Shown in pieces: positions 1-54,777 of a stretch of DNA of 54,777 nt. The position numbers were made by a program, and so were the translations under genes. The stretch's first letter is position 1; the number at the start of each line of letters is the position of its first letter. The notes beneath the pieces were generated by a model. It worked only from the letters and a program-made list of their open reading frames with translations, was not told where the DNA came from and did not search any database. The stretch comes from Sulfobacillus benefaciens (lineage in GTDB: Bacteria; Bacillota; Sulfobacillia; Sulfobacillales; Sulfobacillaceae), in NCBI GenBank assembly GCA_003023725.1, contig PXYT01000021.1:1-54777 (forward strand), written 5' to 3'.

Positions 1-4
1 CCCC

Positions 5-30
5 CACCTCAACCCCATCGGGGTTAGGTG
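5..30. repeat. hairpin-forming inverted repeat at the left edge
   Basis: Arms CACCT-AACCCC and GGGGTT-AGGTG pair around a 3-base loop with one bulged C. There is no T-run on either strand, so it is not a convincing intrinsic terminator. It may belong to a gene outside the window. Confidence 0.4.
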
Positions 31-470
31 GCGGGAGAGTTCATTGCCGCATGAATACGCCTTGGGCGGCTCGGCTATGGAGCAGACGGCCCCATGCCGA
101 GTGTCTGTTTCATAAGCTGAGGATGATCCACAATTCACGACAGGAATAGACCCGAGTCGTGCTATAACTCAAGGCGGGCGCTTTGTGGTAGAGACTATTT
201 AGAGCTCTACCCTCCATGCGAAATTGTTCCGCACCGTCAATGTGGGATGCAACCCATATTGTCTTGGTGCGCTTTGAGATCAGTCACCTTTTCTAAGAAA
301 ACGCTTTGCTTCTCGCGATCAAGCCTTGGCACAATCCCTCTTGTGGTGATCTCGTGCATTGGCGCGGGGAGCGTAACCGGGTGTCCGAGGGAGGGGCCTC
401 ATCGGCAATATTGATAATATGGGCCGCTTGCTTGGAAGAGAAGTACTGGGTTTATGGGGAGAGGGAAGAT
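31..470. other. noncoding stretch, nothing recognised
   Basis: About 440 bases lie downstream of the LuxR-type gene on the minus strand. The open frames here are short, lack ribosome binding sites and resemble nothing I know. I see no repeat, RNA gene or clear promoter. It could be the 3' flank of a gene outside the window or decayed sequence. Confidence 0.4.
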
Positions 471-1886
471 TTATGTCCGAGAGAGGGGAGAGGAAGCGGA
501 TATTTTCCCTTGGCCGATCAAGGTCACCAACTCAAAGCGGTTTTTGACGCCGGTTTTATGGTAAATGTTGTGTAAATGGGTTTTCAGCGTATTCGGAGAG
601 ATGTAGAGTGCTGCCGCAATTTGGGCATGACTCATTCCCAAGAGCAGGGCTTCGCAAATACGAAGCTCTTGGGGGGTGAGATGGAGGGATACCGATTTAG
701 CCCAGGCTTCCACGTCTTCTATTGGCTCCGGAGTGAAGTCGATCCCGGACGCCTTGGCCGTATCGGGAATATAAGAACCGGCTGCGTTACGGTGCGTTGC
801 TTCATGGCTCCCTTTGCCAAATACGTAATGAATGGTTGAGGGAACGATTAAAAAGAGCACAATTCCCGACCATTCTTCAACCGGGAATTTTTGAAAAGAA
901 TTCAGCCACCAGACACCGATTTCCCGGCCGATAACGGCCAAAAAAATTGAGGCGGTGACTACGATAGGAATAAAAGGGCGATGGGGCTGACGGAGTCGAA
1001 TGAGGGCCGCCGTCCACCAAAAGATGATAAAGTCCCGGGCCAGATGAAAGAAGGGAAAACCGAGCCAAACCGCCGAACGGGCTTCCAGAAGCATAATGGC
1101 CACTCCCGAGAGGGTGATACTCAAATAAAGCATCAGGGCTTCCGCGGAATCCGATGCGAGGGGAAGCATAATGAGCACGGCGATGACGGTCCAAGATCCC
1201 AGCTCGTAGTGCTGGGGCGGGCCTGCAAACGGAAAATGGGCCAGAATGGCTAAGAAGATTTGCGTCACAACGAGAATAATCCCCGCCACGGCAAAGGGAA
1301 TCATCTGGACCGACGTCAACGCGTCTTCTCTTTTACTATGGCTATATGTTTGTGGCTTCGACCATGAGGGCCAAAATATGCTCAAAAGAGTCAGGACAAC
1401 GGCCGCTAGCATGGGAAGGAAAATGAATCCCCATAACACGGCCGGGGTCAGATCCGTGGCACGCTCGAAAAGGCACGAGAAGGCCCAAATGGCCGCTAAC
1501 AATGCCGTTTGACCCTGAGAGTGCTGTAACAGTTCGTCAAGCCAGTGGCTCAATATGGGGATGGAAAGAACGGCTAAAAGAGACTGCCACCAGAGATGGT
1601 TTTCTGCCCCGACCCCACTCACAACAAAGAGTGTCCAGAGAATAAAGTACCACCTGGAAGGCAGGCGAAACCGCATCCTTTGGCTCGGCAGGTAACGATA
1701 GATTAAAAGCGCCAAAGCCGTAACGGCCAGGGGAAGACTGTCCAGAAATTGAGGATGAGACATTTTGGTGAACGCCGCGAGAGTAGACACCAGCCATGCC
1801 ATGAGGGCCCACGAATATGCCACAAACCGCCGATGATCCCAGACCGGTTGCCAATATCCTGCCATTTGTCTGATTATGGATCTCAC
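471..1886 (-). CDS. membrane-anchored LuxR-type transcriptional regulator
   Basis: A 471-residue protein. Roughly the first 350 residues are strongly hydrophobic with about ten predicted membrane helices. A short linker leads to a C-terminal LuxR/FixJ helix-turn-helix (from about residue 400: LTPQELRICEALLLG, then the recognition-helix region SPNTLKTHLHNIYHKTG). The GTG start is supported by AAGGAG nine bases upstream. Similar membrane-bound LuxR proteins are thought to sense envelope or small-molecule signals, but the ligand cannot be read from sequence. It lies downstream of, and on the same strand as, the TasA/SipW operon, separated by about 345 bases with a hairpin, so co-regulation is possible but unproven. 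The function as a DNA-binding regulator is well supported; the regulon is unknown. Confidence 0.85.
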   Translation of the reverse strand: MRSIIRQMAGYWQPVWDHRRFVAYSWALMAWLVSTLAAFTKMSHPQFLDSLPLAVTALALLIYRYLPSQRMRFRLPSRWYFILWTLFVVSGVGAENHLWWQSLLAVLSIPILSHWLDELLQHSQGQTALLAAIWAFSCLFERATDLTPAVLWGFIFLPMLAAVVLTLLSIFWPSWSKPQTYSHSKREDALTSVQMIPFAVAGIILVVTQIFLAILAHFPFAGPPQHYELGSWTVIAVLIMLPLASDSAEALMLYLSITLSGVAIMLLEARSAVWLGFPFFHLARDFIIFWWTAALIRLRQPHRPFIPIVVTASIFLAVIGREIGVWWLNSFQKFPVEEWSGIVLFLIVPSTIHYVFGKGSHEATHRNAAGSYIPDTAKASGIDFTPEPIEDVEAWAKSVSLHLTPQELRICEALLLGMSHAQIAAALYISPNTLKTHLHNIYHKTGVKNRFELVTLIGQGKISASSPLSRT

Positions 1887-1993
1887 GGCATCCCGCTCCT
1901 TCTCACGCTTTGGTGTTCCAATACTGCCATACCGAATCGTTTGGGGCTATCCCGCGCCCGTCCTATTTTGAATGAGCCCCCGGCCAGGAGCCG

Positions 1994-2017
1994 AAAGACC
2001 TATGGTATAGGTCTTTT
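1994..2017. terminator. perfect 10-bp hairpin between the LuxR gene and the surface operon
   Basis: AAAGACCTAT and ATAGGTCTTT pair around a GGT loop and are flanked by CCG/CGG that can extend the stem. On the minus strand it lies about 215 bases beyond the Ser/Pro-rich gene and could end that operon. On the plus strand it is followed by TTTT. Apart from this hairpin, 1887-2231 holds no gene I can support. Confidence 0.45.
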
Positions 2018-2231
2018 ACGGCAGCCCCGGCACACTTCTCTTGCGAACCGGTGTCCATCCCGGGGGGCGACCCGATCACCCGATTTTCAGACGGAACCCG
2101 GTGGAAATGCCCCGGGGGGATCTTGGGCATCTGCGCTCTGAACACGACGGCAACCACGTCGTGGGGCTTCTTTCTATCTTTAAAGTTTGCCTCTGCAAAC
2201 CTGAGTTTCGGCATGGCCATTTCCCTCTTTC

Positions 2232-2960
2232 CTACGATCCCGAAGCCGGCGGCGAGCCGGATGAGGACGGCGGACTGCTTTGGGACGAGGAGGGTGGGGG
2301 TGATGTGGAGGAGTGCGATGATGGGGGTGAAGAGGCGGTGCTCGAAGACGGTGCCGAAGAAGAAACCGAGCTGGGATCCGAGGTGACGGGTTTTGATGAG
2401 GACTCCGAATTGCTGGAGGACACCACAGGCGGGGGAGGAGGCAGCGGCATGGTGAAAGTATCATTGGCGGTTTCGCTGAATCCTCCCAGGTGCAGGGTCA
2501 CGACGGCTCGATAGACCCCGGGAATCAAACCTCTGGGGGCGGGGAATGACAAGGTATCCGCCGTGCCGGAACCCAGCATGAGCGATATGTTCCAGTTCAC
2601 GGGCAAAAATTCCTCGGGATTTCCGGAGACGGGGGGCTTGGCCGGAACCGAATTCTTAGAGGATGCCAGGCTTGGAGTCCGGTGAAAAGCCGTGGATAGC
2701 ACCAGGGTAATATCCACCGTGGGAGACAGGGTTCGCTGAGTTTTATTGGTCACGGTTCCGTAGATAATTGGTCCATCAGACCCAATTGGCCCGCCGTGTC
2801 CTTCGAGTGGCAGCGACTCGGGAAGAGAAATGGCACGAAACGAAAGTGGTGAGGTGCTCGCCTGAGCCGTGAAAGCGGAGAAGGTTGAACGCAGGGGCAG
2901 CGCGATACAGACAGCTGCCGCCAGCAAACCTATGGTTCCCAGTGCCGTGGTCCATTTCAT
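2232..2960 (-). CDS. secreted protein with SipW-type signal region and Ser/Pro-rich tail
   Basis: 242 residues. The start ATG at 2960 has AAGGAG upstream and overlaps the signal peptidase stop (ATGA). The N-terminus is a signal peptide: MKWT, then a hydrophobic stretch to about residue 22, followed by FSAFTAQASTS. This resembles the region after the cleavage site in the TasA-like protein of the same operon (FAEFTATGTS). The middle (about 45-170) looks like a beta-rich domain of unknown family. From about residue 175 to the end the sequence is almost only Ser, Pro and Thr, typical of a wall-spanning or glycosylated stalk. I infer that the adjacent signal peptidase processes it and that it is a minor component or anchor of a surface fibre. 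No LPXTG motif or membrane anchor is visible at the C-terminus. Confidence 0.75.
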   Translation of the reverse strand: MKWTTALGTIGLLAAAVCIALPLRSTFSAFTAQASTSPLSFRAISLPESLPLEGHGGPIGSDGPIIYGTVTNKTQRTLSPTVDITLVLSTAFHRTPSLASSKNSVPAKPPVSGNPEEFLPVNWNISLMLGSGTADTLSFPAPRGLIPGVYRAVVTLHLGGFSETANDTFTMPLPPPPPVVSSSNSESSSKPVTSDPSSVSSSAPSSSTASSPPSSHSSTSPPPSSSQSSPPSSSGSPPASGS

Positions 2961-3535
2961 GACTGTGCTCCTTTTCGTGAGGGCCGGATGAACCGGGTCA
3001 CTGCCAGGTCGATCAAAACCAGTCCGGCCGCCATCTCCAAGATCCATAACCAGCGTGTCTTGAGAAAGACAATGACATAGCCCAAATAGGGGATGGCAAA
3101 ATGATAGATCCCCACGATGTTGGTTTTTGGTGTGAGAAAGGGATCCGGCTGTTTATTGGCTTTTCCTTGAGTTTTGATATAAGTGCTATGATTTTTTTGC
3201 ACCACGCCTACGATTTGGTGGGTTAACAGGGTTGTGGGCTGAATAGGATTGACAAAGGTCACAATTTCACCGGCTCTGACAGCAGATGACGGGATAAAGC
3301 GCGTGTCGACCACGAGCGATCCGGTATTGAAGACGGGAGTCATACTGCCGGAACGTACGACAAAACTGTCGGGCATGCCCTGAACGCCGAAATCCCCGAG
3401 GTCGATGACGATAAAAAAGGCCATGATCATGAGAAAGACAGCGATCAAAGACCATTTTCCCACTGTTTTCCATACTGGTTTTGAGACCCCATGCGTGTGA
3501 GGGCGTCTTAAAACGGAATGAGCGGTATCTTTCAT
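2957..3535 (-). CDS. sipW: SipW-like signal peptidase I (Ser/His type)
   Basis: 192 residues, family S26. A membrane helix at about 28-46 precedes the catalytic-serine box SGSMTP (Ser64), and THQIVGV supplies His106 where classical bacterial enzymes have Lys. Ser/His is the hallmark of the ER/archaeal-type signal peptidases that include Bacillus SipW. A conserved Asp box follows near residue 131. A second hydrophobic helix near the C-terminus (about 162-180) is followed by a basic tail. The ATG at 3535 is set by AAGGAGG upstream; the frame is open much further upstream, but that stretch overlaps other features and has no ribosome site. In Bacillus, SipW processes TasA-type fibre proteins, and here it sits between a TasA-like gene and a second candidate substrate. 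Confidence 0.88.
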   Translation of the reverse strand: MKDTAHSVLRRPHTHGVSKPVWKTVGKWSLIAVFLMIMAFFIVIDLGDFGVQGMPDSFVVRSGSMTPVFNTGSLVVDTRFIPSSAVRAGEIVTFVNPIQPTTLLTHQIVGVVQKNHSTYIKTQGKANKQPDPFLTPKTNIVGIYHFAIPYLGYVIVFLKTRWLWILEMAAGLVLIDLAVTRFIRPSRKGAQS

Positions 3536-3660
3536 ATTGCAATTCCTCCTTGGATAAGGACACAGAACCTTTGGCTTTCTTTGGATTACATCTCCTCCGA
3601 GCGTTGGCCGTTTTCCCCGGTTATGCAAAGCCCCGAGATTTCCGAACTGGTGAATAGCCC

Positions 3661-3987
3661 CTATAGAAAGTGAAGTGATTTGCGCAAAAGGGTAGATAGG
3701 AACAGAAACAAGGCCAATATAATCCAGATACTCCACAACAGGCCATTTAAAGGCGCTACGATGTGATGATCCAGTGACTTGATACCCCGGTAAGCGATGT
3801 AACCCCAAAAAACAGTGATGAGCGTGATAGATGTGAAGACACCGCCATGAAGCCCTTTGAGGGGCTGAGTCAACATAAACCAGAGAGCAAGATAACTGGA
3901 AGCCGCGCCAATTTTGAGACAGGAGCGGGACCTCTGCCACCAAATCCATGGTTCGAGATCCAGGGGTTTTGAGTCTTTGGTTGGCAT
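3661..3987 (-). CDS. small integral membrane protein of the TasA/SipW locus
   Basis: 108 residues with three hydrophobic segments (about residues 27-46, 51-72 and 79-101) and a charged, Trp-containing N-terminus. ATG 3987 is chosen because AAAGGAG lies ten bases upstream; an in-frame start nine codons earlier has no such site. It lies between the TasA-like gene and the signal peptidase gene, 125 bases before the latter, with its own possible promoter upstream. I do not recognise the family. Its position resembles that of small membrane proteins accompanying tasA-sipW in other Firmicutes, so a role in fibre assembly or export is plausible but inferred. Confidence 0.65.
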   Translation of the reverse strand: MPTKDSKPLDLEPWIWWQRSRSCLKIGAASSYLALWFMLTQPLKGLHGGVFTSITLITVFWGYIAYRGIKSLDHHIVAPLNGLLWSIWIILALFLFLSTLLRKSLHFL

Positions 3988-4028
3988 GGTCCCCGAACTC
4001 CTTTGTTGTCTCAAGATTCAAAACATGA

Positions 4029-4057
4029 TATAGTACTCATACACTTATTTCAGCCAA
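4029..4057 (-). promoter_or_regulatory. candidate promoter for the small membrane protein and sipW genes
   Basis: On the minus strand TTGGCT (4057-4052) is followed 17 bases later by ACTATA (4034-4029). The -35 element overlaps the foot of the terminator hairpin behind the TasA-like gene. This would let the downstream genes be expressed independently of readthrough. It was predicted by eye only. Confidence 0.35.
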
Positions 4058-4092
4058 AGCCATTCTGAGCCCTCGTGGGAAAGAATGGCTTT
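4056..4092 (-). terminator. intrinsic terminator directly behind the TasA-like gene
   Basis: An 11-bp perfect stem (AAAGCCATTCT and AGAATGGCTTT) with a 15-base loop begins at the stop codon of the TasA-like gene. The tail on the minus strand is a short TTT, so termination may be partial. This would give more of the fibre protein than of the processing enzymes. Confidence 0.6.
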
Positions 4093-4725
4093 TTACGGTG
4101 AAGGAGGAGGCCCTCCGGGACCGGGTGCCGGCGGATTAACGACGTGGTCGCCAGGTGCCAGATGCGTATTATCCGCCTGGACTGCCGAGGCGTACATAGT
4201 GAAGGATCCGCTTTGGCCCTGATACCAGTTGTTTGCCGCATAGGGCAGATGCACACTGATATAGATAGTTGCGTCTTGTCCCGGTTTGAGGAACACATAG
4301 TCGTTGGGTCCTAAACTTCCTCCGGGAGGCAGTGGACCTGGCCCCGGGTTGCGGAACGAATAGGTGATGTTTGCCGGCGTGCCTCCCCCAAACAGATTTC
4401 CCATCACATTGGTTGAGCTGACGGTGAATAACTCGGAGAGGCTTCCAGTGTTGGTGACCTGGATCGGTCCAGTCCAGGTGTCGCCCGGGTTCATGTTCCC
4501 AGGGGAGTCAATGTTCAGTTCGGCAATGGTTCCCGGACCGCTGGTCTCACTTTCCACATAGGGACTTAGTAAGCCCCCCACCTGAATCTTAACGGTTCCG
4601 GCTTTAAAGGTTTGGGGGGCCGAGGTGCCGGTCGCAGTGAATTCCGCAAAGCTGGATGCGCCCATGGCCGCCAGCATTGCCGCAACAGCTGCTCCCGCTC
4701 CAATCAATTTGGTTTTTGTAGTCAT
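4093..4725 (-). CDS. TasA/camelysin-like secreted fibre protein
   Basis: 210 residues. ATG 4725 has AAAGGAG upstream. The signal peptide is MTTKTKLIGAG, then an Ala/Met-rich core to about residue 24, followed by FAEFTATGTS and TFKAGTVKIQVGG. This matches the TasA/CalY pattern, in which a SipW-type peptidase cleaves before a beta-sandwich that starts with an F-T-[AD]-x-x-T-S strand. Phrases such as NMNPGDTWTGPIQVTNTGSLSE and FLKPGQDATIYISVHLP are typical of this fold, where NTG marks a beta-turn. The C-terminus is Pro/Gly rich. TasA proteins polymerise into matrix fibres in Bacillus; fibre formation here is inferred from family and operon. It is the first gene of the locus, preceded by a structured leader and followed by a terminator. 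Confidence 0.8.
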   Translation of the reverse strand: MTTKTKLIGAGAAVAAMLAAMGASSFAEFTATGTSAPQTFKAGTVKIQVGGLLSPYVESETSGPGTIAELNIDSPGNMNPGDTWTGPIQVTNTGSLSELFTVSSTNVMGNLFGGGTPANITYSFRNPGPGPLPPGGSLGPNDYVFLKPGQDATIYISVHLPYAANNWYQGQSGSFTMYASAVQADNTHLAPGDHVVNPPAPGPGGPPPSP

Positions 4726-4813
4726 GTTCACGACTCCTTTTTTTGTCAAGACGGTTTTGCTACCGCCTTTTTCCTTAAATAATCCAATGCTTGACTCTCA
4801 ACTTTGCTTGGTC

Positions 4814-4857
4814 CATCCGCCGGAGGACGTCTCTTTACGGGTTTCCCGCGGCGGATG
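4814..4857 (-). promoter_or_regulatory. nested stem-loop in the leader of the TasA-like gene
   Basis: A 9-bp perfect outer stem (CATCCGCCG with CGGCGGATG) encloses a second hairpin, CGGG-TTT-CCCG at 4838-4848. The structure lies about 90-130 bases before the start codon and would be in the 5' leader if transcription begins upstream. I could not match it to a riboswitch class I know. It could be an attenuator, an mRNA stabiliser or a protein site. Confidence 0.4.
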
Positions 4858-5222
4858 CATGTTCAAAATAGAGGACGGGTGTGAAGAGGGACATCACCGC
4901 GCCCGGCGATTTCCCGGGAATCCTCAAGGATTCACCCCTGGAGGTGAGGGGGTGATAGAGGGGTTAGCGCCGCGGGGTGATGAGACATCCTGCCCGGCAT
5001 GACCACCCAAATCCCCAACGCTTCACCCCGGGTGCTCTCCACTAAAGCAGCCGTTGACTTAGGTTTCGTGTGATTAAACCAAACCCGCAGCTTTACATTT
5101 TGGCCAAAGTGGCGTTTTTTTGTTTTATAGGGGATTTTTCGGGTGTGGTATTTCCGTCGGGATCATGCTCAGGCGAGTTGCGGCGTAAGGCTTTGGGCCT
5201 GTCCATGTGCTTCGGCCTTTGC

Positions 5223-5270
5223 GTCACGTCGCCGGCAACGTGACGAAAGTCATGGAAGGTTATGACTTTT
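5223..5270 (+). promoter_or_regulatory. two tandem hairpins upstream of the ABC exporter operon
   Basis: GTCACGT and ACGTGAC (5223-5229 and 5238-5244) form an inverted repeat around CGCCGGCA. Immediately after, AAAGTCAT and ATGACTTT (5246-5253 and 5262-5269) form a second stem followed by TT. The second could act as a weak terminator or attenuator; the first is operator-like. They sit about 110-160 bases before the ATPase start in the 655-base divergent region 4726-5380, which holds no other gene I can support. Confidence 0.4.
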
Positions 5271-5380
5271 TGGCCTCAACGGGTGACGTAGAGCTTGGGA
5301 TAATCAAGATGGTCGATGCTCCACGGTTTAATTATTTGCCTTATTTTTAATGACAGAAAATTCCAACGGAGGATGTGCCT

Positions 5381-6283
5381 ATGACACCGGTTATCGAAGT
5401 GACAAATGCGGTGAAACAATTTGATTCGGTTCGGGCGCTTGATGAGTTGTCCCTGAGCGTGATCCAGGGACAGGTGGTGGCGGTTTTGGGGCCCAATGGG
5501 GCCGGGAAGACCACCCTTCTTGAAGTCCTTGAAGGTCTCGAACGTTTGGATGCCGGGGAGGCCCGGGTATTGGGCTATGACGTCGGGCGTCAAACCCGGG
5601 AGGTGAAGGAGCGGATCGGGATCAGCCTGCAAGCCACCGCATTCTTTGATCGTTTGTCTGTGCAAGAGACAGCACAGTTATTTGGATCATTTTTTTCCCG
5701 GCGGCAGGATCTTCCATCGTTGTTACAGACACTGGGACTATGGGAACTCAGAGAACGCCGGGTATCTGGTTTGTCCGGAGGACAGCGCCAGCGTGTGGCA
5801 TTAGCCATGGCCCTCATTAATGATCCCCAGGTGATCTTTTTGGATGAACCGACTACCGGCCTTGATCCTGCCGCCAGGCGGGAAATCTGGTCTTTGGTGG
5901 AACACGTCCGCCAAGAAGGGCGAACGGTCATATTAACCACACATTATATGGAAGAAGCCGCCTATCTGGCCGACAACGTCATCATCATGGATCAGGGAAA
6001 GATTTTAGCTGAAGGAAGTGTGGGGCAGTTGTTGCGGGATTATACGGGTGAGCAGACACTGATTCTGGATGGAGAAGGATTGGACTATCTGACGGATCCC
6101 CCCTGGAATTTTGTGGCGGACAACGGCCGGCTGGTCTGGCACGTGCCTAACCTGTCTGATCATTTGGACCGCCTCCTTTCTGATATTCGGAGCCGTGGAA
6201 GTGTCATTCACCATTTGGTGGTACGGGAGGCCACACTGGAAGATGTGTTTTTGCGCCTGACCGGAAGGAGGCTTGTCTCGTGA
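5381..6283 (+). CDS. ABC transporter ATP-binding protein
   Basis: 300 residues. ATG 5381 follows GGAGG by eight bases; a GTG two codons earlier is less likely. The nucleotide-binding domain is complete: Walker A GPNGAGKTT, signature LSGGQRQR, Walker B VIFLDEPTTGLD, and the H-loop histidine in TTHYMEEA. The C-terminal 80 residues resemble the DrrA/NatA-type extension that ends in LEDVFLRLTGR. It powers the permease encoded next (GTGA overlap). The gene order ATPase-permease-kinase-regulator matches Bacillus yvfRSTU and similar export modules. The substrate is probably a drug, antimicrobial peptide or lipid, but is not readable from sequence. Confidence 0.92.
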   Translation: MTPVIEVTNAVKQFDSVRALDELSLSVIQGQVVAVLGPNGAGKTTLLEVLEGLERLDAGEARVLGYDVGRQTREVKERIGISLQATAFFDRLSVQETAQLFGSFFSRRQDLPSLLQTLGLWELRERRVSGLSGGQRQRVALAMALINDPQVIFLDEPTTGLDPAARREIWSLVEHVRQEGRTVILTTHYMEEAAYLADNVIIMDQGKILAEGSVGQLLRDYTGEQTLILDGEGLDYLTDPPWNFVADNGRLVWHVPNLSDHLDRLLSDIRSRGSVIHHLVVREATLEDVFLRLTGRRLVS

Positions 6284-7326
6284 ACGCCTACCTGACATTG
6301 GTGCAAATGAATCTTAAAATGCTCTTTAGAGCCAGAGACGTCCTGTTTTGGAATTTCGCCTTCCCGGTGCTGTTCATGGTCTTAATCGGTACGGCGTTTG
6401 GCGCTAGCCCCGGGTTTTCCGCACATGTGGGAATTGAGGGATCGGGTTCCTTTGCGTCCGCTCTCATTCAGGCATTGCGTCATATCAAGGGGATGAGTGT
6501 CAGTGTGATCTCCTCCGGGGGGATCCAGGCATTGCAAGCCGGGCATATCGAGGTTTTGGCGCGCATTGCTGGGCACCAGGCCCACCTCATTCGCACCAAC
6601 GCGTCCGCATCCCAAAGCGTGTCTTCGATTGTGCAAGGAGCCGTGATGGCGATGAATTTGCAGGCCTTGCATCAGCCGCTGCTCTTTCGCGCTACGGTGC
6701 GCCAGATTTCGGTACAGGGAACATCTTATATTGATTTTCTGGCACCGGGCATTCTCGGCATGACTTTAATGAACACGGGGCTATTTTCCGGAACCATGTT
6801 AATAACCCACCGCAGCCAAGGTATTTTGCGGCGAATTCGGGGAACCCCGCTGCCGACCGGAATCTTCATCGGGGCCCGCATTACCACGCAAATGGTTGTG
6901 GCTCTCATTCAGGCCACCCTGATTCTGGTGATTGCGCGGGAAGTGTATCATTTTACTCCGGTGGGGAACCTGTGGTCTTTAATTCCGCTTTTGGTTCTGG
7001 GTGAACTGGCTTTTATGACCATCGGTTTTTTCATTGCCGGTGTTGCCAATACCATGGAAGTGGCTTCAGCATTGACGAACATTGTCAGTTTACCCATGAT
7101 GTTTCTGGCCGGGGTCTTTTACCCCATCAGTCAGCTTCCGCGCTTTATCAAGCCGTTGGCCGACATATTGCCGCTACGGTATTTAACCTCGGGCCTGCGG
7201 GCAGTTGTCGTGCACGGCACGCCTTTGACCCATCTAACCAACGATTTCATCGCTTTGGCCTTGGTGGCCGTGGTGTGCGGAGCTTTGGCGGTTAAATTTT
7301 TCCGGTGGGAAATGCCTCGTGTTTAG
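6280..7326 (+). CDS. ABC-2 type membrane permease
   Basis: 348 residues. The GTG start overlaps the ATPase stop by four bases (GTGA), indicating translational coupling. One N-terminal helix (FWNFAFPVLFMVLIGTAFG) is followed by an external domain of about 130 residues and a cluster of five further helices after YIDFLAPGILGMTLMN. That is the standard ABC2_membrane topology of DrrB/YhgE-type exporters. PMMFLAGVFYPISQLP is the typical late-helix motif. It forms the channel partner of the preceding ATPase. Confidence 0.9.
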   Translation: MNAYLTLVQMNLKMLFRARDVLFWNFAFPVLFMVLIGTAFGASPGFSAHVGIEGSGSFASALIQALRHIKGMSVSVISSGGIQALQAGHIEVLARIAGHQAHLIRTNASASQSVSSIVQGAVMAMNLQALHQPLLFRATVRQISVQGTSYIDFLAPGILGMTLMNTGLFSGTMLITHRSQGILRRIRGTPLPTGIFIGARITTQMVVALIQATLILVIAREVYHFTPVGNLWSLIPLLVLGELAFMTIGFFIAGVANTMEVASALTNIVSLPMMFLAGVFYPISQLPRFIKPLADILPLRYLTSGLRAVVVHGTPLTHLTNDFIALALVAVVCGALAVKFFRWEMPRV

Positions 7327-8461
7327 GGGAGACTTAACATTTCTAAGAATCTTGCGATTTGTGGTGTTGCTGCTTCCGCTGATGGCGGCCGTTGCCATGG
7401 GCCAACCGCGGTTTTGGCCGTGGGGCTTATTGAGTTTGATCGCCAGTCTCGTTATTGCGCTTGCGCCGTTTTTTCGCACTTCCAGGGAACCATGGCTCAC
7501 CTTGACACTGGCTCTCGAAGTGGTGCTGGGCATATTTGTCGGCTTGAGGGTATCGGGAATAGGGGTGTTTGCCGCTTTTGTTATTGCGAGCGACATTGGA
7601 TTCAGTTCCCGGCCCACGGGCATTTTAGCCGCGGTTGATGTGTTGCTGGGGATCGTCGCAACGTCAAGCGCCGTGGGCCACCCTTCCCTCACTCTTGACC
7701 GGCAACTCGTGGAAGATCTGCCTTTGGGGCTGGTGTTTGTTCTCGCCATGTGGGGCAATACCCAGGGGACCCGGCAAATGATGGCTCTTACCAAGGCCTA
7801 CAGAGCTTTGAAACGGGCACGGGCCCAGGAACAAGAGTTGATAAAGCTCCGGGAGCGTGAACGAATCGCGCAGAATCTTCACGATGTGCTGGGACATTCT
7901 TTGACCTTGATTGTGCTCAAAGCGGAATTGATCAGTGAGCATCTCAAACGCCGCCAATGGGATAAGGGCGGCCAGGAAACGAATTCGCTGCTTATGGTGG
8001 CTAGAAGGTCTTTGGATGAGGTGCGCGGTGTGGTGGAGTCTCTTCCCGCTTACTCAACACTAAGAGAGATGGTGGCGGAATTAGATAAGGCCCAAATCGA
8101 AACGGAGCTGGACTGGCGTCCTCCCCAGGCTTCCGGCCCGGCACTCCTTGCCGACTGGGATTTAATGGTCCGGGAGGGAATCACCAATATTCTGCGCCAT
8201 GCCAGCGCGACTCGGGCCGCCATTAAACTGGAGCCGGAAGGTGCGGGATGGCAGTTGGTGGTTGCGGACAACGGTCACGGTATGAATCAGCCCAAAGGTC
8301 ATGGACTTTGCGGCATAGAACGTCGTGCAGCCAGATGGAACGGGACGATGAGCATTGTCAGCGGTCCCGAGAAAGGGACCCGCATTTGCGTGAAGGGAGA
8401 ATTTCAGGCTGTGGTCAAAGATGGAGGTGAAGACGGCAATGATCCGGATTATTGTTATTGA
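7319..8461 (+). CDS. NarL-type sensor histidine kinase (HisKA_3)
   Basis: 380 residues, GTG start overlapping the permease end by eight bases. About five membrane helices occupy residues 12-145 with no sizeable external sensor domain. A coiled linker follows (RALKRARAQEQELIKLRERE) and then the H-box ERIAQNLHDVLGHSLT, with the phosphorylated His at 188. The catalytic domain has the N-box EGITNILRHA, DNGHGM and GHGLCGIERRA. This architecture is that of DesK/YvfT/LiaS kinases that monitor the membrane or the work of a linked ABC exporter. The partner is the response regulator that overlaps its 3' end. Confidence 0.9.
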   Translation: MFRGDLTFLRILRFVVLLLPLMAAVAMGQPRFWPWGLLSLIASLVIALAPFFRTSREPWLTLTLALEVVLGIFVGLRVSGIGVFAAFVIASDIGFSSRPTGILAAVDVLLGIVATSSAVGHPSLTLDRQLVEDLPLGLVFVLAMWGNTQGTRQMMALTKAYRALKRARAQEQELIKLRERERIAQNLHDVLGHSLTLIVLKAELISEHLKRRQWDKGGQETNSLLMVARRSLDEVRGVVESLPAYSTLREMVAELDKAQIETELDWRPPQASGPALLADWDLMVREGITNILRHASATRAAIKLEPEGAGWQLVVADNGHGMNQPKGHGLCGIERRAARWNGTMSIVSGPEKGTRICVKGEFQAVVKDGGEDGNDPDYCY

Positions 8462-9047
8462 GGATCAGTGGCTTGTTCGAGACGCTTTGGTTGCTTTGCT
8501 GTCGCTCCAGCCGTCTATTGAAGTGATCGGCCACGGCGCGAGCGGGAAGGAAGGGGTGACTTTGGCTGCGGAATTACAACCGGACGTGGCTCTTTTGGAC
8601 ATTCAAATGGCCGATGGTGACGGAATTTGGGCCGTTAGAGAAATCCGCCGCCTCGTTCCTTCTGTCCGCTGTCTTTTGCTTACGACCTTCGCCAAGGACG
8701 ACTATTTACGGCAGGGACTCGAGGCGGGCGCGTCGGGGTATGTGCTGAAGGATACGCCGACAGCCGGGGTGGTACAGGCAATAGAGCAGGCTTTGGCGGG
8801 GAAGATCTGGATTGCGCCAAGCATGCAGTCCCGGCTGCCGGGGATGTTTCGGCCGGATGCCTTAAGCAAAAGGGAGCGAACAGTGCTCAAACTGGCGGAA
8901 TCGGGTGCAACCAACCGGGAGATTGCCGCACAGCTGTATTTGGCGGAAGGTTCGGTAAAAAATCTGTGGACGGAGATCTTCGGAAAACTGTCGGCGAAGA
9001 ACCGGGTAGAAGCGATTGCGATTGCACGCGACAAAGGTATCATCTAA
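8439..9047 (+). CDS. NarL/FixJ-type response regulator
   Basis: 202 residues. ATG 8439 follows GGAGGTGA at normal spacing inside the kinase gene, giving a 23-base overlap; the ATG at 8421 lies before that site. The receiver domain has the acidic pair in VIEDQW, phosphoacceptor Asp54 (ALLDIQM), Thr in LLTTFA and Lys in YVLKD. The C-terminal LuxR helix-turn-helix reads LSKRERTVLKLAESG, then TNREIAAQLYLAEGSVKN. It probably controls its own operon, the usual arrangement for exporter-linked systems. No target site could be singled out. Confidence 0.92.
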   Translation: MIRIIVIEDQWLVRDALVALLSLQPSIEVIGHGASGKEGVTLAAELQPDVALLDIQMADGDGIWAVREIRRLVPSVRCLLLTTFAKDDYLRQGLEAGASGYVLKDTPTAGVVQAIEQALAGKIWIAPSMQSRLPGMFRPDALSKRERTVLKLAESGATNREIAAQLYLAEGSVKNLWTEIFGKLSAKNRVEAIAIARDKGII

Positions 9048-9119
9048 TTCAGATCATTCAATGCATATCATTTAGGGAGAAAAGCTCTGGGCGGCTTTAG
9101 GAGGAAAAGGCCGATATCT

Positions 9120-9356
9120 GTGGTGCTTTTAGCGATCTCAACGACAGCCAATTGTGCAATTGTTGAGATGTGTCCCGTGCTGTACCAGGCCATGAGTTTA
9201 GCCGGCCTCATGAGGGTGTTTGCCGGTCGATTCCTTGTTGCTGCCGGCTTTAAATTGCGCCGGATGCTGGAAACCCAGGAAATATCAGGAGAGCTCGCGT
9301 ACCTTTGGAAAATCAGGGAAAAACCGGCCTCCATGCTTGACAGTTCTTCCGGCTAG
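9120..9356 (+). CDS. possible small protein, unknown
   Basis: A 78-codon frame starts at GTG 9120 with AAAGG nine bases upstream and AGGAGG a little further. The product has a moderately hydrophobic first half (VLYQAMSLAGLMRVFAG) and a charged C-terminus. I do not recognise it. Its stop overlaps the 3' end of the convergent thioesterase gene. An inverted repeat ATCTCAAC/GTTGAGAT (9135-9142 and 9162-9169) lies inside it and could instead mark the region as an untranslated 3' end of the two-component operon. Evidence for translation is weak. Confidence 0.3.
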   Translation: MVLLAISTTANCAIVEMCPVLYQAMSLAGLMRVFAGRFLVAAGFKLRRMLETQEISGELAYLWKIREKPASMLDSSSG

Positions 9357-9847
9357 GCACGCGGCGTCATCGTGTTCGGCGCCACCACCGCCACAGCCTC
9401 TGAACGCACACAAATGTCGTCTCCGGCATACAGTTCACTGTGAACAACAACCTTGCGGTTTCCGATCTCAACGATATGGCCGTGTGCCGAGAGCAGTAAA
9501 CCCAGCGGTGTGGGCTTCAAATAGTCCACTTTCAAGGAGGCGGTCACACAGCGGGGAACCAAGGCTGTATCGCCCGGCTCGTGGCCATCTCGGCGATATA
9601 GCGCCAAAGCGGCCGACCCTGTACTGTGGCAGTCAAGGAGGGATGCCAAAAGACCTCCGTATACAAAGCCCGGAATAGCGATATGTTCCGGTAAGGGGAG
9701 ATACTCCGTGAGCGTTTCGTCCTGATTCCAGCGGGTTCGGAAATGATGCCCCCGGTCATTTAAGCGGCCGCATCCGTAACACCAGGAAAAATCTTCCTCG
9801 TAAAAATCCTGGATCGCAGGCGATGCCGGATCATTACTATGTACCAT
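9353..9847 (-). CDS. PaaI/YbgC-like hotdog-fold thioesterase
   Basis: 164 residues from ATG 9847, with GGGAGG twelve bases upstream. The frame extends upstream without a better start. The conserved PaaI-type segments are present: CYGCGRLNDRGHHFR near the N-terminus, then PEHIAIPGFVYGGLLASLLDCHSTGSA (hydrophobic hotdog helix with catalytic Asp/His region) and CVTASLKVDYLKPTPLG (beta strand before the final lobe). Such enzymes hydrolyse acyl-CoA thioesters; the acyl group is not known here. It is a single gene convergent with the two-component operon. Confidence 0.8.
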   Translation of the reverse strand: MVHSNDPASPAIQDFYEEDFSWCYGCGRLNDRGHHFRTRWNQDETLTEYLPLPEHIAIPGFVYGGLLASLLDCHSTGSAALALYRRDGHEPGDTALVPRCVTASLKVDYLKPTPLGLLLSAHGHIVEIGNRKVVVHSELYAGDDICVRSEAVAVVAPNTMTPRA

Positions 9848-10136
9848 AATATGCCATGTCCTCCCAATGTTGATGATACCTTTTATCCTACGCCACTTTT
9901 TGAATCGTGCAATGCCTGGAATGGCAGCCCGAAAAGCCAAGAACAAGAGATCAACGGGGGATTTGGTGAGAGAAAGGTGACGAGCCTCTCATCTGTGGTT
10001 AATATTCGGGGATTAAGGTAAAATGGACTGAATAGAAGCAGATGGATGCGCTGGGGGTTGAGGGTTCCCGCGCTGGCTCATGACCAGGGCTAGGTTGCCT
10101 TCCTTCGAATTTCTTTCGAGGCTCCCCGAGGTCGTT

Positions 10137-10145
10137 TGTTATAAT
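10137..10145 (+). promoter_or_regulatory. extended -10 promoter for the UppP gene
   Basis: TGTTATAAT (TG-N-TATAAT) is a perfect extended -10 element 50 bases before the GTG start. There is no good -35, as is usual for this class. An imperfect repeat CCTTCGAA/TTTCGAGG lies just upstream (10101-10121) and could be an operator. Confidence 0.55.
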
Positions 10146-10195
10146 GATAGCGGCACAAATCGCGTACCATAACAATTCTTCGAGGAGTATGATGT

Positions 10196-11047
10196 GTGAG
10201 TCACCATTATTTGATTCCTGCCTTAATTGCAGGACTAATTCAAGGCGTGGTTGAATGGCTGCCCGTTAGCAGCAAAACCATGATCACGATTTATTTCACG
10301 GTGATGGGGATCAAGGTGCAAAACGCCTACGACTTGGGCCTGATTGCTAATTTTGGGTCCTTTTTCGCCGCTGCGTACTATTTTCGGGTCGAAGTTGTCC
10401 AAACGTTTAAAGCTCTGATCCGTCCTTTTGATGCGCAATATTATTCCCGCCTTCTGCGATTTATATTTATCGGCACTCTGGCTACGGGAGTTACCGGACT
10501 CCCCGCTTATATCCTGGTGCGTCATGCCTTTAGCGCGATTGGCGGGTCGGCAGCTATGGTGGTCGTTGGCATTCTTTTGCTTTTCACGGGATTTGTCGTG
10601 CGAAACAAAGAACGAATGGTGGAGGCTCGGAGCAAGCCGGAGAATAAAGAAGTGCGTGTTCCCGGATTCGGCGCCTCGGTTTTGACCGGGCTCATGCAGG
10701 GTTTGGCGGGACTGCCGGGAATCAGCCGCAGCGGGATGACGATTACACCTTTGCTGTGGATGGGATTCGAGGCGAATGAAGCCATCCGGCTGTCGTTTAT
10801 GCTGGATGTTGTGGCATTGGTGGGAGCGGGCGTGGTTCCCCTCGTCATCGGCAAGGGAGGATTTCACGCCGTTGCCCAGCTGGGTCTTACCACGACTTTG
10901 ATCATGATCGCGGTAGCGGCTGTCGTGTCGTTTTTGGCCATGAGCACGGTTTTGAAGTTTGCCAGCCGCTGGCGCACGTCGACAGCGACGTTCGTCATTG
11001 CAGGGATCACCCTGGTCGTGGCAACGTCAGCTTTGCTGGGGGTTTAG
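10196..11047 (+). CDS. uppP: undecaprenyl-diphosphatase (UppP/BacA family)
   Basis: 283 residues, GTG start with GAGGAG eight bases upstream. The family motifs are visible: QGVVEWLPVSSKTM near the N-terminus (the E-x-x-P-x-S-S box) and GLPGISRSGMT around residue 175, which carries the catalytic Ser/Arg. About eight membrane helices are predicted. It dephosphorylates undecaprenyl diphosphate to recycle the lipid carrier of cell-wall and surface-glycan synthesis. The first box reads SSKTM instead of the more common SSTGH, as in some archaeal or divergent homologues, so another polyprenyl diphosphate cannot be excluded. The following genes also concern lipid-linked glycans. Confidence 0.85.
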   Translation: MSHHYLIPALIAGLIQGVVEWLPVSSKTMITIYFTVMGIKVQNAYDLGLIANFGSFFAAAYYFRVEVVQTFKALIRPFDAQYYSRLLRFIFIGTLATGVTGLPAYILVRHAFSAIGGSAAMVVVGILLLFTGFVVRNKERMVEARSKPENKEVRVPGFGASVLTGLMQGLAGLPGISRSGMTITPLLWMGFEANEAIRLSFMLDVVALVGAGVVPLVIGKGGFHAVAQLGLTTTLIMIAVAAVVSFLAMSTVLKFASRWRTSTATFVIAGITLVVATSALLGV

Positions 11048-11196
11048 AGGTTTTTGTCTTCGGCCGGGATTGATTTGAGCTGTCCCTTGGCGAAAACTCT
11101 TGGGGATAATTCCAGGCGGGTCTCTGGGGTCCTTTTAAAAGGGCCGGTGAATGCAGGGATACACCGGGGCCGGTAAGATGATTAGGTCTTGTGACG

Positions 11197-11222
11197 GAAG
11201 GGCATAGACATGCCCTTCTTCT
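11197..11222 (+). terminator. intrinsic terminator candidate after uppP
   Basis: GAAGGGCA and TGCCCTTC pair perfectly around a six-base loop, followed by TTCT. It lies 150 bases downstream of the uppP stop. The T-tract is short. Confidence 0.5.
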
Positions 11223-11316
11223 GCCTATGATTGACGGAAAAGGGGCAAATACATTACAATTGGCGAATCACTGTGTGAATTCAGCAAACCTTCAGCGCGA
11301 TTCGGCGGCGATTCGC

Positions 11317-11322
11317 TATAAT
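11317..11322 (+). promoter_or_regulatory. -10 element upstream of the envelope glycan genes
   Basis: A consensus TATAAT lies 88 bases before the next gene. The best -35 (TTCAGC at 11291) is 20 bases away, so the promoter may be weak or activator dependent. Confidence 0.4.
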
Positions 11323-11410
11323 ATGCATTAGTTTTGGAAGGGGGACATCCCGACTGAAATCTGTCCGGCTGTTTCAAAGAAAGCCGAGTGGGTCTCACGA
11401 TGACAAGGAG

Positions 11411-12418
11411 ATGATTAGTACGGCACATCCGGAACGTCGTCCTGGACGGTGGCTAAAGACCGCGGCAATTCTTGGTATCAGCGGAGTCGTGGTGATTTTG
11501 CTTTTGCATAAAATGCCACTGGATAAGGTGTCCGAGGCCTGGCAGCGATTGTCTCTGCCTACCTTAGCGGCAGCTTTGTTGTGTCAGATCCTCTTTTTGG
11601 AAATGAGGACCCTTCGCTTCGCGGTGATGGCGGAGAAACTTCCCCTTTCCGGTCGGCTTTCTTCCCGGGCATACCGGTGGTTCGGTGCCACGGCGCTTTA
11701 TTCCATGACGGCCGCCGCCTTTCCCGGAGGCCTAGGAGAGCTGATGCTTCCGGTATATCTCAAACCTTTCGGGGTGAGTACGGGTTCGAGTCTGGGACTG
11801 GCGGTGGGCTCCCGGCTGTTTGACGTCGGATGGTCGGTGCTTTTGGGATTATTGTTTGGCCTCTGGCTCCTGCCGGCTCATGGCTGGGATTTGGTGCGAA
11901 CGGCCCTGATTCTGGCAGCCGTAGGTATTATCGCCGCAGTGGCCCTGATCCGCTTGATTGACCCCGTGCGTCTCAGTGCCCGTCTGAGGCTGCCTGCATG
12001 GGCTCGCCGGATTCTGCTCACAGCTGCCAAAGCCCGAGAGATCATAAGCCGTCTCTCCTGGAGGGATTTGCTTGTGGTTTCGGGTATGACGCTGGGCATT
12101 AAACTGGCCAGTACGCTGTTCTATGATCTTATTGCCCGGGGTATGGGCTATACCCCGGGATTTCTTCATTTGGCGGCCGCGATGATGTTCTTTTCGCTAC
12201 TGATGGTCATCCCGATTCAAAGTCCCGGAGGCTTTGGCACCTCCGAAGCGTGGTGGACTCTGGGCCTGACTTTAGTGGGTGTCCCACTGAAGGAGGCTCT
12301 GATCCTGGGAATCGGATTTCAAATATTGAACCTGCTGTACGTTTCCGCAATCGGGGGTTTATTTATGCTGGCCCGCGGTTGGCCGCGGTACGGGGCATTG
12401 CGGAAAACCGGAACTTAG
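11411..12418 (+). CDS. LPG-synthase-like (UPF0104) integral membrane protein
   Basis: 335 residues with about eight membrane helices. Motifs FPGGLGELMLPVYLK and the late QSPGGFGTSEAWWTLGL are those of the lysylphosphatidylglycerol synthase transmembrane family (PF03706; AglD/YbhN/UPF0104), which includes flippase-like and glycolipid proteins. No C-terminal aminoacyltransferase domain is present, so this is not a full MprF. The start is uncertain: AAGGAG abuts ATG 11411 with no spacer, so initiation may be inefficient or use a nearby alternative codon. It is followed after 14 bases by a polyprenyl-phosphate-type glycosyltransferase, fitting a role in moving or making a glycolipid. Confidence 0.8.
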   Translation: MISTAHPERRPGRWLKTAAILGISGVVVILLLHKMPLDKVSEAWQRLSLPTLAAALLCQILFLEMRTLRFAVMAEKLPLSGRLSSRAYRWFGATALYSMTAAAFPGGLGELMLPVYLKPFGVSTGSSLGLAVGSRLFDVGWSVLLGLLFGLWLLPAHGWDLVRTALILAAVGIIAAVALIRLIDPVRLSARLRLPAWARRILLTAAKAREIISRLSWRDLLVVSGMTLGIKLASTLFYDLIARGMGYTPGFLHLAAAMMFFSLLMVIPIQSPGGFGTSEAWWTLGLTLVGVPLKEALILGIGFQILNLLYVSAIGGLFMLARGWPRYGALRKTGT

Positions 12419-12432
12419 GAGGGATGCGTGTT

Positions 12433-13455
12433 ATGTTTGCAATGCGAGTTGTGTTTATGGTCTTCACGGTACTGACACTGGGGTTGATGGGATTTTCGGG
12501 AAACTGGCGAAGCCGTTGGCAATGGGTGTTGGTGGTTGTGTTTGGGGCCTTGGCGATTGAAGCCGGGCCGGTGTCCCATTTTGTGTCCGTGAATAACCTG
12601 CATCTGGTTGACGGCATGATCTTATTCTTATTTATTGTTGCAGGGACATTGTACTCCGCATTAAAGGCCGCTAACGTGAAGGCGGGAAAAACGCTGAATA
12701 TTATCAATCAGTTGGTGGATCAACAAGCGCTGGCCGACTTTAACCGGGAATACCCGGGGGCGGTGATGCAGCCCGTTACGGTCGTGATTCCGGCTTATTA
12801 TGAGGTGGAGAATATTGGACGGGTTTTGGACAGTATTCCCCGCGTCGTTGACGACACCCCGGTCACGGTACTGGTGGTGGTGGACGGGAGTCCTGACGGC
12901 ACAGACAGGGTCGTCAGAGAACATGGCGATTTTGTATCTTATATATCCGTCAACCGTGGACAAGGAGCGGCATTGCGGGTTGGGTATCGTCTCGCTATCG
13001 ACCATGGAGCTCAGTATATTGTTACCCTGGACGCGGATGGACAATATGATCCCTCGGAAATGTACGGATTGGTGAAGCCGGTTCTTCGGGATGAGGCCGA
13101 TTACGTGCAAGGATCTCGTCGTATGGGGCGGTATGTGACTGATGATGTGATTCGTGTGATGGGCGTGTATTGGTTTAACTGGCTGATCGGGTTATTACTG
13201 CGCCAGCGGATAACCGATTCGTCCAACGGATTTCGCGCCATCAAGGCCGGAGTGTTAAAGAACCTGGCTTTAAGCGAGGATCAGTATCATGCGGCCGAGC
13301 TCTTAATTCTGGCGGTGAGAAAACGCTACCGGGTTATTGAGAGGCCGGCCTCGATGTATCCGAGAAACTCGGGGGAAACCAAAAAGGGCCACAATCTCCT
13401 CTACGCTTACCATTATGCCCGGGTCATCTTTAAAAGCTGGCTACGGGCTATATGA
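12433..13455 (+). CDS. GT2 family glycosyltransferase with N-terminal membrane helices
   Basis: 340 residues from ATG 12433, chosen because AGGAGG ten bases upstream fits it better than the ATG at 12424. Residues 1-70 form two to three membrane helices. The catalytic domain then shows VVIPAYYEVENIGRVL, VVVDGSPDGT (nucleotide binding), LDADGQYDP (DXD) and QGSRRMG, as in dolichyl/polyprenyl-phosphate mannosyl- and glucosyltransferases. It probably transfers a sugar from a nucleotide donor to a polyprenyl phosphate, giving the lipid-linked donor used by the YfhO-like GT-C protein encoded next, whose start overlaps its stop (ATGA). Confidence 0.88.
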   Translation: MFAMRVVFMVFTVLTLGLMGFSGNWRSRWQWVLVVVFGALAIEAGPVSHFVSVNNLHLVDGMILFLFIVAGTLYSALKAANVKAGKTLNIINQLVDQQALADFNREYPGAVMQPVTVVIPAYYEVENIGRVLDSIPRVVDDTPVTVLVVVDGSPDGTDRVVREHGDFVSYISVNRGQGAALRVGYRLAIDHGAQYIVTLDADGQYDPSEMYGLVKPVLRDEADYVQGSRRMGRYVTDDVIRVMGVYWFNWLIGLLLRQRITDSSNGFRAIKAGVLKNLALSEDQYHAAELLILAVRKRYRVIERPASMYPRNSGETKKGHNLLYAYHYARVIFKSWLRAI

Positions 13456-16040
13456 TGCCCTGGGCCAATAGCTCACTCCGCCGTCACCCTGATGGTTGGG
13501 CTATAGCGTCCTTGGTTGCCGTGTCCCTAATTTTCTTGGTGCTGTTTAAACCGGGGGTTTCCTCGCTTCATGGTGACGACCTCATTCAAAATTATCCTCT
13601 GCGGGTATTTGTCGGGGAAATTCTCCGCAGCGGGCACTTGCCGGCATGGAACCCCTACATATGGAGTGGGACTCCCTTACTGGCTGGCTTTAATGCTGGT
13701 GCCGCCTACCCTTTGACGTGGTTCTTTGCTGCTCTTCCGGGACCCTGGGCCTGGACCTTGACCTTGGGTGCAGTCTATGCCCTGGCAGCCAGCGGATTCT
13801 ATTGCTTCATGCGGGAGCTGGGACATTCACGCTGGGCCAGTTGGATGGCCGCAGCAACCTTTGCCTTTGCCGGGTTCATGATTTCCCAGATGGTGCACTT
13901 GGGTACGATTGAAGGCGTAGCCTGGGTGGGCTGGATTGGACTTTTTGTTACCCGGCTGGCCAGATCCGAGAAGTGGCCCGAGCGTTTGACATGGACCGTA
14001 TATTTGGGTGTATCGGCTGGATTGGTCATTCTCACCGGGAGCCCTGAGCCTATGGCTTTTGGGGCTATTTTTGCGGCTATGACTGCGTTTTATGCTTTGT
14101 GGGACCCTAGGAGCCGTCGGGGTGCCAGTCTTTTGGCTTATGCGCTGGCGGGCGTTCTGGCCCTTCTCTTGAGCGCGGTGCAGTGGGTTCCGGGACTCGC
14201 CTTCATTCATATTTCCCAGCGCCATGCGGTCAGTTTGGCGACTTTCGGCTCGATGTCCCTTCCTCCTATCGCCTGGATCTTTTTTATTTGGCCCTATATT
14301 CATGGGGGATATTCGCGGTTTTTAGCTCCCATCAACTATAGAGGACCTTTTAACTTGCCGGAGATCAGCGGCTATGTCGGACTCTTGCCGATTTTAGCGG
14401 GGTTGTCTTTGGTTGTCGCGCCGTGGAACAAGGAGAACCGCCGGCTAGTGGCGATGTACTATACCTGGGGAATTGTGGGCGTGCTCCTGAGTGCAGGACG
14501 GTTCACGCCCTTGGAAGCCATTTTGTATCACCTCCCCTTTTATCACGGGATTCGTGCCCAAAATCGCAATCTTTTCATGGTCGACGCTGCCTTGGCCGCC
14601 CTTTTTGCCACCTGGCTTGATATGGTCAGGACGGGAAGGCTGTACGCCCGGCGCAAATTTTCCTGGCGAATCTGGGTGCCGGGCGTAATATTTGCCGCTT
14701 TGTTCCTTCTGTGTCTTCATATCGGCATGACTACCGCCCAGATAAATGTCGGGTACCTGTCGGTTTATATCGTCGTGGGCTTCGTTTTGGGCTCTGTAGC
14801 TCTCGGCATTTATTTCGGTCTGCCTTGGCTGTCTCCGAGGCGACGGATGCAGCTCTTGACAGCCTTTGCCGTGGTCGATCTGGGTCTGTACGCGGCGGGA
14901 CAATATTGGTTAAATCCCCCCGTTTTGACAGTGGCCACGGGCAGCCCCTCCCTGTCCACTCGGATGACAGCCATTGTGGGAACAGGTGGACGCTACGGGA
15001 TTTACGATCCCCAGTTAGCCTACTATCCCCAGATGGAGGCGTTAAACGAGCCGGATCTCAATTTGCTTAACGGCCTCAAGAGTTTTCAAGGTTACGGATC
15101 TTTGGTTTCAGCCCGGTATCAATCGGCCACGAGTGCTCACGGCCAAGGCGTATTTAATCCGCGCTTGCTGTCACGTCCGTTGGTCAACAAATTGAACGTG
15201 ACGACCGTCTTTACGGTTTCCCAATACTTGTTGAAATCCGTTGGGGCTCATGCTTCCTCGGCCACACTTCGTCTGAAACCGGGAGAGGGATTGCCGGATG
15301 CGGCTCATCCCTGGTTTTTTGGCATGGCGCTGCCGTTAAGGCAAGTGCGCTTAAACTTCCCCTCCGGCGAGGTTTTGCGGCCCGGACCTTGGAAGCTGGG
15401 CGCTTTGCTGTCATCGGGCCGAGTGAGGTGGTATAAACCGACGATATCCCGCACGGGCACCGTCATCACGTTGAGCCTGCCTTCTCATCCTTCCATCAGC
15501 GCCATCGTCATTCGTCCGCCCCAGGGATTTTCCGCCAAACCTTCGGGTGCCGTCATAACGGCAGGGAAGGCGGGAATCGTCCGCCGGTTTGTTCCTAACG
15601 CTCCTTTGACCGGGAGTATGCCGTTCCCCCAGTGGCGTTATGAAGGGCATTTGGGATCTTTTTCTGTCTTTCGCAATACCCGGGCGCGAGGATGGTTTTG
15701 GCTGGGGTATAAAGGGCGTGTGAAGGCGGTTCACACCAAAAATCCGAACCAAATCGCGGCCAAGGTGGACACTCCGGCGCCCACGCGCCTTTACTGGAGC
15801 CAGGCTTACTCTCCGGGGTGGACAGCGACAATCTCGCATGCCGGAATCACCCGGCCGATTTCGGATCCGCCCGGGGTGATTCAAAGCGTAAAAGTGCCCA
15901 AAGGCCGATCCCGTGTCATTTTCCGGTATCGGGCTCCGGAATTGAATCAGAGTCTTCTCCTCTCCGTGGGCGGGATTGCCGTGGCTTTGGCGATCGGGAT
16001 TTTCTCACGAAGAAAACGCCCGGTCAATCGAAATGCTTAA
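13452..16040 (+). CDS. large YfhO-like GT-C membrane protein
   Basis: 862 residues; ATG overlaps the GT2 stop. After the first helix comes LHGDDLIQNYPLR, then GHLPAWNPYIWSGTPLLAG, which matches the first extracytoplasmic loop of YfhO/GT-C proteins, where acidic residues bind the lipid-linked donor. About twelve helices follow to residue 480, then a long soluble beta-rich domain, and one last helix before RRKRPVNRNA. Bacillus YfhO is linked to glycosylation of lipoteichoic acid. Here it would glycosylate a surface polymer or protein outside the membrane. The 3' end overlaps the convergent epimerase gene by 17 bases. Confidence 0.82.
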   Translation: MMPWANSSLRRHPDGWAIASLVAVSLIFLVLFKPGVSSLHGDDLIQNYPLRVFVGEILRSGHLPAWNPYIWSGTPLLAGFNAGAAYPLTWFFAALPGPWAWTLTLGAVYALAASGFYCFMRELGHSRWASWMAAATFAFAGFMISQMVHLGTIEGVAWVGWIGLFVTRLARSEKWPERLTWTVYLGVSAGLVILTGSPEPMAFGAIFAAMTAFYALWDPRSRRGASLLAYALAGVLALLLSAVQWVPGLAFIHISQRHAVSLATFGSMSLPPIAWIFFIWPYIHGGYSRFLAPINYRGPFNLPEISGYVGLLPILAGLSLVVAPWNKENRRLVAMYYTWGIVGVLLSAGRFTPLEAILYHLPFYHGIRAQNRNLFMVDAALAALFATWLDMVRTGRLYARRKFSWRIWVPGVIFAALFLLCLHIGMTTAQINVGYLSVYIVVGFVLGSVALGIYFGLPWLSPRRRMQLLTAFAVVDLGLYAAGQYWLNPPVLTVATGSPSLSTRMTAIVGTGGRYGIYDPQLAYYPQMEALNEPDLNLLNGLKSFQGYGSLVSARYQSATSAHGQGVFNPRLLSRPLVNKLNVTTVFTVSQYLLKSVGAHASSATLRLKPGEGLPDAAHPWFFGMALPLRQVRLNFPSGEVLRPGPWKLGALLSSGRVRWYKPTISRTGTVITLSLPSHPSISAIVIRPPQGFSAKPSGAVITAGKAGIVRRFVPNAPLTGSMPFPQWRYEGHLGSFSVFRNTRARGWFWLGYKGRVKAVHTKNPNQIAAKVDTPAPTRLYWSQAYSPGWTATISHAGITRPISDPPGVIQSVKVPKGRSRVIFRYRAPELNQSLLLSVGGIAVALAIGIFSRRKRPVNRNA

Positions 16041-16920
16041 AGTCTTCCCATACGCGTTTTAAACCTTCCGGCAGATCCACCTGCGGGATTAAACCCAAAC
16101 TTCGAAGTCTCGAGGTCTCGACGACAACGGCCGGCATCTCACCGGGTTTGGGTTCGACGTAATCGACCGGGATGGGGATGCCGGTAGCTTCTCGAGCCAT
16201 GTTCACCAAGGTGTTGACGCTGACCGAACGGCCGAAACCGACAGTTAGCGGACCGCTTAGGCCCCGGGTGACGACAGTCAAGAAGGTTTCTACCACATCA
16301 TCGAGAAAAATGTAGTCTCTGACTTGCTCCCCATCCCCATAAATATGAACAGGGGCCTGAGCTAAAGCTGCTCGCATCAGACGCGGTATCATGCTGTCCT
16401 TATTCATCATGCCGGTGCCATAGACGTTGGTCATGCGTAATGAAGCGCCTGAGACTCCGTAGGCATGCTGGTAGGTCGTTAACAGCATTTCGGCGGCGGC
16501 TTTGGTGGCTCCATAGGGGGTGAGAGGCTTCAATATCATCTCTTCATGGATGGCAAGGGATCCGACATTACCCACCACAGCATTAGACGAAGCCAGGACA
16601 AACTGGCGCACTCCCACCTCCCGGCTTCGCTCCAGCAGGTCCATAGTCATTTTCAAATTGGTTTCATACACTTGATAGGGTATAGCCAGGGATTTGAGAA
16701 CCGAGGTGAATGCCGCCAAATGAATGACCGCATCGGTTCCCGGTGTCAGGCTTGTTTCCAGGATTTGGGGATCCAACAGGTCGCCTACGACCTGACGCAC
16801 GCCGGAATGTCTCGACGGTTTCAAATCTGCCACAGTCACGTCAAACCCCTGTTCCAGGAGCCGATTTACCAGGGCGTGGCCGATAAAGCCGGCGCCGCCC
16901 GTTACCAGAATTTTTGCCAT
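16024..16920 (-). CDS. NAD-dependent nucleotide-sugar epimerase/dehydratase
   Basis: 298 residues, extended SDR family. ATG 16920 has an AAAGG site nine bases upstream. The Rossmann motif GGAGFIG sits at residues 7-13, and the catalytic Tyr-x-x-x-Lys is YGATK after the Ser of LASSNAVVG. SLRMTNVYGTGM and VRDYIFLDDVV are typical of GalE/RfbB-like enzymes. It probably interconverts UDP- or dTDP-sugars for the glycan genes convergent with it; substrate specificity cannot be read. It is slightly shorter than GalE (about 330 residues). Confidence 0.88.
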   Translation of the reverse strand: MAKILVTGGAGFIGHALVNRLLEQGFDVTVADLKPSRHSGVRQVVGDLLDPQILETSLTPGTDAVIHLAAFTSVLKSLAIPYQVYETNLKMTMDLLERSREVGVRQFVLASSNAVVGNVGSLAIHEEMILKPLTPYGATKAAAEMLLTTYQHAYGVSGASLRMTNVYGTGMMNKDSMIPRLMRAALAQAPVHIYGDGEQVRDYIFLDDVVETFLTVVTRGLSGPLTVGFGRSVSVNTLVNMAREATGIPIPVDYVEPKPGEMPAVVVETSRLRSLGLIPQVDLPEGLKRVWEDFKHFD

Positions 16921-17028
16921 AGTGTCCGCCTTTCCAACAAGAAATTTGCCATCCACCCGCACCGTAGCCTCGGGTTCTCATTATCGCAACATGACAAATC
17001 CCCCGTGCTGTCTTTACTGCCTCAGGGA

Positions 17029-17034
17029 ATTATA
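17029..17034 (-). promoter_or_regulatory. -10 element upstream of the epimerase gene
   Basis: TATAAT on the minus strand lies about 110 bases before the epimerase ATG, with no strong -35. The rest of 16921-17351, between the divergent epimerase and hemerythrin genes, contains no gene or repeat I can support. Confidence 0.35.
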
Positions 17035-17351
17035 TCATCTATAGTATCCATTCGACGTGAATGTCCTCATCATGGCGGTGCCGGCCACGAATCCGAAGGT
17101 TTTGACGAACGGTGAGAAAATATGGGGGCATTCTCGGCGTCTGGCTGACAATAAAGAAAGAGGGGGTGGAATCAGGCGGTGCCGGGGTGACCAAGATCAC
17201 AGCGAGGGAGGCGGGATGGGTTTATTGTGGGCTGGAGAGGATCCGAATTGACAGCCGTAAGAGCCGTAAGGAATCACGGACAGTGAAGGCTCTATGAGGA
17301 TTTCGCACTCACTGATGCTCGTCAAAACAATAAAGAAAAGAGGCAGGCCGT

Positions 17352-17819
17352 ATGATTCTCATGGACCAGCTGATTGTAGAACATCAAGATTACGTGGAAA
17401 AACTTCAAACCTTGGCCGAGGTCATTCAAGGACTCCGGGTCAATGGGCGTGGCAATTATTTTATGGAGACACTAGAAGGATTGTTGCCTGTTTTCACTAC
17501 GGATTTAGACCGTCACGCCGGGCGTGAAGAGGATTTTCTGTTTCCGCGTATTGTGGAAAGGGTGAATGACAGTCTTGTGCCGGTGATGCTTACGGAGCAC
17601 GAAGCCATCCGGCAGGCCAGCCGTGACTTTGAAAAGGGTTACCGGTTGTGGCGCCAAGGCGATGACGCAGCCTTTGAAGGGTGGGTGAATGCGGCCGCGG
17701 CGCTCAGAGGATCGTTTGTGACGCATATGCAAAAAGAAAATTTGATTCTCTTTCCTCTGGCTCGCCGCATTTTGACCCCCGACGAACAGGCGCGGCTGAC
17801 TACATGGAATGACGGGTAG
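17352..17819 (+). CDS. hemerythrin HHE domain protein
   Basis: 155 residues folding as a four-helix bundle. The candidate diiron ligands are visible in VEHQDY (residues 9-13), HAGREEDFLFPRI (about 55-67), LTEHEAIR (about 77-84) and HMQKENLILFPL (about 124-135). Such proteins bind O2, NO or iron. It is monocistronic, ended by a strong terminator. A role in oxygen, NO or iron-stress sensing is plausible for an iron-rich habitat but inferred. The ATG has AGAGG upstream. Confidence 0.85.
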   Translation: MILMDQLIVEHQDYVEKLQTLAEVIQGLRVNGRGNYFMETLEGLLPVFTTDLDRHAGREEDFLFPRIVERVNDSLVPVMLTEHEAIRQASRDFEKGYRLWRQGDDAAFEGWVNAAAALRGSFVTHMQKENLILFPLARRILTPDEQARLTTWNDG

Positions 17820-17829
17820 GACGGCTGGG

Positions 17830-17862
17830 AAGGCGGGATAATCTGGCGTTATCCCGCCTTGC
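17830..17862 (+). terminator. intrinsic terminator of the hemerythrin gene
   Basis: A perfect 12-bp stem (AAGGCGGGATAA and TTATCCCGCCTT) with a seven-base loop starts 10 bases after the stop. The T-run is short (TT), but the stem is strong. Confidence 0.7.
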
Positions 17863-18566
17863 GATGAAGCCGTGATCGTGAAACGACAGCAACCTCATTT
17901 TCGCTATCTCGGAGCTATGTCGATCCGGAGCATGACATCTATAAACAAAATCCTTCCTGGACAGCGTCATGGGGGCGTTTGAGTCAATGGCGTTCTTGCG
18001 CAATAGCGAAAGAAAATTTAAGGGGCCCGGTGACATCCCCAATTGCGGCCGATTCAAAGAAAGCCTTGGAACAGTGTTTCCTACCCGACGATGTTATGAG
18101 TGGCAGGGATTGTAGCGATTCGGGAGCTTCCAGTATTATGCATGGAAGGATGGTTATTCAGAACAAATGGGGGGTTATGGATTCACAGATTTTGTGACGC
18201 GCATTCTTTGTGCTTTATTTTGTTGAGCGGGAGTGCCGAATCGATGATTGATGGGTTGCCGGATGTCTAATTGAGTATTGCGGGACGTCTCATCGGAATG
18301 GATTTAATGGATGAAGCAGGCTTATGCCGTTGGGCCAGGTTAAAGTCCACGCAAGATCGTTTCAACCCCTGATCTTCCTGCGCGAGAATTTCTGTGGTTG
18401 TTGGATAAATGGCCGCCAATGAGGAATGTGGGCAGCCGAAAATGCTGGACGCAATACAAATCGGCTTATTGCGAGTGGCGTGCCACAGGGTATCGTTGGG
18501 AGAGAAATATCAAATGCGTCTCTCCCTGATGATTTTGCGGGGTTCCCGGGTCATATCGGCAAAGTG
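17863..18566. other. 700-base stretch without a supported gene
   Basis: Several short open frames exist on both strands but none has a ribosome site, family resemblance or coding-like composition. No repeat or RNA gene was recognised. It may be decayed sequence together with the upstream control region of the biuret hydrolase gene. Confidence 0.4.
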
Positions 18567-18582
18567 TTGTGAAAGATCACAA
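18567..18582. promoter_or_regulatory. palindrome upstream of biuH, candidate activator site
   Basis: TTGTGA-AAGA-TCACAA is a perfect 6-bp inverted repeat with a four-base centre. It lies 26 bases upstream of the candidate -35 of biuH. A matching palindrome TTGTCA-TAAG-TGACAA lies in the promoter of the NCS1 permease. The half-sites resemble those of CRP/FNR-type and TnrA/GlnR-type regulators, but the centre spacing differs from the Bacillus TnrA box. Confidence 0.45.
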
Positions 18583-18608
18583 AAAACAAGTCAAACACGG
18601 CAATATAT

Positions 18609-18637
18609 TTGACCCACGATGAAAATATCTCTAACAT
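18609..18637 (+). promoter_or_regulatory. sigma-A-like promoter of biuH
   Basis: TTGACC and TAACAT are separated by 17 bases, about 90 bases upstream of the start codon. Both hexamers match the consensus at four or more positions. Confidence 0.5.
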
Positions 18638-18726
18638 ACATAGATAATTTGATCACCAGTATATGACATCTACGGAACGGATCGGGTGAGATATCCGTTT
18701 TGTAATGTGAGGCGGAAGGGGATATG

Positions 18727-19443
18727 ATGCAAGTGCGACAACTTACTCGTTCCAAGCCCTATGCGTGGCCTTTTGATGCGTCACTGGAACCGGGCAATAC
18801 GGCTCTGCTGGTCATTGATATGCAGAGGGATTTTTGTGGCAAGGGCGGCTATATCGATCAAATGGGTTACGATATCAGCCTAACCAGCGCCGCCATCGAA
18901 CCAATCCGGCAGGTTCTGGAGACCGTGCGCCAAATTCCGGGGTTTACGGTGATCCATACCCGAGAGGGGCATCGTCCGGACTTATCGGATCTTCCTGCCA
19001 ATAAGCTCTGGCGAAGCCGGCAGATGGGTGCGGGAATAGGAGACAGAGGACCTCTCGGTCGCGTTCTGGTGCGCGGTGAAGAAGGGTGGGACATTATTCC
19101 CGAGTTGTACCCAGTGGACGGCGAACTCATTGTTGACAAACCGGGAAAAGGGGCATTCTTTGCCACGGATTTGGATTTGCTCTTGAAAACCCGTGGCATC
19201 AAGAATTTGATCATCACAGGGATCACCACGGACGTCTGCGTCCACACCACGATGCGCGAAGCCAACGACCGAGGCTATGAATGTGTCGTTCTCGAAGACT
19301 GCACCGGTGCCACCGATGCCGAAAACCATAGGGCAGCCCTTAACATGGTCTTTATGCAGGGGGGGATTTTCGGGGCGGTGACGGATTCCCGTGCGGTCAT
19401 TGAAACGCTCTCGTCCTATATCCCCTCAACCCTGACGGGGTAA
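18727..19443 (+). CDS. biuH: biuret amidohydrolase (isochorismatase-like cysteine hydrolase)
   Basis: 238 residues from ATG 18727; GGAAGGGG lies five bases upstream and an ATG one codon earlier is too close. The catalytic triad is Asp31 ([10 protein letters not shown]), Lys138 (VDKPGKGAF) and Cys171 ([10 protein letters not shown]). [40 protein letters not shown] and MQGGIFG (Gln211, the biuret-binding Gln) agree closely with what I recall of Rhizobium leguminosarum BiuH. The enzyme converts biuret to allophanate and ammonia. No cyanuric acid hydrolase or allophanate hydrolase gene is in the window, so the source of biuret and fate of allophanate are unknown. A convergent NCS1 permease may import a related nitrogen compound. 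Confidence 0.85.
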
Positions 19444-19648
19444 CCGATCGAGAGGGGCGTGAGTGACGGAAGGAATGGTGAGAATTCTTTTTCTTTCTCT
19501 CTTTTTTATTTTAAAGAAGGAACTTGGGATCCCGAAGCAGCCCATCATTTTCCGACAGCCTTGCGTAAGACATGGCGGATTTTTCATCATCGCTCCCTTT
19601 ATGGCATCTGAGAAAAGAAGCGAATAGGCCCCGGAGGCCAATAAGAAA

Positions 19649-19676
19649 GGCAGGGAACCCGTAAGGGTTCCCTGCC
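19649..19676 (-). terminator. strong intrinsic terminator of the NCS1 permease gene
   Basis: A 12-bp perfect stem (GGCAGGGAACCC and GGGTTCCCTGCC) with a four-base loop lies seven bases beyond the permease stop. On the minus strand it is followed by TTTCTTATT. It also separates the convergent biuH transcript. Confidence 0.85.
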
Positions 19677-19682
19677 AAGCGT

Positions 19683-21008
19683 TTATTCCCTGAGCACAGC
19701 ACGGGAGCGGAATATGGGTACGCGCTGCCGATCAAAGAGCATCATGACAAAATATACCGAGGCGGCTACCGCCAGGCCCACTACAGCCTCCGAATATTGC
19801 GGTGCCGACAGCTGTGTCCATAGGGCGGCGGATGACCCCAGTGCCCAAGCGATAAACGCTTTGGGACGCCATGCTTTAAACGGGATGTCGGGTGACGGGG
19901 GAAAGATTAGCTGGTCCACAATGATGACAGCTCCAATGCCAGGAACCACAAAACCTAAAAAGGAAAGCCAGGTGACAAAGATATTCCAGATTCCGGCTAC
20001 GGCTGCGATGATGCCAATGATTCCTAAAATTACGGTGAGTTTGCGCATGGTACTCCCGGTGATATGAGACCAGCCCACAGCTCCATTGTACAGACAATGA
20101 GAACAGACGGAGCCCAGATTGGCAAAGATGAAGAAAATGGAGAGGACCTCCAAGAGGACACCGTGACCAGCCAGAACCATCATAAAGTTGCCGCCATTGG
20201 TGATAGGGTTGGCAATGGCCCCGGCAGCCACGACAAGACCTCCAACTACCATGGAAATCATATTGGCCAGAGGAAATGCGGACAAGGCGGCTAAAATGCC
20301 GTGGCCGCCATTTTTGGCCCATCTGGTAAAGTCGGGAGTCATGGTGCCGGAATCGGAAAATCCGGCGACAACCATCGTCAGGGCTACCCCAAACGATACG
20401 GATCCTGCAAGATGCCTTGGCGGGCGATAACTCAGGATCTGGACCAGGGATTGATGATGAATGGCAAGAAGAATGCCGCTCACGCCCATAACGATGTAAA
20501 GCGGCGCGGCAATCCAGCCTATGATGGTCAGAGCCCGGATTCCGACATATGTGAGAGCCATGTACAGAAGACCGGCGATGAGATTCATGAGAAGTTCATT
20601 GGAGCCGAAGGATGTATGCATGGTCGCACCCGTCAGTCCCACCTGAAACGCGTACCATCCTACAACGACCGTGGCCAATAAACCGGAGACGACGGCATAG
20701 CCCTTTTTCCCGAATGTCTTTTGGGCAATCAGCGCGAAATTCAGACCGGTGGATCCGGCACGGTAGCTGATGGCTCCGACGTAGAGGGCCAGCACAAAGT
20801 TTCCCAGCAATATGGCGACAAGTCCCAACTGAAATCCCAGCGAGGCGACAATAACGCCGCCGAATACCGCATTGGACAGCACCATCGGAAATCCAAACCA
20901 CACCCCAATTACCGACAACAAGGATTTGCGGTGGGAATCCGGGACCGGCATATGCTCAAACTCTGGCTTTAGGTACCCCGGGGACGAATCGAATGTTTTG
21001 GTCGGCAT
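19683..21008 (-). CDS. NCS1 family purine/cytosine-type permease
   Basis: 441 residues with about twelve membrane helices. ATG 21008 has GAGGG eight bases upstream. IGVWFGFPMVLSNAVFGGVI in helix 1, GLNFALIAQKTFGKKG after helix 3 and SDSGTMTPDFTRWAK in the middle are typical of CodB-like nucleobase:cation symporters. It imports a nucleobase or related nitrogen compound (cytosine, allantoin, hydantoin and similar). The convergent biuH gene and the similar palindromes upstream of both genes suggest that the substrate feeds nitrogen metabolism, but specificity cannot be read. Confidence 0.88.
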   Translation of the reverse strand: MPTKTFDSSPGYLKPEFEHMPVPDSHRKSLLSVIGVWFGFPMVLSNAVFGGVIVASLGFQLGLVAILLGNFVLALYVGAISYRAGSTGLNFALIAQKTFGKKGYAVVSGLLATVVVGWYAFQVGLTGATMHTSFGSNELLMNLIAGLLYMALTYVGIRALTIIGWIAAPLYIVMGVSGILLAIHHQSLVQILSYRPPRHLAGSVSFGVALTMVVAGFSDSGTMTPDFTRWAKNGGHGILAALSAFPLANMISMVVGGLVVAAGAIANPITNGGNFMMVLAGHGVLLEVLSIFFIFANLGSVCSHCLYNGAVGWSHITGSTMRKLTVILGIIGIIAAVAGIWNIFVTWLSFLGFVVPGIGAVIIVDQLIFPPSPDIPFKAWRPKAFIAWALGSSAALWTQLSAPQYSEAVVGLAVAASVYFVMMLFDRQRVPIFRSRAVLRE

Positions 21009-21088
21009 AGGAGATCCCTCTTCTTGTAAGAAATTTTTGACTCGGTGTGGTAACTACTCTAAACAAGACAGTGAATAACATGCAAGAC

Positions 21089-21128
21089 ATTACAATATGT
21101 CTCTTGTATGTTTGTCATAAGTGACAAA
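21089..21128 (-). promoter_or_regulatory. promoter and overlapping palindrome of the NCS1 permease
   Basis: On the minus strand ATGACA (21118-21113) and TGTAAT (21094-21089) are 18 bases apart. The -35 overlaps the perfect inverted repeat TTTGTCA-TAAG-TGACAAA (21111-21128). A regulator bound there would sit at about -38 to -42, compatible with class II activation or repression. The core matches the palindrome upstream of biuH. Confidence 0.5.
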
Positions 21129-21189
21129 AATGTGACGTAAATGATTTTATCAGTGTAATAATATCTCCATTACCTAACATTGGTGGCCA

Positions 21190-21917
21190 TCGTGTTTGCG
21201 GCAGGTTCCCAACAGACCGACCAGTCCTTCGTCAGGTGCCGATAATCCGGTGAGTGTGGCCACGCAGTTCATGCTTAGTCCCGCCAAACACAAAAGAGGA
21301 GTAATCCATAAAAAGGGGACAAGGGGAGCGGAAGATGTTTAAGATAACGGGCTTCCAAGCCAAACAGAATGATGTCCGGGCAGGCAAACAAACCCTAAGC
21401 CGTCACCAGAGGCATCACGAGTCTTGTGCGAGAAATTGGCAGAACATGGCAGGGTCCAGTGCCTGGATCTCTTCCAGACTGGCTATACAGGGCGATAGAG
21501 CATGGTGGCAGTGGACTCCGGCAACAGCATGGAGCGCGTCATAGTATCCACCTTGTGAAAATGGGCATGTGGTGATTGCTAAAGCGCCAGGACAACGCCG
21601 GCAGGCATCACGGCACTGACGGTGACATAAGGAATCCAGTTCGCGGGCTCTTGGCGGCAACTTGTTTAACGGCTCCCCGATCGCGCAACGGCCAGGAGAC
21701 GGAATACGGGAATAGGGGGAATACGGGCACCGTTCACTGAACCCTGCTGCCATGGCAGCAAACTGTGGAGGAAGTCTGATTCACCAATCGGACTTACGGA
21801 GTCGTTGGAAGCTGTCCCCAATTCCGATCTGTCGCCAGCTTTTCGGCGAAGCTCCGCAGGCAAGCCGTCATAATGAATACGGCCACACAACCAGTCCAGA
21901 TCAAAGAATAAAGACAA
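21190..21917 (-). pseudogene. possible decayed coding region, Cys-rich pieces, unknown family
   Basis: Downstream of the methyltransferase gene three different minus-strand frames give protein-like stretches in succession: one from 21917 (SLFFDLDWLCGRIHYDGLP), one ending at 21415 with many cysteines (CHRQCRDACRRC, ending AMFCQFLAQDS) and one ending near 21178 (MNCVATLTGLSAPDEGLVG). None has a ribosome site and each is interrupted by stops. This pattern suggests a frameshifted gene, but I cannot name the family and chance is not excluded. Confidence 0.25.
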
Positions 21918-21965
21918 CTTAGTCTTGGGTGAGAGGAATATGGGCCAGGACGGGGCTGATTGGAG

Positions 21966-23264
21966 TTATTCCTTGCGCAGGATGACTAAATGTTCGCCGG
22001 TCATGGTAGCGGATTTGCGGCCGGCTTGGTTGGTGGGACTATTTTCCTTAGGCATACGTTTGTGCGGGATTTGGCGCGTAAAGGTAATGACGGGCACCAG
22101 AGCATACGCTCGCGAGAGTTCCGCGATGATCCGATCGGTCGGCAGTTGGACCGTCTTAACGGTGCGGTTGCCGACGACCCAACATTGGAACCCGCCGGGT
22201 CGCATAACGCGGGCAATTTCCCGCAAGGCCTCATTTAAATCCCGGTAGAAGGCCAGAACTTCGCGGGCGCGATGGGTATCTTGAGCCGTAATTTGGTCCA
22301 AGGCGGCGGCTAGAGTTGGGGAGTCCAAGCTCTGGATCAATGAGGACGCGGCATGTCCCCCCAACATGGCCTGATCGAGTTTATGGGGAGGAGGGGCTGT
22401 GGGCTCTACAGGCAAATCGAGCCACTGCAACGACAACCGGGAAAATTGACCGTAGGCGACGGTGGTGCGGCTATCGCCATAGGGGGGCGAGGTCAGCATG
22501 AGATCAAACGTTTCGTCTGGAATGTCGGCCAAATGCATGGCGTTATGCCCATAGAGGGTGACGGACGGCAACGGCCGCCGGGCGGCTAAAGCGGCATTGC
22601 CGATTTGGTTACGCTGCACGATTTTGACAAAAGTCCCGAGCACGTCCGGATTCCACCGTGCCAAACGGGCTGGATCCAGTCGGTAGAGCTTGAATTCGGC
22701 ATTGCGGCTGTTCGATACCCAGCGCACAGTATCTGAGAAAGCGACCCAGAAAAAGGTTTGCCAAGAGGGCGGGATGACTGTATTAATGGCCCGTTTAATC
22801 CGGACCAAATCGTCTATGACGCGAGGCTTAAACCAAAAGGTCAAATTATCAAAATCGGGCCAATCGTCTGGGGTTACTGCAAGGTGTTTCGCCGTCATAA
22901 ACACTCGCCGTGCCAGGACTTCCAGCAGCTCGGGATCCCATGCGGTGGTTTTGGCTTGGGCAATAAGCCGGGCTAAAGGATTCAGATCTGACCCATGGAC
23001 GCTCATCCCGGCCAATAACCCTTCGACCAGACTCGTGCCGCTGCCCATAAAAGGATCGAATAAGGTGGTGCAAGCCGGATCGTGGTGGCGAATAATGGCG
23101 ATCAGCTGTCGAGCGACTTGCGGAATCATCATGGCTGGGTAACTATGATACCCGTGGGTCCATTCTTTAGTTTCGGCGGTGGCAAAATCCCAGTGGGTGA
23201 CTTGATATTGGGCAATGGTTTGCCGAATAGCCTGGTCTACAGCAAGCGAACGCAACCTGGTCAC
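21966..23264 (-). CDS. DNA (cytosine-N4 or adenine-N6) methyltransferase
   Basis: 432 residues. The GTG start has GGGAG six to seven bases upstream. S-adenosylmethionine motif I is LFDPFMGSGTSLVEG (about 68-82) with GSDLNPLA just after. Catalytic motif IV is LTSPPYG (about 257-263), the form common in N4-cytosine and beta-class adenine enzymes. A late segment MRPGGFQCWVVGNRTV matches the end of the catalytic domain. No restriction endonuclease gene is recognisable beside it, so it is an orphan methylase or the remnant of a restriction system whose partner may be the decayed region downstream. The target sequence is unknown. Confidence 0.85.
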   Translation of the reverse strand: MTRLRSLAVDQAIRQTIAQYQVTHWDFATAETKEWTHGYHSYPAMMIPQVARQLIAIIRHHDPACTTLFDPFMGSGTSLVEGLLAGMSVHGSDLNPLARLIAQAKTTAWDPELLEVLARRVFMTAKHLAVTPDDWPDFDNLTFWFKPRVIDDLVRIKRAINTVIPPSWQTFFWVAFSDTVRWVSNSRNAEFKLYRLDPARLARWNPDVLGTFVKIVQRNQIGNAALAARRPLPSVTLYGHNAMHLADIPDETFDLMLTSPPYGDSRTTVAYGQFSRLSLQWLDLPVEPTAPPPHKLDQAMLGGHAASSLIQSLDSPTLAAALDQITAQDTHRAREVLAFYRDLNEALREIARVMRPGGFQCWVVGNRTVKTVQLPTDRIIAELSRAYALVPVITFTRQIPHKRMPKENSPTNQAGRKSATMTGEHLVILRKE

Positions 23265-23655
23265 GATACTCTCCCTTTCACAATGTGTATTCAGTGTAGC
23301 ATAGACATGTCAAGCAGTATGGGCGGCTTGAGTGAGGGACTTCGGGATTTGTTGCGGTTTCTGACTCAGTCGAATGATGGCCGTTTGCCTTTGGGAAGCG
23401 GCGGCTTCACGGGAGTCAGACACATGTTGCTTGACATAGGAAACCGTCCGCCTTTCCGCATTCCAAAATCCAGCGTTTTCAGAGTACCGGATAGAAGGCC
23501 ATCTGTACAGAAAGCATGGGTTTTCTGTGCTGCCCCTGGCATCAACACCGGCGTGTACTGGCAAAACCCAATCGGCAATATTGCGATTTTCTGATTAATC
23601 CTGTGCGCTAAAGGAAATTTGTTATTTTGAGGAAGACTATTATCCAGGACAAAAG
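23265..23655. other. gap without a recognised gene
   Basis: This stretch lies between the methyltransferase start and the terminator of the ferredoxin operon. A minus-strand frame of about 80 codons (23310-23564) ends in a basic stretch but has no ribosome site or known family. I see no repeats. Confidence 0.35.
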
Positions 23656-23693
23656 CCAGAGACTTCTTGACTTTCAAGAAGTCTCTGGTGAAC
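23656..23693 (-). terminator. strong terminator of the ferredoxin operon
   Basis: A 15-bp perfect stem (CCAGAGACTTCTTGA and its complement) with a three-base loop lies about 55 bases beyond the A-type carrier stop. On the minus strand it is followed by CTTTTG. Confidence 0.8.
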
Positions 23694-23742
23694 AAATAGG
23701 ATTGTCTCTGTTTGGAATGGAATTGGAATGGCAAACGGACAA

Positions 23743-24072
23743 TCAGTGGGAAGAGCCGCAACCGCATTCGGAACCAGACGAAGGATGGGGTGTGACGATG
23801 CGAAATCCCTTGGTCATGGGATCCTCGGAGTAGTCAATCACGCCCCCATTTAGCTGGGCTTTCGCCGTACGGTCGACGACCAGTTTGGGACCGGCGGTTC
23901 TGATCACGGTATCGGTGAAAGCCTTGCGATCATCCCATTGCATTTGGAATCCGGTTTTTCCGCACCCGCAGGATGATCCTGCGGAAATCCGGATATAGCT
24001 GGCCAAGGGATTCTGCGCCAATTTCAATAAGGCTTTGGATGCACTGGGGGTTATTTCGACTTCTATGGCCAT
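23743..24072 (-). CDS. A-type iron-sulfur carrier (HesB/IscA/ErpA family)
   Basis: 109 residues, ATG with GGAGGTG seven bases upstream. The typical start ITPSASKALLKL is followed by SSCGCGKTGFQMQW, RTAGPKLVVD and the C-terminal SECGCGSSH. The cysteines needed for cluster carriage are present, but the first site is doubled (Cys-Gly-Cys) compared with the usual single Cys. It probably delivers [2Fe-2S] or [4Fe-4S] clusters to the ferredoxins and membrane protein encoded upstream, from whose transcript it is read. Confidence 0.85.
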   Translation of the reverse strand: MAIEVEITPSASKALLKLAQNPLASYIRISAGSSCGCGKTGFQMQWDDRKAFTDTVIRTAGPKLVVDRTAKAQLNGGVIDYSEDPMTKGFRIVTPHPSSGSECGCGSSH

Positions 24073-24077
24073 CTATT

Positions 24078-24356
24078 TCACCTCCGCAATTTTTCGTAGT
24101 AGGCCATGTTGATTTGAATGAATTTCCGGTCTTCTTCGCTGAGGTCATCCTCCATAAAGATCGCTCCCGCAGGACATTCCGGCACACAGGCGCCACAGTC
24201 GATGCAAGTCTCGGGATCGATATAGAGCTGTGAGCTGGCATTATAGGCTTCATCGCCGTCCAGGGAAGAGGCCGGGTGGATGCAATCCACCGGGCACACT
24301 TCCACACAGCTTTGATCCTTGGTATCGGCACACAGATCGGTAATAACGTGGGCCAA
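24078..24356 (-). CDS. 7Fe/8Fe-type bacterial ferredoxin
   Basis: 92 residues starting at TTG 24356 (MAHVITDLCADT), set by AGGAGG exactly seven bases upstream; an ATG ten codons earlier lies before that site. Cysteines in CADTKDQSCVEVCPVDC and CIDCGACVPECP bind two Fe-S clusters. The spacing of the first group (C-x7-C-x3-C-P) is that of 7Fe ferredoxins, so one cluster may be [3Fe-4S]. There is a loop of about ten extra residues before the second motif. It is a soluble low-potential electron carrier and a plausible donor to, or acceptor from, the membrane Fe-S protein or the NADH-module-free complex I encoded divergently. Confidence 0.9.
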   Translation of the reverse strand: MAHVITDLCADTKDQSCVEVCPVDCIHPASSLDGDEAYNASSQLYIDPETCIDCGACVPECPAGAIFMEDDLSEEDRKFIQINMAYYEKLRR

Positions 24357-24428
24357 TGTCAATCCTCCTTTGACGTAAAATTTCATGACTTCAAAGTACC
24401 CGTGCCAGGGGTTCTTATCCGGCGCCGG

Positions 24429-24755
24429 CTATTGTGATCGTCCGACCAGCATTTCTTCTTCCTCTTCTTCACCGATCTCCTCGGCTTGTGCTACGACGCG
24501 TGACTTTTTGGGTTTGCGGTTTTTGGCATAGATGCTGTCGCGCAATTCCTTGTTGGGTTCGGCCCATGGAGGCAGGGCAATTGCGCTAAAAGGGCACATT
24601 CTCTCACAGGCTCCGCAAGCCCAGCAGAGTTCTTCCGAGACTTCAACCCAATTGCGCTCAAGATCCAGTTGGATCGCATGGGTGACGCCGCAAGCGCGGG
24701 TACAGAGTTCACAACCCACACACCGTTCATGATTGACGATAGCAATCGTTGCCAT
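24429..24755 (-). CDS. 2[4Fe-4S] ferredoxin-like protein with acidic tail
   Basis: 108 residues, ATG 24755 with GAGGTG upstream. Two complete motifs are present: CVGCELCTRACG and CWACGACERMCP. The C-terminus is unusual: a basic stretch (KNRKPKKSR) followed by EEIGEEEEEEM. The charged tail could dock it to a membrane or redox partner. It lies 22 bases after the polytopic Fe-S membrane protein and is probably its soluble or peripheral subunit. Confidence 0.85.
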   Translation of the reverse strand: MATIAIVNHERCVGCELCTRACGVTHAIQLDLERNWVEVSEELCWACGACERMCPFSAIALPPWAEPNKELRDSIYAKNRKPKKSRVVAQAEEIGEEEEEEMLVGRSQ

Positions 24756-24777
24756 CTGCTTCACCTCGTTTAGGGAT

Positions 24778-26589
24778 TTAGAAGGGGGGAGCCAAAGGGT
24801 GCCCCGGGTTTATCAGCGCAATATAGTAGTATCCTCCCAGGAGCAAAACCATCAGGAAGACAATGGTGCCGTTCATGAGCACGTTGATGGCTCGGGCACC
24901 GGGACGGCCACGGAAATCCAGTTGAGAAATCTTCTGGTTGACGACTATCGAGGCCACGGCGCCAATAATGACCAAGGACAGTTGTACGAACAAAATCCAG
25001 TGATAGGCGAAGCTGCGGGCATGCATATTCATGTCGGCTGTGCCGAACATATTCCAGCCAAACCCGAAAGGATCGGAAATGACCTGGGCAATGGTGGGGC
25101 CATTGGTCAGAACTTTAGGCAATTGCCGCGCCAAAATGCCGAGACCGAAAAGGGGAATCCAGCCATAGGAATAACGGGTAAAAAGTTCCCGGGCCTTAAT
25201 CTGGCCCCGGCTAATCCAGGAACCGACGTTGGCAATAATCCAGCCAAAGAGGGGAAACAAGAGAATGATTCCCATGTAATCCAGCGGATTGGGATAGCCT
25301 GACAATTGCCCGTCTAGCGCTTTGGCAATCGCGACCCATCCGGTGACGTGGCTAAGCCAGTTATCAAAGGCTGCATATTGCGGGGTGGCGTTGACGATTT
25401 CGAAAAACAGCGCACCCATCATCAAGGTCACGCCGACGGCCAAGTCGAACCGCTTCTTTTTGGGCTGATAAGCTTCCTTTAAGGGGGCATGCACGGATAG
25501 ACCAATGTTTTCGTAGGGGCAGCCTTTAAAGCATTCACCGGTCAGTCCGCAATAAAAGTTTGAGGACATACTCCCGGGATATTCGTACCAACCACAGCCG
25601 TAACTGCGGTTGCTGCCCTTCATGCACTCTTTGGTGGTGCAGGTTTTGCATAAGGTGCGGTCTTTGGCCCGGAATCCTTCGAAGGGCGCGACCGCTGAGA
25701 CAACGCCGATGACGCCGTTTAAGGGACACCCGTAGTGACAGAATGACCGTCTTTCAAAGGTCAGGGCATAAAAGAGATCCCAGATAATTATTCCCGCCAC
25801 CAGCATCGAGGTAAAGGCGGGTTTTCCGGGCCCGGCGATATTGTAAAATTCTTCTGCCCAGGTCAGGCCCAGGAAAAAGAATACGGATATGAGCAAGGTA
25901 GAATATTTTTGCGGCCATTTCAGTCCCCTCGTGAAGAGTTTTTTGCCTTTGCCGAAGAGACCCAGGCGCTGTACCCATTCGGCTTGTGCGCTAAAAGGGC
26001 AAATCAGACACCACGCTCTTCCCACCCCAATCATGAGGACGAATAAGACCCCGAACCACACATACCAGGTGATCACGGTAGCGAAGTTGCGATTGGGATT
26101 TACCACGCCGACCAGACCGGCGATGATGACGATATTGAAAATAATCACGTTGGGCAACTGAGCTGCAAATTGATACCAGCGGCGATGAAACAGCCAGCGG
26201 AAGAAGGCATTTTGCGTCAAATCGTATCGCTTTCCCGTGACTGAACGGAAAAAATCCCGCTGCATTTCGGCCTTCTGGGCCCCCACGGTATCCGCCAGCG
26301 GATTCCTGGCCTTGGGTCCGGCGAATTCCCAGCGGCCGTTCCAGTTTTGGGCGATGTCTTTGATTGCCATGATGACGTAAAACAAGGTGGTGGGAATCCA
26401 AATGGCAAAGAAAATCAGGCTGCGCCATGTGGCGATATGGGTGGGGGACTTCAACATCCACCAGGAGTAATCCACAAAAACAGCCATCATAAACAATGCG
26501 AGGCCAATGGGCGCTAAACGGTCCAACCACTTATAGAACGGCCTCGAATATGGAGAGGTTGCCGGAATTTCTCGTTGTGGCGTCGCCAT
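24778..26589 (-). CDS. polytopic membrane protein with multiple Fe-S motifs (NapH/NosR/CcoG-like)
   Basis: 603 residues from ATG 26589, which overlaps the stop of the preceding small gene (TAATG); AAGGGAG lies nine bases upstream. About ten membrane helices are predicted. Cysteine motifs lie at Cys194/197 (CLICP), Cys284/288 (CHYGCP), Cys314/317/322 and 332, and Cys347/353/357 ending in CP. The paired CxxCP and CxxxCP motifs after helices are those of NapH/NosR-type quinol-linked Fe-S proteins, and the later cysteines can bind one or two further clusters. There is no FMN domain as in NosR. It probably moves electrons between quinone and the ferredoxins encoded downstream. The precise reaction is unknown. 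Confidence 0.8.
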   Translation of the reverse strand: MATPQREIPATSPYSRPFYKWLDRLAPIGLALFMMAVFVDYSWWMLKSPTHIATWRSLIFFAIWIPTTLFYVIMAIKDIAQNWNGRWEFAGPKARNPLADTVGAQKAEMQRDFFRSVTGKRYDLTQNAFFRWLFHRRWYQFAAQLPNVIIFNIVIIAGLVGVVNPNRNFATVITWYVWFGVLFVLMIGVGRAWCLICPFSAQAEWVQRLGLFGKGKKLFTRGLKWPQKYSTLLISVFFFLGLTWAEEFYNIAGPGKPAFTSMLVAGIIIWDLFYALTFERRSFCHYGCPLNGVIGVVSAVAPFEGFRAKDRTLCKTCTTKECMKGSNRSYGCGWYEYPGSMSSNFYCGLTGECFKGCPYENIGLSVHAPLKEAYQPKKKRFDLAVGVTLMMGALFFEIVNATPQYAAFDNWLSHVTGWVAIAKALDGQLSGYPNPLDYMGIILLFPLFGWIIANVGSWISRGQIKARELFTRYSYGWIPLFGLGILARQLPKVLTNGPTIAQVISDPFGFGWNMFGTADMNMHARSFAYHWILFVQLSLVIIGAVASIVVNQKISQLDFRGRPGARAINVLMNGTIVFLMVLLLGGYYYIALINPGHPLAPPF

Positions 26590-26795
26590 TATTCCCATCT
26601 CCCTTGATTAAAGCGGCTGATAACCATTGCGGCACCAACACTGAGCCAAAGTGCAATTGTCATGACATCGACAGCCAGTAAATCGGGGGTATGGGTGTCA
26701 ATGCCCAGAGCCAACAACGCCCCCAGAATAGCGCCGATACCCAGAAATCCCTGGTCAAATTTTCTATTGGGGTTACTTTCGCGGGATTTGAGCAT
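26589..26795 (-). CDS. small two-helix membrane protein
   Basis: 68 residues, ATG with GGAGGT seven bases upstream. After a charged start (MLKSRESNPNRK) there are two hydrophobic segments, GFLGIGAILGALLALGI and LLAVDVMTIALWLSVGAAMV. It is the first gene of the leftward Fe-S operon and its stop overlaps the next start (TAATG), so it is translated in a fixed ratio with the membrane Fe-S protein. It is probably an accessory subunit. I do not recognise the family. Confidence 0.7.
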   Translation of the reverse strand: MLKSRESNPNRKFDQGFLGIGAILGALLALGIDTHTPDLLAVDVMTIALWLSVGAAMVISRFNQGRWE

Positions 26796-27032
26796 ATATC
26801 CACCTCCAATTTAAGGTAATGGCCTGCTTTGGGTTTCCGGGATTTCGCTCGCGGCATCCGCCCGTTGTGAGGAAGATACCGAAAGTTGGTTTGTGGAACA
26901 TCACCGCCGTGCCGGAAACAAATTTTGTAAAAGCAGAGGATTCGGGCAATTTTGAAGCGGGAATCCTTCTAATCCATTCAGCTACTGGTGAGAAGGGCTA
27001 ATCACGAAGAACTAGCCAAATGGTTATGATAT

Positions 27033-27060
27033 ATAGTAAAATAACCTACGAGAAAGTCAA
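27033..27060 (-). promoter_or_regulatory. sigma-A-like promoter of the Fe-S membrane operon
   Basis: On the minus strand TTGACT (27060-27055) is followed 16 bases later by TACTAT, in an AT-rich segment. It would give a leader of about 230 bases. The divergent region 26796-27264 also has a weaker rightward candidate for the nuo genes (TTGATT at 27159, TAAACT near 27183, 18 bases apart). No gene is evident in this 470-base region. Confidence 0.5.
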
Positions 27061-27264
27061 GTAATAAAATCGCTGTTTTGGGAGAATTTTTATGGGGTAT
27101 TGCATTTTTTCGGACGACAAATTACCATCTTCTATAAACTCCATCAGAGATTATAAATTGATTGGGGTAGTTACTAAGGACTAAACTGCATCATCTTGCC
27201 CGAAAAATACCGCAATGAAATTCTCGATCTGAGAGCGCCGCGCCATTAAAAAAGGGGATGGGTT

Positions 27265-27621
27265 GTGTTGATTAGCCGTACGATTTTAATTTATCTGGCT
27301 TTGGGTCTCATCATCCCCTTTTCCATGGAGCGGGTGGGACGGTTGTTGCGGCCTAAGACCACCCGCCAGGGGGCGATGGAGGAGAGTTATGAGTCGGGAA
27401 TCGAAGCAGTAGGCGATACCTGGCAACCGCAATACCTTCGTTACTACCTCTACGCGTTAATTTTTGTGTTGTTTGACGCGGAGACGGCAATTTTGTTTCC
27501 GTGGGCTGACGCCTTTCATCGAATTCCCCCCTTACTAGGAATTCAGGCCATGGTATTTGTCGGCTTGTTATTGTTTGGACTGCTGTATGCATGGAAGAAG
27601 GGGGCGTTAAAGTGGGAGTGA
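27265..27621 (+). CDS. nuoA: NADH-quinone oxidoreductase subunit A
   Basis: 118 residues, three membrane helices. The GTG start has AGGGGAT upstream. [34 protein letters not shown] is a textbook NuoA/ND3 signature, with the loop that moves during turnover and an acidic residue in helix 2. It is the first gene of an 11-gene complex I operon. Confidence 0.95.
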
Positions 27622-28166
27622 AACACGTGAGCGGAATTTCGGCCGAAGAGGGGCTGAAGCGGCAACTGGGATTTGCTTTGCTGGGTGATTTAGTGGCATG
27701 GGCCCGCAAATCGTCGTTGTGGCCGATGAGTTTTGGTCTGGCTTGTTGCGCTATTGAAATGATGACAACAGGATCCTCCGACTATGATTTAGACCGATTC
27801 GGCATGGTCTTTCGGGCGAGTCCCAGACAGGCCGACGTCATGATCGTGTCAGGCACGGTGACGCAGAAGATGGCACCGGTGCTGAGACGGCTTTACGAGC
27901 AGATGCCGGAGCCGCGTTATGTTATCAGCATGGGCGCGTGCGCGACATCGGGCGGTCCGTTCTTCGATGTGTACAGTGTGGTCAAAGGTGTCGACACGAT
28001 CGTGCCGGTCGATGTGTATGTACCCGGATGTCCACCTCGCCCGGAAGCGCTCATGTGGGGAATTTTCCAGCTGCAAGAAAAAATTACCGGGAAAGCGGCT
28101 GTGCCTTCCAGCCGGTTGCCGGCCAAACCGCGGTCCTACCCCTTCTGGCAGGAGGAACCGGTATGA
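27618..28166 (+). CDS. nuoB: NADH-quinone oxidoreductase subunit B
   Basis: 182 residues if it starts at the GTG overlapping the nuoA stop (GTGA); upstream in-frame starts at 27591 and 27612 are possible. Cluster N2 ligands are present: adjacent Cys43-Cys44 ([10 protein letters not shown]), Cys108 (GACATSGG) and Cys138 ([11 protein letters not shown]). It holds the terminal [4Fe-4S] cluster that reduces quinone, at the interface with NuoD and NuoH. Confidence 0.95.
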
Positions 28167-28543
28167 AGAAAGAGGTTGTGCCTGTTGGGGAATTGCTTGA
28201 GCGTGTCCAAGATTATCTCGAACAGGGGTATACTTTTCCGGTGGTGCACACGGCCGTGGACCACGGAGAAAGTCTGGAACTCATTTATGTGCTCAGAGAC
28301 CTCGAGAACCCTGGCCGTGAGGAACGGATACTATCGGTTCAAATCAGTTCAGATAATCCGACCTTGCCGTCTTTGACCCCTTTGATACCGGGACTCATCT
28401 TTCAGGAACGGGAAGTTTACGACCTCTTTGGTGTCACTTACCAGGGGCATCCCGATTTGAGGAGGCTGCTGCTTCCCGACGACTTTTCAGGCCATCCCTT
28501 GCGCAAACACTATACCGCGACGGAAGGAGGCATTGTCGGATGA
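28163..28543 (+). CDS. nuoC: NADH-quinone oxidoreductase subunit C
   Basis: 126 residues; ATG overlaps the nuoB stop (ATGA). The 30-kDa subunit signature [20 protein letters not shown] followed by [13 protein letters not shown] is intact. The N-terminal part is short compared with the usual 150-200 residues. It is a peripheral-arm scaffold next to NuoD; it is not fused to NuoD. Confidence 0.93.
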
Positions 28544-29655
28544 TTGCGGAACGAGACAGTATTACCCAGGAGGAACTGGTGCTCAATTTGGGTCCACAGC
28601 ATCCGAGCACACACGGCGTGTTCCGGATGGTGCTCGATTTGCGCGGGGAAACTATTGTCGGAGTCACCCCTCACATGGGATATCTCCACCGGGGATTCGA
28701 GAAACTGGCGGAGCGGCGAACCGCGGTCCAGTATCAACCATACCCGGATCGCTGGGATTATCTGGCTGCTATGTTTGATGAAATGGCGTACATCGGTGCC
28801 GGGGAAGCGTTAATCGGAATTGAAGTACCGCCCAGAGCCGAGTGGCTGCGAGGGATTGTGATGGAACTGAACCGCCTGTCGAGCCATCTGTTGTGGCTGG
28901 GAACCTTTTTGCTCGATGTGGGCGCTCTTTCTCCCTTTCTTTATACCTTTCGGGAAAGGGAAATGATTCTTGATTTGCTGATGGAACTAACCGGAGCGCG
29001 TCTGACATATTCCTACCTGCGCTTTGGAGGCCTGGCACATGATGCCGAAGATCTCTGGCTAAAGAAAGTCAAAGCGGGTGTGCGGTATTTCCGGCGCCGT
29101 TTTCGGGAATATCGGGATCTCATCGACGAGAACGAAATTTTTCGCAGGCGGGTACAAAATATCGGAGTGATTGATCGGGACCGAGCCATCCGCTATGGCT
29201 TAAGCGGTCCGATGGCGAGAGCCTCCGGGGTCGCATGGGATTTGCGCCGTGGCCGCCCATACGGGATATACCGGCAGGTTGAGGTGCCCGTCATTACTCG
29301 CGAAAAAGGGGATACCTGGAGCCGGTATGAGGTCAGAATGGATGAAATGGAGGCGTCATTGGGTTTATTGGACGTGTTCCTGGATTCCGTTGAAGCCGGC
29401 CCTGTCATGGCCAAAGTCCCCAAAAACATCAAGTTTCCGGATGGTGAGACCTATTTTTCTGTCGAGGGTCCCCGGGGCGAACTGGGAGTGTATTTGGTAG
29501 GCGACGGCACGGCGCATGCCAAGCGCATGAAAATTCGCCCGCCCAGTCTCTTCAATTTGCAGGCGCTTTCTCATTTGCTGGTGGGACATATGGTGTCGGA
29601 TGCGGTTGCGATTTTAGGCAGCGTGGATATTGTGCTGGGGGAGGTGGACCGGTGA
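28540..29655 (+). CDS. nuoD: NADH-quinone oxidoreductase subunit D
   Basis: 371 residues, ATGA overlap with nuoC. LGPQHPSTHGVFR near the N-terminus and the late segment ending DIVLGEVDR are conserved in the 49-kDa subunit. HPSTHG supplies the quinone-pocket His. MGYLHRGFEKL and the ancient hydrogenase-like fold are retained. It forms the quinone site with NuoB. Confidence 0.95.
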   Translation: MIAERDSITQEELVLNLGPQHPSTHGVFRMVLDLRGETIVGVTPHMGYLHRGFEKLAERRTAVQYQPYPDRWDYLAAMFDEMAYIGAGEALIGIEVPPRAEWLRGIVMELNRLSSHLLWLGTFLLDVGALSPFLYTFREREMILDLLMELTGARLTYSYLRFGGLAHDAEDLWLKKVKAGVRYFRRRFREYRDLIDENEIFRRRVQNIGVIDRDRAIRYGLSGPMARASGVAWDLRRGRPYGIYRQVEVPVITREKGDTWSRYEVRMDEMEASLGLLDVFLDSVEAGPVMAKVPKNIKFPDGETYFSVEGPRGELGVYLVGDGTAHAKRMKIRPPSLFNLQALSHLLVGHMVSDAVAILGSVDIVLGEVDR

Positions 29656-30557
29656 AAACTCTGGTGATTGCGACGGTGGTGGGGATGGTTATTCCCGGTA
29701 TTGCCGCCTTTTTACTCTGGTACGAACGCCGCTTGTTGGCGCGGCTTCAGGTACGCATGGGACCGAACCGCGTCGGCCCTCAGGGTTTGTGGCAGTCTTT
29801 GGCGGATATTATCAAGCTTTTGTCCAAAGAGGACACGGTGCCCGCCGGAGTCAATCCCTGGTTATTCAAACTGGCTCCGGTCATGGCGTTTCTTCCCGTT
29901 TTCATGGCATTTGCCGCGCTTCCCGAGTTAGATCCGAAATTGAACATCGGCATTCTTTATCTGACCGCCGTGTTGAGTCTCTCGGCGTTGTCGTTCTTGG
30001 CGGCAGGGATGGGATCGCACAGCAAATATGCGCTGTTGGGCGGTTTTCGGGCCACAGCCCAGATGGTAAGCTACGAAGTCCCGCTGACGCTGGCCTTGCT
30101 GGGACCGGCCATGGCGGCCGGATCGCTGAATCTCAACGTGATGGCCTGGTGGCAGCAGCATCATCTTCCTTATATTCTGACACAGCCTTTGGGAGCTATT
30201 GGGTTTTTCGTGGCTGCCATGGCCGAGGCTCACCGTCCACCCTTTGATCTGGCGGAAGCCGAATCGGAGTTGGTTGCGGGATATCACGTGGAATACAGCG
30301 GAGTCCGGTTTGCGTTGTTTGTGGTTTCCGAATATGCGCATCTTCTTCTCTTGTGCTGGCTTATGGCCGTGATTTATTTAGGCGGAGGCCCGGCATGGCT
30401 GGTGGCGCTGAAGATTATGGCAATGGTATCGGTCATTATCTGGCTCAGAGCCACGATGCCCCGCATTCGAGCAGATCAGTTGATGGCGCTGGGATGGAAA
30501 GTTCTCATTCCCTTAACTTCTTTAAATCTCTTGTGGATTGCGGCCTGGAATCTGTGA
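29652..30557 (+). CDS. nuoH: NADH-quinone oxidoreductase subunit H
   Basis: 301 residues, eight membrane helices. The GTG overlaps the nuoD stop (GTGA). RMGPNRVGPQGLWQSLAD in the first loop and EAHRPPFDLAEAESELVAGY in the third are the charged loops that link quinone chemistry to proton movement. YEVPLTLALLGP is also conserved. It is slightly shorter than E. coli NuoH (325). Confidence 0.95.
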   Translation: MKTLVIATVVGMVIPGIAAFLLWYERRLLARLQVRMGPNRVGPQGLWQSLADIIKLLSKEDTVPAGVNPWLFKLAPVMAFLPVFMAFAALPELDPKLNIGILYLTAVLSLSALSFLAAGMGSHSKYALLGGFRATAQMVSYEVPLTLALLGPAMAAGSLNLNVMAWWQQHHLPYILTQPLGAIGFFVAAMAEAHRPPFDLAEAESELVAGYHVEYSGVRFALFVVSEYAHLLLLCWLMAVIYLGGGPAWLVALKIMAMVSVIIWLRATMPRIRADQLMALGWKVLIPLTSLNLLWIAAWNL

Positions 30558-30657
30558 TCACGGACTTGCCGGTGTCGGCCGCACGAGGTGAGGCGCAATA
30601 ATTCGCAGAAAAGAAAGAAAAAACGGAAAAAGATATCAGGGTAAGGAGGGAGTTGCT

Positions 30658-31071
30658 ATGCGTGTCAAACAAATCGGCGGCGGTTTGGTGAAGGGACTCA
30701 AGGTGACCGGTACTCACCTATTTCGGCAGCCGGTTACTCGTCCCTACCCCGAGCAGCACGCCTACACGCCCCCGCGATTTCGCGGAGCCCACCGGCTTAT
30801 TGAAGATGATTGCGTGGTATGTCATGCCTGCGACAGAGTGTGTCCCGTGAATTGCATGACTATCAAGGGCTACCGCGGGGAGGACCGAAAGTTTGTCCTC
30901 GAACAATTCGATATTGATTACAACCTTTGCATGTTTTGCAATCTGTGCGTTGAAGCCTGCCCGCCCAAATGTTTGCTGATGGGTCCCGAGTTCGAAATTT
31001 CGGCGGCCACTCACAATGATTTGGTGTGGACGCTGGAGGATTTGAGTTATGAGAGGGGGGAATCCCTGTGA
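30658..31071 (+). CDS. nuoI: NADH-quinone oxidoreductase subunit I
   Basis: 137 residues, ATG preceded by AAGGAGG. Two [4Fe-4S] motifs are present: Cys52/55/58/62 with Cys66 (CVVCHACDRVCPVNC) and Cys91/94/97/101 with Cys105 (CMFCNLCVEACPPKC). It holds clusters N6a and N6b. Without NuoEFG this subunit would be the entry point for external electrons. About 100 bases separate it from nuoH, the largest gap in the operon. Confidence 0.95.
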   Translation: MRVKQIGGGLVKGLKVTGTHLFRQPVTRPYPEQHAYTPPRFRGAHRLIEDDCVVCHACDRVCPVNCMTIKGYRGEDRKFVLEQFDIDYNLCMFCNLCVEACPPKCLLMGPEFEISAATHNDLVWTLEDLSYERGESL

Positions 31072-31547
31072 GTGTGATGCCGGAGATTTATGGAATCACT
31101 ACGGCCATCACCGTGGCTTTTGCCGTGGGCGTTCTCCTCGCTAAAAAACCGCTTTTGGCAGGATATCTCTTGACCTTGACTATGGTGGGCCTGGGGGCTC
31201 TGTTTTGGGAATTGAAAAGTCCTTTGTTAGGCGGCCTTCAAATCCTGGTTTACGGAGGCGGAGTGCTGATCATGGTCTTATTTGTCGTCATGCTGACGCC
31301 TTCAGGGCAATCATCGGTGGATTGGTCCTCTTCCTGGCGTGCAGCATGGATTCTGTCTCCTGTCGCCGGCTATCTCGCCTCTCGTTCCTATCCCCTTCAC
31401 GCTCCCGTCATCTCCGGACAGCTTCTGGGACGCTGGCTCTTGATGCGTCAGGGCCTGTCGCTGGAAGTTCTGGCTGTATTGTTGCTGCTGGCCCTGGTCG
31501 CGGCTCTGGCCATTGCCATAACCCAGAAAGGAGGAGAGGCGTCGTGA
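31068..31547 (+). CDS. nuoJ: NADH-quinone oxidoreductase subunit J
   Basis: 159 residues, five membrane helices, GTG overlapping the nuoI stop (GTGA). LGALFWELKSPLLGGLQILVYGGGVLIMVLFVVML is the conserved helix-3 region with its pi-bulge, needed for coupling. It lies in the membrane arm beside NuoK and NuoA. Confidence 0.92.
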   Translation: MSVMPEIYGITTAITVAFAVGVLLAKKPLLAGYLLTLTMVGLGALFWELKSPLLGGLQILVYGGGVLIMVLFVVMLTPSGQSSVDWSSSWRAAWILSPVAGYLASRSYPLHAPVISGQLLGRWLLMRQGLSLEVLAVLLLLALVAALAIAITQKGGEAS

Positions 31548-31843
31548 CATATCTGCCTGCCGTTATTTTAGCCTTGATTGGACTCGGGATCATCATTAAA
31601 AACCGCCAGGCCGTGTTGATGTTCATGGGTGTCGAGATCCTCCTCGCCGCGGGCAACTGGACAGCTTTGTTAGCGGCGGATCAACACCTGATCAGCCAGC
31701 ATGTGGCCGTGTTTGTTCTCTTTAGCATCGTCGTGGCCGCAGCCGAAGCCACGATCGGACTATCTATCGTGCTAAGACTGGCTCAGAGGCATCAGACAAT
31801 TGATGTCACCCGTTTTAGCACCTTGCGGGACGGGAGGGAATAG
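31544..31843 (+). CDS. nuoK: NADH-quinone oxidoreductase subunit K
   Basis: 99 residues, three membrane helices. GTG at 31544 overlaps the nuoJ stop (GTGA); the frame is open upstream but that part overlaps nuoJ. FMGVEILLAAGNW holds the conserved Glu of helix 2 and VVAAAEATIGLSIVLRL the Glu of helix 3, both proton-path residues (MrpC-like). Confidence 0.92.
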   Translation: MTYLPAVILALIGLGIIIKNRQAVLMFMGVEILLAAGNWTALLAADQHLISQHVAVFVLFSIVVAAAEATIGLSIVLRLAQRHQTIDVTRFSTLRDGRE

Positions 31844-31844
31844 T

Positions 31845-33509
31845 ATGCTGGTATTCGTCATTTTCGCTCCGCTGCTGGCAGGGATAGCCGGCGCCCTGAT
31901 CTCCTCCCGGTTAAAGTCCAGGACCCTGTCCGTTACCATGACTGTGCTGTCTGTGGCGGTCTTGGGGGCCAGCATGGCGGTGGCGCTGGCTCCCTACCTT
32001 GAACTACGCTGGATGTTTTTGCACCTGCCCGGATATAGGGTGCCCTTTGGGTTCGCTGCAGGGACTTTGCCGGGGTGGATGGCGATGTTGACGGCTCTGG
32101 TAAATGTTCTTGCCCAATTCTATTCACTGGGGTATTTTGCCAGGGATTCCCGGCAAGGCTACTTCCAGTCGGTGTTGCTGGCCTTCACCGGGTCCATGCT
32201 GTTAACCGTATTTGCTTCGAATCTGTTTACGCAGTTTGTTGGATGGGAATTCATGGGTATCGGCTCCTATCTTCTGGTGGGCTACTTCCGTACCCAGGAC
32301 AACGCGCGCTATGCCGCTTCCAAGGCAATGCTGGTGACGCGCATCGGGGATGTGTTCTTTCTTCTGGCTGTGATATGGTCGGTTAGTCACGGACAAACCA
32401 CGATAACGGAGATTAATCATCATGGCGCCCCTTTTGTCGCCTGGGCGCTGGTGGTAGCCGTAGCCGCCAAATCGGCGCAAGGGCCCAATATCTCCTGGCT
32501 GCTCGATGCCATGGCGGGTCCGACGCCTGCGAGCGCGTTGATTCACGCCGCAACCATGGTCGCGGCCGGCCCTTATCTTTTGATACGGTATTTCCCCGTG
32601 CTCAGCCACTCCCCAGGAGTGCTTCCGGCCCTGATCATTATCGGCGGGGCCACGGCGGTGGCAGCGGGTGTCGGGGCGGTGGGGTCTCAAGAAGCCAAAA
32701 GGCTGCTGGCTTTTTCCACGGTCAGCCAGTTGGGAATGATGGTTCTGGCCGTCGGCCTGGGATTTCCCCAGGTTGCATGGACCTTGCTGGTGGCCCACGC
32801 TTTTTATAAGGCTCTGCTCTTTTTTGTTACGGGCGTTGCTTCCCACCGGGCGCAATCCGGTCTCTTGTCCCGTCTAAAGGCAACCCTGGGAGGATTCGAA
32901 TTCAGTGTGCTGTTTATGGTTGGGGCTCTTGGTGTGAGCGGTTTGCCGCCCACCGGGGGATTTCTCGCCAAAGAAGCCTTATTTCACATTTCCCAGGGAT
33001 CGCTATTTCACATGATTCTGGACTATACCCTGTCTTTTGTAGGCGGAGCCTACGCGGCCCGTTTGGTCAAATCCCTGGCCGGCAAATCCCGGGCCCCTTT
33101 GGCCCCGATCAGCGCATGGATGTTAATGCCTGCGGTGTTGCTGAGCCTCTTGGTTATTTTGAATTTTATCTGGCATCCCTGGGTAACCCTTCCTGCCATC
33201 TCTTTACTCAGCGCCTGGCCCAGTATTCTTTTGGTCGTGTCCGGAGGCGTCGCGGGCATCCTATGGAATAAGCCGTTTCGAGTCTTTTCGGGCGGGTTGT
33301 TCACGGTGTCTTGGAAAATTTTATATGGCTTGGAACGGATGATGATGACGATAGACAGTGCCCTGTCCGAAGGCGTTTGGGCCACGCGTCTGGCCGCGGG
33401 ATGGATGACGGGGCTGGTGCATTTGGGGGGATCCGGCCGCGCCCGGCGTTATGTGCTGATTTCCGGTGCCGCGTTGGCTCTTTTCATTATCTGGAACATC
33501 CGCCTTTAA
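31845..33509 (+). CDS. nuoL: NADH-quinone oxidoreductase subunit L
   Basis: 554 residues from ATG 31845, with GGGAGG upstream, one base after the nuoK stop. The antiporter-like core is intact: FVGWEFMGIGSYLLVGYF with its key Glu, KSAQGPNISWLLDAMAGPTPASALIHAATMV with the Lys/His channel, and AFYKALLFFVTG. It is shorter than typical NuoL (610-670); the C-terminal lateral-helix part ends early, which may shorten the helix that runs along the arm. A distal proton-pumping subunit. Confidence 0.93.
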   Translation: MLVFVIFAPLLAGIAGALISSRLKSRTLSVTMTVLSVAVLGASMAVALAPYLELRWMFLHLPGYRVPFGFAAGTLPGWMAMLTALVNVLAQFYSLGYFARDSRQGYFQSVLLAFTGSMLLTVFASNLFTQFVGWEFMGIGSYLLVGYFRTQDNARYAASKAMLVTRIGDVFFLLAVIWSVSHGQTTITEINHHGAPFVAWALVVAVAAKSAQGPNISWLLDAMAGPTPASALIHAATMVAAGPYLLIRYFPVLSHSPGVLPALIIIGGATAVAAGVGAVGSQEAKRLLAFSTVSQLGMMVLAVGLGFPQVAWTLLVAHAFYKALLFFVTGVASHRAQSGLLSRLKATLGGFEFSVLFMVGALGVSGLPPTGGFLAKEALFHISQGSLFHMILDYTLSFVGGAYAARLVKSLAGKSRAPLAPISAWMLMPAVLLSLLVILNFIWHPWVTLPAISLLSAWPSILLVVSGGVAGILWNKPFRVFSGGLFTVSWKILYGLERMMMTIDSALSEGVWATRLAAGWMTGLVHLGGSGRARRYVLISGAALALFIIWNIRL

Positions 33510-33518
33510 GCGGATTGT

Positions 33519-33536
33519 GCCCCCAAAGGGGGCTTT
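33519..33536 (+). terminator. small GC-rich hairpin between nuoL and nuoM
   Basis: GCCCCC-AAA-GGGGGC followed by TTT lies ten bases after the nuoL stop. It could cause partial termination or protect a processed end, tuning nuoM/nuoN levels. Confidence 0.4.
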
Positions 33537-33576
33537 ATGGAGACACCGTGCCAATATTTTGGAAAGGAGGCTTCCC

Positions 33577-34965
33577 ATGCTGGCGTTATTGATTGTACCC
33601 TGTCTTTTTATGATCATCCTGCCCCGGATTCCCGCAACCTGGCTAAAACCAGCTTTCGTCACGATGGCCCTGGCAGATTTGCTCCTGGCTCTTGGGGCCT
33701 TGGCGCCGGGTAATGTCATTCACGTGGCTTGGTGGCCTCAACTGGGTCTGAATTTGTCCTTGGGGGTTACCCCCTATAACCAGCCTTTGCTGTGGTTAAA
33801 TGCTCTGGTTTTATTAAGCAGCGCCTGGACTGCGAATCGGGGGAATGCCTGGTCACCTTTGTCCAAAGGGTCCATATTTTGGTTGACTGTCGCCTATGTG
33901 GGTGTGAGCCTGGCGTTCTTGAGCCAGAATGTTCTGCTCTATTTTGTCGGATTTGAGATGGCGGTGCTTCCCTTCTTTTTGCTGGTGCGTAAAGACGGCG
34001 GGGAGAACAGACGGGTGGCCGCCTTTTACTTCCTGGGTTTTTCGGCCGTGGCGGGCATGATGCTGTTGGCGGCGGTACTCACGCTGGTCGTGCATCATGT
34101 TACCGGTTTCCATGCGAATCATCCTGTGTCCGTGCCGGTGCAATTTGTCGTCTATCTTCTGCTTCTTGCGACCTGGGCGATTAAGACGCCGTTATGGCCC
34201 TTTCACCTGTGGCTTCCCAAAACCCACGGAGAAGCCTCGACTCCGGCTTCCATGTATCTTTCCGGAGTAGCTCTTAAGGTGGCGCCCTATGGATTTCTGT
34301 TGTTTTCCGGGATTCTTCCCGCCGCCCGCCATCAGGCGTCGCCCTTTTTAGCGGTGTGGGGAGGGATCACACTCTTGGCCGGTAGTCTTTTGGCCTTGGG
34401 TCAGCGGGACTTAAAACAAACGGTAGCCCAAAGTTCTATCGCCTCTATGGGGTATGTGATGATCGCCCTGTCCCTGGGCACACGCGCCGGGGACCAGGCC
34501 GCGGTACTGGTGATGGTGGGACACGGACTGGCTTCGCCGTTGCTGTTCTGGATCGCAGGACAGGTTCAGAAGATTCAGCACAGTCGACAGCTAGATGATT
34601 TGCCTGGTTTGTACCGCAAGGATCCTCTTTTGGTGACATTTCTGACTGCAGCGGCTTTTGCCTATATGGGGATTCCGGGGCTGGCTTTGTTTCCCGGGGA
34701 ATTCGGAGTCATCCTGGTGGCTTTGAAACATGCGCCCCTGACTTTGTACTTGATTGCCCCGGCCATCGTGATTATGGCAGCGACCTGGCTGCGTATTTTG
34801 GCCCGCGCCCGTTTCGGCGGAACTGAAACAGACGGATCGTTTGACTCCCTATCCGCGGTTAGACAAGAGTCGTGGAGCGGATTATGGCTCAGCGTTCCCT
34901 TGGTTTTGGTAGGGTTGATTCCTGAGTGGTGGATACATCTTTGGCGCTGGGGGGGATTGAGATGA
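33577..34965 (+). CDS. nuoM: NADH-quinone oxidoreductase subunit M
   Basis: 462 residues; ATG 33577 is fixed by AAAGGAGG seven bases upstream. The frame is open further upstream, but that overlaps nuoL. VGFEMAVLPFFLLV carries the helix-5 Glu, and AIKTPLWPFHLWLPKTHGEASTPASMYLSGVALK the Lys and His of the antiporter-like channel. One of three pumping subunits. Confidence 0.93.
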   Translation: MLALLIVPCLFMIILPRIPATWLKPAFVTMALADLLLALGALAPGNVIHVAWWPQLGLNLSLGVTPYNQPLLWLNALVLLSSAWTANRGNAWSPLSKGSIFWLTVAYVGVSLAFLSQNVLLYFVGFEMAVLPFFLLVRKDGGENRRVAAFYFLGFSAVAGMMLLAAVLTLVVHHVTGFHANHPVSVPVQFVVYLLLLATWAIKTPLWPFHLWLPKTHGEASTPASMYLSGVALKVAPYGFLLFSGILPAARHQASPFLAVWGGITLLAGSLLALGQRDLKQTVAQSSIASMGYVMIALSLGTRAGDQAAVLVMVGHGLASPLLFWIAGQVQKIQHSRQLDDLPGLYRKDPLLVTFLTAAAFAYMGIPGLALFPGEFGVILVALKHAPLTLYLIAPAIVIMAATWLRILARARFGGTETDGSFDSLSAVRQESWSGLWLSVPLVLVGLIPEWWIHLWRWGGLR

Positions 34966-36299
34966 TGGCCTGGCTGGCTTTGGGCCTGGAGTGCGTGGTA
35001 ATGATGACGCTCGAATTAATTCCGGTAAAAGGGGCAATGAGCCGGTGGATCCTGGCGGGGGGCATTGTGCTCCTGATGATTCTCTTTCCGGTTGCGGGTG
35101 TATTGCCCCATCTCTATGAACGTGTCATGTACGCAGCTCCGGTTCGGGTGATTTACCAGGAATTGGTGCTGGCCACGGGGCTTGGCCTGACAGGAATTTT
35201 ATCCAAAGATGGGAGCCCCGTGTCGTCAACCCTTCTGATGCTGACCTTGGCGGGAGGGGTCGTTGCGGTTTCCGCCAATAGCTGGCTGGTTCTTTTTCTA
35301 GGCATAGAGACTCTTAATATCGGGCTCTATGGGTTGGTAGGCCATACCAGCCGTCAGCGGACAGGCGATGAGGCCCTCGTGAAATTTTTTATTCTCGGCA
35401 GCGTTTTTACCGCTTTCGAGGTGGCGGGCATAGCTCTCATCGGCGGGAGCCAGGGCACTCTTCAGATTTTGGCGTCCCGGGTTCCGAATCCCGCTCTGAT
35501 TGCCGGACTCTGCCTAATGTTGGCGGCCCTGCTGTTCAAAATGGGAAGCTTTCCGTTTCACCTCTGGGCTCCCGACACTTACGAGGGATCTCCCTGGCAG
35601 GCCACCACCGTGATTGCGACTTTACCGAAAATTGTCGCAGGCAGTGTGATTATCCGTCTCGTCGCCACCGGAACTTTTGTGGTGATTCCCCATCTTAAGG
35701 AGGTACTGGAGATCGTGGCCCTGGGAACCATGGTGATTGGTGCGCTGGGTGCTTGGCGCCAGCCAAGGCTCAAGCGGATGCTGGCCTATGCCGCGATTTC
35801 CCAAGTGGGGTTTGTGATTTTGCCATTGTCGTCTGGACACATCGGTGCCGCCGGGGTGTATTTGGTGAGCTATACCTTGGGCAGCATTGCCGTATTCAGC
35901 TCGGCTCAGGCTCTGGCGGGCCAGGACAATCCCACCCGTTTGGATCTGGTGGGCGCGCTCGCAACCAAGAGCCGGGGGGCAGCCGTCGCTTTGATATTGG
36001 CACTGGCGGGATTTGCCGGATTTCCTCTCACTGTGGGCATGGCGGCTAAGCTCTACAGTGTGGAAGCCGTAATGAGGGAACCGGCGATCATCTGGCTGGG
36101 CGCGGTGCTGGTAACAGGGTTCACCTTTTTCTACTATTTCCGCTGGATCTTTCCGTTTTTTGCCGCGGGAGACATGAAGATTCCGAAAGCCCCGGGTTTC
36201 GGTGTCCTCGCCATCAGTCAAATATCAGCTCTTCTCATTGTGGTGCTGGGCATTTGGAGTTATCCTATGATCTGGCTTACGCAAAATCTGACGCTTTAA
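34962..36299 (+). CDS. nuoN: NADH-quinone oxidoreductase subunit N
   Basis: 445 residues, ATG overlapping the nuoM stop (ATGA). FLGIETLNIGLYGLVGH, KMGSFPFHLWAPDTYEGSPWQATTVIATLPKI and MLAYAAISQVGF are conserved NuoN features. It is the last gene; a strong terminator follows. No nuoE, nuoF or nuoG is found before or after it. Confidence 0.94.
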   Translation: MMAWLALGLECVVMMTLELIPVKGAMSRWILAGGIVLLMILFPVAGVLPHLYERVMYAAPVRVIYQELVLATGLGLTGILSKDGSPVSSTLLMLTLAGGVVAVSANSWLVLFLGIETLNIGLYGLVGHTSRQRTGDEALVKFFILGSVFTAFEVAGIALIGGSQGTLQILASRVPNPALIAGLCLMLAALLFKMGSFPFHLWAPDTYEGSPWQATTVIATLPKIVAGSVIIRLVATGTFVVIPHLKEVLEIVALGTMVIGALGAWRQPRLKRMLAYAAISQVGFVILPLSSGHIGAAGVYLVSYTLGSIAVFSSAQALAGQDNPTRLDLVGALATKSRGAAVALILALAGFAGFPLTVGMAAKLYSVEAVMREPAIIWLGAVLVTGFTFFYYFRWIFPFFAAGDMKIPKAPGFGVLAISQISALLIVVLGIWSYPMIWLTQNLTL

Positions 36300-36340
36300 G
36301 GGACCCTAGCCTCGGGACCGGAAAGTCAGGGTGCCTGCCG

Positions 36341-36406
36341 GGCGGATGGGATGCGATGTGGCCAGTCATGGTTATCTCGCGTCCCATCCGCCTTTTTCCG
36401 TTTTTT
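36341..36406 (+). terminator. strong intrinsic terminator of the nuo operon
   Basis: A 16-base stem (GGCGGATGGGATGCGA with TCGCGTCCCATCCGCC, one G-T wobble) closes a 20-base loop and is followed by TTTTTCCGTTTTTT. It ends the eleven-gene operon 41 bases after nuoN. Confidence 0.9.
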
Positions 36407-36522
36407 CTACACAGCTAACGCAATGGGATTTTGGCCCCCATGTGGCCATGCAAAAATTATTGCTGGACAAATTGCCGGTTTGTGCGAGATGATGCTGGTA
36501 TGATTGCGAGGAGTCGATGCGT

Positions 36523-37452
36523 ATGAACCCGTCACGCTGGAATCCGCCTTTTTGGGTGGGGGACCGGGAATTTTCCGCAGAGGATCTCGGCACCATCCGG
36601 AACATCGTCTATCGGTGCCGGCGTTTGAGCCGGGAAGAGATTGCGGCAACGATCTGCGAAAATCTGTCGTGGAAAGCTCCCAACGGCCACCTAAAAGTCA
36701 TGGCTTGCCGCGAAATGCTGAAAGGGATGGAGTCAGCCGGCCTGATTGAACTGCCGCCTGCAAAAGGCTCACGGCGTCATGTTATCCGTGATACCGAGGC
36801 ACGCCCCGTGTCCGTTGTTTCTGTTAGCGGGAGTTTGGCGGCTCTGCGTCCCGTTACCCTCGATCCGGTTACGGATCAGGAGCGCCGGATGTGGAATGCG
36901 ACCATGGCCGCCTATCATCCCCTAGGCTACCGAAGGCCCATTGGCGCGCATCAGCGATATTGGATTCGCGGTCGCCAGGAGGACGACCGGGTAATTTTGG
37001 GATGTCTCTTATTCGGCGCTGCGGCCAAGGCGGTGGCCGATCGTGACAGCTGGATTGGCTGGAGCGCGGCCGAACGCTCCCGTTTCAGGTGGCGGATTGT
37101 GAATAATAACCGGTTTTTGATCCTCCCCGGGGTTCGTATTCCTCATCTAGCCAGTCATGTGTTGGGACTCGCAGCCAGGCAAGTCCCTAAAGACTGGGAA
37201 AGACGCTATGGCTATAGGCCAGTGTTGATGGAAACGTTTGTGGAAGAGCCCTGGGAGGGGACTTGCTATTTAGCCGCCAATTGGCTGCGCCTCGGAGAAA
37301 CCGCCGGGCGCGGCCGTCAGGACCGCTACCGTGAAGCAGCACTGCCGGTTAAAAGCATCTGGGCCTATCCTCTGGATAAGCGGTGGAAAAAACGGTTGGT
37401 GGAGCCAGCTCCCCAGGCGGCAAATGAGGATGGGGCTGAAGACGATTTTTGA
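36523..37452 (+). CDS. solo DruA-like protein (DUF4338)
   Basis: 309 residues; ATG 36523 suits GAGGAG about ten bases upstream better than the ATG two codons earlier. The C-terminal two-thirds show the DUF4338 core: YHPLGYRRPIGAHQRYWI, ILGCLLFGAAAKAVADRD, IGWSAAERSRFRWRIVNNNRFL, RIPHLASHVLGLAAR, YRPVLMETFVEEPWEGTCYLAANW and TAGRGRQDR. DUF4338 is the DruA component of the Druantia anti-phage systems, but solo copies are common, often near mobile elements. No druB-E-like or large helicase gene is nearby. The N-terminal 90 residues look like a winged-helix-like module. It could be a defence remnant, a mobile gene or an independent enzyme; the biochemical activity is not settled. Confidence 0.75.
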   Translation: MNPSRWNPPFWVGDREFSAEDLGTIRNIVYRCRRLSREEIAATICENLSWKAPNGHLKVMACREMLKGMESAGLIELPPAKGSRRHVIRDTEARPVSVVSVSGSLAALRPVTLDPVTDQERRMWNATMAAYHPLGYRRPIGAHQRYWIRGRQEDDRVILGCLLFGAAAKAVADRDSWIGWSAAERSRFRWRIVNNNRFLILPGVRIPHLASHVLGLAARQVPKDWERRYGYRPVLMETFVEEPWEGTCYLAANWLRLGETAGRGRQDRYREAALPVKSIWAYPLDKRWKKRLVEPAPQAANEDGAEDDF

Positions 37453-37584
37453 GCGGAAGAGAAAAGTATCAGGGTTTCAAGTCTCTTTCGACAGGCACAC
37501 GGCGCCTGAGGGCAAGAGTGCGGGTTCGGCGGAACACGAACAGACAATACCCCGGGGCTCAAGTCTTGCTCCAGGGTTTTTGAG

Positions 37585-38211
37585 TCAAATTAATCCATAG
37601 CGATATAAAATCACCGCCGCTTCCACCCTGTTTTTGGCTCCCAACTGTTCGATCACGGCGTTGACATGGGCTTTGACCGTGTTTTCCGAGATATTGAGGT
37701 TTTGTCCGATTTCTTTGTTGGTGAACCCTTGAGCCACCAGAGCCAATATTTTGATGTCAAGAGGTTTCAACGCGGCGGGAAATTCAAGCTGATTGTCCTC
37801 AAACCATTTCATGACATGAAGGGCCAGGCGGGGATCCAAAACGGCGCCTCGGCTTAGAACTTGGCGTATGCTGTCGACGAGTTCATCACCGCTGACGTCT
37901 TTAACGATATATCCCCGTGCGCCGTTGGCCATGGCGGCCCGAAGCAAGGCGTCGTCGGTATAGCCAGTCAGAATGATGCATGCGGTGGCGAGACCGGCAT
38001 TTTTGACTAAGCGGCACACAGCCGGCCCCTGAAGCCCCGGCATGCGAATGTCAAGCAAGGCAATCTCGGGTTTGAGACGGAATATGAGGTCCCACGCGCC
38101 GTTACCGTCCTCGGCTTCTCCCGCCACTTCGAAATCGGAGGTTTGAACCAAAACCTGGCGAATTCCCCGCCGTGTCAGTTCATGATCGTCACAGATCACC
38201 ACGCGATTCAT
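37585..38211 (-). CDS. NarL-type response regulator beside the cox locus
   Basis: 208 residues from ATG 38211, with AGGAGGG seven bases upstream. The receiver has CDDHE, Asp54 (ALLDIRMPG), Thr in ILTGYT and Lys in YIVKD. The output domain is a LuxR helix-turn-helix (LKPLDIKILALVAQGFTN, then ISENTVKAHVNAVIEQL). It overlaps the kinase gene by 23 bases and forms a unit divergent from the CO dehydrogenase operon, so it is the prime candidate for controlling it. Confidence 0.92.
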   Translation of the reverse strand: MNRVVICDDHELTRRGIRQVLVQTSDFEVAGEAEDGNGAWDLIFRLKPEIALLDIRMPGLQGPAVCRLVKNAGLATACIILTGYTDDALLRAAMANGARGYIVKDVSGDELVDSIRQVLSRGAVLDPRLALHVMKWFEDNQLEFPAALKPLDIKILALVAQGFTNKEIGQNLNISENTVKAHVNAVIEQLGAKNRVEAAVILYRYGLI

Positions 38212-39373
38212 TGTTTTCCCTCCTGTTGGGCCAGATGGCGCGAACTGTCGTGCCCCCGTCATCATTGGTAAAAAGAGTTAAATGACCACCGCTTTTCTGC
38301 GCCACAGCCTGCATGGACCTTATGCCGAAGGTTGGGGACGAATTTGGTTCCGGGGGCAATCCTTGGCCGGTGTCTTGCACCGCCAGCACGATTTCATCGG
38401 GAGTCACGCTCAAGGTCACGACAGCCACGGAACTTGCACTATGCTTGCGGATGTTGGTCAATGCTTCCTCAACAATATTGCGGACCGGCAACGCCACATC
38501 CTGCCTTATCGGAATATTCCGGCCGCTTAAAAGGAATTTCGTACGGATGCCGGTATTTTGCTGAAATTTGTGGAGTCTTAGGTCTATGGCTGCCGGCAAA
38601 TCGGGTTGCTCCTGGCTGTCGCTGAGGGAGAAAATGGCATCCCGAATGGATTTTAATCCGCTGTCAGCCAATTCCTGCATGGCTTCGAGCCGTTCTGGCC
38701 ATTCGGTTCCAGCCCCAAGTTCTTGCGCCTGTTTGAGACAGCGGCTGATTTCCATTTTAAGCAGGAATAGTGTCTGCGCAACCGACGAGTGAAGACTTAG
38801 ACTGATACGGTGCCGTTCTTCCACAATCAAGAGCCGTGCCATCTGGTCCCGGATGCGGACCCCCTCCAGCGCAATTCCTGCCTGCGTGGCGAACGCCTCA
38901 AGCAATTCTTCGTCGCGTCGGGTAAATTGACGTCCGCCAGGAGTTTCAGCCAGGAATAAACTGCCCACCGGGGCTCTCGACGATCGGAGCGGTACGCCCA
39001 GAAACGGGCCCATTGCCGGGTGATTGCGGGGTTTGTGAATGTCATGGGACACAGGGACGCGATCAACCCGGATGGTCTTCGCGCTCCGGTATGGAGCCAT
39101 AAAAAAGCCGTGACCGGTCGGGAGCTCGGGGGATGCGGGGACTCCGGACACTTTGAAGTGGCGGAGCTGTTCAGGGCGATCTTCATCGACAACCACCAGT
39201 CCGCCCATTGCGGCACCAATCAGATCCCTGGCGCAATCCACAATGGTCTGTAAAAGACTGTTCAGATCAGCCTGCATGGCAATTTTTCTGTTAAGCATGA
39301 TCAAGGTTTCGAGTTCACGAATCTGCCGGGTCAGTTCCTTGGGTTTGTGCGATGTCCCTGGTTCGAGATTCAT
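38189..39373 (-). CDS. soluble GAF-domain sensor histidine kinase
   Basis: 394 residues; ATG 39373 has GAGAGG eight bases upstream, while the GTG two codons earlier is too close. There are no membrane helices. A GAF domain covers about 30-175 and the H-box is VEERHRISLSLHSSVAQ, with His195. The residue after His is Ser rather than the usual Asp/Glu of HisKA_3 kinases. The catalytic domain has EEALTNIRKHS, DTGQGLP and FGIRSMQAVAQ. There is no Cys cluster as in NreB. A small cytoplasmic ligand or redox state may be sensed by the GAF domain. Confidence 0.9.
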   Translation of the reverse strand: MNLEPGTSHKPKELTRQIRELETLIMLNRKIAMQADLNSLLQTIVDCARDLIGAAMGGLVVVDEDRPEQLRHFKVSGVPASPELPTGHGFFMAPYRSAKTIRVDRVPVSHDIHKPRNHPAMGPFLGVPLRSSRAPVGSLFLAETPGGRQFTRRDEELLEAFATQAGIALEGVRIRDQMARLLIVEERHRISLSLHSSVAQTLFLLKMEISRCLKQAQELGAGTEWPERLEAMQELADSGLKSIRDAIFSLSDSQEQPDLPAAIDLRLHKFQQNTGIRTKFLLSGRNIPIRQDVALPVRNIVEEALTNIRKHSASSVAVVTLSVTPDEIVLAVQDTGQGLPPEPNSSPTFGIRSMQAVAQKSGGHLTLFTNDDGGTTVRAIWPNRRENNESRGDL

Positions 39374-39423
39374 ATGCACGACCTCTCTGCAAAAGAAAGC
39401 CCTGTCCCACAGTATAGTTCTAT

Positions 39424-39506
39424 TTTACCATGTGTCGGTAAATTATTCACTAAATAATTTTTGCGGGTATCCGAAAAGGGATGCCGATATACCTGTTTTG
39501 GTATCG
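39424..39506. promoter_or_regulatory. inverted repeats in the kinase-cox divergent region
   Basis: Three repeats lie between the divergent genes: TTTACC-N7-GGTAAA (39424-39442), AAATTATT-N5-AATAATTT (39440-39460) and the imperfect CGATATACC/GGTATCG (39485-39506). Any could bind the adjacent NarL-type regulator or another factor. The region 39374-39597 holds no gene. Confidence 0.4.
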
Positions 39507-39597
39507 CTTATTCGTTCGATGATCTGCACAATATCTTAATAGATGCACTCTACATTTTCCCTAAGTAGTCAAAGGTCATTTTACAAGGAGGCTAGCT

Positions 39598-40485
39598 ATG
39601 TTTCCTTATCCTTTTCGTTATTTCGCTCCGACTACTCCGGAAGAGGCGTTCGGAGTGCTGGAGCAGTACGGGGATGAAGCCAAAATTTTGGCTGGGGGGC
39701 AAAGTTTGTTGCCGATGATGAAACTCCGTTTAGCCGCTCCGGGTGTTCTCATCGACATTAACGGCATATCCGAATGGAATCGGATTACGGAAGATGCTCA
39801 TGCCCTGACGCAAGGATCGTTGATTCGCCACAGCCATTGGGAGCACACCCATCACATCCGCATTCCCCTGCTCTATGAAACAGCGGGGCATATTGCCGAT
39901 CCGCTGGTGCGGAACCGGGGAACCGTGGGAGGTTCCCTGGCCCACGCGGATCCCGCGGCCGACTGGGGTGCCAGTCTGTTGGCGCTTAAGGCCCAGGTGC
40001 ATGTGCAAAGCCGGGTGCGGGAGCGCTGGATAGCCTTAAGGGACTTTTTTATTGATACGTTTGTGACCGTTTTGGAACCGCAGGAGATAGTGACAGCCAT
40101 TCAAATCCCGCTTGCTTCCGAAACCGATTTCACCGGAGCCCGTTATCTGAAACTGGAACGTAAGGTAGGGGATTTCGCCGTTGTTGGCGTCGCCGTCACC
40201 TGCTCTTTCAATGACCAGGGCATAGTCACCGAGGCAGGCATCGGTCTGGCGGCGGTGGGAGCGTCGCCTCTGTCCGCCAGTGGGGCTGAGAGCCTGTTGA
40301 TTAATCATCCTCTCACCTCCGAAGTAATTCAGGAGGCGGCCGAACGCGCTGCCGAGGAGTGTGATCCCCAAAGTGATCGCCGGGGCAGTGAGGAATATAA
40401 AAGGGCGATGGTGCGGGTGTTTGTGAAACGGGGACTTCGCGCCATCCAGGCGGACTGGGAAAACCGGCTGAAAAAGCCGGCATAA
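39598..40485 (+). CDS. coxM: CO dehydrogenase medium (FAD-binding) subunit
   Basis: 295 residues, ATG with AAGGAGG seven bases upstream. [16 protein letters not shown] near residue 30 and [18 protein letters not shown] near residue 107 are the FAD-binding motifs of CoxM. It passes electrons from the CoxS clusters to the acceptor. First gene of coxMSL, in the order typical of form I CO dehydrogenase. Confidence 0.93.
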
Positions 40486-40513
40486 ACTTGATCGGGAAAG
40501 GATGAGAGAGCAG

Positions 40514-41032
40514 ATGGAAAATGCGACCATCCCGGAGAAGGTTATGGTCCGGGTTACGATCAACAAAGAGCCGCGTGAAGCCCTGGTGGAACCGCGTACC
40601 CTGCTGGCCTATTTTATCCGCGATGCCTTGGGGCTCACTGGCACCCATGTGGGATGCGATACCACCAGTTGCGGAGCCTGCACTGTCCTGTTGGATGGGG
40701 TTCCCGTCAAGTCCTGTACCATTTTGGCCATCGCCGTTCAGGGCCATGAGATCGAGACTGTGGAGGGGCTCGAGCAAGAAGGGGTGCTTCATCCCCTGCA
40801 GCAGGCATTTTGGGATAATCACGGCCTTCAGTGCGGATTTTGCACGCCAGGAATGCTGATGACTTCAAAGGCTTTGTTGCAGTCTTCGCCGGGAGAATTG
40901 AACGAAGCCGATGTCCGGCGGGCCATTTCCGGCAATTTGTGCCGGTGCACCGGTTACGTCAATATCGTCAAAGCCGTGCTCGCTGCCAGGGAAAGATTGA
41001 GGGAAGCTCAAGAGGAGGTGCGGACGTCATGA
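40514..41032 (+). CDS. coxS: CO dehydrogenase small (2x[2Fe-2S]) subunit
   Basis: 172 residues from ATG 40514 (AAAGGA 11 bases upstream); ATG 40502 is an alternative. The plant-type cluster is bound by [15 protein letters not shown] plus a later Cys (VKSC), and the second by QCGFCTPGM and GNLCRCTGY. It relays electrons from the molybdenum centre to FAD. Confidence 0.94.
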
Positions 41033-43380
41033 GTATTGATATTACCGAAAGCCGGCCTTTGGGCAAAGCGGTCAAACGCAAGGAGGATCCGCGTTTCATC
41101 CGTGGTCAGGGTCGCTATCTTGACGACATTGTTTTGCCCGGGATGCTGTACATGGCGCTTTTACGCAGTCCTTACGCTCATGCCCGCATTAAACAGATTC
41201 GCACGCAGGGGGCACTCCAGGTGCCGGGAGTTAAGGCGGTGATTACCGGAGAAGATTTGGCGGCTATGAATCTGGCATGGATGCCAACCATGGCCGGGGA
41301 CCGACAGATGGTTCTGGCTACAGGCAAAGTGCTCTTTCAATACCAGGAGGTGGCGGCAGTCGTGGCTGAGAGCCGGGAGGCCGCTGAGGACGGGGCTGCC
41401 GCCATAGAGGTGGATTATGAACCGTTGCCAGTGGTCGTCGGTCCCTTTTTCGCCCTCACCGATAAGGCTCCGGTATTGCGGGAAGACCGCGAATCGAAAA
41501 ACAATCACATTTTTCATTGGGAAGTCGGGGACAAAGAGGCGACTCAAGCTCAGCTCAACACATCACCCGTGCGAGTGACGGAACACATCCGTATGCCGCG
41601 TGTGCATCCTGCTCCTATTGAACCGTGCGGATGTATCGCCGATTTTCAGAGATCTACGGGCAAATTGACCTGGTATGTCACCTCTCAGGCTCCTCACGCC
41701 CACCGTACCGTGCTGTCCATGGTGTCGGGACTGCCCGAACACATGATTCACGTGATTTCCCCGGACGTCGGCGGTGGGTTCGGCAATAAGGTTCCCGTTT
41801 ATCCAGGGTACGTGTGTGCCGTCGTGATGTCCCTCAAATTGGGAAAACCCATCAAGTGGATCGAAACCCGCACAGAAAACATTACCACCACCAACTTTGC
41901 CCGGGATTATCACATGAGCGCTGAAATCGGCGCGACAGAGGACGGCCGGGTGATGGCCCTAAAAGTGACGACGATTGCCGATCACGGGGCCTTTGACGCC
42001 GCCGCCGATCCCTCCAAGTTTCCAGCCGGTTTGTTTTCCATCGTAACCGGATCCTATCAGTTTCCGGTGGCGTTCGCGGAAGTGGACGGCGTGTACACGA
42101 ACAAGGCTCCGGGAGGTATAGCCTATCGCTGTTCTTTCCGTGTGACCGAGGCCTCATTTCTGATCGAGCGGGTCATGAATACCTTGGCTCTCAAACTTAA
42201 TATGGATCCGGCTGAACTCAGACGGCGCAACTTCGTTCCTCCTGAGGCTTTTCCCTACCTGTCTCCTTTGGGTTGGACCTATGACAGCGGCAATTACGAC
42301 AAAACGCTGACCCGGGCTCTGGAGATGATTGACTACCAGGGACTCAGGGAGTCTCAGCGAAAAAGGCGGGACAGGGGAGAGTTGGTGGGAATCGGTATAT
42401 CAACCTTTACGGAAATTGTCGGGGCGGGGCCGAGTCATACTTTTGATATTATGGGCATTAAAATGTTTGACAGCTGTGAAATCCGGGTGCACCCCACCGG
42501 AAAGGTCATAGCCCGTCTGGGAACGCGTCATCAGGGCCAGGGACATGAGACCACGTTTGCCCAACTGATTGCCGAGGAATTGGGCCTGTCCGCGGCCGAT
42601 GTTCTCATTGAGGAAGGAGACACCGATACCGCACCTTACGGTCTTGGAACTTATGCCAGCCGCAGTACGCCCACTGCGGGAGGTGCCGCAGCCCTGGCGG
42701 CCCGGCGGATCCGCAGCAAGGCCCGTCAAATTGCGGCGCATTTATTGGAGGTGTCGCCGGATGATGTGGAGTGGGACGGCACCGGGTTTGTGGCCGCCGG
42801 AGCATCTTCCCGGCGGGTGAATATGAGTGATGTGGCGCTGGCGGCTTACACCAATTTGCCGCAAGGAATGGAGCCGGGACTGGAGGCCACGTACTATTAT
42901 GACCCGCCCAACTTGACCTTTCCCAACGGAGCTTATATTGCGGTGGTTTCCATCGACAGGGGAACGGGACAGGTTCGGGTGGAACGATTTGTGGCGGTGG
43001 ATGACTGCGGAACCGTGATCAATCCCATGGTGGTCGAAGGCCAGGTGCATGGAGGACTGACCGAAGGATTCGGCATTGCGTTTATGCAGGAAATCGCCTT
43101 TGATGAGGAAGGCAATAATCTGTCGCCCAATTTCATGGAGTATTTGGTCCCGACGGCCGTGGAAACCCCGAAGTGGGAAACCGACCGGACCGTTACTCCG
43201 TCTCCTCACCATCCTATTGGTGCCAAAGGTGTGGGTGAATCGCCCAACGTGGGTTCCCCTGCGGCTTTTGTCAATGCGGTGGTGGATGCCTTATCGCCCT
43301 ATGGCATTACCAATGTGGAAATTCCTTTGTTTCCGTGGAAAATTTGGGAGATTCTCAAAGAGAAAGGGCTGGCTATGTGA
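41029..43380 (+). CDS. coxL: form I aerobic CO dehydrogenase large subunit
   Basis: 783 residues; ATG 41029 overlaps the coxS stop (ATGA), with GGAGGTG upstream. The active-site loop is AYRCSFR (Cys368 the copper-ligand cysteine), the signature of genuine form I Mo-Cu CO dehydrogenases; form II enzymes have [21 protein letters not shown] (pyranopterin region), [11 protein letters not shown] and GAKGVGESP with catalytic Glu737 are intact. The enzyme oxidises CO to CO2 at a [CuSMoO2] centre on molybdopterin cytosine dinucleotide. Length and motifs fit an active enzyme. The frame is open upstream of 41029 but that part overlaps coxS. Confidence 0.96.
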
Positions 43381-43404
43381 GGTCATCAGCAAGGAGGAAG
43401 GGCC

Positions 43405-44391
43405 ATGGATACAGTACTGGAAGAAGCAGTGCGCCGGGACGCCGCAGGAGAATCCTATGTCATGGTCACAGTGTTACGAACCAGGGCCCCGACTTCCGCC
43501 ATTGCGGGAGCTCGGGCGCTGATTGGACCCAATAACGAGGTGAGGGGTTATATCGGTGGGGAATGTACCCGCAGAACAGTTCTGGAAGTGGCCGCCGAGG
43601 CTCTGGCGGACGGGCGTCCTCGTCTGGTTTTGCTCTCTTCCGGTCCGGAGCGTGAAGTGTCACGGGATGCAGACGGACTCGTTGTCCGGCCCATGACCTG
43701 TGATTCCGGCGGTACAGTCGAATTGTTTGTGGAGCCGCGGCTGGCCAATCCCTTGCTTCTGGTCATCGGACACTCACCGGTGTCAGTTTATCTGGCGGAT
43801 ATGGCGCGGCACCTTCCCTTCCGGCTTAAATGTCTGGACATTAACCAGGAAGGAGACTGGGAAGCCTTCGGGCAGAACCTTCGCGCTGTGGCTGCCCAGG
43901 GAGGATTCGTCGTGTCCTGTACCATGGGCCAGTACGACGAGTGGGTGGTGGAACAAATCGGGGAGGCCCCCATTTGCTACCTCGGTGTGGTATCCAGCCC
44001 CCGCCGGGGTGAAGTGCTGCGGGCACGGCTCAAAGAAATCAGAGGATCTTCGGACGTCCTGACTGTGTCTATTCCGGCAGGCTGGGATTTGCATACTCGC
44101 GACCCTGGGGAAATTGCCGTGAGTATTTTGGCCGAAATCATTGCCATAAGGCGGGAAATGAGTTCGTCCGCTCTGGCAGAGTCCCGAACGGGAGCCGAGA
44201 AGGATGCAGCCGAGCCGATTTGGGTCATTGACCCGGTCTGCCGGATGCAGGTGAACTGGTCCGAAACACCTTATCGAACAGTGTACGGCGGCGAGAGGAT
44301 CGGATTTTGCCAGGGTTCCTGCCGGGATGCTTTTCTCAAGGAACCGGAAAAATACGTGTCTTCGGTGCCCGGAGGACAAGAATCTGGTTAG
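43405..44391 (+). CDS. coxF: XdhC/CoxF-type maturation factor fused to a YHS domain
   Basis: 328 residues, ATG with AAGGAGG upstream. Residues about 1-80 form the XdhC_CoxI domain (RTRAPTSAIAGARALIGP, GYIGGECTRRTVLEVA), and 110-255 the Rossmann-like XdhC_C domain (LLLVIGHSPVSVYLADMA, then CYLGVVSSPRRGEVLRARL). XdhC proteins bind and sulfurate the molybdenum cofactor before insertion. The remaining 55 residues are a YHS domain: DPVCRMQV with Cys279, then FCQGSC with Cys302 and Cys306, and FLKEPEKY. YHS/TRASH domains bind metals such as copper. The fusion suggests that molybdenum-cofactor maturation and copper or other metal handling are linked, which is an inference. Confidence 0.88.
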   Translation: MDTVLEEAVRRDAAGESYVMVTVLRTRAPTSAIAGARALIGPNNEVRGYIGGECTRRTVLEVAAEALADGRPRLVLLSSGPEREVSRDADGLVVRPMTCDSGGTVELFVEPRLANPLLLVIGHSPVSVYLADMARHLPFRLKCLDINQEGDWEAFGQNLRAVAAQGGFVVSCTMGQYDEWVVEQIGEAPICYLGVVSSPRRGEVLRARLKEIRGSSDVLTVSIPAGWDLHTRDPGEIAVSILAEIIAIRREMSSSALAESRTGAEKDAAEPIWVIDPVCRMQVNWSETPYRTVYGGERIGFCQGSCRDAFLKEPEKYVSSVPGGQESG

Positions 44392-44420
44392 TCAAACGGG
44401 ATACGGGGAGGAGAGTTTCG

Positions 44421-44873
44421 GTGAAAAGCTACCAAGGGATTGTTAATATCGAGGCTCCGCTAGAAGCAGTCTGGGATTTCATCCGAGATCCAGATGCCAT
44501 TGGCCGCTCAATGCCGGATATGGTGGAGTACCAAGTGGAAGATGCCAACCACCTGCGTGCCAAAGTACGGGTGGGAGTGGGACCCGTTCGGGCCGTTTTT
44601 GACGTAGCGGCGGAATTGACGGTTTTGCCCGAGCCTTATCAGGTGCGGTTGCAGATGCAAGGCGGAGGCGTGGGCAGCGGGTTTCAGATGGTGAGCACCA
44701 TGCGGATTTCCGAGTCGGAGGAACAGCTTTCTCTGAACTGGACGGCCGAGGTGCAGGTAAGCGGTCCCTTGGCTACTTTGGGCGGAAGAGTTTTGGACAA
44801 TCAGGTGAAAAAAATTACGCAGCAAGTGTTTGAAAACATTCGCCAAGGACTCCTTCCCCGCCTCAGTGGATGA
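44421..44873 (+). CDS. coxG: CoxG family SRPBCC protein
   Basis: 150 residues; the GTG start has GGGGAGGAG seven bases upstream. The START/SRPBCC fold is visible: GIVNIEAPLEAVWDFIRDPDAIGRSMPD at the N-terminus and QVKKITQQVFENIRQ in the last helix. CoxG proteins are reported to attach CO dehydrogenase to the membrane and handle its quinone acceptor. Here there is only the SRPBCC domain, with no C-terminal membrane tail. It lies 30 bases after coxF. Confidence 0.88.
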   Translation: MKSYQGIVNIEAPLEAVWDFIRDPDAIGRSMPDMVEYQVEDANHLRAKVRVGVGPVRAVFDVAAELTVLPEPYQVRLQMQGGGVGSGFQMVSTMRISESEEQLSLNWTAEVQVSGPLATLGGRVLDNQVKKITQQVFENIRQGLLPRLSG

Positions 44874-45044
44874 CTACTTGGGGAACGGTCTTGAGAGACC
44901 ACGGCTCCTGGCAGAACGCGCATTTACTTCACAAAGAGGCGGGGTGCCTTTTCTTGTCCGAATAGCAGTCGCACGAATCCGCGGGCAAGCCTTTGGAAAC
45001 ACGAAGAGGCGCCCTTCGCCCGGGCAACCAAAAGGAGAATGGCA

Positions 45045-45896
45045 GTGGATTCCCTGACGACATGGAGGCAGCGGCTCGAAGATGCCGGATATGTGGCAGA
45101 TGAAACGGTGGCGGCGGTTTGTCATGCGGTAGAGCGTTTAAACCGTCCTCTGCTGGTGGAAGGGCCGGCTGGCGTGGGAAAAACATTTCTGGCGAAAGCA
45201 CTGGCCCAGTGCCTCAACAAACCTTTAGTGCGCCTGCAATGCTATGAGGGACTGGACCAGGCGCATGCGCTGTATGACTGGAATTACCCCAAGCAGCTCT
45301 TGGCGGCTCGCAATCAGGAGCCGGGGCAAGCTATCCAAAGTCTGTACGATTGGGAATTCTTGCTGGAGCGGCCACTCGTTAAGGCGATCCGGCTCAGACC
45401 CTCCCCGGTCCTTCTCATCGATGAGGTCGAGCGTGCCGGCGAAGAGTTTGAAGCGATGCTGCTGGAAGTCCTGGGCGAATATCAGATCACTATTCCCGAA
45501 ATCGGAACGGTGGCGGCGCGCGAACCTCCCTGGGTTGTGTTGACGTCCAACCGCAGCCGGGATTTGTCGGATGCGTTGCGGCGCCGTTGTCTTTATCTCT
45601 GGATGGATTACCCTATTGTGGAACGGGAGCTGGCGATTATCCAGCGTCATGTGCCTTCCTTGTCCTGGGATCTGGCCGCGAAGGTGGTGAGTGCCGTGGG
45701 CAAACTTCGGACATGGAATTTGATGAAACCGCCGGGACTGGCCGAGGCCGTGGACTGGGCGCGACTGTTGTCGGATTATAGGGCCGAGGACATATCGGAC
45801 ACTTTTTTGCGTTCGACCCTGAGTTGCGTGCTCAAAACGCGCGATGACTGGATAGTGGTGGAAAAGCAGGGGATTCGTGCACTATGGGAGAATTAA
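45045..45896 (+). CDS. coxD: CoxD-like MoxR AAA+ ATPase
   Basis: 283 residues from GTG 45045, seven bases after AAGGAG; the ATG at 45039 is too close to that site. Walker A is EGPAGVGKT, Walker B LLIDEVER, sensor 1 VVLTSNRSRDL and the Arg finger region ALRRRCLYLW. In carboxidotrophs CoxD is required to sulfurate the molybdenum centre and insert copper, working with the VWA protein CoxE. A 170-base spacer without a gene separates it from coxG. Confidence 0.92.
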   Translation: MDSLTTWRQRLEDAGYVADETVAAVCHAVERLNRPLLVEGPAGVGKTFLAKALAQCLNKPLVRLQCYEGLDQAHALYDWNYPKQLLAARNQEPGQAIQSLYDWEFLLERPLVKAIRLRPSPVLLIDEVERAGEEFEAMLLEVLGEYQITIPEIGTVAAREPPWVVLTSNRSRDLSDALRRRCLYLWMDYPIVERELAIIQRHVPSLSWDLAAKVVSAVGKLRTWNLMKPPGLAEAVDWARLLSDYRAEDISDTFLRSTLSCVLKTRDDWIVVEKQGIRALWEN

Positions 45897-46987
45897 CTCT
45901 GGCACGGTATACCGGGGTCATGGCCGACCAGGTCAGCCGTTTCACCCGCTTTCTCAGAGGGCATGGCTATTGTGTGACGGCAGGGGAAACCGAGGCGGCC
46001 TTGGTGCTCATGCAAGCCGTTGACTTAACGAACCCCCGGCACCTTATGATGTATTGGCGGTCTGTCTATTCAAAAACGGAGGAACAATGGATTCGGTTCC
46101 CCGACATGTTTACCCGTTTCTTCTATCCCGAGGGTCCGCGGCTGATTCAAAGGGAAAGACTGGAAGACGACGAGTCGCCGGCGACAGGAGGGGATCCGGC
46201 GAATGTGGGCCGGACCCGGTACGAAAGCCGTGAACATGCATTATTTGCTTACAGTCCAAGAGCGGGTTCGGAAGTCTCTTTGTCGCCGGACTCGGATCTG
46301 GACTATGCTGCGATGAAGTGGTGGACAAGGCGGATTTTGCGTCAGTGGGCCCAGGGTGGGGCGGACAAGCGGCCTGCCGGCAGCGGAAAAACGGTTCACT
46401 GGCGCAAAACCATCGAACAAGCATTGCGTTACGGTGGAGAGCCGGGGATATGGATTCGCAGACAACGGGATCCGGATCCGGCCAGGCTGGCGGTTCTGGT
46501 TGACGTCTCCGGGTCGATGCGGGCCTATGCGCCTTTTTATCTGGGTTTAGTCTGGCAGTTTCTGCGTGAAGGAGTTCGCCTGGAGTGTTTTCTCTCCAGC
46601 AACCGTTTGTTGCGGGTGACGCCCTTTTTGCGCCAGACTCATCCAGGCGGCCGCCCCGTCGCGGACCCTGCCGTTTTAGGCGGAGGAACCCGGCTGGGCT
46701 GGGCCTTTTCGCTGTTGCGACAGCAGTACCCGGCGTTTTTTACCAGCCGGACCACCTTTGTCGTTGCCTCAGACGGATATGATACCGGAGAGCTTGGATT
46801 GCTTGCCGAGTCTTTCCCTGATCTCGCATCCAGAGTGCGGCAAGTTATCTGGTTGAACCCGCTCATGCTGAATCCAGGCTACGAGCCCCGGTCGCAGGCG
46901 ATGAAAGTCGTGTTGCCGTACTGCTCCGCTCATGTGGGCGTCTATGATCCGTGGTCGTGGATAGATTACGGGAAGTCGTTGATCTAG
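45884..46987 (+). CDS. coxE: CoxE-like VWA domain protein
   Basis: 367 residues, ATG overlapping coxD by 13 bases. The von Willebrand A domain begins near residue 195, with the MIDAS motif DVSGSM at about 206-211 and a further metal-site Thr/Ser in GGGTRLG. The N-terminal half is helical. The product is the partner of the CoxD ATPase in active-site assembly. It ends the recognisable cox operon; no clear terminator follows. Confidence 0.9.
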   Translation: MGELTLARYTGVMADQVSRFTRFLRGHGYCVTAGETEAALVLMQAVDLTNPRHLMMYWRSVYSKTEEQWIRFPDMFTRFFYPEGPRLIQRERLEDDESPATGGDPANVGRTRYESREHALFAYSPRAGSEVSLSPDSDLDYAAMKWWTRRILRQWAQGGADKRPAGSGKTVHWRKTIEQALRYGGEPGIWIRRQRDPDPARLAVLVDVSGSMRAYAPFYLGLVWQFLREGVRLECFLSSNRLLRVTPFLRQTHPGGRPVADPAVLGGGTRLGWAFSLLRQQYPAFFTSRTTFVVASDGYDTGELGLLAESFPDLASRVRQVIWLNPLMLNPGYEPRSQAMKVVLPYCSAHVGVYDPWSWIDYGKSLI

Positions 46988-47558
46988 TCATGGATAGTGC
47001 ATATGGGCTTCTTCTTAAATAGGGAAACGCGCAGTGTTTTTTGGCCGTGTCCGGTATTTATATGCGGTAACCACACATTTGTGGGGAGGCGTCCAGCGCC
47101 CTTTCTGAGAGACGTACCAGATGAGAGAAGTCGGCTGAAAGAATCCAGACGAGAATGACTCGTCGCCTTGATCGCCGCATTAATAGACACTAGCGATTCC
47201 GGCGGGAATGACAGCACACTCCTTGGCATAGATAGTCACTTGGGCCGACAGCGTGATTGAAATGGCAGCCGGAGGCGCTTTGCCCCCATGGGATCCCGAA
47301 GACGAGACCTTGAGACAATCGAGAAGGCAGAACACTAGATTCTCCGGTGTGGTTATGCTGTTTTCGCGGGATGAGCAGAGTGGGAAGCTCTGTGTGAAAG
47401 AATGCGACTCTTGCGGCCGATCGGACCCTAGACTCGGATTTTGGCGGATCCATATAAGCCAGTGCCCCGACACCTTGAAGTGTGAGGGGAAGAGGCCGAT
47501 TGGATTCAGGACGGTGCAATTTGCGCGACGTATTCAGCTGGCACATGGCCAGAAGCCG
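46988..47558. other. gap between coxE and anmK, no supported gene
   Basis: Both flanking genes point into this 570-base stretch. Short open frames occur on both strands but lack ribosome sites and known families. A small palindrome CCACA-CATT-TGTGG lies near 47070. I found no convincing terminator or IS end. Confidence 0.35.
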
Positions 47559-48749
47559 TCATTCGGTTTCCCGCGCCTCGACGGGAATTCTCACCGGGGT
47601 CAGCATACCCTGACGCACGGATTTCCGGGCGCCGGTGATATGCGGGATGCTGGTGGCACGGTTATGGATAAATTGCCAGGCGAGATAGGCGAAGGCCATG
47701 GCCTCCTTCATGTCTCCGGGAACTCCGTAATTGTCCGTAGTTTCCCACGGCCTTATCAGTGACAACCCGCTAACCAGTTCGTTCATGAGTACGGGATTGT
47801 GACATCCGCCTCCTGCGGCAATCAGTGCCACGGAGGTGGGAGCATGCCGGGAAATTGCCTGGCGAATGCTGGCGGCCACGAACGCCGTGGCGGTGCGCAT
47901 CATGTCTTCCGCGGACAGTCCGACTTCCTTCATTTGCTGGTAGAGACCCAGGCTATATTCCCGTCCGAATTGTTCGCGGCCGCAGCTTGTGGGGGGCTTG
48001 CGGGTAAAATAGGGATGTTGCAGCCATAAGGCTAGGAGGCCTTCATGCGTTTTACCTTGCCTGGCTAATTCGCCCGAAGCGTCGTAATGTTGTTTGCCAC
48101 CGGTAATCTGTTCCATTAAAGCGTCCAGAACCATGTTGCCGGGACCGGTGTCGAAGCCCGTGATTTCATCTATTTGTGCCTCTTGAAGCAAAATAGTGAT
48201 ATTGGAAATGCCGCCGATGTTTAGGAGCACGCGGGATTCGCGGGACGAATGAAAAACGGCAAAATCAAAGTAAGGGACCAAAGGAGCTCCTTGACCGCCC
48301 ATAGCCACATCCATCTGACGAAAATGGGATACGACGTCAATGCCCGTTTCTGCTGCCAGAACGGCAGGATCGCCAATTTGCACGGTGAATCCGTGCGTTT
48401 GTTCCTCCGTACCCGGATAATGGGCAATGGTTTGGCCATGCATGCCAATGACTCGAATGCACTCGCGGGGGACAGCCGTGTTTTCCAGAAGTTCGTTCAC
48501 TGTGTCCCCAAGCCAGTGACCCAGTTCGGTGTGAACTCGGGCCACGTCGTAGAGGGGGGCGTTTTTGCGGCACAGGGAGAGAATTCTTTCCCTCTGATGG
48601 GTATCAAACGGGGCAAAGAGTGAGTCCACCATCTGAATCACGGGGTACTCGCTCTCTGTTTCCGTAATTTGGGCCAGCACCGCATCGATGCCGTCGGCAG
48701 ATGTTCCGGTCATAAGGCCAATGGCGTAAGCATGTTTGTTTACTCTCAT
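47559..48749 (-). CDS. anmK: anhydro-N-acetylmuramic acid kinase
   Basis: 396 residues from ATG 48749; the frame is open 20 codons further, without a better start. IGLMTGTSADGIDAVL at the N-terminus is the phosphate-binding motif, and VIGMHGQTIAHYPG, NIGGISNIT, GFDTGPGNMVLDALM and ALIAAGGGCHNPVLM are the family hallmarks. It phosphorylates and opens 1,6-anhydro-MurNAc, recycling peptidoglycan sugar. No murQ or transporter gene is adjacent, so it acts as an isolated recycling gene here. Confidence 0.93.
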   Translation of the reverse strand: MRVNKHAYAIGLMTGTSADGIDAVLAQITETESEYPVIQMVDSLFAPFDTHQRERILSLCRKNAPLYDVARVHTELGHWLGDTVNELLENTAVPRECIRVIGMHGQTIAHYPGTEEQTHGFTVQIGDPAVLAAETGIDVVSHFRQMDVAMGGQGAPLVPYFDFAVFHSSRESRVLLNIGGISNITILLQEAQIDEITGFDTGPGNMVLDALMEQITGGKQHYDASGELARQGKTHEGLLALWLQHPYFTRKPPTSCGREQFGREYSLGLYQQMKEVGLSAEDMMRTATAFVAASIRQAISRHAPTSVALIAAGGGCHNPVLMNELVSGLSLIRPWETTDNYGVPGDMKEAMAFAYLAWQFIHNRATSIPHITGARKSVRQGMLTPVRIPVEARETE

Positions 48750-48925
48750 CTCTGTCGATCCATTCCTTCCGGATTTGTGTTGTAAAGAATGTCGCGGCCC
48801 AAGACCCACTGCCTCGTTTACGGCTCACGCCCAAGAGCGAAACGATATAGGAGCACATGGTGGATTGGCGCCGGGTGAATGGGTTTGGGCGCGGATGCCA
48901 ACAGGACTTGTGCGTACCACGAAAT

Positions 48926-49519
48926 TCATGTTTCGGTTTGGAGTGCCTTGATAACTTGGTTGATAACAGCGTGAACCTTTTTGTAGTCGACGGCAGCCCA
49001 TTTTTTGAGAAAAGGAATGTAGCGCGGATCTTTGGTCGCGTAAATACGCTCCAAAAATTCGAGAATCATTCCCCGATCCCGGTCTTTTAAATATTCCATG
49101 CTGACGGGGGTGACGCCATTTTCCAGCCATTGGTCCCATTCGCGCAGAAATTCTTCGATACGCTGGGCCCGTTCCAGATCCCAGCCATGCTGGGTGAAAA
49201 CTAGTACCGGGAGTCTTCCGGAGTAGATGATGCGGAGGAATCCGCGATTGATGCACTGGTCGATGGCGGCCATCACGGCCTCGGGAGGCCAATCCTGCCA
49301 GCAGCCATATACGGGATTGGAGTCGAGATTGTGTTCCAGCACGCGTTTGTCCCGGGACCCTTTAAGAATCTTGGATAATAAAGTGCGTCCGCCCATTCCA
49401 ATTAAGTCGTCTGCGCCCCGCAGGACGAGAAGAACCTCATCCAAAGACAACTCGTGGAGAAGAGCATGTTCGGTTCGGAGCGAGGGAACGCTCTTCCAGC
49501 CCTGGTTCCGCCGCGTCAT
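48926..49519 (-). CDS. RQC-minor-1-like winged-helix DNA-binding protein
   Basis: 197 residues; ATG preceded by AAAGGGG at ten bases. The segment ELSLDEVLLVLRGADDLIGM, then GGRTLLSKILKGSRDKRVLEH and LDSNPVYGCW, fits the RQC-like winged-helix family called RQC-minor-1. The C-terminal half (YLKDRDRGMILEFLERI, then DPRYIPFLKKWAAVDYKKVHAVINQVI) is helical and conserved in the same proteins. RQC domains bind branched or duplex-end DNA in RecQ helicases; no helicase motifs are present here. The exact role is unknown. The family name is from memory and moderately certain. Confidence 0.6.
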   Translation of the reverse strand: MTRRNQGWKSVPSLRTEHALLHELSLDEVLLVLRGADDLIGMGGRTLLSKILKGSRDKRVLEHNLDSNPVYGCWQDWPPEAVMAAIDQCINRGFLRIIYSGRLPVLVFTQHGWDLERAQRIEEFLREWDQWLENGVTPVSMEYLKDRDRGMILEFLERIYATKDPRYIPFLKKWAAVDYKKVHAVINQVIKALQTET

Positions 49520-49927
49520 TCATGACATCCCCTTTCGTCCTAAGCCGGCTAACCACAAGATCAGCAAAGAGAGATTCTCCCACAATAATGATTTCCGTTG
49601 CGGCATAGTTCTGCGGTGAATGGCCAAGCCCTTAATGTCCCCAGACACAACTCAAGCCCAGCGGTACCCGCCAGGTTATTGTAACGCTAATCGAACTTTT
49701 CGTACTTAACCTTCAGCCTTTTTCCCACATGCCTGGGGAAGTATCGGGCGCCTGCAGTGGCACCGGGTGATGTGGCGACAGAAGGACGGCCCAAACCCTT
49801 CACCGGGAAGTTCGCGTTCGAACCCAGACGGGGTGCTGTTCCGAAGACCAGATATTGCGAGCTATTCGTGCTACAATGTTTTTGAAGGCTTTATCGGCCA
49901 TGGGTTATCTGTGGAGGTGATATTTCT
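49520..49927. other. gap before the small Pro-rich gene
   Basis: No supported gene or repeat. A TACAAT that could be a -10 element lies near 49871, about 55 bases before the small gene, but without a good -35. Confidence 0.35.
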
Positions 49928-50134
49928 ATGCAGCTCATTCCCAGAGTGGTTGTTGTCAACAAAAACGTGCCGATTACACTGTATACCCGCCCTTCGCCAC
50001 AACCCCATGCGCCCATTCATCCCGTTCCCATTCCCTTTACCATGGCAGTATTTCAACTTCCTCCATGGATTGTGCCCGATAGCAGAGAATGGCAACGAAA
50101 CTTGCCCCAACCTGACGGCGCCGAAGACAATTAA
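49928..50134 (+). CDS. small Pro-rich protein or N-terminal remnant
   Basis: 68 codons with an excellent ribosome site (GGAGGTGA seven bases before ATG). The product starts MQLIPRVVVVNKNVPITLY and then has a Pro/His-rich stretch (RPSPQPHAPIHPVPIPF). I do not recognise it. Directly downstream other frames give further protein-like pieces, so this may be the intact 5' end of a gene broken by frameshifts rather than a complete small protein. Confidence 0.45.
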   Translation: MQLIPRVVVVNKNVPITLYTRPSPQPHAPIHPVPIPFTMAVFQLPPWIVPDSREWQRNLPQPDGAEDN

Positions 50135-50256
50135 ACGCGGGCTGGGAGCCGGTACACCGAAGAGAAAATGGCGGAGGGGGCAGGTTATTCCTCTGGGCCC
50201 GACTTTTCCGGTCTGTCATGATGGGGTTTTGTGGGCGTTCATCCCCTTTTTCGGTG

Positions 50257-50593
50257 ACGTGTCAAACAAGAACCTATCCGGTTGTTGAAGATGTGATCGA
50301 AAAAGCCAACTTCGTCAAAACTTCCGAATTTGTGAATGCCTGGGAATAAGGCCGGGTCTTGAGGGCGTCTATTTCACGAAAGTGCCGGGTAATAAAAATG
50401 GCGTGAGGACCGTGTGATCCTCGTGACCTATACGGGACAAGGCCAGCGCAACAAATTGCTCGTTGCGGCTGACCTTGTGGTGAGCGTGGAACAAACGCTT
50501 TTTGAGTCATTTTTTGCACGGCGTTCTTTTACGGAGTTCTTTGGAAGACACACCGGCAGGCGGCGGAGGCACAGGCATGCCGCCTGCCCTTAG
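50257..50593 (+). pseudogene. frameshifted coding fragments, unknown family
   Basis: One frame reads TYPVVEDVIEKANFVKTSEF up to a stop at 50349; another opens at GTG 50414 and reads VILVTYTGQGQRNKLLVAAD, then LVVSVEQTLFESFFARRSF, to a stop at 50593. The pieces look like exploded parts of one protein, perhaps the same gene that starts at 49928. No family assigned. The last 39 bases overlap the terminator of the ect operon on the other strand. Confidence 0.3.
50555..50588 (-). terminator. hairpin at the end of the ectABCD operon
   Basis: GGCAGGCGG and CCGCCTGCC pair (9 bp) around a 16-base loop directly beyond the ectD stop. The following minus-strand sequence is GGTGTGTCTT, so the T-tract is weak. 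Confidence 0.5.
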
Positions 50594-51462
50594 TCACGGG
50601 TTGCAATGTATTCAGGGCGGGGCTCGGTTCCCGCGAATGGTGCTTCCACCCGATTCTCCACGCTGTTATAGACCACGAAGACGTTACTCCGGGGATAAGG
50701 GGAAATATTGCTGCTTGACCCGTGCATGATGTTGCAATCGAACAGCAACAGCGAGCCTGGGGAGCCGGTAGGCATTTCTATCCCGCATTGCCGCGCCAAA
50801 AATGTCAAACTGTCATCATCCGGAATACCATATTGCTGCTTGCGCAATGATTCCTGGTAATGATTTTTGGGAGTGGCTCCGACGCAGGAAATGAAATAAC
50901 GGTGGGAACCGGGCATGACCATCAGAGGCCCATTGAAGAGGTTGTTTTCGGTTAACGCGATCGAGATGCTGAGTGCGCGCATACGCGGCATACCGTCCTC
51001 CGCGTGCCAGGTTTCGAAATCGGAATGCCAGTAGAATTCTTTGCCCCGAAACCCCGATTTAAAGTTAATCCGGGACTGATGTATATAGACGTCGCTTCCG
51101 AGGATTTCTTGTGCCATGGATACGAGCCGGGAATCCTGGCACAGCGTGCTAAAAAAGGGGTCATTGCGATGCACCGCGAAAATGGAGCGGATCAAATCGC
51201 TTTGGGATTCGCGGATAATTTCCGGGTCGTTGTGGTGTTGATTGTCCATCCACAAACGGTCCTGTTCCTGTTGCAATTTCTGAATCTCGTTGGGAGAAAA
51301 GAAATCAGGCAGGAAGAGGAATCCATTCTCATCATAGAATCGGATCTGTTCCCGCGTAAGAAATCCGTTGTCGCGGGAATTGCCGTAAACGACCGGATCC
51401 TGTCTCTCGATGATTTGGGATCGACTGCCCCGGGAAACATAGGGATCAGTTTGAATGGACAT
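50590..51462 (-). CDS. ectD: ectoine 5-hydroxylase
   Basis: 290 residues, ATG with AGGAGG eight bases upstream. The facial triad for Fe(II) is His146 and Asp148 (FYWHSDFETWH) and His247 (CNIMHGSSSN); the stretch through AEDGMPRMRALS is the EctD signature. It uses O2 and 2-oxoglutarate to convert ectoine into 5-hydroxyectoine, a protectant against heat and desiccation. Last gene of ectABCD, 121 bases after ectC. Confidence 0.95.
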   Translation of the reverse strand: MSIQTDPYVSRGSRSQIIERQDPVVYGNSRDNGFLTREQIRFYDENGFLFLPDFFSPNEIQKLQQEQDRLWMDNQHHNDPEIIRESQSDLIRSIFAVHRNDPFFSTLCQDSRLVSMAQEILGSDVYIHQSRINFKSGFRGKEFYWHSDFETWHAEDGMPRMRALSISIALTENNLFNGPLMVMPGSHRYFISCVGATPKNHYQESLRKQQYGIPDDDSLTFLARQCGIEMPTGSPGSLLLFDCNIMHGSSSNISPYPRSNVFVVYNSVENRVEAPFAGTEPRPEYIATRD

Positions 51463-51583
51463 GGTGCAAACCTCCTACCTTATAATTTTGATATGAGTCA
51501 TGGTGCGTTTGCTGCCGTCTATCAAAATTTGACGCACCTGTCGATTTTTTTGCGACAACCAAGCGCCCGTGTTGTCGCGTCTG

Positions 51584-51982
51584 TCATGGGCTGTCGGGTT
51601 CGGTAAGAAGGGGATACACCCCGTTTTCGTCATGCGTCTCTCTTCCGGTAACCGGGGGATTGAAGACGCAAATCATACGCATATCCTCTTTAGGACGCAT
51701 GATGTGTTTTTCGTGGCCGTTTAGGGTGTAGAGAGTCCCGGGTGAGATAGTGTAGCGTTTCCCGTTTTCCACATCCTCCAGCTCGCCCTCTCCTTCGATA
51801 CAGTACACGGCCTCGATATGGTTTTTATACCACATGAAAGTTTCCGTCCCTTTATACATCATGGTGTCATGAAGAGAAAATCCGACCCGGTCTTTGGCCA
51901 ACAAGAGACGTCGGCTCGTCCAGGTATCGGTTTTTACATCGTTTGCGGTACCCATAATCGACTTTAAGGATTTTACAATCAT
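51584..51982 (-). CDS. ectC: L-ectoine synthase
   Basis: 132 residues, ATG 51982 with GGAGGCG upstream. A cupin fold; the iron ligands known for EctC are found as Glu57 ([16 protein letters not shown]), Tyr85 and His93 ([14 protein letters not shown]). It cyclises N-gamma-acetyl-diaminobutyrate to ectoine. Length is normal for the family (128-137). Confidence 0.96.
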
Positions 51983-52106
51983 GCAAAATCGCCTCCAAGA
52001 TAGATTCAGCACCGGGTATAAAGTGGGGAGGGAATGGAATCCTTCCCGCCGGGGCCCGGAGCCCCGCCGGAGTACAGCGATGCGCACCAAAAATGGCTGG
52101 GTAGGA

Positions 52107-53393
52107 TCAGGCGCCGGATTGTATCACGGCTCGAACGGCGTCTGCCAAAATGCCCAATCCCATTTCCAAGGCCTGATCGGTAATGGTTAAGGGCGGCAGG
52201 ATTTTGAGGACATTGCTTTCGGACCCGGAGGTTTCAATGACAAGCCCGCGGCTAAAGGCTTCAGCGCTAATGCGTGCGGCTACATCGTCGCGGGGTTCTG
52301 CAGCCAGTCCCCAAATAAGTCCTCTTCCCCGCACATCCGGTAAAATATGTGCATATTGTGTGGATAACTGGTGTAATACTTTTTCCACGTACTGGCCTTT
52401 GCGGCGAGTCTCATCACTCAGAGTGGTGTCTTGCCAAAAAGCGGCAAGGGATTCTGTGGCCGTGACGAAGGCCAGATTATTGCCCCGGAACGTGCCGTTG
52501 TGCTCGCCGGGTTCCCACTCGTCGAGCTCCGGTCGAATTAAGGTTAAGGCCATAGGCAATCCGTAGCCGCTAATCGACTTGGACAGGCAAACGATATCGG
52601 GAGTAATCCCGGCACCTTCGAAGCTGAAGAACGGTCCTGTTCTGCCGCATCCCACCTGGACGTCATCGATGATGAATAAAATGTCATATTCCCGGCAGAT
52701 TTTTTCCACTTCGCGAAGCCATTGGGCGCGTGCCACATTGACGCCCCCTTCGCCCTGAATGGTTTCGACAATGACGGCTGCCGGCAAAGACACACCGCTT
52801 CCCAGGTCGTGAAGAAAACGTTGTAAATACTCAATTGTATCAATGCCGCTGCCAAAATAGCCGTCGTAAGGCATATGTACGGTAAAAGGGAGAGGAACCC
52901 CGGCGCCGTCGCGTTTAAACTGGTTACCGCTTATCGCCAAGGATCCCAGCGTCATGCCGTGAAAGGCGTTGGTAAAACTGATAACGCTTTCCCGCCGCGT
53001 GATTTTCCGGGCCAGTTTCAAGGCGCTTTCCACGCTGTTGGTGCCGGTGGGACCGGGAAACATCAGACGGTAACGCATCTTGCGAGGAGAGAGTATGGTA
53101 TCGGCGAACCGCTCCAGGAACCGGGCCTTGGCTTCAGTGTACATATCGAGACTATGGGTGATGCCGTCGTTCTCGATATACCTGAGCAGGGCTTGTTTCA
53201 AACGCGGATGGTTATGACCGTAGTTGAGAGCTCCCGCGCCTGAGAAGAAGTCAATATACTCTTTCCCGTGAGTATCCCAGAGGGTATGCCCCTGGGCTTT
53301 GGAAAAAACAGCGGGAAAACTGCGGCAATAGCTGCGGACATTGGACTCCAGTTCGGTAAATAATTCAACTTCAGAGAAACTTTGAATAGCCAT
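52107..53393 (-). CDS. ectB: diaminobutyrate-2-oxoglutarate transaminase
   Basis: 428 residues, ATG with AAGGAGG upstream. A class III aminotransferase: [64 protein letters not shown] and the PLP lysine Lys272 ([12 protein letters not shown]). It makes L-2,4-diaminobutyrate from aspartate semialdehyde and glutamate. No dedicated aspartokinase gene (ask_ect) accompanies the operon in the window. Confidence 0.96.
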
Positions 53394-53429
53394 GCGTATC
53401 GCCTCCTTGGCAATAGGGGAAATTGGGAA

Positions 53430-53960
53430 TCAGGGCATAGAACGAAAAGGCCCGATTTTGACGATGAGTTCCTCATCGTGGTTAGTTGGGCCAAACCAGT
53501 GACGTTCCAATTTGCCCGTGGTCTGAATGGAAGTGCCATGGCGGTGTGCCATCTTGCGAAAAAGGTGCCATGACGCATGGTTGCTGGGAGTGATTGTCGC
53601 GCTGAGATATTTTACCGGTGTGGAATAGGAACGCCCCAGCAGTTCTTCAAGCATTTGTGTGCCCAGTCCTTTGGCGCGCAATGAAGAGTTGACCGCGATT
53701 TGCCAAATAAACAAGGTTGTGGGATCCCGGGGAAGGATAACGCCGGAAGCAAAGCCAGCAAATTCCTGCTGGATTTCCGCCACGACACAAGTGTGACGGA
53801 AGTGTGTGGCCAGCATTAAGTAATGGTACAGCGAATTCAGATCCAAATCAGGGGTATTTCTTGCCAATTCCCACATTTTGGAAGCATCCTCTTCGATCGG
53901 CATACGCAGTCGCAATGAAGGAGAAATGCTTACTCTCAGTTCCTCACCTCCCAGGTACAA
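53430..53960 (-). CDS. ectA: diaminobutyrate acetyltransferase
   Basis: About 170 residues, GNAT fold. LFIWQIAVNSSLRAKGLGTQMLEELL contains the acetyl-CoA loop (R-A-K-G-L-G-T), and YLSATITPSNHASWHLFRKMA is typical of EctA. The start is unusual: the best ribosome site (GGAGGTGAGG) is followed six bases later by an in-frame CTG at 53939, whereas the upstream TTG at 53960 has no site and the first ATG (codon 20) lies inside the domain. It acetylates diaminobutyrate. First gene of ectABCD. Confidence 0.92.
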   Translation of the reverse strand: MYLGGEELRVSISPSLRLRMPIEEDASKMWELARNTPDLDLNSLYHYLMLATHFRHTCVVAEIQQEFAGFASGVILPRDPTTLFIWQIAVNSSLRAKGLGTQMLEELLGRSYSTPVKYLSATITPSNHASWHLFRKMAHRHGTSIQTTGKLERHWFGPTNHDEELIVKIGPFRSMP

Positions 53961-54387
53961 TCCGCGAATTGCCTGACATGTTCGTCAAGTTCAATTCTTG
54001 CAGATAATAGTTCCTAGCTCGAAGATATTGTATCGGGTGAATAATGATTCCTAAAATGTGATGAGACAGCATCAGACGCAATTAACTCTGGTAGACACGC
54101 CAAAGCTCCCGAAGAGCTAATTTTAACCAGTTATTGAGTTATTTCATACTCTGGCGCCGGATTGGCCAGCTGGACGGGCCTTGCAGGAAGATTGGACGAA
54201 ATTCTTTTACGACAGGACGTCTCAAGAAACCTTTTCGAGGATCCGGACAAATTGGATCAACAACCGGCACAAAATTCCTTAAGCCGACTTTACTGTGAAC
54301 AGGGCAAAGTCTTTTTGCGCTGGGGTGGGATCTTTTCACAACAGGAGTCTGTTTGGGGGAAGAAGGATCAAGGTGGAGACGCTATGA
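53961..54387. other. stretch upstream of ectA, possible transposon debris
   Basis: The first 150 bases must contain the ect promoter, but no consensus pair stands out (a TACAAT near 54028 on the minus strand lacks a -35). From 54160 rightward, short plus-strand pieces such as LQEDWTKFFYDRTSQETF, before a stop near 54280, look protein-like and may be eroded parts of the transposase region that follows. Confidence 0.35.
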
Positions 54388-54777
54388 ACCGAACACAAAG
54401 ACGACGAACATGAAAGCAGGAGACAACAACACCTCACCCTGAACCCACTCTATCGTCAAGTCGCGCGTCCCCGGCGGGCTCGCACCGATTTAATCGGGTT
54501 GTGTATCGCCACACTCACGACAGTCGCAGGGCCGCTTCCGGTCAAAATCGTCTTCGTACGGGACCGGCGGAGTGAATCCAAGCAATGGTTGGCCCTTTGG
54601 AGTACGGAGCTGACCGTCACGGACGACGCAGTCGTCCGGATTTATGGTAAGCGCTGGGCGATTGAGACGTTTTTTAACGGGGCCAAGAGCCTCCTCGGCA
54701 TTCCCCGGGAATATCAGGGCCGTTCCTATGAAGGGTGCGTGGCCCATGTGACCCTGGTCTGTATCCGGTACCAATGG
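54388..54777 (+). mobile_element. IS4-like DDE transposase fragment, truncated at both ends
   Basis: A frame open from the stop at 54387 to the window edge has no start codon. Its second half reads GPLPVKIVFVRDRRSESKQW, then VVRIYGKRWAIETFFNGAKSL and EYQGRSYEGCVAHVTLVCIRYQ, which is the C-terminal part of IS4-type transposases (Y-x-x-RW-x-IE-x-F-x-x-x-K, containing the catalytic Glu). The N-terminal half with the first catalytic Asp is missing or in decayed frames upstream. The gene continues beyond the window. No terminal inverted repeat is identifiable. Confidence 0.7.

Follow-up and report, generated by a model that had tools for sequence, protein, structure and literature searches.

The CoxF protein encoded in a form I CO dehydrogenase operon of Sulfobacillus benefaciens is an XdhC-type protein that carries a C-terminal YHS domain. 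The YHS domain on CoxF is specific to form I operons, yet dispensable in them. In the reading that we favour, and that we consider moderately probable, the YHS domain of CoxF is a tethered copper-binding domain that serves the copper step of Mo-Cu site assembly. Form I CO dehydrogenase removes CO from soil and air, and holds an unusual Mo-S-Cu cluster in which the sulfurated molybdenum is buried. In bacteria and archaea that oxidize CO with this enzyme, the CoxF encoded next to it often bears the small cysteine-rich YHS domain, of a type associated with copper, and CoxF-YHS is a testable candidate for the copper donor of the enzyme.

Organization of the cox locus

In the window, the whole stretch of 54,777 nucleotides that was analysed, coxF is an unbroken ORF from ATG to stop on the plus strand (43405-44391), with a product of 328 aa. 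The operon runs in the order coxM, coxS, coxL, coxF-YHS, coxG, coxD, coxE, and its features are as follows.

39598..40485, + strand: coxM, FAD subunit of CO dehydrogenase (Pfam FAD_binding_5 and CO_deh_flav_C)
40502..41032, + strand: coxS, [2Fe-2S] subunit (Pfam Fer2_2 and Fer2)
41026..43380, + strand: coxL, form I CO dehydrogenase large subunit (TIGR02416, 1210 bits, cut-off 991)
42121..42141, + strand: AYRCSFR active-site loop of form I coxL, with the Cu-ligand Cys (translation, alignment to known sequences of both forms)
43405..44391, + strand: coxF, XdhC-YHS fusion protein, 328 aa (ORF and Pfam; conserved in 25 of the 154 class genomes)
43441..43629, + strand: XdhC_CoxI domain, residues 13-75 (Pfam 6e-15)
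43699..43701, + strand: Cys99 of the CoxF-type CxSxG element (CxSxG present in all CoxF examined)
43756..44139, + strand: XdhC_C Rossmann domain, residues 118-245 (Pfam 4e-18; Foldseek to 2we7/2we8 and 3on5)
44155..44220, + strand: flexible linker, residues about 251-272 (pLDDT <50 at 257-269)
44224..44361, + strand: YHS domain, residues 274-319 (Pfam 1.4e-11; AlphaFold2 model pLDDT 87)
44230..44241, + strand: D276-P-V-C279, part of the predicted metal site (spacing as D178/C181 of the M. phlei YHS)
44308..44322, + strand: C302-x3-C306, part of the predicted metal site (spacing as C204/C208 of the M. phlei YHS)
44421..44873, + strand: coxG (Pfam COXG)
45039..45896, + strand: coxD, AAA+ ATPase (Pfam AAA_5; NCBIfam MadB-type AAA below cut-off)
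45884..46987, + strand: coxE, VWA protein (Pfam VWA_CoxE)

The initial annotation had described an XdhC-type protein ending in a YHS domain with Cys279, Cys302 and Cys306, placed directly after a coxL with the AYRCSFR loop. Pfam and the translation bear out the first point, and the gap of 24 bp that separates the end of coxL (43380) from coxF, together with the TIGR02416 score, bears out the second. The protein scores well above the Pfam cut-offs of the XdhC/CoxI family (XdhC_CoxI, 55.3 bits, cut-off 24.3; XdhC_C, 66.5 bits, cut-off 29.7) and of the YHS domain (PF04945, 44.7 bits versus 30.3), with an Asp and three Cys at canonical spacing. It is encoded together with a CSF-motif coxL, as is CoxF of form I, and reaches only 20.6 bits, against a cut-off of 161.6, with the equivalog model for XdhC of xanthine dehydrogenase (TIGR02964).

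Immediately upstream of coxM lies a divergent two-component pair, a GAF histidine kinase and a LuxR-type response regulator (37585-39379, minus strand), which may regulate the cox operon. The window also holds a gene for a DruA-like (Druantia) protein just beyond the cox operon (36517-37452), and, on the minus strand at 50590-52090, an ectoine synthase gene adjoined by a PhyH-family gene that is probably an ectoine hydroxylase.

Association of the fusion with form I CO dehydrogenase

Among 60 relatives and the window genome, every one of the 19 full-length homologues is a fusion and adjoins an AYRCSFR coxL. In the 154 genomes of the window's class, a profile of the fusion found 25 full-length copies; of the 26 further XdhC matches, none covered the YHS part, and no YHS was seen in frame in the 20 of them that were checked by translation. 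The form I coxL model scored above its cut-off in 25 of the 154 genomes, and of the 26 genomes with a fusion or a form I coxL, 24 have both. One of the two mismatches (G526) has its coxL on a 3,123-base contig with just 759 bases downstream of coxL, and in the other (G002) coxL is split over frames, yet the AYRCSFR loop is present adjoining the fusion. All 25 fusions of the class have form I coxL sequence beside them. A Fisher test (25/0 versus 0/26) gives 4e-15, a value that is overstated since the genomes are kin; the association data come largely from one bacterial class and are phylogenetically non-independent. In a phylum sample of 398 genomes, fusion and form I coxL were present in the same five genomes, and within Bacillota the fusion is also carried by Alicyclobacillus and G412.

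The initial annotation had proposed to test whether the fusion tracks only with AYRCSFR-type coxL. The tie to form I held, with fusions found beside CSF-type coxL only; the loop variants AHRCSFR and AYRCSFM also occur. The former (Tyr to His) is found in coxL of one genus of the class (G523 and G524; loci L156 and L157), where CoxF is still fused. Five genomes (G023, G041, G115, G522 and G478) have a CoxE-type gene elsewhere in the genome and no coxD or coxE found beside coxMSL; coxF-YHS remains in their coxMSL cluster.

Form II operons provide a control within the same genomes and class. The window genome also encodes a form II cox-type operon (contig C71:24000-40000, locus L167) with an AYRGAGR loop and the order coxS-L-M-D-E-G-XdhC, and its XdhC has no YHS domain; nor do the XdhC proteins of the AYRGAGR form II operons of G509 and G510, of the same class. 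Across all loci surveyed, the fusion was found solely beside CSF-type coxL, with none next to genes of form II enzymes or other Mo-hydroxylases, so that the pattern named beforehand as counter-evidence, fusions mainly next to genes for form II enzymes or xanthine dehydrogenase, did not appear. As the form II operon of the window genome has coxD, coxE and coxG homologues and a YHS-free XdhC, CoxF-YHS alone is tied to the copper-motif form of the enzyme. Because homologues of coxD and coxE also go with form II operons, the gene content suggests that these two are not copper-specific factors and that coxF is the copper-specific one.

Form II enzymes are not known to require an additional sulfur carrier. 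This bears on an alternative in which the YHS cysteines, with no metal, act as persulfide carriers for Mo sulfuration. XdhC proteins are indeed linked to Mo sulfuration and interact with cysteine desulfurase (PMC4240915, introduction), but form II operons of the same class manage with YHS-free XdhC and the enzyme of a coxF mutant retains sulfane sulfur (PMC4240915), and we regard such a carrier as very improbable.

Conservation and predicted structure of the YHS domain

The site residues of the window YHS domain are D276, C279, M281, C302 and C306, with a D/C/C/C spacing of 3/23/4. In an alignment of 33 complete non-redundant fusions, C279, M281, C302 and C306 are kept in 32, the exception being Deinococcus, and a Pro-Val pair and the Phe preceding C302 are invariant. 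Because the site residues are kept in all but one of the 33, the XdhC-YHS fusion is no chance event. The metal-site residues are near-invariant across several phyla, though identity to the window CoxF is only about 30-55%; between core and YHS, the homologues have linkers of 12 to 82 aa.

In an AlphaFold2 model of the full window CoxF, core and YHS domain are confident and the linker is unstructured at residues 257-269 (pLDDT <50); modelled by itself, the YHS domain has a pLDDT of 87. The YHS domain is thereby predicted to fold separately from the XdhC core. The model has an XdhC fold, matching 2we8 with a Foldseek E of 1e-13, at a TM of only ~0.5 and with uncertain domain orientation. The isolated YHS model best matches the YHS-like regions of diiron monooxygenases in structure; weaker matches are L24e-type ribosomal proteins and YacG. 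Both L24e-type ribosomal proteins and YacG are zinc-binding.

Such matches speak for the main rival of copper delivery, namely that the YHS domain carries no copper and acts as a structural (Zn-binding) or protein-docking module, seating CoxF on CO dehydrogenase or CoxE. The persistence of form I operons in which the domain is lost or its site degraded, described below, points the same way. However, a structural or docking module leaves unexplained both the restriction to Cu-enzyme loci and the near-invariant Asp, three Cys and Met, and we judge it unlikely.

Secondary matches of the window CoxF include YHS stretches of heavy-metal P-type ATPases. The second YHS domain of the window genome, the sole other one found, is encoded beside a heavy-metal P-type-ATPase-like gene, in a small ORF:

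G000:C115:18289-18438 (locus L002): gene for a small YHS protein, in a frame of 68 codons

The XdhC core has a signature of its own. All CoxF proteins examined, fused or unfused, share a CxSxG element, whereas the other XdhC/CoxI proteins examined are of C(x)GG type or unaligned at this position. Cys99 of the window protein aligns with Cys108 of MCPSHGTM, the putative Cu motif of O. carboxidovorans CoxF; the flanking Met residues of that motif are not conserved across the CoxF alignment. A two-cysteine copper site made of Cys54 and Cys99 was considered as a CoxF hallmark but abandoned, as many other XdhC/CoxI proteins also have a Cys (GGGCxE) at the position of Cys54; only CxSxG is CoxF-type.

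Distribution outside Bacillota and evolution of the fusion

Outside Bacillota, where the distribution was taken from plasmid records, the fusion occurs in Thermomicrobium roseum, the haloarchaeon Natronorubrum bangense, Caballeronia and Paraburkholderia (Burkholderiaceae) and Deinococcus sp. AJ005. All of these fusions lie inside operons with CSF-type coxL; the loop of Caballeronia is AYRCSFM, and at the T. roseum locus only coxMSL-F was found. In Deinococcus sp. AJ005 CoxF (L063 6941-8059) the YHS region falls just under the Pfam cut-off and the site is degenerate, with the Asp and two Cys gone (SPVDGE...FTCANC), while coxL is still AYRCSFR. In the same operon, coxG and coxF are separated by a gene of the TIGR02466 family (L063 6306-6977).

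Eight alphaproteobacterial form I loci, including that of O. carboxidovorans, and the locus of the actinobacterium Nonomuraea have a CSF-type coxL and a CoxF without YHS, and no YHS was found nearby. Given these loci and the degenerate site in Deinococcus, the YHS domain is dispensable for the Mo-Cu site. The coxL loop of Nonomuraea gerenzanensis reads AYACSFR, with Arg replaced by Ala next to the Cu-ligand Cys (L072 5681). A split version, with a stand-alone YHS gene beside an unfused alphaproteobacterial coxF, was sought and none was found. MHYT proteins are annotated only at unfused loci, but those loci are all alphaproteobacterial, and we do not take them as evidence.

The same absences, in alphaproteobacteria and one actinobacterium, and the degeneration in Deinococcus would suit a domain that was fused once and passively inherited, with no present role. 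A remnant of this kind should hardly keep near-invariant metal-site residues at about 30-55% identity over several phyla, and we find it the least credible of the alternatives.

In a tree of the core, the YHS label changes three times, and one gain with two losses would fit; the deep forks are weak. It is possible from these sequences that the YHS domain was ancestrally present in CoxF. A wider proposal, which we put forward tentatively and with some doubt, is that CoxF was ancestrally an XdhC-YHS protein whose YHS domain carried Cu(I) for the Mo-Cu site, and that the domain was lost in the alphaproteobacterial lineage. If true, the copper site of the pathway was sought in alphaproteobacteria, the group in which maturation was worked out and one without the YHS domain.

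Proposed role in copper delivery

Copper binding and transfer by the window YHS domain, and the order of events, are proposed from sequence. The XdhC core would dock on apo-CO dehydrogenase and handle or protect the sulfurated Mo site, as the family and the mutants suggest. Tethered by the flexible linker, the YHS domain would bind copper through Asp276, Cys279, Cys302 and Cys306, with Met281 nearby, and pass the captured copper to the Mo-SH site of CoxL, perhaps via the CoxF-type Cys99. The Cys of AYRCSFR would then complete the Mo-S-Cu-S-Cys cluster. Homologues of CoxD and CoxE are present with form II operons lacking the copper motif as well, and these two proteins would serve steps that both forms share.

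A different use of copper is conceivable, in which the YHS domain is not a donor but a sensor that gates CoxF, allowing release or activation only when copper is available. An adenylyl cyclase of M. phlei is switched on by Cu2+ through a YHS domain of equal Asp/Cys spacing, and organisms without the domain could simply be missing the gate. The window CoxF has no signalling output domain, however, and a linker of 12 to 82 aa suits loose tethering more than tight allosteric switching; gating appears to us less likely even than a structural or docking module, though more likely than a persulfide carrier.

Tethered delivery, our preferred reading, has difficulties of its own. The M. phlei data were obtained with Cu2+ and the Mo-Cu cluster needs Cu1+, which weighs against a Cu(I) reading. 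The dispensability of the domain, and the binding of other metals or none by related TRASH/YHS-like folds, also weigh against a Cu donor.

Comparison with known systems

The enzyme of the O. carboxidovorans coxF::km mutant contains 0.04 Cu, full Mo and 1.4 sulfane S per enzyme, and that of the coxE::km mutant 0.00 Cu, full Mo and near-full sulfane sulfur (PMC4240915). The CoxF protein is missing in the coxE mutant (PMC4240915), and both phenotypes may therefore reflect loss of CoxF. From these mutants CoxF was proposed as copper supplier, with no mention of YHS (Pelzmann 2014; PMC4240915); a need for CoxF in copper insertion is known for O. carboxidovorans only. The initial annotation had suggested that the fusion could bring copper to the cofactor: the coxF::km mutant upholds a copper role for CoxF (PMC4240915), but the YHS domain is not essential to it. 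Nor is the joining of two steps usually thought separate new, copper delivery by CoxF having been published (PMC4240915). A literature search, with subscription papers outside its scope, found no paper that combines XdhC or CO dehydrogenase with YHS; the copper-delivery role of CoxF is already known, and the YHS domain as a possible copper site is new within the searched literature.

The CoxF protein of O. carboxidovorans (Afipia; pHCG3) shares with the window CoxF the XdhC_CoxI and XdhC_C domains, CxSxG and a form I operon, but has 280 aa without YHS and is encoded after coxE, whereas the window protein has 328 aa with YHS and is encoded after coxL. The XdhC structures 2we7/2we8 (M. smegmatis homologue of Rv0376c) and 3on5 (BH1974) have the same XdhC fold and, unlike the window CoxF, no YHS domain.

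The adenylyl cyclase of M. phlei is activated by 1-10 uM Cu2+ via its C-terminal YHS domain, for which a sensing role was proposed; related TRASH/YHS-like folds hold Cd in L24e and no metal in toluene-4-hydroxylase (PMC4626032). Cyclase and window CoxF both carry a C-terminal YHS domain on an enzyme core, with the same Asp/Cys spacing, but the one core is a cyclase with a proposed role in sensing and the other an XdhC protein for which delivery is considered. Heavy-metal P-type ATPases have a DPVCxM...FCxxxC-type motif in common with the window YHS, although theirs is tied to export pumps and that of CoxF to a Mo-enzyme maturase. The published donor, O. carboxidovorans CoxF, offers just a putative copper motif; the three-cysteine YHS domain of the window CoxF, predicted to fold separately, offers a small protein suited to direct measurement of copper binding and transfer.
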